A stretch of DNA of 64,000 nucleotides, taken from Marinomonas sargassi. GTDB taxonomy: Bacteria; Pseudomonadota; Gammaproteobacteria; Pseudomonadales; Marinomonadaceae. The stretch is from the NCBI RefSeq assembly GCF_025716875.1, contig NZ_JAOVZB010000004.1, positions 310,001 to 374,000 on the forward strand. The letters are read 5' to 3'. Below are positions 1 to 64,000 of this stretch, in pieces. Position 1 is the stretch's first letter. Each line of letters begins with the position of its first letter. The notes beneath the pieces are model-generated. The model was not told the origin of the DNA, made no database searches, and saw only the letters and a program-made list of their open reading frames with translations. The translations under genes and the position numbers were made by a program.

Positions 1-109
1 GAAAATGATGAACCAAATTGAAGCTGATAAATCAGGCACAATTGGCGCAATCTTAGTAGAAGATGGCGAGCCAGTTGAATTTGATCAACCACTTGTAACT
101 ATCGTTTAA
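1..109 (+). CDS. accB: Biotin carboxyl carrier protein of acetyl-CoA carboxylase, C-terminal end (partial)
   Basis: Only the end of the biotinyl domain lies in the window. The first full codon, AAA at 2-4, is the lysine expected to carry biotin: it is followed by [11 protein letters not shown], which in E. coli AccB directly follows the biotinylated Lys of the AMKM motif. The protein ends QPLVTIV and stops at 107-109. It carries carboxybiotin between AccC and the carboxyltransferase in the first step of fatty acid synthesis. accC follows after 20 bases, the usual accBC operon. The 5' part lies before base 1. Confidence 0.93.
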
Positions 110-129
110 TTTAAACAAGAGGTTTTATC

Positions 130-1470
130 ATGCTCGATAAAGTATTGATTGCTAACCGAGGCGAGATCGCGCTACGTATTTTACGTGCGTGTAAAGAACT
201 TGGTATCAAAACCGTTGCTGTCCACTCCAAAATTGACCGCGACCTATTGCACGTTCGCCTTGCAGATGAATCTATCTGTATTGGCCCCAATCCATCAGCA
301 CAAAGTTATTTGAACATTCCTGCAATTATTAGTGCTGCAGAATTAACAGATACTTCAGCTATTCACCCAGGCTATGGCTTCCTTGCAGAAAATGCAGATT
401 TTGCTGAGCAAGTAGAAAACTCTGGATTTGCTTTCATTGGCCCTAAAGCTGAGACAATCCGTCTTATGGGCGATAAAGTATCTGCCATTAAAGCCATGAA
501 AGAAGCTGGCGTTCCGACAGTACCAGGCTCAAATGGCCCTGTTCCTACAGACCCAGACGAGTGTTTACGTGTTGCCCGTGAAATCGGCTTCCCTGTTATT
601 GTTAAAGCTGCCGCTGGTGGTGGTGGACGTGGTATGCGTGTTGTTCACAACGAAAGCAGCCTATTAAAGTCTATTAGCATCACTCAATCTGAAGCAGGCT
701 CTTACTTTGGTGACAGCACGGTTTACATGGAAAAATTCCTACAAAACCCACGTCACGTTGAAGTTCAAGTACTTGCCGATGGCCAAGGTAATGCTGTTCA
801 CCTTTATGATCGCGACTGCTCTTTGCAACGCCGCCATCAAAAAGTTCTAGAAGAAGCTCCTGCCCCTATGCTTGATGAGACATCTCGCCAAGCGTGTTTA
901 CAAGCTTGTGTTGATGCCTGTATCAAGATTAACTACCGCGGTGCAGGTACATTCGAGTTCTTGTATGAAGACGGTGGTTTCTACTTCATTGAAATGAACA
1001 CTCGTGTTCAAGTAGAGCACCCAGTAACTGAAATGGTTACAGGCGTAGACATAGTGAAAGAACAGCTGCGCATTGCAAGTGGTCTACCACTGTCCCTTAA
1101 GCAAGAAGACATCAAGCTTAATGGCCATGCGGTTGAAGCGCGTATTAACGCAGAAGATTCAAAAACCTTCATGCCATGCCCAGGTAAAGTGGAATACTTC
1201 CATGCTCCAGGCGGTATGGGTGTACGTGTCGACTCACACCTATACAGCGGTTACTCTGTTCCACCTACGTATGATTCAATGATTGCAAAAATCATTTGTC
1301 ATGCAGCAGATAGAACAGCGGCTCTTAAACGCCTATCTGGCGCTCTTGATGAAACTTTTATTGATGGCATCAAAACCAATATCGATCTTCAAAAAGATCT
1401 CGCAAATGACGGTAACTTCATTGCTGGTGGCGTAAACATCCATTATCTTGAGAAAAAACTCGGTCTTTAA
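130..1470 (+). CDS. accC: Biotin carboxylase subunit of acetyl-CoA carboxylase
   Basis: ATP-dependent carboxylation of the biotin on AccB, in the cytoplasm. The 446-residue length fits the family (E. coli 449). Visible are the N-terminal [13 protein letters not shown] start, the ATP-grasp glycine-rich loop GGGGRGM at about 163-169, the QKVLEEAP segment near 237-244, and the catalytic [11 protein letters not shown] stretch at 288-298 that contains Arg292. An AGAGG ribosome site lies about 9 bases before the ATG. It is coupled to accB upstream and followed by a strong hairpin at 1481-1516. Confidence 0.98.
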
Positions 1471-1480
1471 CGACTTACAA

Positions 1481-1525
1481 TACCCCCTAATGGAAACAAA
1501 ATTTCATTAGGGGGTATTAATTTCC
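1481..1525 (+). terminator. Intrinsic terminator-like hairpin after accC
   Basis: Arms TACCCCCTAATG(G)AAA and TTTCATTAGGGGGTA pair over 15 base pairs with one bulged G and a short A-rich loop, followed by TTAATTT. It separates accBC from prmA. Confidence 0.75.
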
Positions 1526-1587
1526 TCTCGCCTCTCCCCCCAAGCTTAGTTATCCTATTAGGGTTCTTAACCTATTGGACTCACTTT

Positions 1588-2478
1588 ATGCCTTGGCTTC
1601 AAATTCGTATACACACCACTCCAGACCACGTCCCAGCTTTCGAAGACACCCTACTAGAATGCGGCGCACTCGTTGTGACATTTGAAGACGTTTATGATGA
1701 CCCTGTCTATGAGCCTGATTTAAATACGACCCCTCTATGGCGTAACACCAAGGTAACAGGACTGTTTGAAGCAGATATTGACGTAGATGCCGTGCGTCCT
1801 GTCGTTGAGCATAAAGCGACGTCAATTGGGGAAACGAATATCGATTTGAAAATCGAGATACTAGAAGACAAAGACTGGGAAAGGGAATGGATGGATAGCT
1901 ACCACCCTATTCAATTTGGGGAGCGCTTATGGGTATGCCCTAGCTGGCGAGACGTGCCAGATCCAAATGCAGTCACCCTGATGCTAGACCCTGGATTAGC
2001 TTTTGGTACAGGCACGCACCCAACGACTGCTTTGTGCTTACAATGGTTAGACAGCATAGATTGTGAAAACAAAACACTCATCGACTATGGCTGTGGCTCG
2101 GGTATTTTAGGCATTGCTGGCTTATTGCTCGGTGCTAATAACATGATAGGTATAGACATCGATCCACAAGCGATTCAAGCAACCCAAGCCAATGCTGAAC
2201 GCAACAACATAGATTCAAGTCGAATCGAGGTAAAACTCCCACCATACGAGTCAGACCTTCAAGCTGACATAGTGGTTGCGAATATCTTAGCAGGACCTCT
2301 CGCACAACTGGCGCCGACTATTTCCTCATTGGTAAAAGATGGTGGACAGCTGGCCTTGTCGGGGATATTGGCTAATCAGGCAAAAGAAGTTATCCTCGCT
2401 TATCAAGAATGGTTCACGATAGAATCCGTTACTGAGCGAGACGAATGGGTTCGTATCGTCGGCGTCAAAAACGCTTAA
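1588..2478 (+). CDS. prmA: Ribosomal protein L11 methyltransferase
   Basis: Trimethylates lysines and the N terminus of ribosomal protein L11 using S-adenosylmethionine. The 296 residues match the family (E. coli 293). An N-terminal L11-recognition domain (about 1-60) precedes a class I methyltransferase domain with LAFGTGTHPTT (about 137-147), the SAM-binding loop DYGCGSGILG (166-175), the acidic GIDIDPQA end of strand 2, and the catalytic-loop VVANILAGPL. It sits between accC and the zinc-ribbon gene, the same place as in Pseudomonas. Confidence 0.97.
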   Translation: MPWLQIRIHTTPDHVPAFEDTLLECGALVVTFEDVYDDPVYEPDLNTTPLWRNTKVTGLFEADIDVDAVRPVVEHKATSIGETNIDLKIEILEDKDWEREWMDSYHPIQFGERLWVCPSWRDVPDPNAVTLMLDPGLAFGTGTHPTTALCLQWLDSIDCENKTLIDYGCGSGILGIAGLLLGANNMIGIDIDPQAIQATQANAERNNIDSSRIEVKLPPYESDLQADIVVANILAGPLAQLAPTISSLVKDGGQLALSGILANQAKEVILAYQEWFTIESVTERDEWVRIVGVKNA

Positions 2479-2524
2479 TAACTGAGATCAACAGGTCTGC
2501 TTTACTTAAGGAAATACCTCCCCT

Positions 2525-3850
2525 ATGGCCAATAGCTTAATCACACGTTGCCCAAAATGTTCCACTGCATTTCGTGTTACAGATGACGTACTAGCCATGG
2601 CAAAAGGTAAAGTAAGGTGTGGGCAGTGCTTTCACATATTCGATACAGCTAAAGTAGCCAATCAAGTACCTCAACCAACGAAGGCCACACCTACTAAAGC
2701 AGAGCCTGCTACTGCCGTAAAAGCAAAAGAGAACCTTGTAACGGCAGCTCCTGCTGAAGAGCCAAGAAAAAGTGCCTCTTTAGATGAGGATCACAACAAG
2801 AAAACACCCATTGAACAAGCAACAATAGAGTCAGACTTAACCGCTGATGATGAAATCATCAACCCTGACTGGCTGCAAACCTTGTTTGATGACGAAGATC
2901 TTCAACCTCCCGAAGACCCTCTTTCACCTAAAGACAGTCTGACACCTAAACCTATAAATGACGTCAAAAGTAACACAGAGAAAAACAGCCAGAAAAAAGC
3001 AGATGAACGCTCCCAAGACGACTTAGCCCCTTGGGAATTAGAACTTGCAGAAGTGGAAGCTGCTCTTCAAAAGGCACGTAATACCTCTAAGAGCACGCCC
3101 AAACCAAAGGCGAGTAAAGCGACTGAAAAGCCTGCTATTCAAAAACCCAAAGCACCACAAGCAAAGTCTCAACCTCAAGGCAGCGAGCCTGCCCAAGAAC
3201 CAGACTACATGGTTGCTTTGCATTCTCTTGCACAAACAGCTTCGGCACAAGCACGCCCTTCGGATATAAAAAGTCAGCACAGCATCTTAGAGCAGCTGTC
3301 CGCCCAAGAAAGCTTAGCCCCTCTCTTTGAAGAAAACGAGCCAAAGTCGCACACCAAGAAATCACGAACTTGGTTATGGTTTATGGGCTTTATTTTGGGA
3401 GCTGCCATATTAGTGGGGCAAGTTGCGACCCATTATTTTGATGCTGGAAGTCGCTCTCCCAGCTTACGACCATTCTATCAAATGGCCTGTTCCTATTTGG
3501 ATTGCGCTCTACCCGGCTTTGAAGACATTACTGGAATATCGATTCAGCATGTGCGAATTCAAAGTCACCCGAGCATTCCTGATACGCTTTTAGTCAACGC
3601 CATCATGACCAACACCAGCAGTTTCTCACAACCTATGCCTAAAATTGCGCTAGAGTTTTTTGACTTAAACGGTGCCCCTGTTGCTGCTCGGCTTTTTGCC
3701 CCCAGAGACTATCTTCACAAGGACTTTCTCGACATTACCTATATGCCATCAAACACACCTATTCACTTGGTTATCCCTATTAAAGACCCGGGGGCCACAG
3801 CGGTTACTCATCAACTAAACGCCTTTTCTGCAGACACTCGATCTTATTAG
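2525..3850 (+). CDS. Zinc-ribbon, single-pass membrane protein with DUF3426 domain
   Basis: The N terminus has an MJ0042-type zinc ribbon with CPKC at 9-12 and CGQC at 32-35. A long low-complexity region rich in Lys, Pro, Ala and Glu (about 50-260) follows, then one transmembrane helix near 281-300 and a C-terminal extracytoplasmic DUF3426 region of about 130 residues. Function is unknown. Homologues occupy this place between prmA and dusB in many gammaproteobacteria, so the position may be ancestral. The linker is probably disordered. Confidence 0.88.
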   Translation: MANSLITRCPKCSTAFRVTDDVLAMAKGKVRCGQCFHIFDTAKVANQVPQPTKATPTKAEPATAVKAKENLVTAAPAEEPRKSASLDEDHNKKTPIEQATIESDLTADDEIINPDWLQTLFDDEDLQPPEDPLSPKDSLTPKPINDVKSNTEKNSQKKADERSQDDLAPWELELAEVEAALQKARNTSKSTPKPKASKATEKPAIQKPKAPQAKSQPQGSEPAQEPDYMVALHSLAQTASAQARPSDIKSQHSILEQLSAQESLAPLFEENEPKSHTKKSRTWLWFMGFILGAAILVGQVATHYFDAGSRSPSLRPFYQMACSYLDCALPGFEDITGISIQHVRIQSHPSIPDTLLVNAIMTNTSSFSQPMPKIALEFFDLNGAPVAARLFAPRDYLHKDFLDITYMPSNTPIHLVIPIKDPGATAVTHQLNAFSADTRSY

Positions 3851-4002
3851 TGCCTCATTTTCTAAATGGTTTCATAAAAAGGTTAAAAAACAGTCAATTT
3901 TTAATCTGTCAAGACTTCAAAAACATCAATTGCCTAGGTATTATTCACGCCCGCTAACTTAGTTGGCGCTCTTTAATATTTCATCCAGTATTCAGGAACA
4001 TC

Positions 4003-4971
4003 ATGGCATTTGCTATTGGTCCATATCATGTAGAGAAGCCGGTCATTCTTGCACCTATGGCAGGTGTAACAGATTTACCCTTCCGACGTCTTTGTCATGA
4101 TCAAGGGGCTGGTTTAGTGGTTTCCGAAATGGTTACTTCCGATGTTCGACTTTGGAACTCCAGCAAAAGTCGCCATCGTTTAATTCATGATGACGAAGTT
4201 TCCCCAAGATCAGTGCAAATCGCAGGAGGCGACCCTGTCATGATGGCCGAAGCAGCTCAGCAGAATGTTGAGTTAGGCGCGCAGATCATTGACATTAATA
4301 TGGGGTGCCCTGCCAAGAAAGTCTGTAATAAGGCCGCTGGATCCGCCTTATTAAAGGATGAAAGTTTGGTACGAGAAATACTGGAATCTGTTGTAAATAG
4401 TGTATCGGTTCCTGTCACTCTAAAGATTCGCACAGGCTGGAGTCTGGATCAAAAAAACGGCATTAGCATTGCTAAAATGGCAGAAGATATTGGTATCCAA
4501 GCCTTAGCTGTTCATGGACGTACGCGTGAATGCAAGTTTAAAGGCCAAGTCGAGTACGACACAATCGCTGAAATTAAACAGCAACTGTCCATACCCGTTT
4601 TTGCCAATGGTGATATTAACGACCCAATCAAGGCGAAGTATGTAAAAGACTACACCAATGCTGATGCCATTATGGTTGGACGGGCCGCCCAAGGAAGACC
4701 GTGGATATTTCGCGAAATAAATCATTATTTACACACCAACGAGCTGCTTAACTCACCTTCTCTAGAAGAAGTAAAGCAGCTTGTGATGAAACACGTTGTC
4801 AGACTACATGAGTTTTATGGCGACTATTTGGGTGTTCGAATTGCCCGTAAACATGTTGGTTGGTATCTACAGACGCTTGAGGACAAGTCACAATTTCGTG
4901 CTGTTTTTAATCGTATTGACAACCCGCAAGAGCAATTAGACAAACTAGAAGCATTTTTTACTGCTGAATAA
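4003..4971 (+). CDS. dusB: tRNA-dihydrouridine synthase B
   Basis: Flavin-dependent reduction of uridine to dihydrouridine in tRNA. The TIM-barrel start has VILAPMAGVTDLPFR (about 14-28). The active-site motif NMGCPAKK places catalytic Cys102, close to Cys100 of E. coli DusB, and MVGRAAQGRPW is the FMN-phosphate binding strand. Length 322 is typical. AGGA lies 5 bases before the ATG. fis starts 72 bases downstream; dusB-fis is a classic gammaproteobacterial operon in which the fis transcript often begins before dusB. Confidence 0.97.
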   Translation: MAFAIGPYHVEKPVILAPMAGVTDLPFRRLCHDQGAGLVVSEMVTSDVRLWNSSKSRHRLIHDDEVSPRSVQIAGGDPVMMAEAAQQNVELGAQIIDINMGCPAKKVCNKAAGSALLKDESLVREILESVVNSVSVPVTLKIRTGWSLDQKNGISIAKMAEDIGIQALAVHGRTRECKFKGQVEYDTIAEIKQQLSIPVFANGDINDPIKAKYVKDYTNADAIMVGRAAQGRPWIFREINHYLHTNELLNSPSLEEVKQLVMKHVVRLHEFYGDYLGVRIARKHVGWYLQTLEDKSQFRAVFNRIDNPQEQLDKLEAFFTAE

Positions 4972-5043
4972 ATTTATGACTTAATGTATGAGACTGCTTA
5001 TACATTAAACAATGGTTAATTTAATATAATAGAAGGTTACTCT

Positions 5044-5322
5044 GTGTTAGAACAAACTCAAGCATATACATTCAAAACCGCTTCTTCTGAGCAATCACAA
5101 ACACTACGCGATAATGTTGAAAAAGCCCTACACAACTATTTTTCTCATCTCGATGGGCAACCAGTAACAGATCTATATCAGCTTGTTTTAGCAGAAGTAG
5201 AAGCACCCTTGCTAGAATCTGTAATGAGCTACACCAAAGACAATCAAACTAAAGCATCGACCCTACTAGGCTTAAACCGAGGCACACTTCGTAAGAAGCT
5301 AAAACAGTACGGCATGCTATAA
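5044..5322 (+). CDS. fis: DNA-binding protein Fis
   Basis: Nucleoid-associated factor that bends DNA and tunes rRNA transcription, recombination and growth-phase responses. It has 92 residues against 98 in E. coli. The N-terminal beta-hairpin arm region is followed by the dimer core ([19 protein letters not shown]) and the C-terminal helix-turn-helix ending [15 protein letters not shown], nearly identical to E. coli. The start is GTG, chosen because AGAAGG lies 7 bases before it and no in-frame ATG exists near. It is last in the dusB-fis operon and followed by a terminator. Confidence 0.97.
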
Positions 5323-5333
5323 GAATCACTGAT

Positions 5334-5360
5334 AAAGGGCGTTTTCGCCCTTTTTCATTT
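5334..5360 (+). terminator. Rho-independent terminator after fis
   Basis: AAAGGGCG and CGCCCTTT form a perfect stem with a TTTT loop, followed by a TTTTTC run. It lies 11 bases after the fis stop and ends the dusB-fis unit before purH. Confidence 0.92.
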
Positions 5361-5393
5361 TATTTCCCCTTGTTTAATCCTATTGCGAGAACC

Positions 5394-6974
5394 ATGATGG
5401 CAAATCAAAAAACAGTTACTCCAATCAAACGAGCTTTAATCAGCGTTTCTGACAAATCAGGCATTGTCGAATTCGCAAGAGAATTAACGGCTCAAGGCGT
5501 TGAAATTCTATCTACTGGTGGTACTTACAAGCTGTTGCTTGAAAATAAAGTCCCTGCGACAGAAGTATCAGACTACACAGGCTTCCCTGAAATGATGGAC
5601 GGCCGAGTAAAAACGCTTCACCCTAAAGTACATGGCGGCATTCTAGGTCGTCGTGATATTGATGGGGCTATCATGAAAGAGCACGGCATCGACGAAATTG
5701 ATATGGTTGTTGTTAACCTATACCCATTTGAAGCCACTATCGCTCGACCTGATTGCGATTTACCAATGGCGATAGAGAACATCGATATTGGTGGACCAAC
5801 TATGGTTCGTTCTGCGGCAAAAAACCACAAAGACGTTGCTATCGTAGTTTCCCCTGCTAGCTATGAAGGCATTCTTGCTTCATTAAAAGCAGAAGGCGGA
5901 TTAACTCTCGACCAACGCTTTGATTTAGCGGTTCAAGCTTTCGAACACACTTCCCATTATGATGGCGCTATCGCTAACTTCCTAGGCAAAAAAGTAGAAG
6001 GTGGTAGCGAAGACTTCCCTCGCACTTTCAACTTGCAATTCGATAAGCAAGAAGAAATGCGTTACGGCGAAAATCCTCACCAAAAAGCGGCTTTCTATGT
6101 TGAAAGCAATCCGCAAGAAGCTTCTATTAGCACAGCGAAACAACTACAAGGTAAAGCCTTATCTTATAACAACATTGCTGATACTGACGCCGCTCTTGAG
6201 TGTGTAAAAAGTTTCGATAAGCCAGCCTGTGTTATTGTTAAACACGCTAACCCATGTGGTGTTGCTACGGCAGATTCTCAACTAGAAGCTTATGATCTCG
6301 CTTTCCAAACGGATCCAACGTCTGCATTTGGTGGCATCATTGCTTTCAACCAAGAGTTAGATGCAGCGACAGCGAAAGCCATTGTTGAGCGTCAATTCGT
6401 TGAAGTGATTATCGCACCAAGTGTTAGCAAAGAAGCCGTTGAAGTGGTTTCAGCAAAACAAAATGTACGCTTACTTGAATGTGGCCAATGGTCTACAGAA
6501 AAGCCTGCCGCGTTGGATTACAAGCGTGTTAATGGCGGATTATTAGTTCAAGACCGTGATGACGGTGCCATTACATTAGCAGACCTAAAAGTAGTCTCTA
6601 AACGCCAACCTAGTGAAGAAGAGTTGAAAGACTTGTTATTCGCTTGGAAAGTAGCAAAATTTGTTAAATCAAACGCTATTGTTTACGCCAAAGCAGCGCA
6701 GACTATCGGTGTCGGTGCAGGCCAAATGAGCCGTGTATACAGCGCGAAAATCGCTGGCATTAAAGCCGCTGACGAAAACCTAGAAGTCGTTGGTTCAGTT
6801 ATGGCCTCTGATGCTTTCTTCCCATTCCGTGACGGCATTGATGCCGCCGCTCAAGCTGGCATCACTGCGGTTATTCAACCGGGTGGTTCAATGCGTGATG
6901 AAGAAGTTATCGCTGCAGCAGACGAAGCTGGAATGGCAATGGTATTTACTGGCATGCGTCACTTCCGCCACTAA
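5394..6974 (+). CDS. purH: Bifunctional AICAR formyltransferase / IMP cyclohydrolase
   Basis: Last two steps of IMP synthesis: formylation of AICAR with formyl-tetrahydrofolate and ring closure. The N-terminal MGS-like cyclohydrolase domain shows [24 protein letters not shown] and [20 protein letters not shown]; the C-terminal formyltransferase domain carries [25 protein letters not shown] and [12 protein letters not shown], and ends FTGMRHFRH. Two adjacent ATG codons at 5394 and 5397 are the likely starts (526 or 525 residues, E. coli 529); an in-frame TTG at 5370 lies against the fis terminator and is less likely. purD follows. Confidence 0.97.
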
Positions 6975-7057
6975 GAAAAGCGTTAAGGAGGACAGTTCAT
7001 CCCCCTTAACTAAATTTCTGAATTGGCCTTTAGGCTTTGCGAAAAAGGGTTTATACA

Positions 7058-8344
7058 ATGAAAGTTCTTATTATTGGTAATGGCGGCCGTGAGCATGCAT
7101 TAGCATGGAAAACCGCAGAATCAGATAATGTTGAAAAAGTATTCGTGGCTCCAGGAAATGCGGGTACAGCAACAGAAAACAAAGTAGAAAACGTTAATAT
7201 CGGTGTCACTGATGTTGCTGATCTCGTTGCGTTTGCAAAAAGCGAAAGCATCGACCTTACTATTGTAGGTCCAGAAGCACCGCTAGTTATTGGTGTTGTT
7301 GATGCCTTTGAAAAAGAAGGTTTGGCGATTTTCGGCCCAACGGCTGGCGCAGCTCAATTGGAAGGCTCTAAAGCCTTCACTAAAGATTTCCTAGCTCGTC
7401 ACGATATTCCAACAGCAAGCTACGGCAACTTTACTGAAATCGAGCCTGCTGTTGCCTATATCAAACAGCAAGGCGCACCTATTGTTGTTAAAGCCGATGG
7501 CCTAGCGGCTGGTAAAGGCGTTATCTTGGCGCAAACAGAAGCGGAAGCCATTGAAGCAGTCGAAGACATGCTACAAGGCAATGCTTTTGGTGATGCCGGC
7601 AGCCGTGTTGTCATTGAAGAGTTTTTGGTGGGTGAAGAAGCTAGTTTTATCTGCATGGTAGACGGCGAGACCGTTCTGACTATGGCGACTAGCCAAGACC
7701 ACAAAGCACGTGATAACGGTGATAAAGGACCAAATACTGGTGGCATGGGCGCTTACTCCCCTGCACCTGTTGTAACACCTGAAATTCATGACCGCATTAT
7801 GAGCGAAGTCATCATGCCAACCGTAAAAGGCATGAACGCTGAAGGCAATCGCTACCGCGGCTTCTTGTACGCAGGTGTTATGGTTGCTCCTGATGGCACT
7901 CCAAAGGTTCTAGAATATAACTGCCGATTCGGCGATCCTGAAACTCAACCTATCATGATGCGTTTACGTTCTGATTTGGCTCAAATGTGTTTAGCTGCGA
8001 TCAATGGTGAACTTGAGAGTGTGGAAGCGGATTGGGACCCTAGAGCAAGCCTAGGTGTGGTTCTAGCTGCTGGCGGCTACCCTGCAAGCTACCCTAAAGG
8101 CGATGTTATTTCTGGTTTGGATACTAAGCTTCCGGCTCATCAGAAGGTATTCCAAGCAGGTACGGCTTTAGAAGGTGATGATGTAGTTACCAACGGTGGC
8201 CGTGTACTATGTGCCGTTTCTCTTGGTGATACAGTTGCAGAAGCACAAGCTGGCGCCTATGAAGTTGTGGATACACTTTCTTGGGATAAAGTCTATTTCC
8301 GAACAGATATTGGCCATCGCGCAATATCTCGTGAGAAAAGCTAA
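7058..8344 (+). CDS. purD: Phosphoribosylamine-glycine ligase
   Basis: ATP-dependent joining of glycine to phosphoribosylamine, step two of purine synthesis. The start at 7058 gives MKVLIIGNGGREHALAWK, the standard N terminus, and 428 residues (E. coli 429); AAGGG lies 8 bases before it. ATP-grasp features include PIVVKADGLAAGKGVI, the GGMGAYSPAP loop and VLEYNCRFGDPETQ. The purH-purD order is conserved across gammaproteobacteria. A 7-residue in-frame upstream extension exists but lacks family support. Confidence 0.97.
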   Translation: MKVLIIGNGGREHALAWKTAESDNVEKVFVAPGNAGTATENKVENVNIGVTDVADLVAFAKSESIDLTIVGPEAPLVIGVVDAFEKEGLAIFGPTAGAAQLEGSKAFTKDFLARHDIPTASYGNFTEIEPAVAYIKQQGAPIVVKADGLAAGKGVILAQTEAEAIEAVEDMLQGNAFGDAGSRVVIEEFLVGEEASFICMVDGETVLTMATSQDHKARDNGDKGPNTGGMGAYSPAPVVTPEIHDRIMSEVIMPTVKGMNAEGNRYRGFLYAGVMVAPDGTPKVLEYNCRFGDPETQPIMMRLRSDLAQMCLAAINGELESVEADWDPRASLGVVLAAGGYPASYPKGDVISGLDTKLPAHQKVFQAGTALEGDDVVTNGGRVLCAVSLGDTVAEAQAGAYEVVDTLSWDKVYFRTDIGHRAISREKS

Positions 8345-8371
8345 GCCTTAGACTCAAAAAGTACGCTTTAC

Positions 8372-8408
8372 AAAAAAGGCCTTCCGATCGCTCGAAAGGC
8401 CTTTTTTA
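8372..8408 (+). terminator. Bidirectional terminator between purD and a convergent small gene
   Basis: A-rich tract then AAGGCCTT, an 11-base loop, and AAAGGCCTTTTTT. The stem has T runs read from either strand, so it can serve purD on the plus strand and the minus-strand gene ending at 8432. Confidence 0.88.
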
Positions 8409-8431
8409 ATCACTCAGAGTTGCTTTAACCA

Positions 8432-8695
8432 CTAGTCACCACTCTTTTCTTTTAGCGACGCTTCTTTTTTATTAAGCCAAGCTTTAAATACACGACCGAC
8501 TTCTAAACACAACAGACCAAATACAACGCCTGCCATCCAGTCAAAAGCAAGCACAAAGCCTAATGTTGCCAGCATTCCATAGCCATATATGAAATTAGTT
8601 CTAGAGTTTGGAGCCTCTCTTCTTGTCCACCATGTGACAGCCAATAGCAATAAACTAAACCAAATATAATGTTCGACTAAAATTGGATATAGCAT
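8432..8695 (-). CDS. Small hydrophobic membrane protein of unknown function
   Basis: An 87-residue protein that I do not recognise. It shows two or three probable membrane helices (about 8-20, 37-54 and 53-70), a basic RREAPNSR loop after the first helix, and a charged Lys/Glu-rich C-terminal tail. It starts at an ATG only 63 bases from the divergent sensor gene at 8759, so the two could share a promoter region, and it converges on purD through a bidirectional terminator. Function cannot be inferred. Confidence 0.65.
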   Translation of the reverse strand: MLYPILVEHYIWFSLLLLAVTWWTRREAPNSRTNFIYGYGMLATLGFVLAFDWMAGVVFGLLCLEVGRVFKAWLNKKEASLKEKSGD

Positions 8696-8758
8696 TCAAT
8701 CCCCTATCTAGTTAATAATGACAGCCTACTTTGTATTTCGTTAGCTGAGGCGACCAAT

Positions 8759-11053
8759 TTGCTTTACCGATTCATTTTACTCTTTTTGCTTTCTGCCTCC
8801 AACCTAACTTGGAGTGCAACAGAAATTGCCATATTAGATGACGAAAACAATAGGGTTAATTTAGCCGAAAAAAGCTCCTATATTATTGATACAAGCGCCC
8901 AACTTTCTATTTCATCCATTGCCTCCGATAATCACCTTAAACACTTCAAGCCCATTCAACGGGAGTTTGTGCATTTCTCAGATATAAATGGCAACGTCTG
9001 GTTACGCAGTGATATTGCAATAAGAACGGCAACAAGCTCTCCAGTTATCTTGGAGGTCGTCTCACCAAGGCTGCAGATACTCGATATTTATTTGCCTAGC
9101 ATAAACAGCACTCAACCTATCATTGAATTAGGTGGGAAAAGGCCTTATAGCAATCGACAAATCAAAACCTTTAACTATGTTTTCAGCCTTCCTGCAAACT
9201 CGCCTCCAGTTTTCACTCTGTATTTGAAGCTTGCTTCCAATGGACCAATTAACGCTCAAGTACAACTAAAAACCCTATCCGAATTAAGTGAAAGCGCCAA
9301 TAAAGAACTGCTATTTAATGGATTATTGACAGGGGTATTATGCTTACTCCTATTGATGAATGTGGCTTTCTTCTTCAAATCGCTACAACCTATGCATCTA
9401 GCATACGCTGGTTTTCTTTTGACGATTGCTATTGTCCACCTTGCTATTAACGATCAACTGTCGCAATTTTTCCCGAACACGCTAGGCGCCCAAGACCATC
9501 TATATTATTCTGCGCTACTTCTGTCATTTAGCTTCACTACTCTCTTCTCGCGGCTATATACGGACAGTAAAAAGCTCACAAAAAAAACAGATACATTATT
9601 AATTCTTTTAAGCCTTCTGAGCGCATTATTAGCCATTTCCTTTTCTCTTTTACCAGAGCAGCTTCAAGTCATTTCCATACTCATAATGCCTACTCTGTTA
9701 ATGGTGCTTCTACTCTTTTACGCGATATACGCTTTCATAAAAAGTCTGCCTTTCTCAGGTTTTCATCTAGTAGCAAGGCTAGTACTTTTTACAGGTTATG
9801 CCGTTTGGTCATTGTCTATGTATGGCATCATCCCTAGCATGGCCGCTTTAAAATGGGGGCTTATTACAACTGTTATTTTTGAAGCTCTCATCTATTTGAT
9901 TAGTATGATTACGCAAAACTCTCCACTGCAGAACAATAGAGACTATGAGCCTAATCGCACTCAAACCGAGGTACTGGATCTTTTATCTGATCTATCTAGC
10001 CGCTTACGCCGCCAGATCAATATTATCGGCGGTGGATTAGCACACCTAGAACAAGCTACTCAATCTAGTAGTGCTCGACAGCTATTATCCAGCAGCAAAA
10101 CCGCTAACAGTAATATTCAAGGGCTTATAGAGCGTATTGATTACCTTAATGATTTAAAGGACAACCAATACACGGAACAGATTGACCCTATTCCTCTTAA
10201 TCAACTCATTGACAACGCTTATAGCAACTTCCAACGACTTGACCAAGATAACTCGCTCCTCGATATCCCCACGGAAGACACTGACCATGTGGAAATACTA
10301 CGCAACGGCAAACTGATTCAACACCTCATTGAGGTTCTAGCTCTAGAGTTCAAACACTTTACAGATCAGACGCTAACCCTGACGGTGCGTCATTTAGTCA
10401 TTAATCGAGAAGGCGTTACTGTGCTGGAGATTAATTGCTATCCATTACCAAATCGCATTCAAGATGCAAGCAGCTTCGATCTCGGCATCAGCTATATCAA
10501 CTATTTGGTGCAGCACTTAAAAGGCGACGTAAAGATATCAGACAAAACAAGCCAAAAAAGAATCAATATTCGCATTCCTGTTGTTAGTCATTTACGCCAA
10601 CTTAACCATCAAATGGAAATCCAAAATACCTTCGATGTTATTTTGTTTGGCCAAGAGGACGATGACTTACAAAAAACACTCTCATTATTACAAGAACACC
10701 CCAGTAGAATAGAACACTTCGACACCTTAGAGGCCTTGCTAGACAACCTTAGCTCACCAGAAAAACGAGAGGCTGGAAGTATTATTTTGGTCTTTGATAA
10801 TGGCGGCCACATTCCTCATATCACACAACAGAGGATTCTCCCTCTTATGCGGCCAGAAGATCAGTGCCTACTCATTAGCGACAATGTTAAAATGTCTTTA
10901 GATTATGCTAAACGACTTGGGTTTGACGATATCCTGCTATGCTCTGAGCTAGACAGTCAGTTCATGAGAAAATTTGCACACCTAACGCAGAAAGGTAGCC
11001 GATTAAAAGGCAATTTTATGTCACGCATCAATACTTTGCGTAAAGCAACTTGA
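8759..11053 (+). CDS. RetS-like 7TMR-DISM sensor with degenerate kinase and receiver domains
   Basis: A signal peptide (about 1-19) precedes a periplasmic 7TMR-DISMED2-type beta domain (about 45-175), seven hydrophobic helices (about 185-385), a coiled dimerisation region, an ATPase-like region and a C-terminal receiver-like region (about 625-764). The expected H-box SHELRTPLNAI aligns with SSRLRRQINII, putting Ser414 in place of the phospho-accepting His; the N-box asparagines and glycine boxes are also missing, as is the receiver's conserved Lys. It probably signals by binding rather than catalysis. Its place directly after purD is where retS sits in Pseudomonas aeruginosa. The start is TTG, supported by GAGG about 9 bases upstream. 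Family assignment is firm; the RetS-like role is inference. Confidence 0.82.
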   Translation: MLYRFILLFLLSASNLTWSATEIAILDDENNRVNLAEKSSYIIDTSAQLSISSIASDNHLKHFKPIQREFVHFSDINGNVWLRSDIAIRTATSSPVILEVVSPRLQILDIYLPSINSTQPIIELGGKRPYSNRQIKTFNYVFSLPANSPPVFTLYLKLASNGPINAQVQLKTLSELSESANKELLFNGLLTGVLCLLLLMNVAFFFKSLQPMHLAYAGFLLTIAIVHLAINDQLSQFFPNTLGAQDHLYYSALLLSFSFTTLFSRLYTDSKKLTKKTDTLLILLSLLSALLAISFSLLPEQLQVISILIMPTLLMVLLLFYAIYAFIKSLPFSGFHLVARLVLFTGYAVWSLSMYGIIPSMAALKWGLITTVIFEALIYLISMITQNSPLQNNRDYEPNRTQTEVLDLLSDLSSRLRRQINIIGGGLAHLEQATQSSSARQLLSSSKTANSNIQGLIERIDYLNDLKDNQYTEQIDPIPLNQLIDNAYSNFQRLDQDNSLLDIPTEDTDHVEILRNGKLIQHLIEVLALEFKHFTDQTLTLTVRHLVINREGVTVLEINCYPLPNRIQDASSFDLGISYINYLVQHLKGDVKISDKTSQKRINIRIPVVSHLRQLNHQMEIQNTFDVILFGQEDDDLQKTLSLLQEHPSRIEHFDTLEALLDNLSSPEKREAGSIILVFDNGGHIPHITQQRILPLMRPEDQCLLISDNVKMSLDYAKRLGFDDILLCSELDSQFMRKFAHLTQKGSRLKGNFMSRINTLRKAT

Positions 11054-11095
11054 TACCTACACTAAACTTTGAATAATACCCAGAAAGGAAAAATG

Positions 11096-11437
11096 ATGGA
11101 TTGTTTATTTTGTAAACTGGTAAACGGAGACATTCCGGCGAATATTTTATATCAAGACGATGATGTCATCGCTTTTGAAGACATCATGCCGCAAGCTCCA
11201 ACGCATTTTTTGGTCATTCCTAAAAAGCATATCAGTACTTTGAACGATTTATCTGATGAAGATGCCCCTATTATAGGCAAGCTACCCATTGTTGCTGCCA
11301 AAGTGGCTAAGCAAAAAGGCATTAGCGATGAAGGCTATCGCGTTGTGATGAACTGTAATGAGATGGGAGGACAAACGGTCTACCATATTCATATGCATGT
11401 TCTAGGCGGTCGTGCCATGCAATGGCCACCAGGTTAA
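11096..11437 (+). CDS. HIT-family purine nucleoside phosphoramidase (HinT-like)
   Basis: Hydrolyses adenosine phosphoramidates and similar nucleotidyl adducts. The histidine triad HIHMH at about 97-101 and the N-terminal CLFC zinc-site-like start are typical of HinT/PKCI proteins. Of two adjacent ATGs, 11096 is preferred because AAGGAA ends 5 bases before it; 113 residues fits the family. It lies between the RetS-like gene and coq7, with 17 bases to coq7, suggesting co-transcription with coq7-pdxH. Confidence 0.93.
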   Translation: MDCLFCKLVNGDIPANILYQDDDVIAFEDIMPQAPTHFLVIPKKHISTLNDLSDEDAPIIGKLPIVAAKVAKQKGISDEGYRVVMNCNEMGGQTVYHIHMHVLGGRAMQWPPG

Positions 11438-11454
11438 ATATATAAGGAAAAAAT

Positions 11455-12087
11455 ATGGTCTCTTTTCTAGATAATGCCGTATTACAGTTTGATCGTGCAT
11501 TACAAACCTTAGTACCCCATGCCGCGACACCCTCTCGCCCCTCGCCAGCAGATAATCTGGAAGAGTCGGCATTAAACGCCCCTGACAAAAAGCATGCTGC
11601 AGGGCTGATGAGAATTAACCATACCGGGGAAGTATGCGCTCAAGCTCTATACGCGGGTCAAGCAACGACAGCAAAGTTGGCCAGTGTTAGAGAAGATATG
11701 GAACATGCTGCGGAAGAGGAAATTGATCACCTAGTCTGGTGTGAAAAAAGACTCTACGAGTTAGAGAGTAGACCAAGCATATTAAACCCATTTTTTTATG
11801 GTGCTTCATTCGTTATAGGAGCTGGAGCTGGATTAATAAGCGACAAACTTAGCTTAGGCTTTGTTGCAGCAACAGAAGATCAGGTTTGCTTACATCTTGA
11901 AAAGCATATGGAGACATTACCGATTGAAGACCATAAAAGTAAGTCGGTGCTGGAACAAATGCACATAGATGAAGCTCGACATAAAGCCATGGCATTAGAA
12001 GCTGGGGGCTATGAATTCCCTCAACCTGTTATGTCTGTTATGACCGTTATTTCTAAAGTCATGACTTCGACCACTTACCGGATATAG
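11455..12087 (+). CDS. coq7: Demethoxyubiquinone hydroxylase
   Basis: Di-iron monooxygenase for the last ring hydroxylation of ubiquinone synthesis, membrane-associated. Iron ligands appear in two repeats: [17 protein letters not shown] and [10 protein letters not shown] in the first, and [13 protein letters not shown] and [12 protein letters not shown] in the second, matching the ExxH pattern of Coq7. The 210-residue length is usual for the bacterial enzyme. AAGGA precedes the ATG. pdxH begins one base after the stop, so the pair is probably translationally coupled. Confidence 0.95.
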
Positions 12088-12088
12088 T

Positions 12089-12730
12089 ATGAACAGAGAC
12101 CTCCACTCAATTCGCCGCGATTATCAGTTTGACGACCTTTTAGAAGAGCAAGCGGGCAATGACCCACTGTCACTATTCGATCAATGGTTAAAAACAGCTA
12201 TTGAAGCTTGCCTTATCGACCCAACCGCTATGATTTTGAGCACAGTGGATGTTAACCTTGCCCCTCATTCGCGCGTTGTCTTATTAAAGCAAAGAAACCA
12301 ACAAGGCTTCTCTTTTTTCACTAACTACGACAGTGAAAAAGGCCAACAGATCGAAAACAACAATAAAGCTTGTATGACCTTTTTTTGGCCTGCCTTGTCT
12401 CGCCAGATTCGCATAGAAGGCACAATAGAGAAAGTTGAGCGTCAGGCTTCCGAGGATTACTTTGCTAGTAGACCTAGAGGCAGCCAGCTCGCTGCTAGAA
12501 CCTCCAAACAAAGTTCGGTTGTTGAGAGCAGAGCTCATTTAGAAGCCGCATTTGAGAAAGAAAGCCTAGCCTTTGATGGCAAGGAAGTGGCTTGCCCAGA
12601 CAATTGGGGGGGATATATTCTTTCACCTTCATTTATCGAGTTCTGGCAAGGCAGACCAAGTCGATTACACGACAGAATTTGCTACACGAAAAATGGTAAC
12701 TTCTGGGATATCAGCAGAAAAGCACCCTAG
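12089..12730 (+). CDS. pdxH: Pyridoxamine/pyridoxine 5'-phosphate oxidase
   Basis: FMN-dependent last step of pyridoxal phosphate synthesis and salvage. The split-barrel fold shows RVVLLKQ, GFSFFTNYDSEKGQQI and FFWPALSRQIRIEG, the RPRGSQLAAR phosphate-binding segment, and EFWQGRPSRLHDR near the end. It ends ISRKAP, similar to the LAP ending of the family; 213 residues (E. coli 218). The start lies one base past the coq7 stop. It converges on the AlkB-like gene with a 21-base gap. Confidence 0.96.
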   Translation: MNRDLHSIRRDYQFDDLLEEQAGNDPLSLFDQWLKTAIEACLIDPTAMILSTVDVNLAPHSRVVLLKQRNQQGFSFFTNYDSEKGQQIENNNKACMTFFWPALSRQIRIEGTIEKVERQASEDYFASRPRGSQLAARTSKQSSVVESRAHLEAAFEKESLAFDGKEVACPDNWGGYILSPSFIEFWQGRPSRLHDRICYTKNGNFWDISRKAP

Positions 12731-12751
12731 TCTCAGGCCTCTAAAAATGGG

Positions 12752-13309
12752 TCAAAGCAGCAGACGAAACGTTAAGCTAATACGCTCTTCTTTGACCTTT
12801 TTTCTGACTGGTAAAGAGTGCTGCCACAACACTTGTGTTGATGGCCCCATAATCAACCAAGTCTTATTTTCTAGTTCTAGAGCATGTTTAATTTGATGGT
12901 CTGCCTTAAGGCGAAATAAGAAACTACGCTTGGCTCCGAAACTCAACATAGCAACGACAGGGCTAGGACCTAGGGCTTTTTCATCATCAGAATGCCAGCC
13001 CATATATTCTTCTCCATCTTTATACCAATTTATCAAAACAGAATTAAAAGGCTGCTCAGATAATGCTTCTGCCTCTAGTTTCAGTGGTAATAGCCAATCT
13101 GGCCACCCCGCGCCAAAATGACTTTTCCCAGTATAGCGATAACACAAGCCCTTATCGGCAACAAAGGCAACTTGACGAGGAACCACCACTTGTCGGCCAA
13201 ACATAGTTAATTCTTCTCGCTGCCAATCAAGCTGTTCTTTTAATAGAGGCATAAAGCCCTGTAAGCTTGAGCTGGAAAATGAGTATCGGTATGATGGCTT
13301 AGCTTTCAT
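12752..13309 (-). CDS. AlkB-type 2-oxoglutarate/Fe(II) dioxygenase
   Basis: Probable DNA/RNA alkylation-repair demethylase of the ALKBH2/3-like branch. The iron-binding HxD is in YMGWHSDDE, the distal His in LWQHSLP, and the 2-oxoglutarate-binding Arg in ISLTFR. An N-terminal RQVAFVADKGLCYRYTG segment resembles the nucleotide-recognition lid, and NSVLINWYKDG is a family hallmark. Length 185 is typical of the short bacterial group. Its ATG abuts the start region of the divergent DUF1624 gene with almost no intergenic DNA. Confidence 0.9.
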   Translation of the reverse strand: MKAKPSYRYSFSSSSLQGFMPLLKEQLDWQREELTMFGRQVVVPRQVAFVADKGLCYRYTGKSHFGAGWPDWLLPLKLEAEALSEQPFNSVLINWYKDGEEYMGWHSDDEKALGPSPVVAMLSFGAKRSFLFRLKADHQIKHALELENKTWLIMGPSTQVLWQHSLPVRKKVKEERISLTFRLLL

Positions 13310-13327
13310 TTGACCTCTTGGATTTCA

Positions 13328-14053
13328 ATGCCTTCTTCTACGACACCTTCAGTGACAAAACGCAGTGCTTTTTTAGACCTATACAGAGGCACTGCCGTGC
13401 TCTTAATGATGGTTTTTCATTTGTGCTGGGACCTTCGGCACTTTGGTTTTATAGAGTACTCCATACACGACCCTTTTTGGGTCTATTTTAGAAGCTTGAT
13501 CCTAACTCTATTTTTAACTGCTATAGGCTGGTCCAGCTATATCACATTAAGTAAGTCACCCTCGGCTTCTTTCTTCTGGCGAGATTTAAAACTTTTTCTA
13601 GCGGCAGCCACCATTTCTGTCGCCACATATTTAGCAATACCTGAGCAATGGATTTATTTTGGCATACTACATTTTATTTTTATTGCTTCGATTCTGTGTC
13701 GCCCTTTAGTTACTTTGCCGGTTTTATCGGCTTTTTTAGGGGGAATCATATTGCAAGTTTACCACTTTACAGATTTGCTTCACTTCCCCAATGCATTTCA
13801 CACCATTTCACAATATGTTGCCCTACCCACTAAGACGTTGGATATTATTTTCCCCTTCCCTTGGATTGGCGTTGTTTTATTAGGCCCCCTTCTTGGTTTT
13901 TTAAATTGGCATAAAGTATCGACACCTAATCACGTCATTCTTGCAGCCATCGCTTTTATGGGACGATTTGCACTGCCAATTTATCTTGTTCACCAAGTCG
14001 TTTTATTTGCCCTTGTAGCTGGTATCAAAACAGTGCTCACATTGTTTTATTGA
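13328..14053 (+). CDS. DUF1624 (heparan-alpha-glucosaminide N-acetyltransferase-like) membrane protein
   Basis: About seven to eight membrane helices. The N-terminal LDLYRGTAVLLMMVFHLCWDLRHFG segment with its RG and FHxxWDL pattern is the signature of the DUF1624/HGSNAT catalytic domain; the substrate in bacteria is unknown. A start at ATG 13328 is given; an in-frame TTG at 13310 is directly next to the alkB-like start codon on the other strand. Neither has a clear ribosome site. The gene is followed by a 310-base gap before nrdA. Confidence 0.8.
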   Translation: MPSSTTPSVTKRSAFLDLYRGTAVLLMMVFHLCWDLRHFGFIEYSIHDPFWVYFRSLILTLFLTAIGWSSYITLSKSPSASFFWRDLKLFLAAATISVATYLAIPEQWIYFGILHFIFIASILCRPLVTLPVLSAFLGGIILQVYHFTDLLHFPNAFHTISQYVALPTKTLDIIFPFPWIGVVLLGPLLGFLNWHKVSTPNHVILAAIAFMGRFALPIYLVHQVVLFALVAGIKTVLTLFY

Positions 14054-14275
14054 GCACTTTTTGTGCATAAAAACCAAGAAAGAATCAATCAAAAAAAACT
14101 AAAAAAAAAACCTAAAAATTCGTTTCAGAATCTTGCCAATTTTCAAGTTTACGCTTTTTAAGGCAAGCAAAGTAAGTGACTACTCAGCACGAGTATCGTT
14201 CTCATTTATTCCTGTTTTTCAAGCCTTGATTTTCACATCGATGCGCTCTATTGTTCGTTACAGCTTCGCAATAAA

Positions 14276-14321
14276 GCACTACATATAGTATGTTTACAAA
14301 AACCAACACACTATATAGAGA
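14276..14321 (+). promoter_or_regulatory. Two NrdR-box-like sites upstream of nrdA
   Basis: Box 1 at 14276-14291 has core CTACATATAG and box 2 at 14306-14321 has core CACTATATAG; each matches 9 of 10 positions of the NrdR core CwAtATaTwG. Their centres are 30 bases apart, close to the roughly three helical turns known for paired NrdR boxes. They sit 43-88 bases before the nrdA start, inside the 14054-14363 gap. The rest of that gap is A-rich with no gene visible. NrdR would repress nrdAB when dATP is plentiful. Confidence 0.72.
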
Positions 14322-14363
14322 CAAACAACCTTATTTCATAATGCGCTAACGGGAAATTAATGC

Positions 14364-16628
14364 ATGAGCAATCTGACAGTTACTAAGCGTAACGGGGCGA
14401 CCGAAAATATTAATCTTGAGAAGATTCACAAAGTCATTACCTGGGCCGCTGAAGGTTTAGATAACGTATCTGTTTCCCAAGTAGAATTAAAAGCACAGAT
14501 TCAGTTTTTCGAAGGTATTAGAACCACAGACATTCACGAAACCTTGATTAAATCCGCAGCCGATTTAATCAGTGAATTTACCCCTGATTATCAATACCTC
14601 GCTGCTCGGTTGGCTATCTTCCACCTACGTAAGAAAGCCTTTGGTGAGTTTGAACCGCCACACCTGCATGACCATGTCAAAAATCTTGTTTCTCAGAACC
14701 GCTACGACGCTCATTTACTTGAAGACTACTCAGCTGAAGACTTCGACATATTAAACGGCTTTATTGACCACTCCCGCGATATGAACTTCTCTTATGCTGC
14801 AGTTAAGCAGTTAGAAGGCAAATATCTCGTTCAAAACCGTGTTACGGGGGAGATTTATGAGAGCCCACAGTTCATCTACATTTTAGTGGCTGCTTGCTTG
14901 TTCGCGAATTACAGTAAAGAAACACGTTTAGATCTAATTCGTCGCTTCTATGACGCGGTATCACAATTCAAAATTTCTTTACCGACGCCAATCATGTCTG
15001 GGATTCGTACCCCAACTCGTCAATTTAGTAGTTGTGTATTAATTGAATGTGGCGACTCTTTAGACTCTATTAATGCCACTTCAAGCGCTATCATTAAGTA
15101 TGTTAGCCAGCGTGCTGGTATTGGTGTGAATGCTGGCGCAATACGTGCGTTAGGCAGTACCATCCGTGGTGGTGAAGCATTCCATACTGGTTGCATCCCT
15201 TTCTACAAGCACTTCCAAACTGCAGTAAAAAGCTGTTCTCAGGGCGGTGTGCGTGGTGGAGCGGCAACAGTCTTCTACCCTATCTGGCATTTAGAAGTAG
15301 AAAGTTTACTTGTACTTAAAAACAACCGCGGTGTTGAAGAGAACCGTGTACGTCATCTAGATTACGGTGTGCAATTTAACCGTCTCATGTATCAACGTCT
15401 GATTAAAGGCGGCGATATCACATTGTTTAGCCCATCAGATGTACCGGGGCTATACGACGCTTTCTTCGCAGATCAGGAAGAGTTCGATCGCTTGTACACT
15501 ATGTATGAACAAGACTCGAGCATACGTAAGCAAACCATCAAAGCTTCCGAGCTATTTACGCTATTTGCTTCTGAGCGTGCGAGCACAGGTCGAATCTATC
15601 TACAAAATGTTGACCACTGTAATACTCACAGCCCATTCAACCCTACGGTAGCGCCAGTTAAGCAGAGTAACCTATGTTTAGAAATTGCTTTGCCGACCAA
15701 ACCTTTGAACCGTATTGATGATCCAGAAGGTGAAATCGCACTTTGTACTCTATCCGCTTTCAACTTAGGTGCACTAGAAAACCTAGATGAGCTTGAAGAG
15801 CTAGCAGAATTGATTGTACGTGCTTTAGACAGCCTATTGGACTACCAGCACTACCCAATTCCAGCAGCACAGCGTGCTACTGAATTACGTCGTACTCTGG
15901 GGGTAGGTGTCATTAACTACGCTTATTACCTTGCTAAAAATGGCGTACGTTACTCTGACGGTTCGGCGAATGGGCTTACTCACAAGACATTCGAAGCGAT
16001 TCAGTATTTCTTGTTAAAAGCTTCTAACAAGTTGGCGAAAGAATTTGGTCCTTGTTTAGCATTTAACGAAACAACCTACTCTCAAGGCATTCTGCCAATT
16101 GATAGCTACAAAAAAGAGGTTGATGCTATTTGCTCTCCTGAGCTTTTCTATGATTGGGAAAGTCTAAGAACAGAAATCGTTGAGCATGGTTTACGTAATT
16201 CAACGTTAACTGCGCTAATGCCTTCTGAAACATCATCTCAGATTAGTAATGCTACTAATGGTATTGAACCTCCTCGTGGTTTTGTATCCGTTAAAGCCAG
16301 TAAAGACGGTATCCTGAAGCAAGTTGTTCCTGAGTTCGAACGTCTGAAAGACAACTATGAGCTACTGTGGACCATTCCTTCTAATGACGGTTATCTGCAG
16401 CTCGTTGGTATCATGCAGAAGTTTGTTGACCAAGCGATTTCAGCCAATACAAACTACGACCCACAGAAATTTGAATCACAAAAAGTACCAATGAAAGTCA
16501 TTTTAAAAGACCTTCTTTCTGCTTATAAACTTGGTGTCAAAACCCTTTACTACCACAACACACGTGATGGTGCCGAAGACAAGCAAGAAGACATGGATGA
16601 CTGTGCTGGCGGTGCATGTAAAATATAG
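14364..16628 (+). CDS. nrdA: Ribonucleotide reductase class Ia, alpha subunit
   Basis: Reduces ribonucleoside diphosphates to deoxy forms. An N-terminal ATP-cone (about 5-90, starting TVTKRNGATENINLEKI) gives activity regulation by ATP/dATP. Redox-active Cys224 (SSCVLIECG), the NLCLEIALP active-site strand, and a C-terminal DDCAGGACKI tail with two shuttle cysteines are present. Length 754 matches E. coli 761. nrdB and a ferredoxin follow; NrdR-like boxes precede it. Confidence 0.97.
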   Translation: MSNLTVTKRNGATENINLEKIHKVITWAAEGLDNVSVSQVELKAQIQFFEGIRTTDIHETLIKSAADLISEFTPDYQYLAARLAIFHLRKKAFGEFEPPHLHDHVKNLVSQNRYDAHLLEDYSAEDFDILNGFIDHSRDMNFSYAAVKQLEGKYLVQNRVTGEIYESPQFIYILVAACLFANYSKETRLDLIRRFYDAVSQFKISLPTPIMSGIRTPTRQFSSCVLIECGDSLDSINATSSAIIKYVSQRAGIGVNAGAIRALGSTIRGGEAFHTGCIPFYKHFQTAVKSCSQGGVRGGAATVFYPIWHLEVESLLVLKNNRGVEENRVRHLDYGVQFNRLMYQRLIKGGDITLFSPSDVPGLYDAFFADQEEFDRLYTMYEQDSSIRKQTIKASELFTLFASERASTGRIYLQNVDHCNTHSPFNPTVAPVKQSNLCLEIALPTKPLNRIDDPEGEIALCTLSAFNLGALENLDELEELAELIVRALDSLLDYQHYPIPAAQRATELRRTLGVGVINYAYYLAKNGVRYSDGSANGLTHKTFEAIQYFLLKASNKLAKEFGPCLAFNETTYSQGILPIDSYKKEVDAICSPELFYDWESLRTEIVEHGLRNSTLTALMPSETSSQISNATNGIEPPRGFVSVKASKDGILKQVVPEFERLKDNYELLWTIPSNDGYLQLVGIMQKFVDQAISANTNYDPQKFESQKVPMKVILKDLLSAYKLGVKTLYYHNTRDGAEDKQEDMDDCAGGACKI

Positions 16629-16637
16629 CACTCATTC

Positions 16638-16680
16638 AAACACTAGCAGGCCCCATCTTTTTGGGGCTTATTAGTGTTTA
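16638..16680 (+). terminator. Long hairpin between nrdA and nrdB
   Basis: Outer arms AAACACTA and TTAGTGTTT enclose an inner GCCCCA/TGGGGC stem with a T-rich loop. No long T run follows on the 3' side, so it may act as an RNA-stability or partial-attenuation element rather than a full terminator. It lies 10 bases after the nrdA stop. Confidence 0.55.
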
Positions 16681-16753
16681 AAGTGTTACTAAATAATATG
16701 AATATCTAAGGCTTCTATTCTAAGTCTTACGCATTAGAGGATATATTTGCGAA

Positions 16754-17887
16754 ATGAGTTACTCGACTTTTAACCGTAAACAGTTCGATAGTATGAAAGA
16801 ACCTATGTTCTTTGGTGAGAATGTCAATGTTGCGCGTTATGACCAGCAAAAGCATCCTATTTTCGAAAAGTTAATCGAGAAGCAGCTATCTTTCTTTTGG
16901 CGCCCAGAAGAAGTAGACCTGTCTAATGACCGTAAGGACTTCCAGCGTTTAGAGCCCCATGAGCAACACATATTTTTAAGTAACTTGAAGTACCAAACTC
17001 TGCTAGACAGTGTACAAGGCCGTTCACCTAATGTGGCTTTACTGCCTATTGTGTCTCTACCTGAATTGGAAACATGGATTGAAACTTGGTCCTTTAGTGA
17101 GACCATCCACAGTCGTTCATACACTCACATCATCCGCAATATAGTGAATGACCCGACCGTTATTTTTGATGACATTGTCACTAATGAAGAAATTACTAAG
17201 CGTGCTGATAGTGTGTCTCGCTACTATGACGACTTAATTGAGATGGTTAACCTGTACAACACTATGGGTCTAGGTACTTTCAATGTTCCCGGTAAAGGCA
17301 ATGTTGAAATCTCTTTAAGAGAGCTCAAGAAGTGTCTTTACCTAACGGTTGTGTCGGTCAACGTATTAGAAGCCATTCGTTTCTATGTAAGTTTTGCTTG
17401 TAGCTTTGCTTTCGCTGAACGCACCTTGATGGAAGGTAACGCCAAAATTATTAAGCTGATTGCCCGCGACGAAGCCTTACACCTGACAGGCACGCAACAC
17501 ATGCTTAACCTGATGTCTTCAGGAAAAGATGACCCTGAAATGGCTGAAATCGCTGCTGAGTGTAAAGAGCAAGCGGCGCAAATCTTTATTGAAGCCGCTG
17601 AGCAAGAAAAGGAATGGGCTTCTTACCTATTCAAAGACGGCTCTATGATTGGCATTAACGCTCAAATTTTAGGTCAGTACGTAGAGTACATCACCAATAT
17701 TCGTATGCAAGCCGTTGGCTTAGAACCCCGCTTTGAAACCAAGAACAACCCTATCCCTTGGATCAATGCTTGGCTAGTAAGTGATAATGTTCAAGTTGCG
17801 CCACAAGAAGCTGAAATTAGCTCTTATCTAGTTGGCCAAATTGACAATGACTTAGACGATGCAGACTTCGATGACTTCGATCTCTAA
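16754..17887 (+). CDS. nrdB: Ribonucleotide reductase class Ia, beta subunit
   Basis: Di-iron tyrosyl-radical protein that supplies the radical to Nrd[18 protein letters not shown] contains Tyr123, the counterpart of E. coli radical Tyr122, with iron-binding carboxylates and histidines around it and in [15 protein letters not shown]. 377 residues (E. coli 376). The C-terminal acidic tail [12 protein letters not shown] should bind NrdA. It lies 125 bases after nrdA and is followed closely by the yfaE-type ferredoxin. Confidence 0.97.
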
Positions 17888-17924
17888 CTTGGCAGAAAAT
17901 ACAAGCCTAGAAAGCCATGAGCAC

Positions 17925-18173
17925 ATGCACCGTGTGCTCATTGGGAAGAAACAAATTCTAGTTACCGAGGATGAACCACTTCTCGTGCAACTAGAAAGAG
18001 CGGGTATTAATATGGAGTATCAATGCCGAGAAGGCTACTGCTCCTCTTGCTCTATTAAGCTAATACGAGGAAAAGTCATTTACCCTTTTGAGCCACTGGC
18101 TTGGGTACAAAGTGGTTATATGCTGGCCTGCTGCGCCATTGTTAAAAGCGATATAGAAATAGAGTTTTTATAA
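17925..18173 (+). CDS. yfaE: NrdB-associated 2Fe-2S ferredoxin (YfaE-like)
   Basis: Small plant-type ferredoxin thought to keep the NrdB diferric-tyrosyl cofactor in working order. The cluster motif YQCREGYCSSC (C-x4-C-x2-C) and the later MLACC cysteine match E. coli YfaE. ATG 17925 gives 82 residues, like YfaE (84), with weak AGAAAG 10 bases before it. The frame stays open upstream to ATGs at 17871 and 17859 inside the nrdB end, so an overlapping longer form is possible. It is third in the nrdA-nrdB-yfaE unit. Confidence 0.88.
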   Translation: MHRVLIGKKQILVTEDEPLLVQLERAGINMEYQCREGYCSSCSIKLIRGKVIYPFEPLAWVQSGYMLACCAIVKSDIEIEFL

Positions 18174-18182
18174 TCCCCCCTA

Positions 18183-18788
18183 TTACTTCAAAGTCCGGTA
18201 CCCTGCATAAATTCTTATTACTGTTGTCACCCAACAGATACCACCAAACACATAAGCCAATACTGCAAAGTGTGACGGCATTAAGCAAAGTAAAATCAGA
18301 AAGATAATCGTCTCAGTCCCTTCAGCTAAGCCACCCAAGAAATACAAAGATTTTCGACCATATTCTAAGTGCTCTATTTTTCGTTTCTCGGCCATAATTG
18401 CGAAAGCTAAAAAGCTACTCCCTGTCCCCATAAACGAGAAAATAACAAAGCTTGCTGCTAATGCATTGTCAGCTGGGTTCACTAAGGCAAAACCGAACAC
18501 CACGCCAGAATAGAAAATAAAATCTAAGGTGATATCTAAATAGCCACCCAAATCTGTCGGCCCTTGTACTCTTGCAACAGCGCCGTCTAACCCATCCATA
18601 AGGCGATTGACGATAATACAGAGCAGTGCCAGAAAATAATATTCATTCGCTAGCAATGGAATACTTGAGATGCCCACTAAAAAGCCAAATATCGTTATTT
18701 GATTGGCTTTGATACCAATAGAATCGATTCTATTAGCGAGTGCCTGTAAAGGAAGTTTTAGTCGTTTAATAAAGAATGGATCTAACAT
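18183..18788 (-). CDS. CDP-alcohol phosphatidyltransferase family protein
   Basis: Integral membrane enzyme that transfers a phosphatidyl group from a CDP-linked lipid to an alcohol. The catalytic signature DGxxAR-x8-GxxxDxxxD is intact in DGAVARVQGPTDLGGYLD followed by ITLD. About five to six helices follow. It is not clearly PgsA or PssA, so the acceptor is unknown. It converges on yfaE with 9 bases between stops and is divergent from the ybfF-like gene. Confidence 0.88.
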   Translation of the reverse strand: MLDPFFIKRLKLPLQALANRIDSIGIKANQITIFGFLVGISSIPLLANEYYFLALLCIIVNRLMDGLDGAVARVQGPTDLGGYLDITLDFIFYSGVVFGFALVNPADNALAASFVIFSFMGTGSSFLAFAIMAEKRKIEHLEYGRKSLYFLGGLAEGTETIIFLILLCLMPSHFAVLAYVFGGICWVTTVIRIYAGYRTLK

Positions 18789-18876
18789 GAAATGCCCGCG
18801 AACAAGTTTCGAAAAATGACTAAGCCGTAATAGAATTGCTACAATAGTTAAAATATTTCAGCTTATTAAGGTCATT

Positions 18877-19644
18877 ATGATACACGCAAAGCAATATAGT
18901 TCCTCAGGCCCTAACCTAATTATTATCCATGGCCTTTTTGGCAATGCAGACAATTGGCATTCAATTGCGCAAAACCTAGCAGAACATTTCAACATCTATT
19001 GCATTGATTTACCGAATCACGGCCTTTCTAGCAGTATGCCGGATGCAACTTACCCAAAGATGGCACAAGAAGTATTAGATTGGGCCTCAGAAAATAATCT
19101 AGGTGAATTCTACCTACTTGGTCATTCCATGGGAGGCAAGGTTGCTATGCAAATGGCAGCACTAGATCAACATAAGACAATATTGAAACTGATTGTCGCC
19201 GATATAGCGCCTGTTGATTATGAACCTAGCCACACCAGAATCTTAGAAGGCTTAAATGTTTTAACGCAAACTAAGGTGTCATCCAGAAAAGAAGCGGACA
19301 GCATTTTATCTGACTATGTAGAAATGCCTGCTGTAAGGCAGTTTTTATTGAAGAATCTAGTGAAGTCAGAAACAGGTCAACTTACTCTTCGCTTAGCAGT
19401 CGAGCACATTAGCAACAGTTACCCAACCATTTTGAAAAAGCCTGTATTTGAACAAGCCGTTATGACGCATACGCTCTTTATTAAAGGTGAGCATTCAGAC
19501 TACATTATCCCTAAGTACCAGAAAAATATAATGACAGCTTTTCCACAGGCCAGCTTTAAGATACTGACAGGCACTGGCCACTGGCTTCATGCAGAGAAAC
19601 CACTCCCTTTTGGTAGTTTAGTAAAGCGCTTTTTTACTTCATAA
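18877..19644 (+). CDS. ybfF: Alpha/beta-fold hydrolase, YbfF-like esterase
   Basis: Probable acyl-CoA/ester hydrolase. HGLFGNADNWHSIA holds the oxyanion-hole HG, GHSMGGK the nucleophilic Ser, and GTGHWLHAEKP the catalytic His. The 255-residue length and the NHGLSS segment match E. coli YbfF (254). No signal peptide, so cytoplasmic. AAGG lies 6 bases before the ATG at 18877. Physiological substrate unknown. Confidence 0.88.
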   Translation: MIHAKQYSSSGPNLIIIHGLFGNADNWHSIAQNLAEHFNIYCIDLPNHGLSSSMPDATYPKMAQEVLDWASENNLGEFYLLGHSMGGKVAMQMAALDQHKTILKLIVADIAPVDYEPSHTRILEGLNVLTQTKVSSRKEADSILSDYVEMPAVRQFLLKNLVKSETGQLTLRLAVEHISNSYPTILKKPVFEQAVMTHTLFIKGEHSDYIIPKYQKNIMTAFPQASFKILTGTGHWLHAEKPLPFGSLVKRFFTS

Positions 19645-19665
19645 ATACGTAAGGTAGCTCATCCT

Positions 19666-20568
19666 TTAACAATGGGCTTCAGAGCATAAACCAAACGCAC
19701 TCTTTAAGTAGGCAGATGAAGGTAACACAAGCCCATGGGCTCGAACTAAAAAGGAATTAAAATTAACTCGTAGTTCATTTGGATAACTTGGTGGAAGCAG
19801 ATTAGAGCCCTCAACCCAAGACTCAACATAGCTTGCCAAAGTATTTAGCTTTGCGTCGCTATTTGAAAAAATCGCAAACAGAGCCCCTGAGTGAGTAGTA
19901 GGAAAAGATGCCCCTATGATCACTTTGTTATTTTGAAACAATATCTTACGTATTTTTTGAGATGTACGATTGTTATAGAGTTGAGAATCCATTAACGAAA
20001 TAATAAGATCTGATTCTGCTATCGCTTCCCTCACCACTTTTGTTGCCGATAACCTATCTGACTCCACTTTATAAAAGCGAAACCGAAAACCATAGTTGTA
20101 TGCATACTGAAGCATCTCTTCTTTATTGATGAAGAGATTATCACTATAAAGCACCGCCATTGGCTTTTTATCAAACCAAATACTTTGTAATAGAGATAAG
20201 CGTATTTCTAGTGGTGCACCGGAAAAAATAGCACTAGAAGGGATGGAGCAAGTTTGCTTTACCTTAAGGTACTCTTCTTTCCCGATAAAGGCTGCAATCA
20301 CATTACCTTGGGTAGCATATTCACAGATCTCTGAAAAACTATCCACACCAATCGCTACAATCATATCGTCATGTTTTACATGATCTAAGTTCGGCTTTAG
20401 AAAAATATTACGTATCGGAATGAGCTGAGTTTTTGAAGGTAATAGTTCAGATAACTGAAATACTAATGATCGGGCTGAACCCTCCTCTATGTCATGAACG
20501 ACATAAACGGAGGACGATGCTGATACCGACCAAAATAGGCAGATTAAGAGTGTAAAAATCCTTTTCAC
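19666..20568 (-). CDS. Orphan ABC-type substrate-binding protein (PF04392-like)
   Basis: A signal peptide ending around SVSASSS precedes a two-lobed periplasmic-binding-protein fold; patterns such as DDMIVAIGVDS, AVLYSD and VIIGASFP resemble the ABC_sub_bind/TrpX-like family. No permease or ATPase gene lies beside it. The start is unclear: GTG 20568 is preferred for a TTGGA about 10 bases upstream, but TTG 20583 adds 5 residues. A 22-base tandem repeat lies in its upstream region. It may feed a distant transporter or act as a sensor. Confidence 0.7.
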   Translation of the reverse strand: MKRIFTLLICLFWSVSASSSVYVVHDIEEGSARSLVFQLSELLPSKTQLIPIRNIFLKPNLDHVKHDDMIVAIGVDSFSEICEYATQGNVIAAFIGKEEYLKVKQTCSIPSSAIFSGAPLEIRLSLLQSIWFDKKPMAVLYSDNLFINKEEMLQYAYNYGFRFRFYKVESDRLSATKVVREAIAESDLIISLMDSQLYNNRTSQKIRKILFQNNKVIIGASFPTTHSGALFAIFSNSDAKLNTLASYVESWVEGSNLLPPSYPNELRVNFNSFLVRAHGLVLPSSAYLKSAFGLCSEAHC

Positions 20569-20624
20569 GATTTGATTGTCCAATTAGATCGTTTGTAAAC
20601 TAAAGTCCATTTATAGCCAGCAAT

Positions 20625-20668
20625 ATATTAATAGTTAACAAGCAAAATATTAATAGTTAACAAGCAAA
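20625..20668. repeat. Two tandem copies of a 22-base unit
   Basis: Two exact 22-base copies, each beginning ATATTAATAGTTAAC and ending AAGCAAA, at 20625-20646 and 20647-20668. They occupy the gap between the binding-protein start and the pheA stop, where a promoter of the former would lie. A duplicated operator or simple slippage product is possible. Confidence 0.9.
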
Positions 20669-20686
20669 ATAGCCATTTTAAAAGTG

Positions 20687-21553
20687 TTATTTTAAACGGT
20701 AGTCATCCGCTAAATAGGTACCCAAAATACGTATTTCTTCAGAGAAAAAGCCGAGTTCCTCTAATGCAGCTTGCATGACTGAAGACTGAAAGTGAGCTTC
20801 AACATCCACATAAAATTGGGTCGCTGTAAAATTACCGTTCACCATATAACTTTCCAGTTTCAGCATGTTAATGCCTTGCGTTGCAAAGCCTCCCATCGCT
20901 TTATAAAGCGCCGCAGGTATATTACGTACGCGAAACATAAACGAGGTAATGTACATACGATTTTCTTCATAAGCAGGCATTTTTTGCTGCCGTGAGAAGA
21001 CTAAAAAGCGTGTCGTATTACCCTCAGTATCATTGAAGTGGGTTTTAAGAATATTGAGCCCATATAGTTCTGCGGCCAAAGCAGAAGAGATAACTGCCAA
21101 GCCACTTTCTTCACTCTCAGCAAGGTGTTTGGCTGCACCAGCAGTATCATACATGGCAACATTTTTTGCCTTTAATGCTTTAATATTGGCATCACATTGG
21201 GCAAGTGCCTGAGGGTGGCTACCAATACGCTCGATATCCTCTATTGGCACTCCTGATCGAGCCATAAGACAATGGTTAACGGGCTCAAAATGCTCTTTCA
21301 CCACATATAATTGAGTTTGCTTTAGCTCTCTATATATTTCTTCTACTCGGCCCGCCGTCGAATTTTCCACTGGAATCATCGCATAGTAAGCATCACCACG
21401 TTCCACCATTTGCAACGCCTCAGCAAAGGTAGCACAATGCACACTTTGCCAATCAGGGAAGGTTTGTTTACAAGCGAGATGCGAGTAGGCTCCCGGCTCT
21501 CCTTGGTAGGCTACAATTTTACTGGCATTCAGTGTTAAATACTGTTCTGGCAT
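20687..21553 (-). CDS. pheA: Monofunctional prephenate dehydratase with ACT domain
   Basis: Converts prephenate to phenylpyruvate for phenylalanine synthesis. Starting at ATG 21553 gives 288 residues: a periplasmic-binding-like catalytic domain (AYQGEPGAYSHLAC, MIPVENSTAGRV, and the essential NTTRFLVFSR with its TRF motif) and a C-terminal ACT domain (about 200-280). It lacks the chorismate mutase domain usual in gammaproteobacterial P-proteins. In the ACT domain the usual ESRP is ESYM, within GINMLKLESYMVNGNFTATQ, as in alphaproteobacterial enzymes. A frame extension to 21658 has no family support. Confidence 0.9.
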   Translation of the reverse strand: MPEQYLTLNASKIVAYQGEPGAYSHLACKQTFPDWQSVHCATFAEALQMVERGDAYYAMIPVENSTAGRVEEIYRELKQTQLYVVKEHFEPVNHCLMARSGVPIEDIERIGSHPQALAQCDANIKALKAKNVAMYDTAGAAKHLAESEESGLAVISSALAAELYGLNILKTHFNDTEGNTTRFLVFSRQQKMPAYEENRMYITSFMFRVRNIPAALYKAMGGFATQGINMLKLESYMVNGNFTATQFYVDVEAHFQSSVMQAALEELGFFSEEIRILGTYLADDYRLK

Positions 21554-21661
21554 ATTGGAGAAAGTCCCTATTATTGATTGCTTACCGCATACGCTGTATA
21601 AAATAACGCTTTGTAGATATGAAGTACATAAGAGCCAAAAACATAATATAAGAATCACTTA

Positions 21662-21928
21662 ATGAAGAAAATATTCATATTATTAGTCAGATCTTATCAG
21701 TTCTTAATCAGCCCACTTTTGGGTAATAACTGCCGTTTTTACCCCAGTTGCTCCACCTATATGATTCAAGCAATAGAGCAAAAAGGTGTGATTAAGGGGG
21801 TATTTTTAGGCGTAAGAAGACTTTCAAAATGTCACCCATGGCATGAAGGTGGAATAGACCCTGTGCCAACGGGTGGTTGCGATTCAAAAGGCTGTAAAAG
21901 TCACCATTCTGAGCATAACAAAAACTAA
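21662..21928 (+). CDS. yidD: Membrane protein insertion efficiency factor YidD
   Basis: Small amphipathic protein that helps YidC/Sec membrane protein insertion. The family signature [19 protein letters not shown] and the [13 protein letters not shown] end are intact. A short Cys/His-rich tail follows ([13 protein letters not shown]). It is not beside rpmH-rnpA-yidC, its usual place. It converges on the response regulator with a 4-base stop overlap, and starts 108 bases from the divergent pheA start. Confidence 0.93.
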
Positions 21929-22569
21929 GCCATTGGCTGCAATTTTAAATCGCTCGCCACCAAAACAGCTTGAGTTCTATTATTGATCCCCAGTTTACGG
22001 AAGATAGCCGTAATATGCGCCTTCACAGTGGCTTCGGAAATAGAGAGTTCGTAAGCAATTTGTTTATTTAACAAACCATCGTGTAAATAGCATAAAACCT
22101 TGTATTGCTGTGGTGTTAATTCAGCCACTTTATGCTGGATAGATAAATCTGCCTTGGGCTGATTTTCTACCTGCTTTCTGAGGGTTTCAGGTAACCAGAT
22201 GTCACCTAACAAGATAGCGTTAATCGCTTCCACATAAGTTGATGGTTCACTGGTTTTGGGAATAAAGCCCAATGCACCTGCATCAATGACTTTCGCCACG
22301 ACACTACTGTCTTCGTTACCAGAGATAATGGCGATTGGCACATCTGGAAAGTCTTTGCGGATGCGAATTAACCCGTACAATTCACCACTGCCGGGCATAT
22401 TTAAGTCCAGCAGTAATAAATCTAGGTCATCACCATTAGACAAACATTGAATAGTAGAGTCCAAATCATGGGACTCTACTATTTCAATTCCTTGTATTTC
22501 GGCACGTAACGCACCACTTAAAGCACTTCGAAACAGAGGGTGGTCATCTGCGATTACAAGTGATATCAC
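21925..22569 (-). CDS. NarL-family response regulator, CrbR/ErdR-like
   Basis: N-terminal receiver with acidic pocket (VIADDHPLF) and phospho-acceptor Asp in [11 protein letters not shown]-terminal LuxR/NarL helix-turn-helix ([40 protein letters not shown]). Adjacent to and in the same direction as acs, which starts upstream of it. In Vibrio (CrbR) and Pseudomonas (ErdR) such a regulator activates acs in response to the symporter-kinase CrbS/MxtR; a CrbS-like gene is at 47288. The regulator's assignment as CrbR-like is inference from context plus family. Confidence 0.85.
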
Positions 22570-22596
22570 TGTTTATCCTTTAAAATATATGAAGCC

Positions 22597-24555
22597 TCAC
22601 ACATTTAAACGGTTTTCGATCAAATCATCAACCACGCTAGGATCTGCAAGTGTACTTGTATCACCCAGTTGATCTTGTTCATTCGCCGCTATTTTTCTCA
22701 AAATGCGTCGCATAATTTTACCTGAACGCGTTTTGGGGAGGCCTTTACTTGCCCACTGAATAAGATCCGGTGTTGCAATCGGACCAATTTCTTGGCGAAC
22801 AAATTGTTTTAATGATTTCGTTAGCTCTTCATCAGGCGTGACACCTGAAACAGCACTAACATACACATAAATACCTTGGCCTTTAATATTATGTGGGTAA
22901 CCAACGATCGCCGCTTCTGCGACAGAAGGGTGAGCCACCAAGGCACTCTCTATCTCAGCTGTGCCTAAACGATGCCCTGAGACATTTAATACATCATCCA
23001 TACGACCAGTAATCCAATAATGGCCGTCTTCATCGCGCATGGCACCATCACCAGTAAAGTACATACCTTCAAATGTACTAAAGTAGGTTAATTCAAAGCG
23101 TTCATGGTCACCGTATACAGTACGGGCTTGCCCAGGCCAAGAGTCTGTTATCACTAGACCACCTTCCTGTTGAACACCTTCTGCGTCCATGAAATTGCCC
23201 TGTGCATCCACCAGTGCAGGTTTCACCCCATACAAAGGCCCCATACAAGAACCCGGTTTGGCATTATCCTGAACTATACGTGGCGCCATCATCAGGCCAC
23301 CCGTTTCAGTCTGCCACCAAGTATCTGCAATTGGGCAAGATGAGTTACCAATAGCAGAAAAGTACCAAGACCAAGCTTCGGGGTTAATAGGCTCACCTAC
23401 ACTACCCAATATACGTAATGAGTCACGTTTACTGGTACTCGTGGCCTCATCGCCTTTCGACATCAAAGCACGAATGGCAGTTGGTGCCGTGTATAAAATA
23501 GAGACATCGTATTTGTCGACGACTCGACCAATACGACCAAAATCTGGATAAGTCGGCACACCTTCAAATAAGATACTTGTCGTGCCGTTTGCTAAAGGCC
23601 CGTACACCATATAGCTATGGCCAGTAATCCAGCCTACATCAGCCGCACACCAATAGACATCATCCGATTTAATATCGAATACCAACTCGTGTGTTAAGGA
23701 AGCATACACAAGATAACCACCTGTACTATGCACTACCCCTTTTGGTTTGCCTGTTGATCCTGATGTATAAAGAATAAAAAGAGGGTCTTCAGCACTCATC
23801 GGCTCGGCAGGGCATGAAGTTGACTCATTCTCTGCTTCTACCGCCCAATCAAGATCTCTCCCTTCAAACCAAGGAACGTCTTTTTGGGTATAGCGATAAA
23901 CCAGTACTTTCTCTACAGACGGACAAGCATTATTTTCTAATGCCATATCCACATTGTGTTTTAGCGGTATAGTATTTCCTGCTCGACGACCTTCATCAGC
24001 AGTAATCACCAGTTTTACGTCACAATTATTTAATCGATCAGCAATGGCATGGGAAGAGAAGCCACCAAAAATAACAGAGTGAATTGCCCCTATACGAGCA
24101 CAAGCCAGCATGCTGTAGACGGCCTGCGGAATCATCGGCATATAAATCGCCACTCGATCCCCTTTTTTCACACCTTGGCGTTTTAAAAGGTTTGCTAGAC
24201 GACCGACTTCGTCGTGCAATTTTTGATAAGTAATAGCCACTTTATCAGAATTTTCAGTATCGCCTTCACAATAGTAAGCGACCTTATCAGCATGTGTAGC
24301 AAGATGACGGTCAATACAGTTATAAGCTACATTGAGCTCACCGTCTTCAAACCATTTAATGCTCACATTGCCGCGTTCAAAAGAGGTATTTTTCACCTTG
24401 GTATAAGGCTTAAACCAATCTAAACGCTTGCCTTCCTTTTCCCAAAATTCATTCGGGTTCTCAAGTGACTCTAAATAGCGTTGTTCAAATTCTGCCTGAC
24501 TGACATTGGCACTCTTCGCTGCCTCGATTGAGGCTGCGCTATATAATGACTCCAT
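22597..24555 (-). CDS. acs: Acetyl-CoA synthetase
   Basis: Activates acetate to acetyl-CoA via acetyl-AMP. The ANL-superfamily motifs are present: [19 protein letters not shown] (P-loop), [17 protein letters not shown] and the C-terminal [12 protein letters not shown], whose Lys (about 613) is the residue reversibly acetylated in Acs. Starting at ATG 24555 gives 652 residues, the same as E. coli, with GGAG 8 bases before it; in-frame upstream codons reach 24603 but look untranslated. The crbR-like gene lies 27 bases downstream. Confidence 0.97.
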
Positions 24556-24668
24556 AACCCGCTCCATTGCTAATTTGTTTTTGTTATTCGGATGCAGAAA
24601 CAACTATAACTGGCTACATTCGTGTATCTATTCCACTTTAGTCTTATTGACCTTTGAGAGGATTAATT

Positions 24669-25412
24669 TTACTGGTGCATTCTGAGTGCTTTAACAAAAA
24701 ATGGAAAAGACACTTCTTGTTTCTTATTCGGCTCCATCCATACATTACGAACTTTTGAAGCGGCAGACTGTAAAAACGCATCGCCATGCTCTTGAATGTA
24801 TAATTGGGAAGCTGTCCAAGTACGGATAAAGTCCATGGTTTGCGTTGCAGACCAGAAACAAGTTAAGTCGAAGTTCGGTACTTCAATTGCTTCAAAAGGA
24901 AATGCTATATCCGTATATTGGTTCCACAACAATCGACTGTTTTTAGGCCAATAAGCTTCAAGGTGAGGCAAAACATCCTCTGTAATGACCTTGTCCACTT
25001 GTTCACCCGCTTGCAACCAGTTATAGCCCCAGCATACGAACAGCCCTCCAGGTTTCAATACACGGCGTACCTCCGCCCAAAAGCTGTCTAAATCAAACCA
25101 ATGTAAAGCATGGGCAACGCAAACCACATCAAAATAGTTATCTGGATAGGATGTTTTTTCGGCTGGGCAAGCTTGGTATCGGACTTTTCTATGGGGGGTC
25201 GCCGCTGCAACCTGAGATTCACTAATATCGGAAGCTTCTACCACATCAAAATAAGCGGCCAGATCAACAGATGCTTGGCCTGTTCCGCAAGCACAATCCC
25301 AAACAACACCTCTAGAACTCACTTGCTGAGACAGCCAATGATACAACTCTGCTGGGTACATTGGCCGAGTTTTAGAGTAAGTCGTTGATAACACTCCATC
25401 AAAAGAACGCAT
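24669..25412 (-). CDS. SAM-dependent class I methyltransferase
   Basis: The SAM-binding loop VWDCACGTGQASVDLA, acidic strand VEASDIS and the post-motif FDVVCVAHALHWFD fit the Methyltransf_11 group, with similarity to the TMT1/Crg1-like family in the N-terminal TYSKTRPMYPAELYHWL. Substrate unknown. AGAGG lies close before the ATG. It stands alone between the HAD gene and acs on the same strand. Confidence 0.86.
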   Translation of the reverse strand: MRSFDGVLSTTYSKTRPMYPAELYHWLSQQVSSRGVVWDCACGTGQASVDLAAYFDVVEASDISESQVAAATPHRKVRYQACPAEKTSYPDNYFDVVCVAHALHWFDLDSFWAEVRRVLKPGGLFVCWGYNWLQAGEQVDKVITEDVLPHLEAYWPKNSRLLWNQYTDIAFPFEAIEVPNFDLTCFWSATQTMDFIRTWTASQLYIQEHGDAFLQSAASKVRNVWMEPNKKQEVSFPFFVKALRMHQ

Positions 25413-25467
25413 AACAACCTCTAATTAAAAATAAATCCCTTAAAATATTAAATGCCATGTAACGCTT

Positions 25468-26088
25468 TTAACTAGACAATACATCATATTGATTTAAAAC
25501 CCTACGTGCTTCTTCAACACCTTTTACTCGATGGGCAATCATGCCGACTTCGAGCGCCCTATCTATATTTACCTGATTATCATCTATGAATAAAATTTCT
25601 TCAGGAAGCACCCGTAAAGCGTCGATAACGTGCTGATAAATTGCCCTCTCCGGTTTAACTAAACCCACTTGATGGGAGGCATAGTAGCTATGAAACTTGC
25701 CAGCGAGAGACATTTCTTCCATTAATCTTGGCCAGTGTGCAGCATTGGTGTTTGATAATACCGCCCGATGAAGCTCGGGCTTCACTGAGTTAACCAAATC
25801 TAAAGCGCCGCTAAACAAGCCCCTAGGCCACGCCTGAAAAGCAGTTTTAAAAACTTCTTTATCCGTATCACTTGCGACCTCTTTCAATAAGGCTGTCGCA
25901 AAGTCATCAAAAGATATACGCCCTGAGTCGAATGCTGCCACCGCTGGAGAATTAAGCCACTGTAGCCAAACTTCAGCTTCTTCACCCTTAGTATTAAGCA
26001 TGGAATGCATTTCTGATACATCCCCCAAATCCACTAGGACATTACCAAGATCAAATAATACAACACGAATATTCTGGTTTTGTTTCAC
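25468..26088 (-). CDS. HAD-superfamily hydrolase (YihX-like)
   Basis: Probable sugar-phosphate or nucleotide phosphatase. HAD motif I is LFDLGNVLVDL (nucleophile Asp), motif II VLSNTNAAHW, motif III Lys in KPERAIYQHV and motif IV LFIDDNQVNIDRA. Residues about 15-90 form the helical cap. The start is GTG at 26088, with AGGGA 8 bases upstream. It is divergent from the TAXI gene across a 296-base gap holding a palindrome and sigma-54 promoter. Confidence 0.87.
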   Translation of the reverse strand: MKQNQNIRVVLFDLGNVLVDLGDVSEMHSMLNTKGEEAEVWLQWLNSPAVAAFDSGRISFDDFATALLKEVASDTDKEVFKTAFQAWPRGLFSGALDLVNSVKPELHRAVLSNTNAAHWPRLMEEMSLAGKFHSYYASHQVGLVKPERAIYQHVIDALRVLPEEILFIDDNQVNIDRALEVGMIAHRVKGVEEARRVLNQYDVLSS

Positions 26089-26181
26089 TATCAGTTTCCC
26101 TAATTCATCGTAGGCAAGATTTTGCTCATGAATGACAGTCTATTTCATAGGGATTCAGATTCATACCAAGAGTTAAAAGAC

Positions 26182-26215
26182 TTACAGCATGAGCAAAATA
26201 TTGCTCATGCTGTAA
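26182..26215. promoter_or_regulatory. Perfect 15-base-pair inverted repeat, candidate enhancer-binding-protein site
   Basis: Arm TTACAGCATGAGCAA is repeated as its exact complement after the 4-base spacer AATA. A partial copy sharing TTGCTCATG lies at 26122-26130. It sits about 110-145 bases upstream of the sigma-54 element at 26325, the usual distance for an activator site, and no T run follows, so it is not a terminator. Confidence 0.65.
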
Positions 26216-26324
26216 CTGGTCTGGTAAGCCAAAAATAGCCAGTGTGGAAAATAATGCCTATACAAAAAAATACTACAGTGGATATTTTCCTTATAAATCA
26301 ATAACTAATTAATATTTTCAGGGT

Positions 26325-26341
26325 CTGGCATGGTATTCGCT
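26325..26341 (+). promoter_or_regulatory. Sigma-54 (-24/-12) promoter for the TAXI-TRAP genes
   Basis: CTGGCATGGTATTCGCT matches the consensus YTGGCACGrNNNTTGCW at 12 of 14 fixed positions, with the invariant GG (26327-26328) and GC (26339-26340) correctly spaced. Transcription would start near 26352, about 33 bases before the TAXI ATG. The 296-base gap holds no gene. Confidence 0.78.
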
Positions 26342-26384
26342 ATAACTGAAATGGTACATACCCCATAACTAGGAGAAAAATAAA

Positions 26385-27413
26385 ATGAAATTGGGATTTA
26401 TTACTAAAGCTATTCTTTCAAGCGCAACCGCTGCCGCGATTAGTCTATCTGCCACCAGCGCTATGGCTGCGGATAACCGAGACTATATCTTAGCTACAGC
26501 TTCAACAGGGGGTACTTATTACCCTGTAGGTGTTGCTATCGCAACCTTGAGTAAAGTCAAACTAACACCAAAGTACGGCTTCTCATTATCCGCTATTAGC
26601 TCAGCAGGCTCTGGTGAGAATGTGAAGTTAATCCGCGAAGATCAAGCTCAATTCGCTATCTTACAAGGCCTGTACGGCGCATGGGCATGGGGTGGCGAAG
26701 GTCCATTCAAGAGCTCAGGCAAGCAAACAGAACTGCGCTCTGTCTCCATGCTTTGGCAAAATGTTGAGCACTTTGTACTAAAAACAGACCTAGTGAAAAC
26801 CGGCACTATTTCTGATTTGAAGGCATTGGAAGGTAGCAATAATAAATTCTCAATTGGTGCAAAAAACTCAGGCACAGAAGGCTCTGGTCGTCAGCAGCTT
26901 AAAGGCTTGAATATTGATCCAGATAAATTCAACCTTGCACACATGGGTTACGGACCAAGTGCTGACGCTATGCAAAACGGTAACATTGAAGGCATGAATA
27001 CGCCTGCTGGTGTTCCTGTCAGCGCAGTGACACGACTCTACGCCTCTATGTCAGGTAAAGTTAAAGTATTAGACTTCACTGACGAGCAAATGAAGCAGGC
27101 AAACGGGGATTATGATCTCTGGACTCGCTATGTTATCCCAGCGAATACTTACCCGGGTCAAACTAAAGAAATCAACACCATTGCTCAACCGAATTTCTTG
27201 GTAACCCATGCTGGTATGTCTGAAGATGACGTATATCAACTTACCAAAGCACTGTATGAAAACCTAACCTACTTAAGCGCTATCCATAAGGCCACTTCTG
27301 TGATGTCTATTGAAAAAGCGATAGCTGGTTTACCAGTGCCACTTCACCCTGGTGCGGCGAAATACTATCGTGAGCGTGGTATAGAGATTCCAGCTCGACT
27401 CGTCGCGAAATAA
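26385..27413 (+). CDS. TAXI-family TRAP transporter solute-binding protein
   Basis: Periplasmic receptor for a TRAP uptake system. A signal peptide ends AMA at about 28. The mature protein starts with YILATASTGGTYYPVG, the TAXI signature, followed by SGENVKLIREDQAQFAILQ and GAKNSGTEGSGRQ. The C-terminal YTLPHPGA-like segment is VPLHPGAAKYYRERG. Length 342 is typical. AGGAGA precedes the ATG. The fused permease is next, after a perfect palindrome. Substrate unknown; family members take up glutamate-like or other carboxylates. Confidence 0.93.
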   Translation: MKLGFITKAILSSATAAAISLSATSAMAADNRDYILATASTGGTYYPVGVAIATLSKVKLTPKYGFSLSAISSAGSGENVKLIREDQAQFAILQGLYGAWAWGGEGPFKSSGKQTELRSVSMLWQNVEHFVLKTDLVKTGTISDLKALEGSNNKFSIGAKNSGTEGSGRQQLKGLNIDPDKFNLAHMGYGPSADAMQNGNIEGMNTPAGVPVSAVTRLYASMSGKVKVLDFTDEQMKQANGDYDLWTRYVIPANTYPGQTKEINTIAQPNFLVTHAGMSEDDVYQLTKALYENLTYLSAIHKATSVMSIEKAIAGLPVPLHPGAAKYYRERGIEIPARLVAK

Positions 27414-27449
27414 CACAACGGCTGCAATACATAGTCGCTATAGCGTTAT

Positions 27450-27473
27450 CACGCCGTATCATGATACGGCGTG
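27450..27473 (+). terminator. Perfect 24-base palindrome between TAXI protein and permease genes
   Basis: The half CACGCCGTATCA is followed by its exact complement, then CTTTTATCC. A hairpin with a weak T run here would stabilise the upstream message or stop part of transcription, giving more binding protein than permease. It lies 36 bases after the TAXI stop and 42 before the permease start. Confidence 0.65.
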
Positions 27474-27515
27474 CTTTTATCCAATATTTTTGCTCGTCTA
27501 CAAGGCTGTCTGTTT

Positions 27516-29642
27516 ATGACTTCTTCATCCTCCCAAACTGCGGAATCACAAGAAATAAACCTTGATGATTTTGAAACACAGCACCGCTCAGGGCCATGGC
27601 TAAACCGTTTTATATTTACCCTTTCCGTATTGTTGGCCGTCGCTCACATTTATATCAACACAATCGCCACCCTACCTGAGCTTTGGGTATCGGCTTTCCA
27701 CTTTGCTGGTTTTGGTAGTTTGTGTGCCTTACTTATCCCTGCTAATCCAAATTGGCGAAACAGCAAGCTTGCCATGTATTTTGATGGTGCCATTGTTTTA
27801 TCACTGGTTATCATGGTGTTCTATATTATCTTTTTTGAGGATGCGCTCTATGAGAGAGGCGTGACCTTTAATACTTCGGACTGGGTTGTGTCTTGCGTCA
27901 CCGTACTGATCGCACTCGAACTGATTCGCCGCACAAGTGGTTGGTTTATTCCCCTTTTGATTGTGATTGCTCTATCTTATGTTGTGCTATGGGGACAATG
28001 GTTAGGCGGTATGTTCACTTTCCCTGGGCTCAGCCTTGAGACCCTCATGTACCGCAGTTTCTTTAGTACCGATGGCATGTTTGGCTCCATATCTCGTATT
28101 TCATGGAGTTTTGTCTTCATGTTTATTTTATTTGGAGCCTTTCTAGTCAAATCCGGTGCGGGTGACTTCATCATAGATTTGTCTCGGTCACTCGCCAGTA
28201 AAATGATTGGCGGACCCGGTTTTGTTGCCGTGCTAGGCTCAGGTTTGATGGGTTCAGTATCTGGTTCGTCTGTTGCCAATACAGTATCAACGGGTGTAAT
28301 TACTATTCCCCTTATGAAGAAGGCTGGCTTTCCAGCACGCTTCTCTGCTGGCATTGAGGCAGCGGCTTCTACTGGCGGTCAGTTAATGCCCCCTGTGATG
28401 GGCGCTGGTGCTTTTATCATGGCGTCTTACACACAGGTGTCCTATGTCACCATTATTGGCGTAGCTGCCATTCCTGCTCTGCTTTATTTTTTATCCGTTG
28501 GTTTTTTTGTACGCGTCGAAGCCAAGCGCAGCAAGGTCATTGCCACAGAAGAAGATAATGATATTGTGATTTCCGAAGTACTAAAAAGTGGCTGGCATCA
28601 TGCTATTCCCCTTACTGTACTTGTTACCCTATTAGTACAAGGCTTCACCCCAACCTATGCAGCAGGCATTAGTGTACTAGCCGTAATAGCAGCCTCTTTA
28701 TTATCCAAAACCCACAGAATGGGGCCGGTTGAAATTTTAGATGCTATGGCTCAGGGCGCCAAAAACATGTCCACAACCGCTGTCTTGTTGGTGGGTATTG
28801 GCTTGGTGGTTAATGTTATTAGTACCACTGGGGTTGGTAATACTTTCTCTATTCTTATTTCAGATTGGGCTGGAGGAAGTTTATTCTTCACCTTGTTGCT
28901 CGTCGCAATTGCCTCGCTCATTCTCGGCATGGGGCTACCAGTTACGGCATCTTATATTGTTTTGGGTACTCTCTCTGCACCAGCCATTTTCAACCTTATA
29001 GCAGAAAGCCAGTTATTAGAAATGATGAGTAATGGCAGCCTGCCTGAAGCGGCGAGCGCTGTATTCATGTTAGTGGATCCAGCCTCATTAGCTTCTTTGG
29101 CACAAGGTATGCCGATGGAAGAAGCCGCCGCTTTATTAGCACAAGTCCCTAGTGACTTTAAAGGCATGCTGATTGATCAGTCCTTAGGTGCTCAAAGTGT
29201 AGCCATGATCCTAGTGACAGCACACATGATTATCTTTTGGTTATCCCAAGACAGTAACGTAACGCCTCCTGTGTGCTTAACCGCATTCGCCGCTGCCGCC
29301 ATAGCGAAGACGCCACCTATGCTGACGGGGGTAACCGCATGGAAATTAGCAAAAGGCCTCTATATTGTGCCTTTACTCATGGCCTATACCCCACTGATAG
29401 GTGGTGATACTGAAACCCTATTGCGCTTAACCTTCTTCGGTATTTTTGGTTTATATGCATTAGTGGCGGCAATGGAAGGTTATTTGGAGGATAAACTTTC
29501 GATTTTCCTAAGAGCTATGATGCTAGCAGCCTCTATCATGATGCTATGGCCAGCCCTAGCTTTATGGATTCAAGTTATCGGTTTGATACTTTTCCTATAT
29601 GTTTTTGTTATTGGACACAAAAGCTATAGTCTCAAGAGCTAA
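27516..29642 (+). CDS. TRAP transporter fused small/large permease (4TM-12TM)
   Basis: Sodium-gradient-driven uptake permease partner of the TAXI protein. ATG 27516 gives 708 residues; an in-frame GTG at 27471 overlaps the palindrome and is unlikely. About four helices (N-terminal 30-160) correspond to the DctQ-like part, and the DctM-like part carries LFGAFLVKSGAG, SGSSVANTVSTGVITIPLMKKAGF, EAAASTGGQLMPPVMGA and GLPVTASYIVLG. A strong terminator follows at 29657. Confidence 0.94.
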   Translation: MTSSSSQTAESQEINLDDFETQHRSGPWLNRFIFTLSVLLAVAHIYINTIATLPELWVSAFHFAGFGSLCALLIPANPNWRNSKLAMYFDGAIVLSLVIMVFYIIFFEDALYERGVTFNTSDWVVSCVTVLIALELIRRTSGWFIPLLIVIALSYVVLWGQWLGGMFTFPGLSLETLMYRSFFSTDGMFGSISRISWSFVFMFILFGAFLVKSGAGDFIIDLSRSLASKMIGGPGFVAVLGSGLMGSVSGSSVANTVSTGVITIPLMKKAGFPARFSAGIEAAASTGGQLMPPVMGAGAFIMASYTQVSYVTIIGVAAIPALLYFLSVGFFVRVEAKRSKVIATEEDNDIVISEVLKSGWHHAIPLTVLVTLLVQGFTPTYAAGISVLAVIAASLLSKTHRMGPVEILDAMAQGAKNMSTTAVLLVGIGLVVNVISTTGVGNTFSILISDWAGGSLFFTLLLVAIASLILGMGLPVTASYIVLGTLSAPAIFNLIAESQLLEMMSNGSLPEAASAVFMLVDPASLASLAQGMPMEEAAALLAQVPSDFKGMLIDQSLGAQSVAMILVTAHMIIFWLSQDSNVTPPVCLTAFAAAAIAKTPPMLTGVTAWKLAKGLYIVPLLMAYTPLIGGDTETLLRLTFFGIFGLYALVAAMEGYLEDKLSIFLRAMMLAASIMMLWPALALWIQVIGLILFLYVFVIGHKSYSLKS

Positions 29643-29656
29643 CCATTACCGACAAT

Positions 29657-29690
29657 AAAAAAGGCGTATTTTATGCGCCTTTTTTATTGT
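29657..29690 (+). terminator. Rho-independent terminator after TRAP permease
   Basis: AAAAAAGGCG and CGCCTTTTTT frame a stem whose loop is T-rich; a TTTTTTATT run follows on the plus strand. It ends the TAXI-TRAP unit. Confidence 0.9.
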
Positions 29691-29768
29691 CCATCTGATT
29701 ACAAGTAGACAGATCCCCTTGCCTCTCAGTAATATCAAGGATTGTCTATCATCAGGTCTTTATAAACT

Positions 29769-30596
29769 ATGTCTGCCTCCCTTCCCTCTTTTAAAGGCTA
29801 TCAAGATACAAACTTTGCAGGCATCAACCCTTCATCCGCGCCTTTAGTTGAAGAAACTCCTCTTGCTATCAGCATTAATGGTATTGCCTATGCTGTGATT
29901 ATGGTTACTCCAATTAATCTAGAAGTTTTCGTCATTGGTTATTGCTTAAGTGAGGGGCTGATTAATAGCACGTCTGATATTCGAGACATACATATTGAGA
30001 CACGCAAAGTTCAATTAGACATAGACAGTATCCAGATTAATTTAGAAGTAAGCTCTCGTTTGTTTGCCCAGTTTAAAAAACAACGCGCTCACTTAGGGGC
30101 ATCAGGCTGCGGCCTTTGCGGCCTAGAATCATTAACACAGGCTCTGCCCGTTCTAAACAAGCTAGAGCCAAGCCGCCCTCTGTCCATCGATACCTTAAAC
30201 GACCTGAGAAAAGCATTGGTAGAACATCAAACTCTCGGAAGCAAAACGGGAGCTATTCACGCCGCCTTATTATTGGCGCCAGATAACACCCCATTGTGCT
30301 GTATGGAAGACATTGGCCGACACAATGCGCTTGATAAAGTCATTGGCTATGCCGCACAAAAGAAAATATCACTGCATAATCATAATATTCTCATGTCGAG
30401 CCGTTGTAGTACTGAGTTGGTTCAAAAAGCCGTTCGTGCCGGACTATCTTACCTAACGCATTTGGCATCACCGAGCACTCTCGCTATTAAACTAGCCCAG
30501 CACTACAGGCTTGCTTTAATCCATTTACCCAAAGCCGACAATGCCAGAATATTTTCACCAGTATCGATTAATAAGGACATTAACAATGACGGATAA
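29769..30596 (+). CDS. fdhD: Formate dehydrogenase accessory sulfurtransferase
   Basis: Transfers sulfur from IscS to the molybdenum cofactor of formate dehydrogenase-type enzymes. The CxxC motif sits in GASGCGLCG; AIHAALLL, EDIGRHNALDKVIG and LMSSRCSTELVQKAV are typical of FdhD. 275 residues. It overlaps the following ydeP-like gene by 11 bases, so the two are coupled, which fits a role in maturing that enzyme. Start is ATG 29769. Confidence 0.95.
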   Translation: MSASLPSFKGYQDTNFAGINPSSAPLVEETPLAISINGIAYAVIMVTPINLEVFVIGYCLSEGLINSTSDIRDIHIETRKVQLDIDSIQINLEVSSRLFAQFKKQRAHLGASGCGLCGLESLTQALPVLNKLEPSRPLSIDTLNDLRKALVEHQTLGSKTGAIHAALLLAPDNTPLCCMEDIGRHNALDKVIGYAAQKKISLHNHNILMSSRCSTELVQKAVRAGLSYLTHLASPSTLAIKLAQHYRLALIHLPKADNARIFSPVSINKDINNDG

Positions 30597-32904
30597 AAAA
30601 ACAGTTTATACACCTTATAAAGGTGCTGCTGGTGGTTGGGGGGCGTTGAAAAGTACCACTAAACATTGGCTGCAGAGCGAAAACTCTGTGCGTAATATTC
30701 ATACCCTTTTGAAAACCAATCAGCCAAATGGGTTTGATTGCCCTGGGTGTGCTTGGGGAGAAAAACACGACCCAGCAAAAATACGCTTTTGCGAAAATGG
30801 AGCCAAAGCGGTGAATTGGGAAGCCACATCAAGAAAAGTTGACGCCGCTTTTATGGCTCAGCACAGCGTCACTTGGTTGAATACCCAAAGTGATTACTTT
30901 TTGGAGTACCAAGGTCGTATCACAGAGCCACTTCGCTATAACCCTGAAACAGATCATTATGAAGCCATTTCATGGCAGCAGGCCTTTAAACAAATTAGCG
31001 ACACGTTAAAGGCTCAACAAGACCCAAACCATGTAGCTTTTTACACTTCAGGCCGGGCTAGCAATGAAGCCGCTTTTCTATACCAACTGTTTGCGAGAGC
31101 TTATGGCACGAATAACTTCCCTGACTGTTCAAACATGTGCCATGAGGCCAGCGGTTATGCACTGACGAGCAGTATAGGAATCGGTAAAGGGACAGTGGAT
31201 ATAGAAGACTTCGAACATGCCGAAGCTGTCTTTGTCTTTGGGCAAAACCCCGGAACCAACCACCCTCGGATGCTAGAAACTCTGAAAGAGGTCGTACAAG
31301 GTGGTAATAAAGTCTTAAGCTTCAACCCTTTACGTGAGCGCGGTTTGGAGCGTTTTCAGAATCCCCAAAGTCCAGTTGAAATGCTCTCTAATCGTTCCAA
31401 GCCCACCCATACTAATTATTTCTGCCCAAAAATTGGCGGCGATATGGCTGTCATTAGGGGTATGGTAAAAGCCCTTATCGATTTGGAAAAGGAAGCCCAA
31501 AAAGCAGGTAGCGCAGTTTTTGACCACGCATTTATAAAACAACACACTCAAGGGATGGAAGACTACCTTGAAGAAGTAAAACAGACACCTTGGTCAAATA
31601 TTCTTGAGCAATCAGGACTCACTAAAGAAGAGATTCTCTATTGTGCCCAAGTGTATGCAGATGCGGAAAATGTCATCATTACATGGGCAATGGGCATTAC
31701 TCAACACTACCATTCTGTGGCAACCATACATGAAATAGTTAACCTGCTGGCACTAAGAGGGAACCTTGGTAAAAAAGGGGCTGGCGCTTGCCCTGTACGC
31801 GGACACAGTAATGTCCAAGGCGATAGAACCATGGGGATTAATGAACGCCCTTCTGCTGCCTTTTTGAAAGCTCTCGAAGAACATTTTTCCTTCTCCCCGC
31901 CAACAGAAGATGGCTTAGCAGTTGTCGATACTATCCATGCTATGAAAAACGGCCAAGTTAAAGTTTTCATAGGTCTAGGGGGTAATTTTGCAGCGGCTAC
32001 ACCAGACACAGTGGCTACTGAAGAAGCATTAATAAACTGCCAACTCACGGTACAGATCAGTACAAAACTCAATCGATCTCATCTGATTACAGGAAAAGAG
32101 GCGCTCATTCTCCCATGCCTTGGCCGTACCGATATTGACCTTCAAGAATCTGGTCCACAGAAAGTCACGGTTGAAGACTCTTTTAGCATGATCCATGCGT
32201 CTTCTGGCGTATTAGACCCTTTAAGTTCAGAAATGAAATCAGAGCCCGCCATTATTGCGGGTATAGCAGAAGCGACCCTAGGAAAGGCCCCCATAAATTG
32301 GCTGGAATCGATAAGCGACTACAATATTATTCGTGAACATATTGCTGCTGTTATTCCAGGCTTTAAGGACTTTAACCAAAGAATATTACAAGACGGTGGC
32401 TTTTATTTGGGTAACAGCGCCCGAGAAAGAAACTGGAATACGCCGTCTGGGAAAGCCATTATCCATAAGCATGGTTTACCAGAATCCATTCTCCCAAAAG
32501 GAGTAAAAGACCTACTATCAAATAAAACGCTTGTACTACAAACACTTAGATCACACGATCAGTATAACACCACCATCTATGGTATGAATGATAGATACCG
32601 TGGCATTAAAAATGAACGAAGAGTGGTGTTTATCAATCCTGCCGATATTCAAAGATTGGGATTTACAGAGGGCCAAAAGGTTACTTTAAAATCATTATGG
32701 GTAGATGGCGTAGAACGTAAAGTTGAAGGCTTTATACTGGTCCCATACAGTATTCCAATGGGTAATATTGCCACTTATTACCCTGAAACGAACCCACTAG
32801 TTCCATTAGACAGTACTGGAGAATTCAGCAATACCCCCACATCAAAAAGCATCGCCATAGAGCTTGAAGAATATCGAGAATCCATCCAAGTTTTATCAAC
32901 TTAA
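30586..32904 (+). CDS. FdhF/YdeP-family molybdopterin oxidoreductase
   Basis: Formate dehydrogenase alpha-like molybdoenzyme, 772 residues starting at ATG 30586 with AAGGA 8 bases before it. The N terminus has FDCPGCAWGEK (Cys52, Cys55). DCSNMCHEASGYAL puts Cys185 where selenocysteine or cysteine binds molybdenum in FdhF. FVFGQNPGTNHPRM and the C-terminal molybdopterin-dinucleotide domain (LRSHDQYNTTIYGMNDRYRG) follow. No iron-sulfur or cytochrome subunit lies beside it. E. coli YdeP is tied to acid resistance, so true substrate is uncertain. Confidence 0.9.
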   Translation: MTDKKTVYTPYKGAAGGWGALKSTTKHWLQSENSVRNIHTLLKTNQPNGFDCPGCAWGEKHDPAKIRFCENGAKAVNWEATSRKVDAAFMAQHSVTWLNTQSDYFLEYQGRITEPLRYNPETDHYEAISWQQAFKQISDTLKAQQDPNHVAFYTSGRASNEAAFLYQLFARAYGTNNFPDCSNMCHEASGYALTSSIGIGKGTVDIEDFEHAEAVFVFGQNPGTNHPRMLETLKEVVQGGNKVLSFNPLRERGLERFQNPQSPVEMLSNRSKPTHTNYFCPKIGGDMAVIRGMVKALIDLEKEAQKAGSAVFDHAFIKQHTQGMEDYLEEVKQTPWSNILEQSGLTKEEILYCAQVYADAENVIITWAMGITQHYHSVATIHEIVNLLALRGNLGKKGAGACPVRGHSNVQGDRTMGINERPSAAFLKALEEHFSFSPPTEDGLAVVDTIHAMKNGQVKVFIGLGGNFAAATPDTVATEEALINCQLTVQISTKLNRSHLITGKEALILPCLGRTDIDLQESGPQKVTVEDSFSMIHASSGVLDPLSSEMKSEPAIIAGIAEATLGKAPINWLESISDYNIIREHIAAVIPGFKDFNQRILQDGGFYLGNSARERNWNTPSGKAIIHKHGLPESILPKGVKDLLSNKTLVLQTLRSHDQYNTTIYGMNDRYRGIKNERRVVFINPADIQRLGFTEGQKVTLKSLWVDGVERKVEGFILVPYSIPMGNIATYYPETNPLVPLDSTGEFSNTPTSKSIAIELEEYRESIQVLST

Positions 32905-32969
32905 TGCATCACAATATATAAACAAGGTACTACAACAAGCAGAACAGAGTAAGGCTGTAAAGAGAAGTG

Positions 32970-34328
32970 TTATTGGTAGTAGGCTATCTCTTTATTCGCC
33001 ATCATCCTTAGTGATTGAGTCACATTTCTATCAAACTCAGCTTTGCTTTCAGTAGGAATGGAAAATGTATTGGGAATATCTGCCGTCATAGGGTTAACCG
33101 GCGAACCTTTAATATGTAGCTCATAATGTAAATGCGGCCCTGTCGATCGGCCAGTATTGCCCGATAAAGCAATCACTTGACCCCTTGATACTTTTTGCCC
33201 TTTTTTCACTAGCGTTTTATTTAGGTGTAGAAACCTAGCGCCATAAGGACCAGCATAATCCACTTCAATAAATTGACCGGCATACCTATGTCGCTCAACA
33301 CGTGTGACAACGCCATCACCTGTGGCCAACACTTGTGTTCCCGTGGGGGTCGCTAGATCAACGCCGTTATGGGGTGATATACGACTTGTAATTGGGTGTA
33401 AGCGTTTATCATTGAAAGGCGAACTTACTCGGTATTCCTGTGACGTGGGCCAGCGTCTCAACGAGGGAGTTAAACTCATACCATCCACATCATAAAAGCG
33501 TCCATCTGAATGAAGAAAAGCACTGAAAACCTCACCATTATAAGAGGTTCGAATTTGTATCGCATCTAACTGAGCGCCACCTACCTCTACGCCATTTATA
33601 TGACCTTGAGTGGTCACTAAATCTATTTCTCCGCCTTCTTTAGATATCTCGTCAACGTTTACTTTTTGGGCAAGAATTTCACGCAGGGTAGCAATATTTA
33701 CTGAGGATAAGTCGAGGCGTTTTAAAGAGGCGTAAAAACTCCCCTCAACCGCCCCGTGTAATACATTCATTCTATAACTGATTGGTTTAATATTTTCTTC
33801 ATAATAAAAGCCACCAGCCGCATGTCGAACATAGGAAATACTTTTACTCGGGTTAACATGGCGAGTAAGTACCATTAACTCGCCATGCACATCTAACTGA
33901 AAAGTGAACTCATCTTTAATTTTCAGAGGTTCGAGCACTAAGAATTCTTGATCCGCTTCTAGAACAGCGTACAGAGAAGACAATGACAACCCCAAACGCT
34001 TAAAAATACGCTCTAAGCTATCACCTGATTTAATGGAGTATTCCATTAGCGGACGCTCAATAGGAGAAATTTGCACCTGCTTTAACAGGCTTTCTTCTGA
34101 AGGAGTATCTGCCGTCAAAGATGAAGGAGGCAATGCAGAACTATCTACTTCACCTTCATTTAGAGTGGCCTCTGCCACTGACGGGAGCAAGTCACTCTTA
34201 AAAGGCTGAGCTGAAGGTACCATTGCTTTGTAGGTCAAAAGCAATACACCAAAAGTACAGGCATAAACCACTAACCAAATGACAGTACTAGTGTATTGGC
34301 GTGATAGCCGTTTTTTTATCAATTGCAT
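32970..34328 (-). CDS. M23-family (LytM) peptidoglycan endopeptidase, MepM-like
   Basis: A cytoplasmic basic stretch and one N-terminal membrane helix (about 15-35) anchor it. A periplasmic LysM/OapA-like segment follows (YSIKSGDSLERIFKRLGLSL), then a linker domain, then the zinc peptidase domain with HNGVDLATPTGTQV and GPHLHYELHIKGSPVNP carrying the metal-binding His residues. It cleaves peptidoglycan cross-links. 452 residues. It converges on the ydeP-like gene and its ATG faces a 388-base gap. Confidence 0.93.
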   Translation of the reverse strand: MQLIKKRLSRQYTSTVIWLVVYACTFGVLLLTYKAMVPSAQPFKSDLLPSVAEATLNEGEVDSSALPPSSLTADTPSEESLLKQVQISPIERPLMEYSIKSGDSLERIFKRLGLSLSSLYAVLEADQEFLVLEPLKIKDEFTFQLDVHGELMVLTRHVNPSKSISYVRHAAGGFYYEENIKPISYRMNVLHGAVEGSFYASLKRLDLSSVNIATLREILAQKVNVDEISKEGGEIDLVTTQGHINGVEVGGAQLDAIQIRTSYNGEVFSAFLHSDGRFYDVDGMSLTPSLRRWPTSQEYRVSSPFNDKRLHPITSRISPHNGVDLATPTGTQVLATGDGVVTRVERHRYAGQFIEVDYAGPYGARFLHLNKTLVKKGQKVSRGQVIALSGNTGRSTGPHLHYELHIKGSPVNPMTADIPNTFSIPTESKAEFDRNVTQSLRMMANKEIAYYQ

Positions 34329-34647
34329 AAAATTTCGTTAAAAATACAATCCATGTAAACAAGTATTTAAGCAAGCCTGTCTCACAAAGCTTTGCTAAAA
34401 GAAGTACTCAAATGAGAGATAAATAAAGGGAGATGGTTGAAGAGCAAAAATGATTTTATACCCAACGAAGCCTTCCTAAAACAAGCCTCTTTTTTGAATG
34501 CGAAGGATATCAGGTTTACAGTTGAAAAACGAATAGGGCTGTTTAATGTTTTTTAGCAAGCCCAACACATTCCCCATATAAAGCAATAGATTATTAGTGA
34601 CCAATAAAGTTTTATATATGACAAACAAAACATTCAAATATCATTGT

Positions 34648-34670
34648 AATGTAAGGAAAAACCTTACATT
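34648..34670. promoter_or_regulatory. 9-base inverted repeat upstream of response regulator gene
   Basis: AATGTAAGG and its exact complement flank AAAAA, 47-69 bases before the ATG at 34717. It is a candidate operator. The rest of the 34329-34716 gap is A/T-rich with no gene visible. Confidence 0.5.
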
Positions 34671-34716
34671 ATTGTCAGATCTATTAAAAAGTTAAGGCGT
34701 TAATAGGAGGCATTCA

Positions 34717-36027
34717 ATGAGTACTGAAAGTTCAACGGCAGATCTACCTTTAACGGTACTTTGTGTAGATGACGAAGTAAATATTCTCAAGTCGATGAAG
34801 CGCTTACTTCATAAACAAGGCTATCAAATATTATTGGCTGAAAGTGGCGCCAAGGCTTTAGCCCTAATGAAGGAGCATGACGTACATTTAATCATGTCAG
34901 ATATGAAGATGCCCTCCATGACTGGCGCCCAGCTTCTTGAACAAGTTGCTACCTCCTACCCTGAAACTTACCGTATTTTATTGACCGGTTATTCTGATAT
35001 GGAATCCACTGTCGACGCGGTTAATAAAGGCAAGATCCACCGTTATTTGCAAAAACCTTGGGATAATGACGAAATTATTGAAGCCATTTCCGAAGGCCTA
35101 CAACAAGTAAAGTTAAAGCATGAAAACATCAAACTACAGGGGCTTATTAAAAAGCAAAACTCTTTACTAAAAGGCTTGAATCAGACCCTTGAGGACAAAA
35201 TTAAACTACGTACTAAGCAAATTAATGCGGCGATGAAAAAAGTTGAGCAAAACAATATTGCCACTCAAAAAGTCTTATTTAATTTAATCAGTATCAACCC
35301 TCACCTTAGTGGTAGTTACGCTAATAGTATTAGTCTGTTGTCGAAGCGTATTGCCGAGAAGTTGTCCCTTCCTAAAAAAGAGATAAAAGAAATTAGCTTT
35401 GCTGCATCATTGTGTGAAATCGGTCTTCTCGGGATGGATACCGCTGTCTATAGCCAATCTTTTGGTGAGCTCGATTTTGATCAGAAGCAGGAATATCAAA
35501 ACCAAACCATTATTGCCCAATTAATATTAAGCCCCGCCGCTCACATGCAGGATGTTTCAGACATTATCACCTGCCAGTTTGAGCACTTTAACGGCTCAGG
35601 TCCAAATAGACTTACCGATGAACAAATTCCACTTGGTGCGAGAATACTGGCTGTTGCCCGTGACTACTGGCGTTATAGGCTAGCCAGAATTACCAGAGAG
35701 GAAATACCCGACGCCGAAGTAAAACTACAAATGAAGAAGTTTATGGGTGTACGCTACGACCCTGAAATTTTGGGAATACTAATTGATAACCCTGAGATAG
35801 TATCAAGCAAATACCTTGAAAAACCGATCAAGGCACTTTCTATCAAGGCTGGAATGGTGTTGAAATACAGCGTCTTCACGGAGAAGGACATCCTTGTGCT
35901 GCCTGAAGGTCATGTATTTACAAATGAATCCATTACCAAGCTGCTACAATTTGAAAAACAGCAAGCAACACCTTTCACAGTCATTATCGAAGAACAAAAG
36001 GTTGAAGAGGAAAAAACTGAAGACTAA
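34717..36027 (+). CDS. Response regulator with degenerate HD-GYP output domain (HnoD-like)
   Basis: An N-terminal receiver has acidic pocket VDDE, phospho-acceptor Asp62 (IMSDMKMP) and conserved Lys113. A coiled segment (about 125-185) leads to an HD-GYP fold. There the catalytic HD pair is replaced by Cys233-Glu234 (SLCEIGLLG), the HHE-type motif is QFEH, and GSGYP is GSGPN, so cyclic-di-GMP hydrolysis is unlikely. Shewanella HnoD is a similar inactive HD-GYP partner of an H-NOX system. It converges, with a 4-base stop overlap, on the H-NOX/kinase pair. The HnoD-like role is inference. Confidence 0.82.
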   Translation: MSTESSTADLPLTVLCVDDEVNILKSMKRLLHKQGYQILLAESGAKALALMKEHDVHLIMSDMKMPSMTGAQLLEQVATSYPETYRILLTGYSDMESTVDAVNKGKIHRYLQKPWDNDEIIEAISEGLQQVKLKHENIKLQGLIKKQNSLLKGLNQTLEDKIKLRTKQINAAMKKVEQNNIATQKVLFNLISINPHLSGSYANSISLLSKRIAEKLSLPKKEIKEISFAASLCEIGLLGMDTAVYSQSFGELDFDQKQEYQNQTIIAQLILSPAAHMQDVSDIITCQFEHFNGSGPNRLTDEQIPLGARILAVARDYWRYRLARITREEIPDAEVKLQMKKFMGVRYDPEILGILIDNPEIVSSKYLEKPIKALSIKAGMVLKYSVFTEKDILVLPEGHVFTNESITKLLQFEKQQATPFTVIIEEQKVEEEKTED

Positions 36028-37571
36028 CTGTCTTCAGTTGCCGTGCTCATAGGGAAGTTGATGTTAAAGGTGGTGCCAACTCCTACCTCAGAATCAACAA
36101 CAACTTGAGCATCATGTGCCTCAAGAATGGCATAAGAGACAGATAACCCTAAACCTGTACCGACACCCACGGGTTTGGTTGTAAAGAAGGGAGTAAATAA
36201 CTGTTTTACCGTCTTTTCATCCATTCCACTTCCGGTATCTTTTACATGAAGAATAACTCGATCATTTTCTTCAGTATGGGAAATAGAAAGTTCCCCACCG
36301 CCTTCCATTGCATAAGCTGCATTCACAAATAAATTCACAAACACTTGTTGTAATTGCCCCGTATTACCTATGATCCGCGGGCAGCTCTCTGACAGTTGAT
36401 TGTCTATTGTGTGTTCATACTTAAAAGAGTTCGCAACAATTTTTAATGCTCCAGTAACACAGTCAGGTAAAGACATCGGCACCAAAGCTTCATCACCTGA
36501 ATGAGAGAAACCTTTTAAATTATCAACAATATCTTTCACTCTATCCAATCCTTCTATATTGGATTTGAGAATATCCGTTGAATCATCTTCTATGTAATCT
36601 AGGTCAGATTTTTTACAAGCTTCTTCAAATGCGCTCAATGTTAGCGTGTCATTTTCTTTAACGTTCTGACTTAACTCGGCGTGAAATGATTTGATATCAG
36701 TTAAGTATTCTTTAAGAACTTCCATGTTAGAACGGATAAAGCCTACTGGATTATTAATTTCATGGGCAACACCTGCCGCCAATTGCCCTAGGGATGCCAT
36801 TTTTTCAGATTGGATAAGCTGTTTCCGCGCTTTTTCAAGGTTATTTAAAGAGTCTTGTAACTGAACATTACGCTTCAAAATACGCATATCTGCTAAGCGC
36901 CTTCTCGTACCATTCAGCAAATGCTCTCTCGCGGTTTCTAAGACAGAAAGTAACTCTTCACTAATAGCCTCTTCTGTACAAAAAAAGGCCATCCATCCAA
37001 TTCTCTCTCCACCGAGTGTGAAATTAGTATAAAAAATCGTTTGGATAGGTTGATCTGTGGTTATATTCCTTTCTTTAATAGACTGTACAGTCCACGTATC
37101 TAAAAGAGTTGCCTCTCCCAATGGCAGCACTGACAAAACATCCTCTTCAAATGGATTGCCCTCCTGCCAACCTTCTGCCAAAGACCACATCTGCTTTAGC
37201 TTACCACCGACCGCTTTTCCCTTATCACTGATGATATAAAAACCATGGGAAGCTGAGCTAAATCCCCCAGTCAGATCAACGATTTTGTCGACCATTACAT
37301 TAAGGGGCAACTCAGACGCCACATAACTAGAAGACAGGCCTAAATATTCAAGCTCTGCTTGCTTCTGCGTCGCTGACTCTAGCGCACGCTTTAATGACAA
37401 ATTCGTTTCATATATCTCTAAAGAATATTGCTCTAATTGATTCTCAGCCATATTGCGCGCTTTCTTTTCACGAGCAATCTTGCGCTCAAGTACACCTAAG
37501 CGCTTCGTTAGATCTTCTAATGTAGGCTGTGTTTCAGCAGTAACAGCTTCAGATGCGTTATCTTGGCTCAC
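36024..37571 (-). CDS. H-NOX-associated sensor histidine kinase (HnoK/HahK-like)
   Basis: Soluble kinase, 515 residues. An N-terminal coiled coil (about 15-80) and a GAF-like region (about 85-220) precede the HisKA domain with H-box AGVAHEINNPVGFI, phospho-acceptor His270, and the ATPase domain (N-box VFVNLFVNAAYAM, G1 VKDTGSGMD, G2 GTGLGLSVSY). GTG start overlaps the H-NOX TGA by 4 bases, with AAGG upstream, so it is translationally coupled. In Shewanella the H-NOX protein inhibits this type of kinase when NO binds its heme. Confidence 0.9.
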   Translation of the reverse strand: MSQDNASEAVTAETQPTLEDLTKRLGVLERKIAREKKARNMAENQLEQYSLEIYETNLSLKRALESATQKQAELEYLGLSSSYVASELPLNVMVDKIVDLTGGFSSASHGFYIISDKGKAVGGKLKQMWSLAEGWQEGNPFEEDVLSVLPLGEATLLDTWTVQSIKERNITTDQPIQTIFYTNFTLGGERIGWMAFFCTEEAISEELLSVLETAREHLLNGTRRRLADMRILKRNVQLQDSLNNLEKARKQLIQSEKMASLGQLAAGVAHEINNPVGFIRSNMEVLKEYLTDIKSFHAELSQNVKENDTLTLSAFEEACKKSDLDYIEDDSTDILKSNIEGLDRVKDIVDNLKGFSHSGDEALVPMSLPDCVTGALKIVANSFKYEHTIDNQLSESCPRIIGNTGQLQQVFVNLFVNAAYAMEGGGELSISHTEENDRVILHVKDTGSGMDEKTVKQLFTPFFTTKPVGVGTGLGLSVSYAILEAHDAQVVVDSEVGVGTTFNINFPMSTATEDS

Positions 37572-38110
37572 ACTTTTTCTACCTTAATAACGCAGCGCTG
37601 ATCACCTTCGTGCTCACATTCAGGTTGACTCACAACGACCTCTTGGCCTGTGTGTTCAGCTAGTCCTCGAATAATTCCCTCACAGAAAAAACATAGTTTA
37701 CGGGGAGACTGATAATTAAAGGTAAGTTCATTCGCGGTTTCGGATAAGAATTCAAATTCTGGAAGTAATGCATCTGGGTTAAGTTTTTTAACCTCAACAT
37801 GAATAAAGTTTTGCACGGCATGTAAAAATTCAAACACATCTTTAAAATCGTGGGCACCACCAGGGGCTAAGCTGTATAACTCTTTAAAAACCCACTGACC
37901 AAAAGCGAATTGAGCATCTTTTGAGGAGATATTTTTCTTTTCTACCACTAAACCTATTAAAGTAAATAACTCTTCATCGTCATAAGTCGCTACGGCAGTA
38001 TAAATACCACCACTGGGTAAATCCGCTTCTTCTAAAAGTTCATCCCAGAATTCATCACCCCACAACTCTTCAATAAACTCGCCGAATTTAACGAATACAA
38101 TACCTTTCAT
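37568..38110 (-). CDS. Heme nitric-oxide-binding protein (H-NOX)
   Basis: NO sensor with a ferrous heme. The proximal heme ligand is His104 in NFIHVEVKKL, and YQSPR (Tyr133, Ser135, Arg137) is the invariant heme-propionate motif YxSxR. A likely zinc site near the C terminus has Cys140, Cys165, His167 and Cys173. ATG 38110 has GGAG 8 bases before it, giving 180 residues like Shewanella H-NOX. It is the first gene of the H-NOX/kinase operon, with a Fur-like palindrome about 150 bases upstream. Confidence 0.93.
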   Translation of the reverse strand: MKGIVFVKFGEFIEELWGDEFWDELLEEADLPSGGIYTAVATYDDEELFTLIGLVVEKKNISSKDAQFAFGQWVFKELYSLAPGGAHDFKDVFEFLHAVQNFIHVEVKKLNPDALLPEFEFLSETANELTFNYQSPRKLCFFCEGIIRGLAEHTGQEVVVSQPECEHEGDQRCVIKVEKV

Positions 38111-38257
38111 AAGCAACTCCATTTATATAATTATTAATCAGTATTAGATACTTTATTCAAATTTTCCAATTAATAATCATATAAAAACTAATCAGTTACA
38201 AGAAACCTCATTCAGAATCAGAGCAAAGGAAGAGCAAATCATTTAATGAAATTGTTA

Positions 38258-38272
38258 CGAGAATCATTATCG
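38258..38272. promoter_or_regulatory. Fur-box-like palindrome upstream of H-NOX
   Basis: CGAGAAT-C-ATTATCG matches the 7-1-7 Fur core TGATAATCATTATCA at 12 of 15 positions, in the gap between the H-NOX start and the MOSC gene. It is more than 140 bases from the H-NOX ATG, so it is either a distant promoter element or another regulator's site. Confidence 0.45.
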
Positions 38273-38383
38273 TGAAATTAATAAAAAAGTTGAGTTGAGT
38301 TAACTGAATAAAAACCGAATCGTAATAAGAGTCGTTATAATATGAAAAACAATTTACCCCCTATTATATTTAGACGTAGAAAT

Positions 38384-38830
38384 TTAGCTAAACTCCATAC
38401 CGACCCGCAAGACACCTGTATTAAGAACATTAGCCCTCAATCCACCAGAATGTAACCAAGCTTTCACCACCTGAGCAGAAGTTATACCATCATTTTCTAA
38501 CGCTTTACCTAATTTTGCACAAGGCAGACACAGCTCTACTCCATAAAATGTAACGCTGCCAATAGAAAAGGTTTTTCCTACTAAATCGTTAAGGCGAACG
38601 CCTTGTGTAACAATATTACGGCGTGTATCAGACAGAGCAATATTTTGCTCAAAGTTCATATTAAAAGCCGCTATTGCCTCACTTTCAACAAAAGTGATAT
38701 TTGGGCCATCGTCTCCCTTTTTGCCATAGTTCCTATCGCCGACAATGCCTTTGCCAAAATCGACTTGTACCGCCTCTATTTGAATTTGCGGTGCTTTTGG
38801 TTTCTTTGCGACATATATGGCTTGAATCAT
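38384..38830 (-). CDS. MOSC domain-containing protein
   Basis: Stand-alone MOSC domain of 148 residues. GDRNYGKKGDDG and ITFVESEAI open the fold; RNIVTQGVRLNDLVGKTF is a family hallmark, and the catalytic Cys for molybdenum or pyridoxal-linked sulfur handling lies in VELCLPCAKL. Such proteins act on the molybdenum cofactor or as sulfur carriers, but the exact role is unknown. It lies just downstream of the GNAT gene on the same strand. Confidence 0.87.
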   Translation of the reverse strand: MIQAIYVAKKPKAPQIQIEAVQVDFGKGIVGDRNYGKKGDDGPNITFVESEAIAAFNMNFEQNIALSDTRRNIVTQGVRLNDLVGKTFSIGSVTFYGVELCLPCAKLGKALENDGITSAQVVKAWLHSGGLRANVLNTGVLRVGMEFS

Positions 38831-38852
38831 TTGATTATCTTACCCATTCTTT

Positions 38853-39281
38853 TTATGACTTATGCACTGCCATTTGACGATAAGGTATTTCACCCTTAAA
38901 AAAGCGTTCACCTTCGATTTTCATGCCAAATCGCTCATAAAGTGCTATTGCGCTTTCTCGCGCATCACACCAAAAAATATATTTCTGCTCTTTAAAATAA
39001 TTAGCTAAAAATGACATAAGATGCTCTAACATCTGGCTACCAATGCCTTGCCCTTGAAATGCTTCAAGAGTCGCGAACTTTCTTAGCCGCACACTATTCT
39101 CTTCAATAAAAATAGAAGCGACACAAACCAAGTTCTCATCTTTATAAGCTCCAAAGTGCAACCCATCAATATCATTTTCGACGCGGCATTCATCAATGCT
39201 TTTATTGGGCCATAGGACTTGATGTCGAAGGGGAAGCACTGCATCAATCGAAACTCTTTGGATTGTTATTGATAAAGACAT
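38853..39281 (-). CDS. GNAT-family N-acetyltransferase
   Basis: 142 residues with the acetyl-CoA binding pattern FQGQGIGSQMLEHLM (Q/RxxGxG/A), preceded by the V(S/R)LRKFATLEA strand and followed by CDARESAIALYERFGM. The substrate is unknown. It lies in a minus-strand run with the MOSC gene and the small unknown gene, which may be an operon. Confidence 0.85.
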   Translation of the reverse strand: MSLSITIQRVSIDAVLPLRHQVLWPNKSIDECRVENDIDGLHFGAYKDENLVCVASIFIEENSVRLRKFATLEAFQGQGIGSQMLEHLMSFLANYFKEQKYIFWCDARESAIALYERFGMKIEGERFFKGEIPYRQMAVHKS

Positions 39282-39296
39282 TATTAAATTACCTTT

Positions 39297-39533
39297 CTAC
39301 TTAGTTCTGGAGAAGTCCAATAATTCCATCATATTAAGAATTTTGGTTGCTTTCTCAAAATGATTAAGTTGATGCTCTTCTATCCACCAACGAGCTACCT
39401 TCATCAGGTTCACTGGATCATTATTTTTATTGGTAAAAAAGGCATAAAAGGAGACTTGCACACCTTGCCCTTTTTTATCAATTTTCTCGTTACAAATGGT
39501 CACTATTTTGTCTCTAATCTGCTCACTAATCAT
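39297..39533 (-). CDS. Small protein of unknown function
   Basis: A 78-residue soluble protein with no family I recognise. It is rich in Lys, Asn and Trp (VARWWIEEHQLNHFEKATK) and ends LLDFSRTK. AGGA lies about 6 bases before its ATG, a good ribosome site, which supports translation. It starts the minus-strand run that continues into the GNAT and MOSC genes (15-base gap to the GNAT gene). Confidence 0.7.
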   Translation of the reverse strand: MISEQIRDKIVTICNEKIDKKGQGVQVSFYAFFTNKNNDPVNLMKVARWWIEEHQLNHFEKATKILNMMELLDFSRTK

Positions 39534-39695
39534 CTTACTTCCTAGTTAGTTTCCTATGCTATCTCTTTGTTTTACTAATGTATCCCCAGTTTCTAAACCA
39601 CAAAATAAGACTATAAGACTAAAGTCGAACTTCATATTGAATAACTGCCTGATAAATTAACAATGCAAAATAAAAATAATTATAGGAGATCGACC

Positions 39696-39956
39696 GTGTC
39701 AGATCATAACGTTAATGCAGAGAAATACTGGCAAGCCAATTTAAGGCTTATTCTTGGCAGTCTCGTCGTTTGGGCTCTCGCGTCCTACGGCTGTGCCATT
39801 CTACTCAGACCTATGCTATCAGGCATCGCTGTCGGCGGTACTGACTTAGGGTTCTGGTTCGCTCAGCAAGGTTCCATTCTCGTTTTCATCCTGTTGACCT
39901 TCCATTACGCATGGAAAATGAACAAATTGGATGAAGAATTCGGCCTGCAGGAGTAG
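39696..39956 (+). CDS. DUF4212 small membrane subunit of an acetate symporter
   Basis: 86 residues starting at GTG 39696, chosen for AGGAG 7 bases before it. The EKYWQANLRLILGSLVVWAL start, two membrane helices and FHYAWKMNKLDEEFG end are the DUF4212 family. These proteins accompany VC_2705-type solute:sodium symporters; the symporter gene begins 5 bases downstream. Its exact role, perhaps assembly of or coupling to the symporter, is unproven. It may be under the same control as acs. Confidence 0.92.
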   Translation: MSDHNVNAEKYWQANLRLILGSLVVWALASYGCAILLRPMLSGIAVGGTDLGFWFAQQGSILVFILLTFHYAWKMNKLDEEFGLQE

Positions 39957-39961
39957 CAACC

Positions 39962-41728
39962 ATGGATCAATTTACTATTAACCTTCTCTTCGTTGGTGGA
40001 TCATTCGCGCTTTACTTCGGCATTGCTATTTGGGCTCGTGCAGGCTCAACAAAAGAGTTTTATGTCGCAGGCGGTGGTGTTCACCCTGTTTTAAACGGTA
40101 TGGCAACGGCAGCTGACTGGATGTCTGCAGCTTCCTTCATATCCATGGCAGGCCTTATTGCCGCTGGCGGCTACGCTAACTCCACCTTCCTCATGGGTTG
40201 GACTGGTGGTTACGTATTACTTGCTATGCTACTGGCCCCTTACCTACGTAAGTTTGGTAAGTTCACTGTACCGGATTTCATTGGTGATCGCTTCTACAGT
40301 AAAACAGCTCGCCTAGTGGCTGTGGCTTGTTTGATTGTTGCGTCCGTGACTTACGTTATCGGTCAAATGACAGGTGCTGGTGTGGCCTTCTCTCGCTTCT
40401 TAGAAGTAGACAAAAACACTGGTCTTGTGATCGCTGCGGTTGTTGTATTCTTCTACGCCGTATTAGGTGGCATGAAAGGGATAACCTATACTCAGGTTGC
40501 TCAATATGTGGTTTTGATCATCGCTTATACCATCCCAGCGGTCTTCATCTCTCTACAATTGACGGACACCTTCCTACCTGCAATTGGCCTATTCTCCACT
40601 CACACTGAATCTGGTTTGCCTTTATTGCAAAAATTAGATGAAGTGGTTCGAGAGCTCGGCTTCAGAGACTATACCGCTGATGTAGATAACAAGCTGAACA
40701 TGGTGTTGTTCACTTTATCTTTGATGATTGGTACGGCTGGCTTGCCACACGTTATTATTCGTTTCTTCACCGTGCCTAAAGTGGCTGACGCTCGCTGGTC
40801 TGCTGGCTGGGCTTTAGTATTCATCGCATTGTTGTACTTAACAGCGCCTGCTGTAGCATCAATGGCTCGTTTGAATCTTATTAATACGGTTTACCCTTCT
40901 GGGCCTACTGAGCAACCAATTGCTTATGCCGAGCGCCCTGATTGGGTTCAAACTTGGGAAACAACAGGCCTTATTAAGTTTGAAGACAAAAACAACGACG
41001 GTCTTGTTCAATTCTACAACGATGTGCCAGCTTTCCAAGATGAAGCAACAGCACGTGGTTGGGAAGGTAACGAACTTGTTGTTAACCGAGATATCCTAGT
41101 ATTAGCTAACCCTGAAATCGCCAACCTACCAGGTTGGGTAATCGGTCTGATTGCGGCTGGTGGCCTTGCGGCTGCTCTATCTACCGCGGCAGGTTTATTG
41201 TTAGCCATATCCTCGGCGATAAGTCATGACTTAATAAAAGGCTCGATAAACCCCAATATAACCGATAAAGGAGAGCTCAAAGCGGCACGAATATCCATGT
41301 TCGTCGCCATTGTCGTTGCCACCTACCTAGGTATGAACCCACCAGGCTTTGCAGCCCAAGTGGTAGCTCTGGCCTTCGGTATTGCGGCAGCTTCGATCTT
41401 CCCAGCGCTAATGATGGGTATCTTCTCGAAACGTGTTAATAGCAAAGGTGCTATTGCGGGTATGTTAGCAGGCTTGTGCTCTACTCTGGTGTATATCTTC
41501 CTATTCCTAGGTTGGTTCTTCATTCCGGGTACAGCATCATTCGCTAATACACCAGATAACTGGTTGTTCGGCATATCTCCATTGTCGTTCGGTGCCATTG
41601 GTGCAGTAATCAACTTTGCTGTTGCCTTCACCGTATCTTCAATGACAGAAGAGCCACCAAAAGAAATCCAAGACCTTGTTGAAAGCGTTCGCTACCCTCA
41701 AGGTGCTGGTTCTGCTGTTGATCACTAA
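39962..41728 (+). CDS. VC_2705-type sodium:solute symporter, probable acetate permease
   Basis: Sodium:solute symporter fold with about 13 membrane helices, 588 residues. ATAADWMSAASFISMAGLIAAGG, TVPDFIGDRF and VIGQMTGAGVAFSRF lie in the conserved core; AAALSTAAGLLLAISSAISHDL is the sodium-site helix. A hydrophilic loop (about 310-380) is typical of this subfamily. Genes of this type with DUF4212 transport acetate and short-chain acids in marine bacteria. CAGGAG precedes the ATG. Confidence 0.94.
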   Translation: MDQFTINLLFVGGSFALYFGIAIWARAGSTKEFYVAGGGVHPVLNGMATAADWMSAASFISMAGLIAAGGYANSTFLMGWTGGYVLLAMLLAPYLRKFGKFTVPDFIGDRFYSKTARLVAVACLIVASVTYVIGQMTGAGVAFSRFLEVDKNTGLVIAAVVVFFYAVLGGMKGITYTQVAQYVVLIIAYTIPAVFISLQLTDTFLPAIGLFSTHTESGLPLLQKLDEVVRELGFRDYTADVDNKLNMVLFTLSLMIGTAGLPHVIIRFFTVPKVADARWSAGWALVFIALLYLTAPAVASMARLNLINTVYPSGPTEQPIAYAERPDWVQTWETTGLIKFEDKNNDGLVQFYNDVPAFQDEATARGWEGNELVVNRDILVLANPEIANLPGWVIGLIAAGGLAAALSTAAGLLLAISSAISHDLIKGSINPNITDKGELKAARISMFVAIVVATYLGMNPPGFAAQVVALAFGIAAASIFPALMMGIFSKRVNSKGAIAGMLAGLCSTLVYIFLFLGWFFIPGTASFANTPDNWLFGISPLSFGAIGAVINFAVAFTVSSMTEEPPKEIQDLVESVRYPQGAGSAVDH

Positions 41729-41763
41729 GAGAAATAAGATCAATATTAGATAATGCACTAATG

Positions 41764-41802
41764 GTAAGAGCCAGACTGCAAATACTCGGTCTGGCTCCTT
41801 AC
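41764..41802 (+). terminator. Hairpin after acetate symporter
   Basis: AGCCAGAC and GTCTGGCT form a perfect stem, extended by GTAAG and CTTAC with a bulge. The following sequence is only weakly T-rich, so termination may be partial. Confidence 0.65.
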
Positions 41803-41838
41803 TCGAATACATAACAACAATAAAAAAGAGTGAATCTT

Positions 41839-42345
41839 ATGTTTTGGGAACTTATAGCAACTGTTTTTGCTGGCATCGGTGGTGCTGGTATTGCCTTATT
41901 AATAAGAAAACTTTCCAAACAAACCGCACCGAAATGGCTAGTGCCTGTTTTTGCGGGGCTATCTATGATTGGAATACAAATTCAAAGCGAATACAGCTGG
42001 TATGACCATCAGGCAGGCTTATTACCTTCTGGTGTCGTAGTTGTGAAGACAGTTCAAGAAGAAGCACCATGGCGCCCTTGGAGCTATGTATTTCCTCAGA
42101 CCATGCGTTTTATAGCTGCAGATGTAACCAATTCTTCCGTTAACAAAATTGATCCAAATTTAGTCCATGTGAACCTGTATTTCTTTGAGCGTAGACAAAC
42201 CGCCAAACTGGTTCCTCAGGTAATTGATTGTCAGCAGAAAGCTAGAGCACACTTCCCTGACTCAGCACAAAACGCAAAAGCGACTTGGTATTCTCTCGAC
42301 AATAATGACCCACTTTTAGCCGCTATATGTAGCCCTATGTCTTAA
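41839..42345 (+). CDS. Hypothetical protein with two N-terminal membrane helices
   Basis: ATG 41839 gives 168 residues; GTG 41830 is an alternative. Helices at about 4-22 and 33-50 precede a soluble domain rich in aromatic and charged residues (SEYSWYDHQAG, EAPWRPWSYVFPQ) with two cysteines. I do not recognise the family. It follows the acetate symporter on the same strand with 110 bases and a hairpin between, so it may be co-regulated. AAGAG lies just upstream. Confidence 0.7.
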   Translation: MFWELIATVFAGIGGAGIALLIRKLSKQTAPKWLVPVFAGLSMIGIQIQSEYSWYDHQAGLLPSGVVVVKTVQEEAPWRPWSYVFPQTMRFIAADVTNSSVNKIDPNLVHVNLYFFERRQTAKLVPQVIDCQQKARAHFPDSAQNAKATWYSLDNNDPLLAAICSPMS

Positions 42346-42384
42346 TATGACAGGTTATTAATTAAGAGAATCTATTATTAAATA

Positions 42385-42428
42385 GCTAACCTAACTAAAA
42401 ACTAGATCAGGTAAAGGTTAGTTTTTTT
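42385..42428 (+). terminator. Terminator after the hypothetical membrane gene
   Basis: CTAACCT and GGTTAG pair across a loop, and TTTTTTT follows directly. Confidence 0.7.
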
Positions 42429-42531
42429 CACCTTAAGCTGTATTTTTTATCGTTTGTTCTGTCCAGTCTAACTGCTTAATATTTACTCAACAAAGAGATT
42501 CACTCTTTGTGATAATTTTAAGGAGAACAAG

Positions 42532-42738
42532 ATGAAAAATTCCATATTTTCTACAGAAGCCCTAGGCGATTTCACTACTGCTAACCCTACTTCAGAAGTT
42601 GAATACTATGTCGCTCTTGCCAACAAGCAACGTGCTGAAATGGTCGCGTCAATGGCTTCTTCAATTGCAAAGAAAGTAAAAGCGAGCTTTGCTAATATCA
42701 AAAAATCATTAAGCCAACAGAGTATGAAGCACGCGTAA
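42532..42738 (+). CDS. Small Ala/Lys-rich protein of unknown function
   Basis: 68 residues with AAGGAG 7 bases before the ATG, a strong ribosome site. The N-terminal half is acidic and Thr/Ser-rich; the C-terminal half (about 27-62) predicts one amphipathic basic helix, QRAEMVASMASSIAKKV onward. No known domain. The gaps on both sides (186 and 280 bases) suggest a single-gene unit with its own promoter. Not recognised; a membrane-associated or nucleic-acid-linked role cannot be told apart. Confidence 0.65.
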   Translation: MKNSIFSTEALGDFTTANPTSEVEYYVALANKQRAEMVASMASSIAKKVKASFANIKKSLSQQSMKHA

Positions 42739-43018
42739 CAACATCCTTCTAATCAACTTATAACAGCATAAAAAGAGTGTAAAACACCAATGAAGAATAT
42801 CTCAAAGGGCGTACTAGTACCTGCATTCATGTAACGCTATTTACGCCCTAATTCTTTATTCTATCCCCCAATAGCATCTCTCTTAGTACTCGACTATTAC
42901 TTCTTCAAACAACCTAGCTTATTGTGTTCAATGACTTTAGAGTGAATCTTAGTTAGAGTTTGCCTAAGCGCCTACACACCTTAATCCAACAAGGTTAATT
43001 TTTACGAGATATAAGATT

Positions 43019-43489
43019 ATGCTAACTTGGCACCAACAAGGCTTCACTGAACTGTCTCTTTTCACTTTATATGATCTATTAAAAGTACGAACAGACATCT
43101 TTGTTGTTGAACAAAACTGCCCCTATCCAGAGCTGGATAATATCGATAAGCATGACAACACAAAGCATCTTTTCGCCTTACTCGAAGGAAACCCTATCGC
43201 GTATGCACGTATCATTGCGCCAAATATCAGTTACCAGAATCATTCAAGCATAGGGCGTGTACTTGTTATTGAAAATCACAGAAAAGATAAACTAGGCCAC
43301 CAACTTGTTAAACGAGCAATACAAAGCTGTATAACACAATGGCCAGACATTCCTATAAAGATTGGAGCTCAATCTCATCTGCAAGGTTTCTATCAAAAGC
43401 ATGGCTTTACCACGACATCAGAACCTTATATTGAAGATGGAATTGAGCATGTCACCATGGTTTATAGTGCAAATAATTCAGATATTTAA
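43019..43489 (+). CDS. elaA: ElaA-like GNAT N-acetyltransferase
   Basis: 156 residues. LLKVRTDIFVVEQNCPYPELDNID is the ElaA signature, with RVLVIENHRKDKLGHQLV as the acetyl-CoA site and GFTTTSEPYIEDGIEHVTM at the C terminus. Substrate unknown. The 280-base gap upstream (42739-43018) shows no gene. It is followed by the glutaredoxin-like gene on the same strand after 80 bases. Confidence 0.88.
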   Translation: MLTWHQQGFTELSLFTLYDLLKVRTDIFVVEQNCPYPELDNIDKHDNTKHLFALLEGNPIAYARIIAPNISYQNHSSIGRVLVIENHRKDKLGHQLVKRAIQSCITQWPDIPIKIGAQSHLQGFYQKHGFTTTSEPYIEDGIEHVTMVYSANNSDI

Positions 43490-43569
43490 ATACAGATGAG
43501 TAGCCCTCTTAATAAACAGACAAGATAGCGCTAAAATTGCGCCTCCATTTATTAAGTTAAGCTATTTTT

Positions 43570-43944
43570 ATGAAGTTTTTTATTCAATTCATACGTAACC
43601 TTTTAGGCTACACAATTATTATTGTCGACTTCCTTACTCGGGGCCAAAAGCTAAAACGCTCCCCTGAACAGCAATTAGAAGTAAATGAGCAGCTAAAAAG
43701 CTTGTCTCTTTATCAGTTTTCCGCCTGCCCTTTTTGTACAAAGACACGTCGAGCAATGCACAAACTAAACTTACCAATAGAGAAGCGAAATGCCTCTATA
43801 GGTTCTTCATATCGTATGGAATTATTAGAGGGTGGTGGAAAGTTAAAAGTGCCTTGCCTTCGTATAGAAGAAAATAATAAAGTCAGCTGGCTTTACGAGT
43901 CTTCCGATATTATTACTTATCTCGAAAAGCGCTTTGAACGTTAA
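43570..43944 (+). CDS. Membrane-anchored glutaredoxin/GST-N-like protein
   Basis: 124 residues. An N-terminal hydrophobic stretch (about 8-22) is followed by a thioredoxin-fold domain with redox CPFC in LYQFSACPFCTKTRRAM, KVPCLRIEE (cis-Pro) and YESSDIITYLEKRF. It is a glutathione-dependent oxidoreductase or GST-like adapter; targets are unknown. A terminator follows at 43977. Confidence 0.85.
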   Translation: MKFFIQFIRNLLGYTIIIVDFLTRGQKLKRSPEQQLEVNEQLKSLSLYQFSACPFCTKTRRAMHKLNLPIEKRNASIGSSYRMELLEGGGKLKVPCLRIEENNKVSWLYESSDIITYLEKRFER

Positions 43945-43976
43945 AGTCTTTTTTAAAAACAACTTAGCCCCAAGGT

Positions 43977-44006
43977 AAAAAAGAGCTCTCTGTGGCTCTT
44001 TTTTTA
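43977..44006 (+). terminator. Rho-independent terminator after the glutaredoxin-like gene
   Basis: AAAGAGC and GCTCTTT pair around TCTCTGTG, with TTTTTTT following. Confidence 0.85.
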
Positions 44007-44046
44007 TTCTTTCTCTTTATAAGCTTTCCGCTTGTCTGTTGTGTTA

Positions 44047-44175
44047 TCACTCAGCTCGACAAGTTTTATCACCATAGTAGTTATCGCAATAATTACACTG
44101 ACTTGCATCACCAGCTCGATCTACTTTTACTTTTTTAACGAATATGCCTTTTACTATCTTAGTTATATTTTTCAT
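44047..44175 (-). CDS. Small Cys-containing protein, 42 residues
   Basis: ATG at 44175 is preceded by AGAGGA with a 7-base spacer, an excellent ribosome site. The peptide is basic at the N terminus (MKNITKIVKGIFVKKVKV) and carries a CNYCDNYYGDKTC motif, CxxC plus a later Cys, which could bind a metal. It ends RAE at a TGA. No known family. It falls in the otherwise empty gap 43945-44338, and reads opposite to the glutaredoxin gene. Not recognised, but the ribosome site and motif argue it is real. Confidence 0.6.
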   Translation of the reverse strand: MKNITKIVKGIFVKKVKVDRAGDASQCNYCDNYYGDKTCRAE

Positions 44176-44232
44176 TTTTTAGTCCTCTTTTTTTATGTGC
44201 CTTTATATTAACTAAAAAAATAAAAAAGAATA

Positions 44233-44253
44233 AATCGATAGTTTTTATCGATT
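44233..44253. repeat. 8-base inverted repeat upstream of the small Cys-containing gene
   Basis: AATCGATA and its exact complement flank GTTTT, 58-78 bases upstream of the ATG at 44175. It may be an operator or a weak hairpin for the neighbouring transcript. Confidence 0.45.
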
Positions 44254-44270
44254 CGATAGCAATTACCTAC

Positions 44271-44320
44271 AAAAAAGCGCCTCGCTATTTCAATGTAAAA
44301 CATCTCATAGCTAGGCGCTT
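44271..44320 (-). terminator. Terminator of the chemoreceptor gene
   Basis: On the minus strand AAGCGCCTAGCTAT pairs with the complement of AAGCGCCTCGCTAT (13 of 14) around a 17-base loop, then a T6 run. It lies 18 bases after the chemoreceptor stop. Confidence 0.85.
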
Positions 44321-44338
44321 CAAATGGCGTTAAAGAAC

Positions 44339-46207
44339 TTAGACTTTAAAGAAGTCCATCTCATCCTTTTGCGACTGGGCTTGCTGTGCCAAGTCACTAG
44401 TTGCAGCAAGAGTTTCATTGATTGCGGCTGTATTTTGTTGCACTAGATCAAATACTTGCACTGTGTTCTTAGAAAGCTCTTCCGTCACACTCGTTTGCTG
44501 TAATGATGCTGTTGCCACCATGGAGTTAATCTCAGAGATAGCATTAATCACACTAGAAATCTCTTCAAATGAGTCATTAACCTGTTTAGCAAAATCAACA
44601 GAACCTTCAATTAATTGAACATTCTTCAGCATGTTCGTGCTTGCTTTCTCAGATTTATCTTGCAGCTTAGAGATGATCTCTTGAATGCTAATGGTTGAGT
44701 CCTGAGTCTTAGAGGCTAACGCCCTCACTTCGTCAGCCACCACAGCGAAGCCACGTCCGGTTTCTCCAGCACGAGCCGCTTCAATTGCTGCATTCAGGGC
44801 CAATAAATTGGTTTGTTCTGAAATACCATTAATAACATCTGTCACAGAACCAATTTCTATTGAGAACTTCCTTAGTTCGTCGACTAGACTCGCAGTTTCA
44901 GTCACAGAATCATTAATATCTTTCGTCAAGGATATGTTTTTATCGAGAGTCGCTTTACCGTTTTCTATCGTTGTAAGACTTAATTTAGCCTGCTCTTCAG
45001 CATTCACCGCCTTCTCGCTTACATTCTGAGATGTAGAGGAGAGCTCATGAATCGCCATGGAGATTTGTTCAACCTGTTGCTTCTCATTTTCCATATTAGC
45101 TAAAGTATCATTCATAACAGCGTTCAACTCTTGTGATGCTGAAGCAACACTATCTGAGCCTCTTAACGTGTTGCCAACAATAGTTGTTAGTCTGCTTGAA
45201 AGTGCCACTAGTGAACGATAGATACCCGTATCCCGGTCAGATCCTACAAGTTTTTCTCGTAGGTCACCTTCAGCCATTTTCTCCATTAAAGATTCAATAT
45301 CTTCAGGTGCACCACCAACAGGGTTTAGTACCAGTTTACCCAATACAATTAGTAGCACGCCTCCTGCCAGCAGAATGCAAATGAGACCAACTAATAAGGA
45401 GTAGAATAACTGAGTATTTGCACTTTCAGTAATCTGTTCGTCACGAGTGAAACTAATGTATTCCCAACCATTAATCTCCATTTTCCCCCAGAAAGCCGTA
45501 TAGTCGACATTCTTACCATCTACTTCAGCGGTATAGGAAAGTTCTGGGTGATCTGTATCAAACTTCTCAAAAACAGGGCGTAAGTCTTTGATTTTTTGAC
45601 CTAACCATTCTTCGTACGGAGACACGATGACTTTACCATTACCTATGTAAACGATTAAGTCATCCCTATCTTTCAAATGGCCGATAAAGATATCCAAACG
45701 AATCGTTGTCATTACGGCAACATCAGAATTTACGTTATAAGCTAAAGCAACAAATAATTCGCCTTTGGATGTATAAGTAGGAGAAACAAAGAAGGTTTCC
45801 CCTCTTTCAAATAAGGCTCGGTAATAACTACGTTCTTTATAATTCGTTTTCGATTTCTTTCCTGTTCTGTTGTAAACAGCACCAGAGGTATCAAACAAAT
45901 ACACACCATTACTTCGCGCTTTAAGCAAGCTATAGAGTGATGCCAATTTTTCAGCATTGCTATCAGATAAAGAATCACTATTAATTTTATGATTTTTTAT
46001 TTCTAACGAAGCCAAAGCGGATTCGTAACTAGCAAACTTTTCCACTAGTTGCGCCTCTAACGCTAAATTCTTTTCACGAAGGATTTGTTTATTCAGATCC
46101 ATACTCTCGGATCGGAATGATAGAAAGTCTGACAAGGCAACAATCAATACGGTTGCAGCAATAATCAAGCTAAGTGCACCCATGACTTGCAGTTTAAATT
46201 TTTTCAT
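44339..46207 (-). CDS. Methyl-accepting chemotaxis protein with dCache-type sensor
   Basis: ATG 46207 with AAGGAA 7 bases upstream gives 622 residues. A first helix (about 5-27), a periplasmic Cache-type domain (about 30-285; [33 protein letters not shown]), a second helix (about 290-315), HAMP-like region, and the cytoplasmic signalling domain with [20 protein letters not shown] and [15 protein letters not shown]. Cache domains often bind amino acids or small acids; ligand unknown. No pentapeptide tether is visible at the C terminus. Confidence 0.95.
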
Positions 46208-46389
46208 TTGCGGTTCCTTCGTAACAAAGACAGAATTCTTTATATGATTGTTCCACTGCGACAAACTTCAGCGCGTTGGATAATTACCATACATTTTGTC
46301 ATACAATTAAGTTTAATACACTAGACTTATTAAACTCTAACTCGCCGAATAAATCTTTTTTCCTCAATATATATTTTTATACTTATATG

Positions 46390-46427
46390 AAAAAAGGCAG
46401 TTCCTTAAAATAAGTACTGCCTTTTTA
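46390..46427 (-). terminator. Terminator of slyD
   Basis: AAAAAGGCAGT and ACTGCCTTTTT form the stem around a 13-base loop; either strand reads a T run, serving the minus-strand slyD. Confidence 0.85.
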
Positions 46428-46461
46428 AAAACATGACTCTCAACTAAACAACGATCGTTAT

Positions 46462-46944
46462 TTAATGATGATGACCGCCTTCACCATGAACATGTCCATG
46501 CTCAATTTCTTCTGCTGTAGCTTCACGCACTTCAATAATTTCCACATCAAAGTTTAAGGCTTTTCCTGCTAGTGGATGGTTACCATCAAGCATAATGCCA
46601 TCTTCTTCAACACCAATAACGGTAACAGGCTGCTGTCCACCTGGTGTTTGTGCCATAAACTGCATACCGACTTGAATATCATCTACGCCTTGGAAGTTTT
46701 CTGTAGGCACTTTTTGAATAAGCTCTTGATGAACCAAGCCATAACCCTCTTCAGGGGAAACAGCAACGGTAGCTTTATCTCCAGCCACTTTACCTTGCAA
46801 TGCCGTATCTAGACCTTGAATAATATTTTGCGCACCACTTAAAAAAACTAACGGTTCTTGCCCAATCGAAGAATCCAATTCCTGACCTTCTTCATCCGTT
46901 AATGTGTAGTGCATACTGACAACCGCATTTTCTGAAATTTGCAT
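46462..46944 (-). CDS. slyD: FKBP-type peptidyl-prolyl isomerase SlyD
   Basis: 160 residues. FKBP core with the insert-in-flap domain (VSPEEGYG, VHQELIQKVP) and the MLDGNHPLAGKALNFDVEII strand, then a His-rich tail HGHVHGEGGHHH. In E. coli SlyD the tail binds nickel and helps load hydrogenase; here a nickel SOD operon lies about 7 kb away. AGGAG sits before the ATG. The upstream 46945-47287 gap is AT-rich and gives no gene. Confidence 0.95.
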   Translation of the reverse strand: MQISENAVVSMHYTLTDEEGQELDSSIGQEPLVFLSGAQNIIQGLDTALQGKVAGDKATVAVSPEEGYGLVHQELIQKVPTENFQGVDDIQVGMQFMAQTPGGQQPVTVIGVEEDGIMLDGNHPLAGKALNFDVEIIEVREATAEEIEHGHVHGEGGHHH

Positions 46945-47287
46945 TACCTTCTCCTGCTAAAATAAATTGGGAAAACAGAGCCTAGATATAATAAAAGCAA
47001 ATGAATATGTCATTTGCGATACAGCATAACTAAACAAACCCAAACAATGGTTTAATTCATAAATGATACCTTTCCAGATCATCAATAACTAGCAAATAAG
47101 GGATAAGCCTAAACAGTTATTTGTGTCTTTACATACCCTTATATCAATAATTAAGAATGATTCGTGATTTACAGACTTAAGTCGTAGAGGATTTATCGCC
47201 AGATTGTGATACATTGAAAAATGAAAAAAGAAACCAAACTGCTTTTAAAAATAATAAGCTTAGGTATATGTTTAGGTAGTCCATTAA

Positions 47288-50200
47288 ATGACTGTGTTCT
47301 GGGTTTTATTAGCGATATTTTATGTTTTTGGCCTATTCTGTATTGCCATATGGGGGGATAAGCAAGGCCCCAAAGCCAAAAGACTCACTCATCACCCTAT
47401 TGTATATAGCCTTTCACTCGCTATTTTCTGTACGGCATGGACATTCTATGGGGCAATAGGCGAAGCAGCTCGTTCGGGGTGGAATTATCTCCCTATCTTA
47501 CTTGGGCCTATTTTGCTTTACCGGTTTGGCTTTCCCCTATTACGTAAAATGATTAGGGTTAGCCAGAAAGAAAACATCACCTCTATTGCAGATTTCATTT
47601 CATCTCGCTATGGCAAACGCCCTATCACAGCACCGCTCATCATTTTGATATGCATGCTGGCTGTTATTCCTTATATCGCTCTACAACTAAAGGCCATCGG
47701 TTCAAGTTTCGCTCTTTTTGTCAATCAGGATGAATCGAGCATACACTTCGCGGTACTCATCGCAGCTGTACTCATCGGTGTCTTTGCTATGCTATTTGGC
47801 ACACGGAAAGTGGAAGTAACTGAGTACCGTTCAGGTATGATGCTCGCCATTGGCGCTGAGTCGCTCTTTAAATTGATTGCCATTGTGGCTCTGGGTTTGG
47901 TCGTCATCTTCATGGCCAAAAGCATTAATCTGCAAGGCTTAGCAAGAAATATTGATTCTTCGGTTTGGGCGCCAGAGCAATTTCTAAGTTTCCCTTTTAT
48001 CATGCAAACCTTTATGGCTGCTGCCGCAGTAATTTGTTTGCCTCGCCAGTTTCACGTTACCGTTGTAGACCACCAAGATAATCAACAATCAGAGCTCGCT
48101 CGATGGTTATTTCCTTTGTACTTATTGATTTTTGCCGTCATGATTCCGCCTATTGCTATTGCGGGCCAGACCTTCTTCACATCAGACGTCAATCCTGACA
48201 CCTATGTAATTCAGTTTGCTCTTATTTCAGACAACCTCGCCTTACAAATGCTGATATTTCTTGGGGGAATGTCTGCAACGACTGCCATGATTATTATGGC
48301 AACATTTTCCTTAAGTATCATGATCAGCAATGACGTGATCTTACCCATCATGTTGGCTAGAGCAAGTGCACAGCAGCAATCACTGCCTTTGTATAGTCGC
48401 AAAATCCTAATCGTACGACGTCTAGCCATTGCGGGAATATTGACCTTATCTTTCCTCTACTACAAAGAAATGGCGCACAATGATTCCCTATCTGGTATGG
48501 GTATCCTTGCTTTCTCTTTGGTATTGCAACTAATGCCGGCTGTGGTAGGAGGCCTGTATTGGAAACGAGCCCATGCTCATGGTGTATACACGGGATTAAC
48601 ACTGGGTTTTTTAACATGGGTACTGATCATGATGCTGCCATTAACAGGCGATGTCGAATGGGTGCATAGAAATGTCAAGCCAAGCTCTGAACACATTAGT
48701 TATGGCGCTTTTATTAGTCTAGTCGCCAATATCATTGGCTATGTTGTGGGGTCTCTACTCTCCACGGAGCGCCTGATAGATAGAATTCAAGCCACAGCCT
48801 TCGTGAATCCAAAAACAGAATTAGAACAGAACTTTGCAAAACCCAAAAGCAAAGCAACCAATGGCGATTTTTTTGTCTTATTAGAAACATTTTTAGGCCG
48901 CCAGAAGTGCAAGCAAGTACTGATTAGTTATGAAATAGATTACAACCAAACTATCTCTGAAAATGCCTCCCCCGATCGCCCGTTCATTGATTACTGTGAA
49001 CGCGTGTTAGGTGGAGTATTGGGGGGCTCGTCCGCAAGAACAATTATTAACTCGGTGCTGATCGACAAACAAATCCGTGTAGAAGAGATGGTGACCTACT
49101 TTGACGAAACCACTCAAGCTATTCAGTTTAGCCAGAACTTACTCTTCATCTCTATGGATAACCTCGATCAGGGTATTAGCGTTATCGATAAAGATCTTAG
49201 GGTGGTGGCGTGGAATAAAACTTACTCAACTCTCTATCCATATCCTGAAGGTATGCTAAAGGTAGGTCTTTCTGTGGAAGCTCTCATTCGTTTCAATGCC
49301 TCAAGGGGAGAATGTGGAGCAGGTGAATTAGAAGACTTGGTTAATCGCCGTTTAGATCATCTAAAACGTGGTACCAGCTACCGTTTCTTACGACGCCGTG
49401 GTAATGGCAGAGTTATTGAGATTGTTGGTAACCCTTTGCCTGACGGCGGCTTTGTGACCAGTTTCACCGACGTCACTATCCACATTGAAAGCCAGCAAGC
49501 CCTAAAAGAAGCTAATATAGACTTGGAAAATCGCGTTGTTGCACGAACACAAGAAATCCAAAGTGTTAACTACGAACTCATCCAAGAAATTGAACGACGT
49601 AACTCTGCAGAGCAAGCTCTCATCAGTGCTAAAGCCGAAGCCGAGCAAGCAAACGCCTCCAAAACAGAATTTCTCGCCTTGGCGAGCCATGACATACTGC
49701 AGCCACTAAACGCAGCCAAGCTTTATATGAGTGTCCTGCAATCCTCCAAATTACCAAAAGATAGCTCAGAGATTGTTAGCAAACTGTTTGACTCCTTAGA
49801 ATCTACTGAAACGCTAATTGCAACGCTACTAGAGATCGCCCGATTAGACCAAGGAGCTATCCAACCCAAACTAGAAGACTGTAACCTACAGGATATACTC
49901 ACACCAATTGTCGCTGAGTTCGGCGTTATCGCGGAAAACAAAAATTTATTACTAAGCTCAAGGCTTCGCCCACTGCACGTTCATACAGACCCTATTTATT
50001 TACGTCGCATTATCCAAAACTTTGTTTCGAATGCCGTAAAGTACACAGAAAAAGGTAGGGTTTTATTAGGCGTCAGATCGAGAAAAGAGCAAGTTTATGT
50101 GCAAGTTTGGGATACTGGGGTTGGTATACCAGCAGCTCAACAGGAGAAAATTTTTGAGGATTTTTACCGCTGGGAAAATAACCCTGAGCCAGGTATGGGG

Positions 50201-50740
50201 CTAGGCCTAGGACTAGTACAACGCATGCAAACACAGTTAGGTTTAGTAACAGAAATCCACTCTACACCGGGTAAAGGAAGCTGCTTTAGTATTGGAATTC
50301 CACTAGCACATCAAACTACAGCAGCCCCCTTACCCGTCAATGAGACAATAGAAGAAGTGCTTACACCACAGACTAATTGCTATGTTTGGTGCATAGATGA
50401 CGATAAAAATAACCTCCAAGCAATGAGCACATTACTCAATCACTGGCAATGTGAGTGCCAAACCTTCGATCAATTTGACGATGCGCTACAAGCTGAAGGG
50501 GTAGCAGAATTACTACTCGTAGACTACCACCTTGATGAGAATAAAGACGGCGTCTCGTTAATAAAAGCATTGAGGTTACAAGCAGGAAAAGAGATTCCTG
50601 CAGTGCTCATTACCGCAATGAGAGATCCAGAGTTGGTTGATATGTGTAAAGCAGAGAATATTACCTATATGGCGAAGCCTGCAAAACCTGCCAAATTAAG
50701 AGCATTAATCCAGCACATTCATCAATCAAGAGAAACATAA
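47288..50740 (+). CDS. Sodium:solute symporter-histidine kinase-receiver fusion, CrbS/MxtR-like
   Basis: 1150 residues. The N-terminal half (about 1-500) is a solute:sodium symporter fold of about 13 helices; a STAC-like linker and a PAS region (about 610-740) follow; HisKA has H-box ASHDILQPLNAAK with His801; the ATPase domain contains VSNAVKYTEKG, VWDTGVGIP and GLGLGLV; the C-terminal receiver has Asp1079 in LLVDYHLDENKDG. In Vibrio and Pseudomonas CrbS/MxtR senses acetate-like ligands and controls acs through CrbR/ErdR. A terminator follows. Confidence 0.94.
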   Translation: MTVFWVLLAIFYVFGLFCIAIWGDKQGPKAKRLTHHPIVYSLSLAIFCTAWTFYGAIGEAARSGWNYLPILLGPILLYRFGFPLLRKMIRVSQKENITSIADFISSRYGKRPITAPLIILICMLAVIPYIALQLKAIGSSFALFVNQDESSIHFAVLIAAVLIGVFAMLFGTRKVEVTEYRSGMMLAIGAESLFKLIAIVALGLVVIFMAKSINLQGLARNIDSSVWAPEQFLSFPFIMQTFMAAAAVICLPRQFHVTVVDHQDNQQSELARWLFPLYLLIFAVMIPPIAIAGQTFFTSDVNPDTYVIQFALISDNLALQMLIFLGGMSATTAMIIMATFSLSIMISNDVILPIMLARASAQQQSLPLYSRKILIVRRLAIAGILTLSFLYYKEMAHNDSLSGMGILAFSLVLQLMPAVVGGLYWKRAHAHGVYTGLTLGFLTWVLIMMLPLTGDVEWVHRNVKPSSEHISYGAFISLVANIIGYVVGSLLSTERLIDRIQATAFVNPKTELEQNFAKPKSKATNGDFFVLLETFLGRQKCKQVLISYEIDYNQTISENASPDRPFIDYCERVLGGVLGGSSARTIINSVLIDKQIRVEEMVTYFDETTQAIQFSQNLLFISMDNLDQGISVIDKDLRVVAWNKTYSTLYPYPEGMLKVGLSVEALIRFNASRGECGAGELEDLVNRRLDHLKRGTSYRFLRRRGNGRVIEIVGNPLPDGGFVTSFTDVTIHIESQQALKEANIDLENRVVARTQEIQSVNYELIQEIERRNSAEQALISAKAEAEQANASKTEFLALASHDILQPLNAAKLYMSVLQSSKLPKDSSEIVSKLFDSLESTETLIATLLEIARLDQGAIQPKLEDCNLQDILTPIVAEFGVIAENKNLLLSSRLRPLHVHTDPIYLRRIIQNFVSNAVKYTEKGRVLLGVRSRKEQVYVQVWDTGVGIPAAQQEKIFEDFYRWENNPEPGMGLGLGLVQRMQTQLGLVTEIHSTPGKGSCFSIGIPLAHQTTAAPLPVNETIEEVLTPQTNCYVWCIDDDKNNLQAMSTLLNHWQCECQTFDQFDDALQAEGVAELLLVDYHLDENKDGVSLIKALRLQAGKEIPAVLITAMRDPELVDMCKAENITYMAKPAKPAKLRALIQHIHQSRET

Positions 50741-50765
50741 AAAGGGGCTCTAAGCCCCCTTTTTA
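50741..50765 (+). terminator. Rho-independent terminator after crbS-like gene
   Basis: AAAGGGGCT and AGCCCCCTTTT pair around CTA, beginning directly at the stop codon, with TTTTTATT after. Confidence 0.9.
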
Positions 50766-50793
50766 TTAATAGTTTTCCTTAGCCGAGCAGTGA

Positions 50794-51420
50794 CTATTGT
50801 GAAGGTAAGCTAAGTCCACAGCCCGTTAATATAATTTCACTTACTGTATCACCGATACGCTTTATATCTTCTTCGCTAGTAGTTTCAATACCATTTAAAG
50901 CAACGACTTGAGCTTCAAAATCAGCATAGTGCTGGGTAGTGGCCCAAATCATATAAATTAAGCTGGCAGGATCTCTTTGTTGCATTTTTCCTGCATCCAT
51001 CCATGCTTGTAATAACTCCACGCGAGATACAAACCATGGGCGTAGCTCTTCTTTTAAATAGTCGCCTATATGCTGGGCACCACCAATCACTTCCATGGCA
51101 AAAAGGCGAGATGCAACTGGTTTGTCAAAGCTTTGTTGTAGCTTAACGCGTATGAAACGGTCCAGTACCTCCGCAGGGTTGTCTTCAAAGGTCGCCCGAT
51201 CAAAAACATCATTCCAGCCCAAAAGAGTCTGATCCAACACTTTCTTATAAAGGTTTGCCTTAGATTGAAAGTAATAAATAATATTCGGTTTCGGTAAACC
51301 AGCACGCTCAGCAATATGCTGTAGACTAGCTCCGTTAAAACCATTTAATCCAAACTCAATTTCAGCGGCATCAAGAATCTTAACAACGACTTCTTCACGG
51401 TTATTTTGACGCTTACTCAT
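50794..51420 (-). CDS. TetR-family regulator, RutR-like
   Basis: 208 residues. N-terminal HTH (ILDAAEIEFGLNGFNGASLQHIAERAGLPKPNIIYYFQSK is the TetR pattern, here in part) and a C-terminal YcdC/RutR-type ligand domain (RLFAMEVIGGAQHI, MIWATTQHYADFEAQV). In E. coli RutR binds uracil and controls pyrimidine catabolism; no rut genes lie here, so the targets are unknown. It converges on crbS. Confidence 0.88.
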   Translation of the reverse strand: MSKRQNNREEVVVKILDAAEIEFGLNGFNGASLQHIAERAGLPKPNIIYYFQSKANLYKKVLDQTLLGWNDVFDRATFEDNPAEVLDRFIRVKLQQSFDKPVASRLFAMEVIGGAQHIGDYLKEELRPWFVSRVELLQAWMDAGKMQQRDPASLIYMIWATTQHYADFEAQVVALNGIETTSEEDIKRIGDTVSEIILTGCGLSLPSQ

Positions 51421-51478
51421 AAGGAAAAAACCTTTCTCTATTCAACTAACTTAGGCGATGGAGGCTAATCAACACAGA

Positions 51479-51847
51479 TTAAGAAAACAACTCTGTCAAT
51501 TCTTCTGCTGTCGATAACTTGCCTTCATCTTCAATATTTGGAAATACAGCAATAGTGATATTGTCTAATTTTAAGCTAGGTAGCCACTCACCTTTGAAGG
51601 TATCTAAGGAAATAGACACAGGCTCACAATCTTCCCAATCTTCAATCGCCCATTGACTAGCAAACTCAGCATCGGGCCACACCATAACGCAATCACCGTC
51701 ATCGGTTTCAACCATCACGAAGCCTTCTTCGTTGCTCAAACTCCAAACTAAATTAGTGGCTTTTGCTTGCTCCACAAAATAGCTTAATCTTTCATCATCT
51801 GCAGCGACTAGTAATTGGACTCGCTCATCCATAGATAGTTCTTTCAT
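51479..51847 (-). CDS. DUF2750 protein
   Basis: 122 acidic residues matching the DUF2750 pattern: RLSYFVEQAKATNLVWSLSNEEG, VWPDAEFASQWAIEDW and FKGEWLPSL. No known activity. It is 13 bases downstream of rsuA on the same strand, so likely co-transcribed. No membrane helix or signal peptide. Confidence 0.83.
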   Translation of the reverse strand: MKELSMDERVQLLVAADDERLSYFVEQAKATNLVWSLSNEEGFVMVETDDGDCVMVWPDAEFASQWAIEDWEDCEPVSISLDTFKGEWLPSLKLDNITIAVFPNIEDEGKLSTAEELTELFS

Positions 51848-51860
51848 GTCTTAATCTCTG

Positions 51861-52547
51861 TTAAAAATACGCAACTTCTGTTTCCGTTAATTGACGGTAC
51901 CCGCCTTCATCAACGAGATCTAATGCTAGTGTACCAATCCTATCACGATGTAATGACTCCACCTTGTTACCCACTGCTGCCAACATACGTTTTACTTGAT
52001 GGTACTTACCTTCATGAATTGTCAGGTATATCTCCGTCTCACTTATGCGTTCTGCAATCGCAGGTAGTGTTGGTTTACTTTCGCCATTCAACAAAACCCC
52101 CTTCTCTAGAAGATCTAAAGTATCGTCGAAAATGGGGTCAGCTAAGGATAAACGATAACGCTTTGAGCAAGCGTTTTTAGGTGAGGTAATACGGTGCAGC
52201 CATTGACCGTCGGTAGTAAGTAGTAAAAGCCCTGTTGTGTCTTTATCCAAGCGACCAACAATATTAAGTTTTTGACCTAGGTGAGAGGGCAATAAATCGA
52301 GTACAACGGGATGTTCCGCATCTTGGTTTGCACAAACATAGCCAGCAGGTTTGTTAAGTAAATAATACCCCTCACTTGGCCAAGCAAGGAGCTCTCCGTC
52401 TAAACTAATAACATCGGTTTCTTGTACATTGTAATTGGCTTTTTTAACAATATTGCCATTTACTGTAATTCGCCCTTTAGATGCCGCTATTTTAGCTGCT
52501 TTTCGCGCTAACTCAGTAACATGGGAAATATAAAAATCAAGTCTCAA
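51861..52547 (-). CDS. rsuA: 16S rRNA pseudouridine(516) synthase RsuA-like
   Basis: Makes pseudouridine in 16S rRNA. The MRLD start agrees with RsuA; an S4 RNA-binding domain (about 1-60) precedes the catalytic domain with GRLDKDTTGLLLLTTDG carrying the catalytic Asp, and KYHQVKRMLAAVGN. The start is TTG at 52547, supported by the MRLD match. 228 residues (E. coli 231). Confidence 0.92.
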   Translation of the reverse strand: MRLDFYISHVTELARKAAKIAASKGRITVNGNIVKKANYNVQETDVISLDGELLAWPSEGYYLLNKPAGYVCANQDAEHPVVLDLLPSHLGQKLNIVGRLDKDTTGLLLLTTDGQWLHRITSPKNACSKRYRLSLADPIFDDTLDLLEKGVLLNGESKPTLPAIAERISETEIYLTIHEGKYHQVKRMLAAVGNKVESLHRDRIGTLALDLVDEGGYRQLTETEVAYF

Positions 52548-52715
52548 GTAAATTGCCTATTTAAGGTTTATCAAATCGCTATACATAAAGATGCATAATA
52601 AGAGACTTATGATACCTGAGTAGCCCTACGTTAGGAAATATTCCATAACTTAGCTCATACAGCTGAACCCAAAAAATTCTAACAGTACTGCTATTGATTT
52701 GAATGATGCTTATTC

Positions 52716-53333
52716 TTAAATATTTCCCATGTAACGACCCGGTTTGTGGTTAACAGTAATAATCAGGTTTAAAGCAAAAGCACCAATAAAAGAAATAATT
52801 ATTAGCCAGTAATCCACTACAAATACAGATAACAACACGATGCCGCAATCTATAACCATTTGAAATTTCCCCATAGAAACTCCATATTTTTCAGCTATAT
52901 AGCGAGCTAAAATATTTATACCACCTAAGCTGGCGTTATGTCGAAACAGCATAAGAAAGCCAACCCCCATTAAAAAGCCACCCGCTATACTGGCATAAAA
53001 AGGATTAACGCTCTCGAAGGACAATAACATCGGAGTTAAATCTGAAAATAATGATAGACAAAATACTGCGCAGAAAGTCTTTAACGTAAACTCCCAACCA
53101 AAATGCACTATCGCCAATATATAAAAAGGTAAATTAATCAAAAAGAAAGCTTGCCCAAAAGTTAAAGGCGATGAGTACTGAATAATAAACGCTAAACCTG
53201 CCGTTCCTCCCGTCAATAAACCAACTTGTGAGAAAAGGTTAATTGCCAAGGCTATAATCATGGTTCCAATGACCATAGCTTGAATATCCTCAAGGCGGGT
53301 ATGTTTTTGAGGGGATTGTTTACTAGTAGACAT
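52716..53333 (-). CDS. YitT-family membrane protein (DUF161)
   Basis: 205 residues with about five to six helices. MVIGTMIIALAINLFSQVGLLTGGTAGLAF and GGINILARYIAEKYG are YitT/DUF161 hallmarks. The usual C-terminal DUF2179 domain is absent, so this is the short form. Proposed to be a transporter; substrate unknown. It stands alone between rsuA and sodX. Confidence 0.87.
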   Translation of the reverse strand: MSTSKQSPQKHTRLEDIQAMVIGTMIIALAINLFSQVGLLTGGTAGLAFIIQYSSPLTFGQAFFLINLPFYILAIVHFGWEFTLKTFCAVFCLSLFSDLTPMLLSFESVNPFYASIAGGFLMGVGFLMLFRHNASLGGINILARYIAEKYGVSMGKFQMVIDCGIVLLSVFVVDYWLIIISFIGAFALNLIITVNHKPGRYMGNI

Positions 53334-53459
53334 AGATGCTCGCTTAATGAATTAGAATAAGGAAATAAACAGGTGCATGAATTCTAAGAAAATGCGACGT
53401 TAAGTCCAATATCCTAATAAAAAGCTATTTTGAAGAAATTGTATAAAGTGTCTTATTTT

Positions 53460-53762
53460 CTATACACTTTTAGTTGGACGAGAAGAACGAATACTCGTAA
53501 TAACTTTGCCGATAACACGTCTTGGGGACACCCAGCCAATTTTTTCTGACTGCATGCTTTTGTTGTTCTCTCCGCCAAGCCATAACTGACCATCGGGAGC
53601 GATGTGAAGTACTCTCTTTACGATATAACCATATAAAGCATGGTCGACCACCACAAGGTGGCCGATCATCAGTTTACGATACCAACGACTAATAAAAACG
53701 AAATCACCCTCTTCCAAAAGAGGTGACATGCTTTCTCCCTGCACTTTAATTAGCTTAAACAT
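53460..53762 (-). CDS. sodX: Nickel SOD maturation protease, S26 family
   Basis: Processes the propeptide of NiSOD to expose the N-terminal His needed for nickel binding. The S26 dyad is Ser11 in QGESMSPLL and Lys49 in YGYIVKRVL, with the GGENNKSMQSEKIGWV end typical. Only 100 residues and no membrane helix, shorter than signal peptidase I. It follows sodN by 78 bases on the same strand, the conserved sodN-sodX arrangement. Confidence 0.9.
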   Translation of the reverse strand: MFKLIKVQGESMSPLLEEGDFVFISRWYRKLMIGHLVVVDHALYGYIVKRVLHIAPDGQLWLGGENNKSMQSEKIGWVSPRRVIGKVITSIRSSRPTKSV

Positions 53763-53840
53763 TATCCACCTCTGATGCTGTGGCTAAGGCCTTCCCTTAA
53801 CTATTTTCGTATTACTTTGCCGTTCGTATTAAAAAGCCAA

Positions 53841-54338
53841 TTAGCCTTTTAGATCTGGGTAAACTGTATCAAGCATTGGTGGGTATGGGCATGCTGCACG
53901 GTATGTAGACACGCCTTTAGTCAACCAAAATGCTTCAGCGAACTCATTTACTAGCTCAACAAGTTTTTCACCGTCAGCGCGGTTAATACCTTGTTTACAC
54001 TTAGAAGCCTGCAACATAATGCTGTGTGTTAATTCATGAGCATTTGGAATTTGTTCAAACTGAGGTGCTTTGAAGTAATCGCCCCAGATGATGCGAACTG
54101 CTTCTTTAACTTCAGTACAAGCCGCTTCTTTCTCTGCAACTAAACGAGATACTTTAGCAACTTCTGCAACACCAACTTCACCTTCAACTTCTTTGATGAT
54201 GTCCATAAGGCGAACACAGCTCAAAGCCGCTAATAAAGCAGTTGATGGATCGTAAATTTTACATGGGATATCGCAATGCGCTTTAGCTGTCTTAAACTGA
54301 ACAACTTTATCTACCATTTTGATCATACTATGCATCAT
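53841..54338 (-). CDS. sodN: Nickel-containing superoxide dismutase
   Basis: Dismutates superoxide. ATG 54338, with AGAGGA about 8 bases upstream, gives 165 residues with a 20-residue propeptide ending KTAKA. The mature protein would begin with the nickel-hook HCDIPCKIYDP: His1, Cys2, Cys6 and Tyr9 of NiSOD. The mature part is about 145 residues. Earlier codons to 54416 overlap the upstream gene and lack support. It is preceded by a small His-rich membrane gene and followed by sodX; a Fur-like box starts the operon. Confidence 0.96.
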   Translation of the reverse strand: MMHSMIKMVDKVVQFKTAKAHCDIPCKIYDPSTALLAALSCVRLMDIIKEVEGEVGVAEVAKVSRLVAEKEAACTEVKEAVRIIWGDYFKAPQFEQIPNAHELTHSIMLQASKCKQGINRADGEKLVELVNEFAEAFWLTKGVSTYRAACPYPPMLDTVYPDLKG

Positions 54339-54351
54339 GGCTAACTTCCTC

Positions 54352-54549
54352 TTATTGATCGTTTTTACGGCGACGTTGAATTTGCTTATAAACCACAGCC
54401 GAAAGAATAACGCCACTTACAGCAAGTACACTTAATACGTGGATAGCGCTGCTCATCCAATGAGAATGATCATGTCCAGGGTGTGCTTGTGCAACTTGGC
54501 TTAAAACAAGAAATACACTTACTAGTAAAGTAGTAACAACAGACTTCAT
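54352..54549 (-). CDS. Small His-rich membrane protein, HupE-like N terminus
   Basis: 65 residues starting at ATG 54549 with AAGGA 6 bases upstream. A signal peptide (about 1-22) ends AQA; the mature part starts HPGHDHSHW, like the HPGH start of HupE/UreJ nickel permeases, then one membrane helix (about 36-54) and a basic tail. It is far shorter than HupE. It ends 13 bases before sodN starts and probably belongs to the same operon. A role in nickel supply is inference. Confidence 0.75.
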   Translation of the reverse strand: MKSVVTTLLVSVFLVLSQVAQAHPGHDHSHWMSSAIHVLSVLAVSGVILSAVVYKQIQRRRKNDQ

Positions 54550-54598
54550 ATATTTTTCCTTATGGTTCATGTTGAAAGTTAAAAAAATACACTAACAA

Positions 54599-55042
54599 TT
54601 AATGCTGCACCACTGCCTTAGCACTGGATACAGCTTGCGATAGAGCTTGTAACAAAGACTTTTTTTGCGACATCACGCTATTACCATGGGTTTTAGAAAA
54701 TAAATCCCACTCGAAGCGAATATGCGAGGCCGTTCTCATAATTAAGACACGGTGCTCTTCCTCCATATCCGGACGAGCAATAATAGCTTGGAGAAAGTTT
54801 ACAGCATTTTCATACTGTGTGTTAGCAGATATGTAATCTCCTAAAGAAGAATAAGACTCCGCCATATTCAAAAAGCTCACTGCTATAGCAGCAACAGAAG
54901 ATTCAGCATCCAGATGGAAGCTGTCGTCAAAAGATTGTTGAGCCTGATAAAGAGCCTCTCTGTGCAACTCTACAGCATCAGAAAAAGCATAATTTGAATG
55001 CGCCTTATTGGCCTGTCTTGTTAAACGTTCCCAGTTTTGCAT
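54599..55042 (-). CDS. Tetratricopeptide-like protein of unknown function
   Basis: 147 residues from ATG 55042, with GGGAGGG just upstream. Helical pairs such as HSNYAFSDAVELHREAL and FLNMAESYSSLGDYISANTQYENAV match TPR spacing, suggesting two or three repeats (about 5-105). No known partner. It is the first gene behind the Fur-like box in the NiSOD operon, 49 bases before the His-rich gene. Could assist NiSOD assembly, but this is unproven. Confidence 0.7.
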   Translation of the reverse strand: MQNWERLTRQANKAHSNYAFSDAVELHREALYQAQQSFDDSFHLDAESSVAAIAVSFLNMAESYSSLGDYISANTQYENAVNFLQAIIARPDMEEEHRVLIMRTASHIRFEWDLFSKTHGNSVMSQKKSLLQALSQAVSSAKAVVQH

Positions 55043-55071
55043 AGTACCCTCCCAACACAAATAAATTAAAA

Positions 55072-55090
55072 CTTAATGAGAATCATTATT
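55072..55090. promoter_or_regulatory. Fur box upstream of the NiSOD operon
   Basis: The site matches the 19-base Fur consensus at 15 positions, with core TAATGAGAATCATTATT. A second, weaker palindrome TGAGAAT-A-AATCTCA lies at 55120-55134. Both are in the divergent gap between the TPR-like gene and the adenylate-kinase-like gene at 55292, placing them well for control of the operon by iron. Confidence 0.75.
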
Positions 55091-55291
55091 ATATATAAGA
55101 AAAGAAAAATCCACCTATATGAGAATAAATCTCAATAATTAAAAGCAGCTACTAAATATTTGTTGGAAGGGCAGACTCCAAGAATATTCATTCAACTATT
55201 TGCGCTAACTAGATGAAGAAAATAACTTTTTTACTGACAACAACATCCATTCACTCTACCCTATTTGTAGGAATCAAAAAAAGGTGGAAAC

Positions 55292-56191
55292 ATGTACTCT
55301 GGGAACCAATTTACATCACTCGTTCAAGTTGAAAAAATTAAAGTAAGAGAGCCTGGCGTTATCATACTGACAGGTCCTTCAAGTTGCGGTAAAGGCGAAG
55401 TCGCCAGCGCCCTGTGCAAAACATTATCTATTCGCCCAGAAGCTCACCTTTCTATGGGAGAAATTTTACGTAGTACTTTTAAGGATGCTAAGGAAGACCC
55501 ATCCTTCGCAGAACTATTAGCGACTAAATACGATTTAAGTTATGAAAATAATATTTTTGATTGTGTAGATACGACCGAATCATTAAGTGCCAAAGTTCGC
55601 TCCTATCAAGCAGAGTTAGAAAAAATGTTCGATAAAACAGGTATGGACTTATTCACTTCCCAGCTGGAATGGCTTGAATTTTGTACCATGAATGGGCTAT
55701 TGGTACCCAACCGATGGACTGAAAATTTTGTCGCGGCTCACATAGAGCAAGAAAATTTTGCCGATGGCGAAACCTTCATTTTAGATGGTTACCCAAGAAC
55801 TCAACGAGCAGCGGAACACCTTCTAGACTTTTTAAGCTCAATGAACATCCCTGTGCTAAAAGTGCTTCACTTAAGCATTAGTCGCCAAGAAATGATGTCT
55901 CGTGCACAAGCTCGTGGTCGAGCCGATGATGATGATGAGTCTTTATTTAAGCGCTTTCAGTTTTACATCGAAAACGTACAACCAAGCGTTGATTTCATGA
56001 AAACGAAGCTCGGTTCAGATCGTATAGCTTTGATTGATGCTCATCAGCCTGTTTTTGATCAAACAGATAATGGTCCGGCATTTAACTTAGATGAATCTAT
56101 TAATGCCGTTGTTGCGAGCGTTCTCAAAGCGATGGGAGTACCTAGAATGGTTATAAAAGATATTTTGATGGAAAATTCCAACAGTAAATAA
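55292..56191 (+). CDS. Adenylate-kinase-like nucleoside monophosphate kinase, enlarged
   Basis: 299 residues. P-loop GPSSCGKGE (28-36), NMP-bind pattern LSMGEILR, the Walker B-like ILDGYPRTQRAAEHL (about 163-177), and the RAQARGRADDDDESLFKRF lid region with a Tyr-rich YIENVQPSVDFM. The region between the P-loop and the DGYPRT motif is about 60 residues longer than in ordinary Adk (about 214), giving a large insert near 60-135. No zinc-finger lid. Substrate unknown. AAGGTGG precedes the ATG. Confidence 0.78.
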   Translation: MYSGNQFTSLVQVEKIKVREPGVIILTGPSSCGKGEVASALCKTLSIRPEAHLSMGEILRSTFKDAKEDPSFAELLATKYDLSYENNIFDCVDTTESLSAKVRSYQAELEKMFDKTGMDLFTSQLEWLEFCTMNGLLVPNRWTENFVAAHIEQENFADGETFILDGYPRTQRAAEHLLDFLSSMNIPVLKVLHLSISRQEMMSRAQARGRADDDDESLFKRFQFYIENVQPSVDFMKTKLGSDRIALIDAHQPVFDQTDNGPAFNLDESINAVVASVLKAMGVPRMVIKDILMENSNSK

Positions 56192-56224
56192 AGGTGTCGA
56201 TTTTATTTTTAGGTGCCTGAAAAT

Positions 56225-56258
56225 AAAAAAGGGAAGCTTCTTCAGCTTCCCTTTTTTA
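56225..56258 (+). terminator. Bidirectional terminator after the kinase-like gene
   Basis: A6 then GGGAAGCT and AGCTTCCC around TCTTC, then T6. It lies between convergent genes, ending the kinase-like gene on plus and cobO on minus. Confidence 0.92.
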
Positions 56259-56277
56259 TTTGTACTCTTAACGTAAA

Positions 56278-56904
56278 CTACCACTCGATGCCAATTTGCG
56301 CTTTTACTCCATGGGCGAAAGCATGTCTCTCATTAGCAATTTTACTATGGGTATCAACGCTATCTAACAGAACTCTAGGTGCTGTACGCCCTGTCATCAT
56401 GACATTTTGATGTGAGGGACGATTCGCTAAAGCCTCTATTAAATCTTGCTCATTTAAATAACCATATTTGTACATATAGGTTATTTCATCTAGCAAAACA
56501 AAATGCACACTTGGGTCTGACAACACTTGCTTAGCTAAGGACCAAGCTTGTTCTGCGGCTTGTTGTTCAAGTTCTGGATTGCGGGTTTCCCAAGTAAAGC
56601 CATGACCCATAACATGAAAATCTACTAAAGGGTGCTGAGCAAAAAAGAGCTGTTCACCTGTTTCCTTACGGCCTTTAATAAACTGAATAACAGCACTCTT
56701 CTGACCATGCCCCAAAGCACGTGCCATGGTACCAAAAGCACTGGAGCTTTTGCCCTTACCATTGCCAGTAAGCAAGATGGTAACACCTCTTTCTTCTGTC
56801 GCCGCTGCAATACGCTGGTCAACAACTTCCTTCTTTTTCAACAAACGTGCTTCTCGTTTATCTAATGCGTCTTGGTCATCTTTTGAGGTCACTGTATCAG
56901 TCAT
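56278..56904 (-). CDS. cobO: Cob(I)yrinic acid a,c-diamide adenosyltransferase
   Basis: Adds the adenosyl group to corrinoids. 208 residues. Walker A GNGKGKSSSAFGTMARAL (about 47-64), VIQFIKG and FVLLDEITYMYKYGYL (Walker B) and the VMMTGRTAPRVLLDSVD end fit the CobA/BtuR family. It is last in the rnr-rlmB-cobTSC-TRIC-cobO block, 3 bases after the TRIC-like gene, with a terminator at its end. Confidence 0.95.
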   Translation of the reverse strand: MTDTVTSKDDQDALDKREARLLKKKEVVDQRIAAATEERGVTILLTGNGKGKSSSAFGTMARALGHGQKSAVIQFIKGRKETGEQLFFAQHPLVDFHVMGHGFTWETRNPELEQQAAEQAWSLAKQVLSDPSVHFVLLDEITYMYKYGYLNEQDLIEALANRPSHQNVMMTGRTAPRVLLDSVDTHSKIANERHAFAHGVKAQIGIEW

Positions 56905-56907
56905 TTT

Positions 56908-57522
56908 TTATCTCTTTTTGTAGAGTAGCCAACTTGGATAATACAAGTCTTTATGAATTGCGAAGATTCTCAGTATAAAGATTAATGCTACGGCGTAAAT
57001 GGAGTTAAATTCATGTGAAGGCACATTATTTTGAAGTAGAACGACCAGTAAAGCACCTAAAAAAGCAGGCGTGGCATAAAACTCTCTACCCAAAACGAGA
57101 GGCGGTTTATGGCTTAAGACATCACGAATAATGCCTCCAGCAATCCCTGTGATAACCCCCATAGTAATCGCAATAGAAGGAGAAAAACCTAAATTAAGCA
57201 CCTTCTCTGTTGCCACTACAGTAAATAACGCCAGACCAAATGAATCTGCGTAATGGAAAAGTCTTTGACGGTTCTCAATATATCTTATGGTAAAAAAGGC
57301 AAACGCAGAGGAAGCAAAAGCCACCCATAAATAAGAGGTATCTTCTACCCAATATACAGTTTCGACAGACAACACAGTGTCTCGAATGGTACCACCGCCT
57401 AATGAGGTAACCATGCCTAAAAACACGACACTAAAAAGGTCCATATCTTTTTTACCAGAGGAAATAACACCTGTAATAGCAAAAGCGGCAATACCAAACA
57501 TGCCGAGTAGGTATAACAACAT
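56908..57522 (-). CDS. Trimeric intracellular cation channel family protein (UPF0126)
   Basis: 204 residues with about seven helices in two UPF0126 repeats; GGGTIRDTVLS and GGIIRDVLSHKPP are the repeat signatures. Bacterial TRIC proteins are potassium-permeable channels. Its link to cobalamin genes, which surround it, is not explained by family knowledge. ATG 57522. Confidence 0.9.
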   Translation of the reverse strand: MLLYLLGMFGIAAFAITGVISSGKKDMDLFSVVFLGMVTSLGGGTIRDTVLSVETVYWVEDTSYLWVAFASSAFAFFTIRYIENRQRLFHYADSFGLALFTVVATEKVLNLGFSPSIAITMGVITGIAGGIIRDVLSHKPPLVLGREFYATPAFLGALLVVLLQNNVPSHEFNSIYAVALIFILRIFAIHKDLYYPSWLLYKKR

Positions 57523-57546
57523 TCTCGTATATCTCTATTGAATTAT

Positions 57547-58134
57547 TTAATTAAGAAGCCAATCACCAGCACCTAGGCGCTTTAACATGACTGAATTTTG
57601 TTGAATCGATAACTCTGTCAAGCTGCAAAAACCAACATCAATACGGTGACATTCTTCCAAAGGCCAGCAACACAGTAAACTCACTAATACCTTAATCACT
57701 CCTGAATGGGTCACCAGCACACAATTATCGTCAGAACTATTTTGTATAGTCAGCCACCAACACCAAACTCTATCGGCTAAATCTTGCAATGACTCGCCAT
57801 TATAAGGGGCGCTATTAACAATATTCTCTGCCCAAAGGTCAATTTCTGACTTTGCTATGTCATTCCACAGCAGGCCATCCCAATCTGCAAAGTCCAGCTC
57901 TTTCAAAGCGTCAACCGGAGTTGAGCCATCATCGCTAATGTAATTTGCCAACAAAGCCGTTCGGGTTAAAGGGCTGTGGTAAAAAGAAGTCTTACCTTGC
58001 AATTGATTAGTAAGTGACTTTTTTAGGGGTTGTGAACTCAGCTGCCAATTTGTAGTTAAAGGCACATCACTTTGCCCATAACACAGGCCTTTAGCAACCT
58101 CAGGTTTGGGATGACGAATAAGGAAAAGCTTCAT
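57547..58134 (-). CDS. cobC: Histidine phosphatase, alpha-ribazole phosphatase type
   Basis: Removes phosphate from alpha-ribazole phosphate in nucleotide-loop assembly. The catalytic FLIRHPKPE replaces the usual RHG; RHP variants occur in this branch. GLCYGQSDVPL and VTHSGVIKVLVSL (second catalytic His) follow. ATG 58134 overlaps the cobS TGA in ATGA, so they are translationally coupled; an upstream in-frame GTG/ATG to 58155 is unlikely. 195 residues. Confidence 0.9.
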   Translation of the reverse strand: MKLFLIRHPKPEVAKGLCYGQSDVPLTTNWQLSSQPLKKSLTNQLQGKTSFYHSPLTRTALLANYISDDGSTPVDALKELDFADWDGLLWNDIAKSEIDLWAENIVNSAPYNGESLQDLADRVWCWWLTIQNSSDDNCVLVTHSGVIKVLVSLLCCWPLEECHRIDVGFCSLTELSIQQNSVMLKRLGAGDWLLN

Positions 58135-58919
58135 GAATAGGACACCAACACGCAAAAAATGAGGAACGCCTCACCCACTTGCTCACTGGCACCCAATGTA
58201 TCGCCATTAAAGCCTTTTATCTTGTTATGTAAGTAGGCTCTGATAGCAAAAATCAGCAAAGTTGAAAAGCAGAAAACAAATAACAAATCCATTAAATTAA
58301 ACGCCATCACACCAAACAAGACACATGGTGCTAAAGCTAAAGCCCATAGGGGTAAAGATAACTTGGATAACATATTGGCAGATTTGCTATTTCCAAGACT
58401 TACGTATTCCAATAAGTGCATTAAAATGAGAGGAAAAAATCGGCCAAAGGCATGAATAAAACACCATGCACTTAACACATAGATAAAGCTCAGAAATGAC
58501 TCAGGCGCTAGAGTAAGCAGTTCACTTAACAATAACCACTTAATAGTGAGAGAGAACCAAATAGCCAAAGCGGCATAACTGCCTATGCGTGAATCTTTCA
58601 TTATAGACAGGCGCTGGTCAGGTTCGAAGCCCCCTACCAGGCCGTCACAAGCATCCATCAGCCCATCTTCATGGAAACCGCCTGTTATTAAAACAGCCGT
58701 CAATAACATAAAAAGAGCTTGGATAGAGGTCGACCATTCAAGCCATAGGGGCCATGCACTTAATAAAGCAACCAGAACACCAACCCAAGGTAAAAAGCAC
58801 ACCGAAGGGGTGTGCTTTATATCATCACTCCAATCCACCTTAAGTGGAATACGAGTATAGGTTACTAAGCTGCGCTTAAAACCCTGCCAATGGGGGGCAA
58901 GTAGTGTGCGAGATATCAT
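58131..58919 (-). CDS. cobS: Adenosylcobinamide-GDP ribazoletransferase
   Basis: Membrane enzyme joining alpha-ribazole to adenosylcobinamide-GDP to complete cobalamin. 262 residues, about five helices. FKRSLVTYTRIPLKVDW at the start, GGFHEDGLMDACDGLVGGFEP with the conserved DG and GLD-like motif, and the GFNGDTLGASEQVGEAF end are characteristic. It lies 27 bases after cobT and overlaps cobC. Confidence 0.93.
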   Translation of the reverse strand: MISRTLLAPHWQGFKRSLVTYTRIPLKVDWSDDIKHTPSVCFLPWVGVLVALLSAWPLWLEWSTSIQALFMLLTAVLITGGFHEDGLMDACDGLVGGFEPDQRLSIMKDSRIGSYAALAIWFSLTIKWLLLSELLTLAPESFLSFIYVLSAWCFIHAFGRFFPLILMHLLEYVSLGNSKSANMLSKLSLPLWALALAPCVLFGVMAFNLMDLLFVFCFSTLLIFAIRAYLHNKIKGFNGDTLGASEQVGEAFLIFCVLVSYS

Positions 58920-58946
58920 AATAAAACACCTTAACTATTAAGCAGG

Positions 58947-60008
58947 CTATTTTGCGTCGCTGACCCCTGCACTTTCAAAACTTGCCATCTCATTGATAAA
59001 CACACAAGCACTATTAATAAGAGGGTAAGCGAGAATACCGCCAGAACCTTCACCTAAACGCAATTCCAAAGACAAAAGAGGCTGAGCCTTAAATTGCGAC
59101 AATAAGTGTTTATGCGCCTGCTCGTTCGATTGGTGGGAAAATACCGCAAAGCTCAATACGTTAGGGTTTACCTTTTCAGCAAACAATAGTGCAACTGAAC
59201 AAATAAAGCCGTCGACAACAAAAGCGGTATTACGCTCAGCCGAACGCAACATAGCGCCAGCAATGGCCAAAATTTCGAAGCCTCCAACTTGCTGAGCAAG
59301 TGTTTCCGCCGTCCAATCAGCTACTGCTTGCCCTGTCTCTTGTTCTGCTCTTTCTAAAGAGGATTTAATCACTTGCGCTTTATGTGAAACACCTTCTTGA
59401 TCTAGACCCGTTCCTCGCCCTGCACTGTCTTCTGGGCTAATACCTAATAATGCGGACATCATGCATGAAGAGACACAGGTGTTACCAATCCCCATTTCTC
59501 CAAACATTAAAAGGTTTTTACCTGCATCAATGGCTAGGTCGGCTTCATCAAGGCCAGCTTGTAAGGCACTAAGACTCTCTTCAGCAGACATAGCCGCTTC
59601 AATACTAAAGTCTTTAGACGCAAAAGCGACTTTGCGTTGACCTAATAAAGGGTGTGCCTCTAAATCAGCAGCAACACCTGTATCTACCACTCTAAGGGGA
59701 ACATTGTGTTGTTTACAAAATACACTAACCGCAGCGCCGCCCATTAAGAAGTTCATCACCATTTGTGGTGTTACCTCTTGTGGAAATAAACTCACGCCTT
59801 GTGCAACCACGCCATGATCGGCTGCAAACACTATCATCTGAGGTTTAGACACATTTGGCGTTAAAGTATTTTGGATTTTCCCCAACTGCAATGCCAATGC
59901 TTCAAGCTGCCCTAATGAGCCTGCTGGTTTGGTTTTAAAATCAATTTTTTTCTGTAAGTCAGCTTCAATCGCAACTTCAGGAGATTGGATATTAAATGAT
60001 GGAAACAA
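58947..60008 (-). CDS. cobT: Nicotinate-nucleotide:dimethylbenzimidazole phosphoribosyltransferase
   Basis: Forms alpha-ribazole phosphate. 353 residues (E. coli 359). KIDFKTKPAGSLGQLEALA, FAADHGVVAQGVS, QMVMNFLMGGAAVSVF, MLFGEMGIGNTC and GLDQEGVSHK are family motifs. The start TTG 60008 is the only plausible one near the N-terminal region, with 11 bases to the rlmB stop. First of the cob genes. Confidence 0.94.
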   Translation of the reverse strand: MFPSFNIQSPEVAIEADLQKKIDFKTKPAGSLGQLEALALQLGKIQNTLTPNVSKPQMIVFAADHGVVAQGVSLFPQEVTPQMVMNFLMGGAAVSVFCKQHNVPLRVVDTGVAADLEAHPLLGQRKVAFASKDFSIEAAMSAEESLSALQAGLDEADLAIDAGKNLLMFGEMGIGNTCVSSCMMSALLGISPEDSAGRGTGLDQEGVSHKAQVIKSSLERAEQETGQAVADWTAETLAQQVGGFEILAIAGAMLRSAERNTAFVVDGFICSVALLFAEKVNPNVLSFAVFSHQSNEQAHKHLLSQFKAQPLLSLELRLGEGSGGILAYPLINSACVFINEMASFESAGVSDAK

Positions 60009-60019
60009 TGTCTTCTTCC

Positions 60020-60787
60020 TTAACCCTGAGCTTTAACAGCACGTTGACGTACGACTTCATACAAACAAACACCCGTCGCCACCGAAACATTAAGGCTTGA
60101 AACCACACCTGCCATCGGTAGTTTCACTAGATAGTCACATTGCTCACGAGTTAATCGGCGCATACCTTCGCCTTCAGCTCCCATAACAATCGCAGTCGGA
60201 ATAGTAAGGTCTTGCTCGTAAATAGTGCCTGTGGCTTCACCTGCAGTGCCAAAGATCCATACGCCTTGATCTTGCAGCTTTTTCATCGTGCGCGCTAAGT
60301 TCGTCACAGAGAAAACAGGCATACTTTCTGCAGCGCCACACGCTACTTTGCTCACGGTCGCATTCAGTGGAGCAGAGTTGTCTTTTGGCATAACCACCGC
60401 ATGTGCTCCAGCCGCATCTGCACTTCGTAAACAAGCACCCAAATTATGGGGATCGGTAACACCGTCTAGAATGATAATGAGAGGATTTTCATCAAGCCCC
60501 GATACTAGCTTATGTAGGTCCGCTTCATTACCCGCTTTTGTCATTGCCGTGTAGGCAACCACCCCTTGATGAACAACACGTTCTTTACTTTTACTGAATA
60601 AAGAATCCAATTCTCGGCGAGGTACTAAGCTATAACGTACCTTATGAGTTTTACACAGTTTCACTAAACGCTGTGTTTTCTTGTCGTCTCGGCCTTCTTG
60701 AAAACGTATTTCTTTAATTTTATCCGCTTGCTGAACTAAGGCATTTTCAACGGCATGCATGCCGTATATCCATTCTAAATCTGACAT
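60020..60787 (-). CDS. rlmB: 23S rRNA (guanosine-2'-O-)-methyltransferase RlmB
   Basis: Methylates Gm2251 of 23S rRNA. 255 residues. The N-terminal substrate-binding part (YGMHAVENALVQQADKIKEI) is followed by a SPOUT domain with DGVTDPHNLGACLRSADAAG, VMGAEGEGMRRL and LPMAGVVSSLNVSVATGV forming the trefoil knot and SAM site. rnr lies 57 bases upstream; the pair is conserved in gammaproteobacteria. Confidence 0.95.
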   Translation of the reverse strand: MSDLEWIYGMHAVENALVQQADKIKEIRFQEGRDDKKTQRLVKLCKTHKVRYSLVPRRELDSLFSKSKERVVHQGVVAYTAMTKAGNEADLHKLVSGLDENPLIIILDGVTDPHNLGACLRSADAAGAHAVVMPKDNSAPLNATVSKVACGAAESMPVFSVTNLARTMKKLQDQGVWIFGTAGEATGTIYEQDLTIPTAIVMGAEGEGMRRLTREQCDYLVKLPMAGVVSSLNVSVATGVCLYEVVRQRAVKAQG

Positions 60788-60843
60788 TTTTTACTCTAAA
60801 TATGTAAATGAATCTATGTGACTAATACGCGCTAAACTAGGTA

Positions 60844-63414
60844 CTAATCCCTCGCCCTTGGCTTAGCATTACTTTTCTTTGTTTTGGCTTTTTTAGGTTT
60901 CTTCTTCACACCAGAAGTTGCCGATTTAGAGCCTGAATTTGTTTTAGCCGCTGCACTCGCTGTTTTCTTCTGTCTTACACGCTTGCCTTTAGAATCTGTT
61001 CGTCTCTTTTTAGGTTTACGATCAGGGCTTTTGCGGCCTTCACTAGATTTCTCCGGTTTCTCCGTGCTACTAGACGACTTAGGTTTAGGTCGTCCACCTA
61101 ATTCAATAGGAGGTAACTGAGCCAGCTGCATTTCTAATTCAGATACCTCTGAACGCTCTACTTTTTTACGAGGTCGTTGACCATTATCTGCCAAGCTCAA
61201 ATCAATTTTGCGCTGATCCAAATTCACACTGGCGACAACCACTTTTAATGTATCCCCTAAACGGAATACACGATTTGTTCTTTCTCCAATAATGGCTTGG
61301 CGTTCAATATCATGAACAAAATAATCCTGCCCTAAGCCTGAGATGTGAACCAAGCCATCAACAAATAGCCCTTGTAGTTCAACAAACAAACCGAACGGAG
61401 TTACGGCCGTTACCACGCCATCAAAGGGTTCACCCAAATGCTGTTCAACATATTGACACTTCAACCAAGCTTCTACGTCACGAGTGGCTTCATCTGCTCT
61501 ACGTTCAGTCATAGAACAAGATTCACCAAAATCATCCATGTCAGCGTGATCGTAGCCATAAATTTTACGGGCTTTTAGCGTATCACTGCCTGCAACTTTT
61601 ACCGCTTGTCTGACCGTTGGACGTCCTTCCCCACGAATTAGGTAGCGAATCGCCCTGTGTACTAACAGGTCTGGATAACGGCGAATTGGCGAGGTGAAGT
61701 GGGTGTAAGCTTCGTAATTAAGGCCAAAATGCCCCATATTGTCTGCTTGATATACAGCTTGCGACATAGAACGCAACATCATAGTTTGAATACTACGGGC
61801 ATCGGCACGATCTTTAATTTGCTCAGATAAATCAGCGTAATCGGAAGGTGTTGGTTTCGCCCCGCCAGTCAATTCAAGGTTAAGCTGACCAAGGTAAGTA
61901 CGAAGAGTCATTAAGCGATCGTCTTTGGGGCCTTCATGCACTCGGAATAAAGCGGGCAAATCCGCTTTTAATAACAACTCAGCAGTGGCAACGTTTGCAC
62001 AGAGCATGCACTCTTCAATTAGCTTGTGGGCATCATTTCGTTCAACTGGCACTATATGTTCGATTTTAGAATTTTCATCGAACACCATACGGGTCTCAAC
62101 CGTATCAAACTCCATTGCTCCTCGTTCGTCTCGAGCGCCTCGGAGAGTATGATACAGACCATTTAAGTCATCGATATGAGACACAATAGAAGAATAACGC
62201 TCACGTAATTCAAGGCCCTGCTCTTCTGGCTCAGGGGCAATCATTTTCGCTACTTTGGTGTAAGTTAAACGTGCGTGAGAACGTATTAAGCCTTCATAAA
62301 ACTTAAAACCACGCATCTTACCTTTCGTGGTCAAAGATATTTCAGCCACCATCGCCAGACGATCCACATCCGGGTTAAGTGAACATAAGCCGTTAGATAA
62401 GACTTCGGGCAGCATAGGAATGACTCGTCCGGGGAAATAAACTGAGTTCCCTCGAACTATCGCTTCTTCATCTAACGCTGTCCCTTTTTTGACATAATGA
62501 GAGACATCAGCAATGGCTACAAAGAGCTTCCAGCCTCCCGGTGTTTTTTCACAGTAAACCGCGTCATCAAAGTCTCGAGCATCTTCGCCATCAATGGTGA
62601 CAAAAGGTGTTTCGCGTAAATCAACTCGATTGACTTTATCTTCTTCTGCGACTTCTGTGGTGAAATTTTTAGCTTGCTGCTCTACCGCTTTAGGCCACTC
62701 GTTAGGAATTTCATAACGGTGCATCGCTACTTCAATTTCAACACCTGGTGCCATGAAATCACCCAACACCTTTTTCACTAGACCTTGTGTTGGCTTGCCA
62801 CGCTCTGCGTAAGAAGTGATTTCAGCTAATACATATTGACCATGCTTTGGCGTTAAACCAGAATCCGTTGTTATTAATACATCTTGAGCAATACGAGGGT
62901 TTTCAGGTGTAACGAAAGCCGTTCCACTTTCTTGATAGTAGCGGCCAACCATCTGCGTATGCCTACGCTCTAGCACTTCTACTACCACGCCATCTAAGCG
63001 CCCTTTCACAGAACGACCAGATAAACGAATTTTCGCTTTATCTCCGTCCATAACATTTTGCATTTGACGAGCAGATAAAAACACATCATCGTCATCAGAG
63101 CGCAGTAAAAAGCCATGGCCTTCTTTATTGCCCTGCACATAGCCCTCGATAAAATCGCTATCTAATAATGGTGAGTATTCATCATCGCGATTACTGGATA
63201 ACTGATTATCACGGCACATAGCAATGAGTCGGCGACGTAATGCTTCAATTTGATTTTCATCTGACAAAGAGAAGTCTTGGCACAACTCTAAGTGGCCGAT
63301 ACTTCTATTTTGACTCGCTAGAAACTCGAGGATGAATTCTCGGCTAGGTACAGGATTATCGTATTTAGACGCTTCGCGTTGTTGGTGAGGGTCGTTAACT
63401 TTTTTATTGCTCAA
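60844..63414 (-). CDS. rnr: Ribonuclease R
   Basis: Processive 3'-5' exoribonuclease that degrades structured RNA. 856 residues. Winged-helix and cold-shock domains (about 20-240), the RNB catalytic domain with VTIDGEDARDFDDAVYC (catalytic aspartates) at about 270-590, S1 domain (VTPFGLFVELQGLFVDGLVHI, about 670-740), and a Lys-rich tail ending RPRARD. The start is TTG 63414. It heads the rnr-rlmB-cob block. Confidence 0.96.
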   Translation of the reverse strand: MSNKKVNDPHQQREASKYDNPVPSREFILEFLASQNRSIGHLELCQDFSLSDENQIEALRRRLIAMCRDNQLSSNRDDEYSPLLDSDFIEGYVQGNKEGHGFLLRSDDDDVFLSARQMQNVMDGDKAKIRLSGRSVKGRLDGVVVEVLERRHTQMVGRYYQESGTAFVTPENPRIAQDVLITTDSGLTPKHGQYVLAEITSYAERGKPTQGLVKKVLGDFMAPGVEIEVAMHRYEIPNEWPKAVEQQAKNFTTEVAEEDKVNRVDLRETPFVTIDGEDARDFDDAVYCEKTPGGWKLFVAIADVSHYVKKGTALDEEAIVRGNSVYFPGRVIPMLPEVLSNGLCSLNPDVDRLAMVAEISLTTKGKMRGFKFYEGLIRSHARLTYTKVAKMIAPEPEEQGLELRERYSSIVSHIDDLNGLYHTLRGARDERGAMEFDTVETRMVFDENSKIEHIVPVERNDAHKLIEECMLCANVATAELLLKADLPALFRVHEGPKDDRLMTLRTYLGQLNLELTGGAKPTPSDYADLSEQIKDRADARSIQTMMLRSMSQAVYQADNMGHFGLNYEAYTHFTSPIRRYPDLLVHRAIRYLIRGEGRPTVRQAVKVAGSDTLKARKIYGYDHADMDDFGESCSMTERRADEATRDVEAWLKCQYVEQHLGEPFDGVVTAVTPFGLFVELQGLFVDGLVHISGLGQDYFVHDIERQAIIGERTNRVFRLGDTLKVVVASVNLDQRKIDLSLADNGQRPRKKVERSEVSELEMQLAQLPPIELGGRPKPKSSSSTEKPEKSSEGRKSPDRKPKKRRTDSKGKRVRQKKTASAAAKTNSGSKSATSGVKKKPKKAKTKKSNAKPRARD

Positions 63415-63641
63415 TGTGTTTTTATCCTTAGTAAAATAAGATGCTTTCTTTAGTACAATAAAATTATGAACATCTTATTATTCAGATGATTTATCGCTAA
63501 AAAATATTACTTCCCGCATCATGATTACCCATCTACTTTTCTCAAGTCCTGAGCTCAACCACCAACGCGATCAATGAACCAATATTATAGAGTATTCTTC
63601 ACAAATACTCTTTAAGTAATCAAAGTGTTAGTCTGTTTAAA

Positions 63642-64000
63642 CTAGAAGCTAGAGTTTGGTCCAGATAAGAAGTCGATTTCCTCTTGTGTTGATACTCGAG
63701 CAAGTATTTTATTACGATGAGGATAGCGCCCAAAGCGATCAATGATAGCTTTGTGTTTACGTTCAAACTCTAAATTATTCGAATTGCCTAGTTTATCGTA
63801 TAAAAACACAGCCTGTTCATGAATTGTTTTTGATTCACTGTGCATAAAAGGCAAGTAAAAGAAGCCTCTCTGCCTCATAGGCACGGCCATATCAGCTCCT
63901 ACACGAATGGCTTCTTGTGACAATATAAGTGACAAAGAATCATAAGCAAAAGATTTTGCATCACCTCGATACATGTTCCTTGAAAACTGATCTAAAACAA
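63642..64000 (-). CDS. DUF924 protein, C-terminal part (cut by window edge)
   Basis: The frame stays open past 64000: codons before the ATG at 63974 read VLDQFSRN, and the DUF924 signature LDQFPRNMFRG corresponds to LDQFSRNMYRGDA here. So the ATG at 63974 is internal and the true start lies beyond the window. The C terminus, DFLSGPNSSF, is also typical. Function unknown; predicted TPR-like helical fold. It is separated from rnr by 227 bases with no gene visible. Confidence 0.9.
   Translation of the reverse strand, partial: VLDQFSRNMYRGDAKSFAYDSLSLILSQEAIRVGADMAVPMRQRGFFYLPFMHSESKTIHEQAVFLYDKLGNSNNLEFERKHKAIIDRFGRYPHRNKILARVSTQEEIDFLSGPNSSF

Follow-up and report, generated by a model that had tools for sequence, protein, structure and literature searches.

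A four-gene cluster on the minus strand of the window (the whole 64,000-nucleotide stretch of DNA analysed here), which reads tpr, mini, sodN and sodX in the direction of transcription and is preceded by a Fur-box-like site and a second palindrome, is best explained as an iron-sparing superoxide dismutase (SOD) operon that would be repressed by Fur, with mini serving in nickel delivery and tpr as an adaptor. We put the probability of this reading at roughly 0.6. The gene order behind a 15/19 Fur-box match and a further palindrome, claimed in the original prediction, was confirmed by coordinates, profile searches and an alignment across the genus (Table 1).

Table 1. Genes and candidate operator sites of the nickel superoxide dismutase (NiSOD) cluster; positions are those of the window.
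Feature	Positions	Strand	Description
sodX	53460-53762	-	100 aa, NiSOD maturation protease; TIGR02754, Pfam Peptidase_S24 and S26 above cut-off
sodN	53841-54338	-	165 aa, nickel superoxide dismutase precursor, leader then HCDIPCKIYDP; Sod_Ni 4.6e-42
mini	54352-54549	-	Membrane protein of 65 aa with a signal peptide, AHPGHDHSHW, one more hydrophobic helix and an RRRK tail
tpr	54599-55042	-	Helical protein of 147 aa, TPR-like; its gene opens the operon
Fur-box-like site, 15/19	55072-55090	.	CTTAATGAGAATCATTATT
Second palindrome TGAGAATAAATCTCA	55120-55134	.	Possible second operator; near-invariant in 16 aligned upstream regions

The intergenic gaps, calculated from the coordinates in the order of transcription, were 49, 13 and 78 bp, and the four genes probably share a single transcript. 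The start of tpr was taken as the ATG at 55042, which follows GGAGG, and an upstream TTG given in the ORF list was set aside. SodN scored 144 bits against Pfam Sod_Ni (PF09055; cut-off 25) and 138.1 bits against TIGR02753 (cut-off 90), and its nickel hook, HCxxPC, follows a short leader, with AHCDIPCKIYDP invariant across 10 aligned proteins. SodX, encoded next to sodN, narrowly passed the TIGR02754 cut-off (65.0 bits cf. 63.25). Neither mini nor tpr matched any Pfam or NCBIfam family above its cut-off. A YitT-family membrane gene (52716-53333, minus strand) follows sodX in the same direction, and a homologue was present in 15 of 17 genus loci.

A gene-order search did not refute the original prediction, as a lack of conservation of the two extra genes beside sodN would have done. 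PF09055 was detected in 20 of 56 relatives, and within the genus in 17 of 35 genomes examined, all 17 of which carry tpr, mini, sodN and sodX. Overall, tpr, mini and sodX accompanied sodN in 19 of the relatives' 20 loci, the exception (L002) having neither tpr nor mini; among the 19, the tpr matches of L003, L006 and L010 were distant (22-32% identity) and the mini match of L017 had an E-value of 0.003. Across a class-wide sample, PF09055 occurred in 10 of 369 genomes. From a scan of named genomes we also kept the best 80 of 472 relatives, a choice that makes this sample lean to close sequences; sodX was present at 80/80 of these loci, tpr at 49/80, mini at 54/80 (counting one mini-NiSOD fusion, L062, but not the match of the mini profile to a full-length HupE in L110) and both tpr and mini at 39/80. 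Many distant genera likewise retain the two genes beside sodN. Searches of plasmids returned no tpr match, sodN matches in 2 records (the best one without gene annotation) and 1 weak fagA match, and PHROGs contained no match to tpr or mini.

The Fur-box-like site lies 30-48 bp ahead of the tpr ATG and was scored against the Fur-box consensus. Within the 281 bases of the window around the tpr start, a score of 15 was reached by 2 of 1000 dinucleotide shuffles and a score of 14 by 31 of 1000. An alignment of 16 upstream regions from the genus (the window with L004, L005, L007-L009 and L011-L020, i.e. 16 of 17 genus loci, L003 being left out) showed the blocks around AATGAGATTTATTCTCA and GATAATGATTCTCATTA to be near-invariant, with GGAG and then the tpr ATG behind them. 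The promoter region carries a 19-bp Fur-box-like site that is kept in relatives, the sequence pattern by which a Fur regulon member is recognised. The operon start gave no sigma-70-type promoter match.

Other sodN upstream regions were scanned for Fur sites as well, taking for each locus the top-scoring 19-mer between -250 and +30 relative to the gene block. A box of at least 15 was found at 28 of 80 named loci, compared with a mean of 0.2 loci in dinucleotide shuffles and with 14 of 278 further upstream regions from these loci, controls that may themselves include Fur-linked neighbours. The figure of 28/80 counts related species separately; when loci were pooled by genus or MAG, as labelled by us, 15 of 51 groups reached 15. 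One locus (L088) had a box of 19/19. When 78 of the 80 loci were divided by gene content (two were dropped for missing upstream DNA), a box of at least 15 preceded 30 of the 63 loci with tpr or mini, the other 33 scoring below 15, versus 0 of the 15 loci with neither gene, a zero to which phylogeny and composition contribute because Synechococcus and further lineages that are distant or GC-rich are among these loci. In this comparison the operon walk overran at L034 and L049, whose -250 to +30 boxes score 16 and 14. Since the best of 40 shuffles per single locus ranged from 11 to 16, a score of 13 or 14 in one locus carries little weight.

Within the source genome, the pattern TAATGAKAATCATTAT had 22 matches, some of them overlapping, compared with 5 for the backward control. 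The operon site was the only exact match, which is partly so by construction, as the pattern was derived from that site, and was thus not used as an estimate of chance. As judged from ORFs read by eye, without family searches, some of the other matches lie ahead of genes that resemble those for TonB receptors, siderophore transport or heme/flavodoxin functions, whereas the rest precede nothing obvious. Fur is predicted to bind the candidate site at 55072-55090.

A different regulator is conceivable, as the source genome encodes one Fur (8.5e-45) and one more distant Fur-family member. The site might be bound by another Fur-family protein or be mainly an AT-rich promoter, with sodN not being iron-regulated in this species. 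The SOD inventory lends this some weight, as neither an Fe/Mn SOD (PF02777) nor a CuZn SOD was found in the source genome, the completeness of which is given as 99.99%, and PF02777 was present in 34 of 34 other genus members. Because NiSOD was the only SOD found, full repression by Fur would leave the species SOD-less in iron-rich medium, and a plain exchange of an iron for a nickel enzyme is not the whole story here. Among 20 sodN genomes, 17 also had an Fe/Mn SOD, and the box scored at least 15 in 16 of these 17 and 14 in the remaining one. The three sodN genomes with no Fe/Mn SOD found were the source genome, G038 and G045 (81% complete); the latter two lack a good box, with scores of 11 and 12. 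The box tends, as far as three such genomes can tell, to accompany a second SOD, with the window species as the exception, and retention of the box in this genome, although no other SOD was found, is unexpected. Against control by another regulator or mere base composition, the site is conserved across the genus, sites of its sequence class lie ahead of some of this genome's apparent iron genes, and in the one published NiSOD measurement that we found, transcripts respond to iron (PMC7190382); we consider this explanation quite improbable.

That measurement, according to the accessible text, concerned Alteromonas macleodii, in which transcripts of NiSOD (MASE_02360) and of fumarase C were enriched under iron limitation (PMC7190382). 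Neighbours of the cluster at the 80 named loci included fumC (8), fagA (8, one at 4e-4), flavodoxin (4) and FeSOD (3, all of one genus), not always within the operon of sodN. Fur-mediated iron sparing, as originally proposed, is thus favoured by conserved boxes, by iron-sparing neighbours in some loci and by the A. macleodii transcripts (PMC7190382), and its simplest form, a straight swap of one SOD for another, is incomplete in a genome where NiSOD is the only SOD found. Elsewhere in the source genome, fagA and fumC lie together (L182, G000:C4, 3772-4203 and 2380-3756) with a 15/19 Fur-like box. At seven loci (L051, L069, L085, L089, L092, L102 and L108), mostly of Alteromonadales type, a further small protein family with a start like CPxHxxW precedes the gene block; its L069 member had no Pfam match.

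The consensus of mini comprises a signal peptide, AHxGHDHxHWxSxxxH, one hydrophobic helix and a basic tail, with the HxGHDHxHW motif sitting behind the signal peptide. The tail was net positive in 62 of 64 distinct minis and hydrophobic stretches flanked the motif on both sides in 50, which suggests that the N-terminus is outside and the tail inside. The minis of L017, L023 and L046 have lost HPGHDH, and an absolute need for the motif is accordingly disfavoured. At L062, mini and NiSOD form one protein of 225 aa (one contig of one MAG). Two loci missing mini have, upstream of sodN, a HupE (L110; 5.7e-51) or a HupE-like protein barely below the cut-off (L095).

Mini itself had no match to the HupE/UreJ permease family (PF04955) up to an E-value of 0.1 and, at 65 aa with two hydrophobic segments (the signal peptide being one of them), does not qualify as one of these permeases; it scored 17.9 bits against DUF6732 (PF20506), below the cut-off of 27. 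In an hhalign comparison with the HupE profile, mini aligned at its N-terminus over 41 columns with 96.6% probability. Descent of mini as a truncated HupE is nevertheless not supported: at least 10 bits against the HupE profile were scored by 37 of 39 real minis and by a mean of 0.05 of 39 when the mature part was fully shuffled, and with the motif left intact and only the remainder of the mature part shuffled, a mean of 31.65 of 39 still reached this score. Because the motif-kept shuffles retain their scores, the HupE match is borne mainly by signal peptide and motif.

Among the 369 class genomes, mini matches better than 1e-10 occurred in four (G000, G194, G212 and G322), all beside sodN. 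Weaker relatives included small proteins directly behind the large subunits of [NiFe] hydrogenases (L194 and L196), one near genes that appeared by eye to be for hydrogenase maturation (L193) and one adjoining ureD (L207). Mini-like small proteins were seen next to hydrogenase and urease genes at L240 (8241-8414), L241 (near 8100) and L239 (9794-9994). Mini is not a regular neighbour of urease: UreD was found in 88 of 369 genomes, and in the 30 UreD loci examined none had a mini within 1.5 kb. One mini-like gene (G359) did stand as a urease neighbour, and the urease cluster of the source genome had no HupE or mini match among the listed ORFs of an 18-kb stretch.

Mini might bind copper, zinc or iron and protect or sense instead of delivering nickel. 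Several divalent metals could bind HxGHDHxH. In addition, crystals of an N-terminal-histidine domain on a HupE/UreJ-2 permease were obtained with copper, the nickel form having precipitated (PMC12537917, accessible text). Mini and mini-like genes were seen beside nickel enzymes, i.e. NiSOD, [NiFe] hydrogenase and urease, and these neighbours speak against another metal, which we regard as rather unlikely. Nickel is the presumed ligand of mini. The earlier suggestion that the small genes act in nickel delivery or assembly suits mini fairly well and tpr only loosely. A correction to it is that tpr also occurs without sodN.

The tpr protein of the window alone fell under the Pfam TPR cut-offs; the profile of its family matched consensus TPR proteins (best 5.5e-58), which places it in the TPR superfamily. 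Its AlphaFold2 model was all helix (mean pLDDT 94.4), and the top Foldseek matches of this model were TPR proteins, none of them at E ≤ 0.001. A C-terminal histidine was observed in 43 of 58 distinct tpr sequences and in 19 of 31 tpr sequences from L047-L110 without L049, where L079 and L093 are named Marinomonas; the background was 66 of 783, spurious ORFs included. A role of tpr confined to NiSOD was rejected, given strong matches in G406 and G310, in which sodN was not found, and a second copy in G194. Tpr could be an assembly adaptor.

In G310, tpr follows fagA and a TonB-receptor-like gene, and in G406 it stands alone, which also fits the view that tpr and mini belong to the general response to iron starvation, have no more than the Fur promoter in common with sodN and act on neither NiSOD nor nickel. 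The fagA-fumC-orfX-sodA operon of Pseudomonas provides a precedent, as a small gene of no known role rides there with an iron-regulated SOD (PMC3377617 and PMC3224232, as far as their accessible text goes). This view is at odds with the location of all four strong class-wide mini matches beside sodN, with the existence of a mini-sodN fusion, and with the weaker mini relatives that adjoin other nickel enzymes, and we judge it unlikely.

It is established for this family that SodX cleaves the leader ahead of HCDIPC and that nickel enters the N-terminal hook; to our knowledge, descriptions of how NiSOD in these bacteria obtains its nickel end with this cleavage step. NiSODs have been described as mainly cytosolic (PMC9936198, accessible text). 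Under the iron-sparing operon that we favour, iron-loaded Fur would sit on the site ahead of tpr, and probably also on the upstream palindrome, and repress the four genes; a drop in iron would release the operon, such that an iron-free SOD is made. SodN would be a cytoplasmic precursor from which SodX trims the leader, whereupon nickel could enter the hook. Mini would be an inner-membrane protein whose HxGHDHxHW segment faces outwards and whose basic tail faces inwards, and may gather nickel, or aid a permease in doing so, beside the maturing NiSOD, and tpr may be a cytoplasmic helical-repeat adaptor that holds the precursor or the protease. A bolder version, which we find doubtful, is that mini represents an undescribed single-helix nickel-delivery family for NiSOD and, through its relatives, for hydrogenase and urease; it would tether or feed pro-NiSOD at the inner membrane, cleavage by SodX would free the loaded enzyme, tpr would organise the complex under Fur control, and the mini-NiSOD fusion would be that step frozen.

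The use of NiSOD as an iron-sparing enzyme is already in print (PMC7190382, PMC11069385), and in ocean metatranscriptomes NiSOD is used among several biomarkers of iron stress (PMC11069385, accessible text). In the accessible open-licence literature, we found neither tpr nor mini described as an accessory gene, and no account of a Fur operator at sodN. Such an operator, if conserved, would supply a mechanism for the published response of NiSOD to iron limitation, and two conserved accessory genes, one of them naturally fused to NiSOD, make the nickel route directly testable.

Several known systems resemble this cluster in part. NiSOD is induced at low iron in A. macleodii (MASE_02360), in a report whose accessible text names neither an operator nor accessory genes (PMC7190382). 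In marine cyanobacteria, sodN-sodX-sodT likewise combines NiSOD, its peptidase and a membrane gene proposed as nickel supplier (PMC4284471, accessible text), but SodT is a six-TM UreH-type permease, whereas mini has ~65 aa, and the Synechococcus loci among our 80 had neither tpr nor mini and, in those tested, no box above 10. The HupE/UreJ nickel permeases (PF04955) share with mini a signal peptide followed by an HPGH-type motif; their further TM helices are missing in mini. The Pseudomonas fagA-fumC-orfX-sodA operon is likewise Fur-linked, with an iron-free SOD and a small gene of no known role (PMC3377617, PMC3224232, accessible text), and some NiSOD loci lie near fagA-fumC, although the SOD here is nickel-dependent, unlike that of Pseudomonas. 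Finally, in Streptomyces coelicolor, the Fur-family regulator Nur chooses between the Fe-SOD and NiSOD encoded by sodF and sodN; Nur is nickel-specific according to the accessible text (PMC3919588), whereas the site described here resembles an iron-Fur operator.
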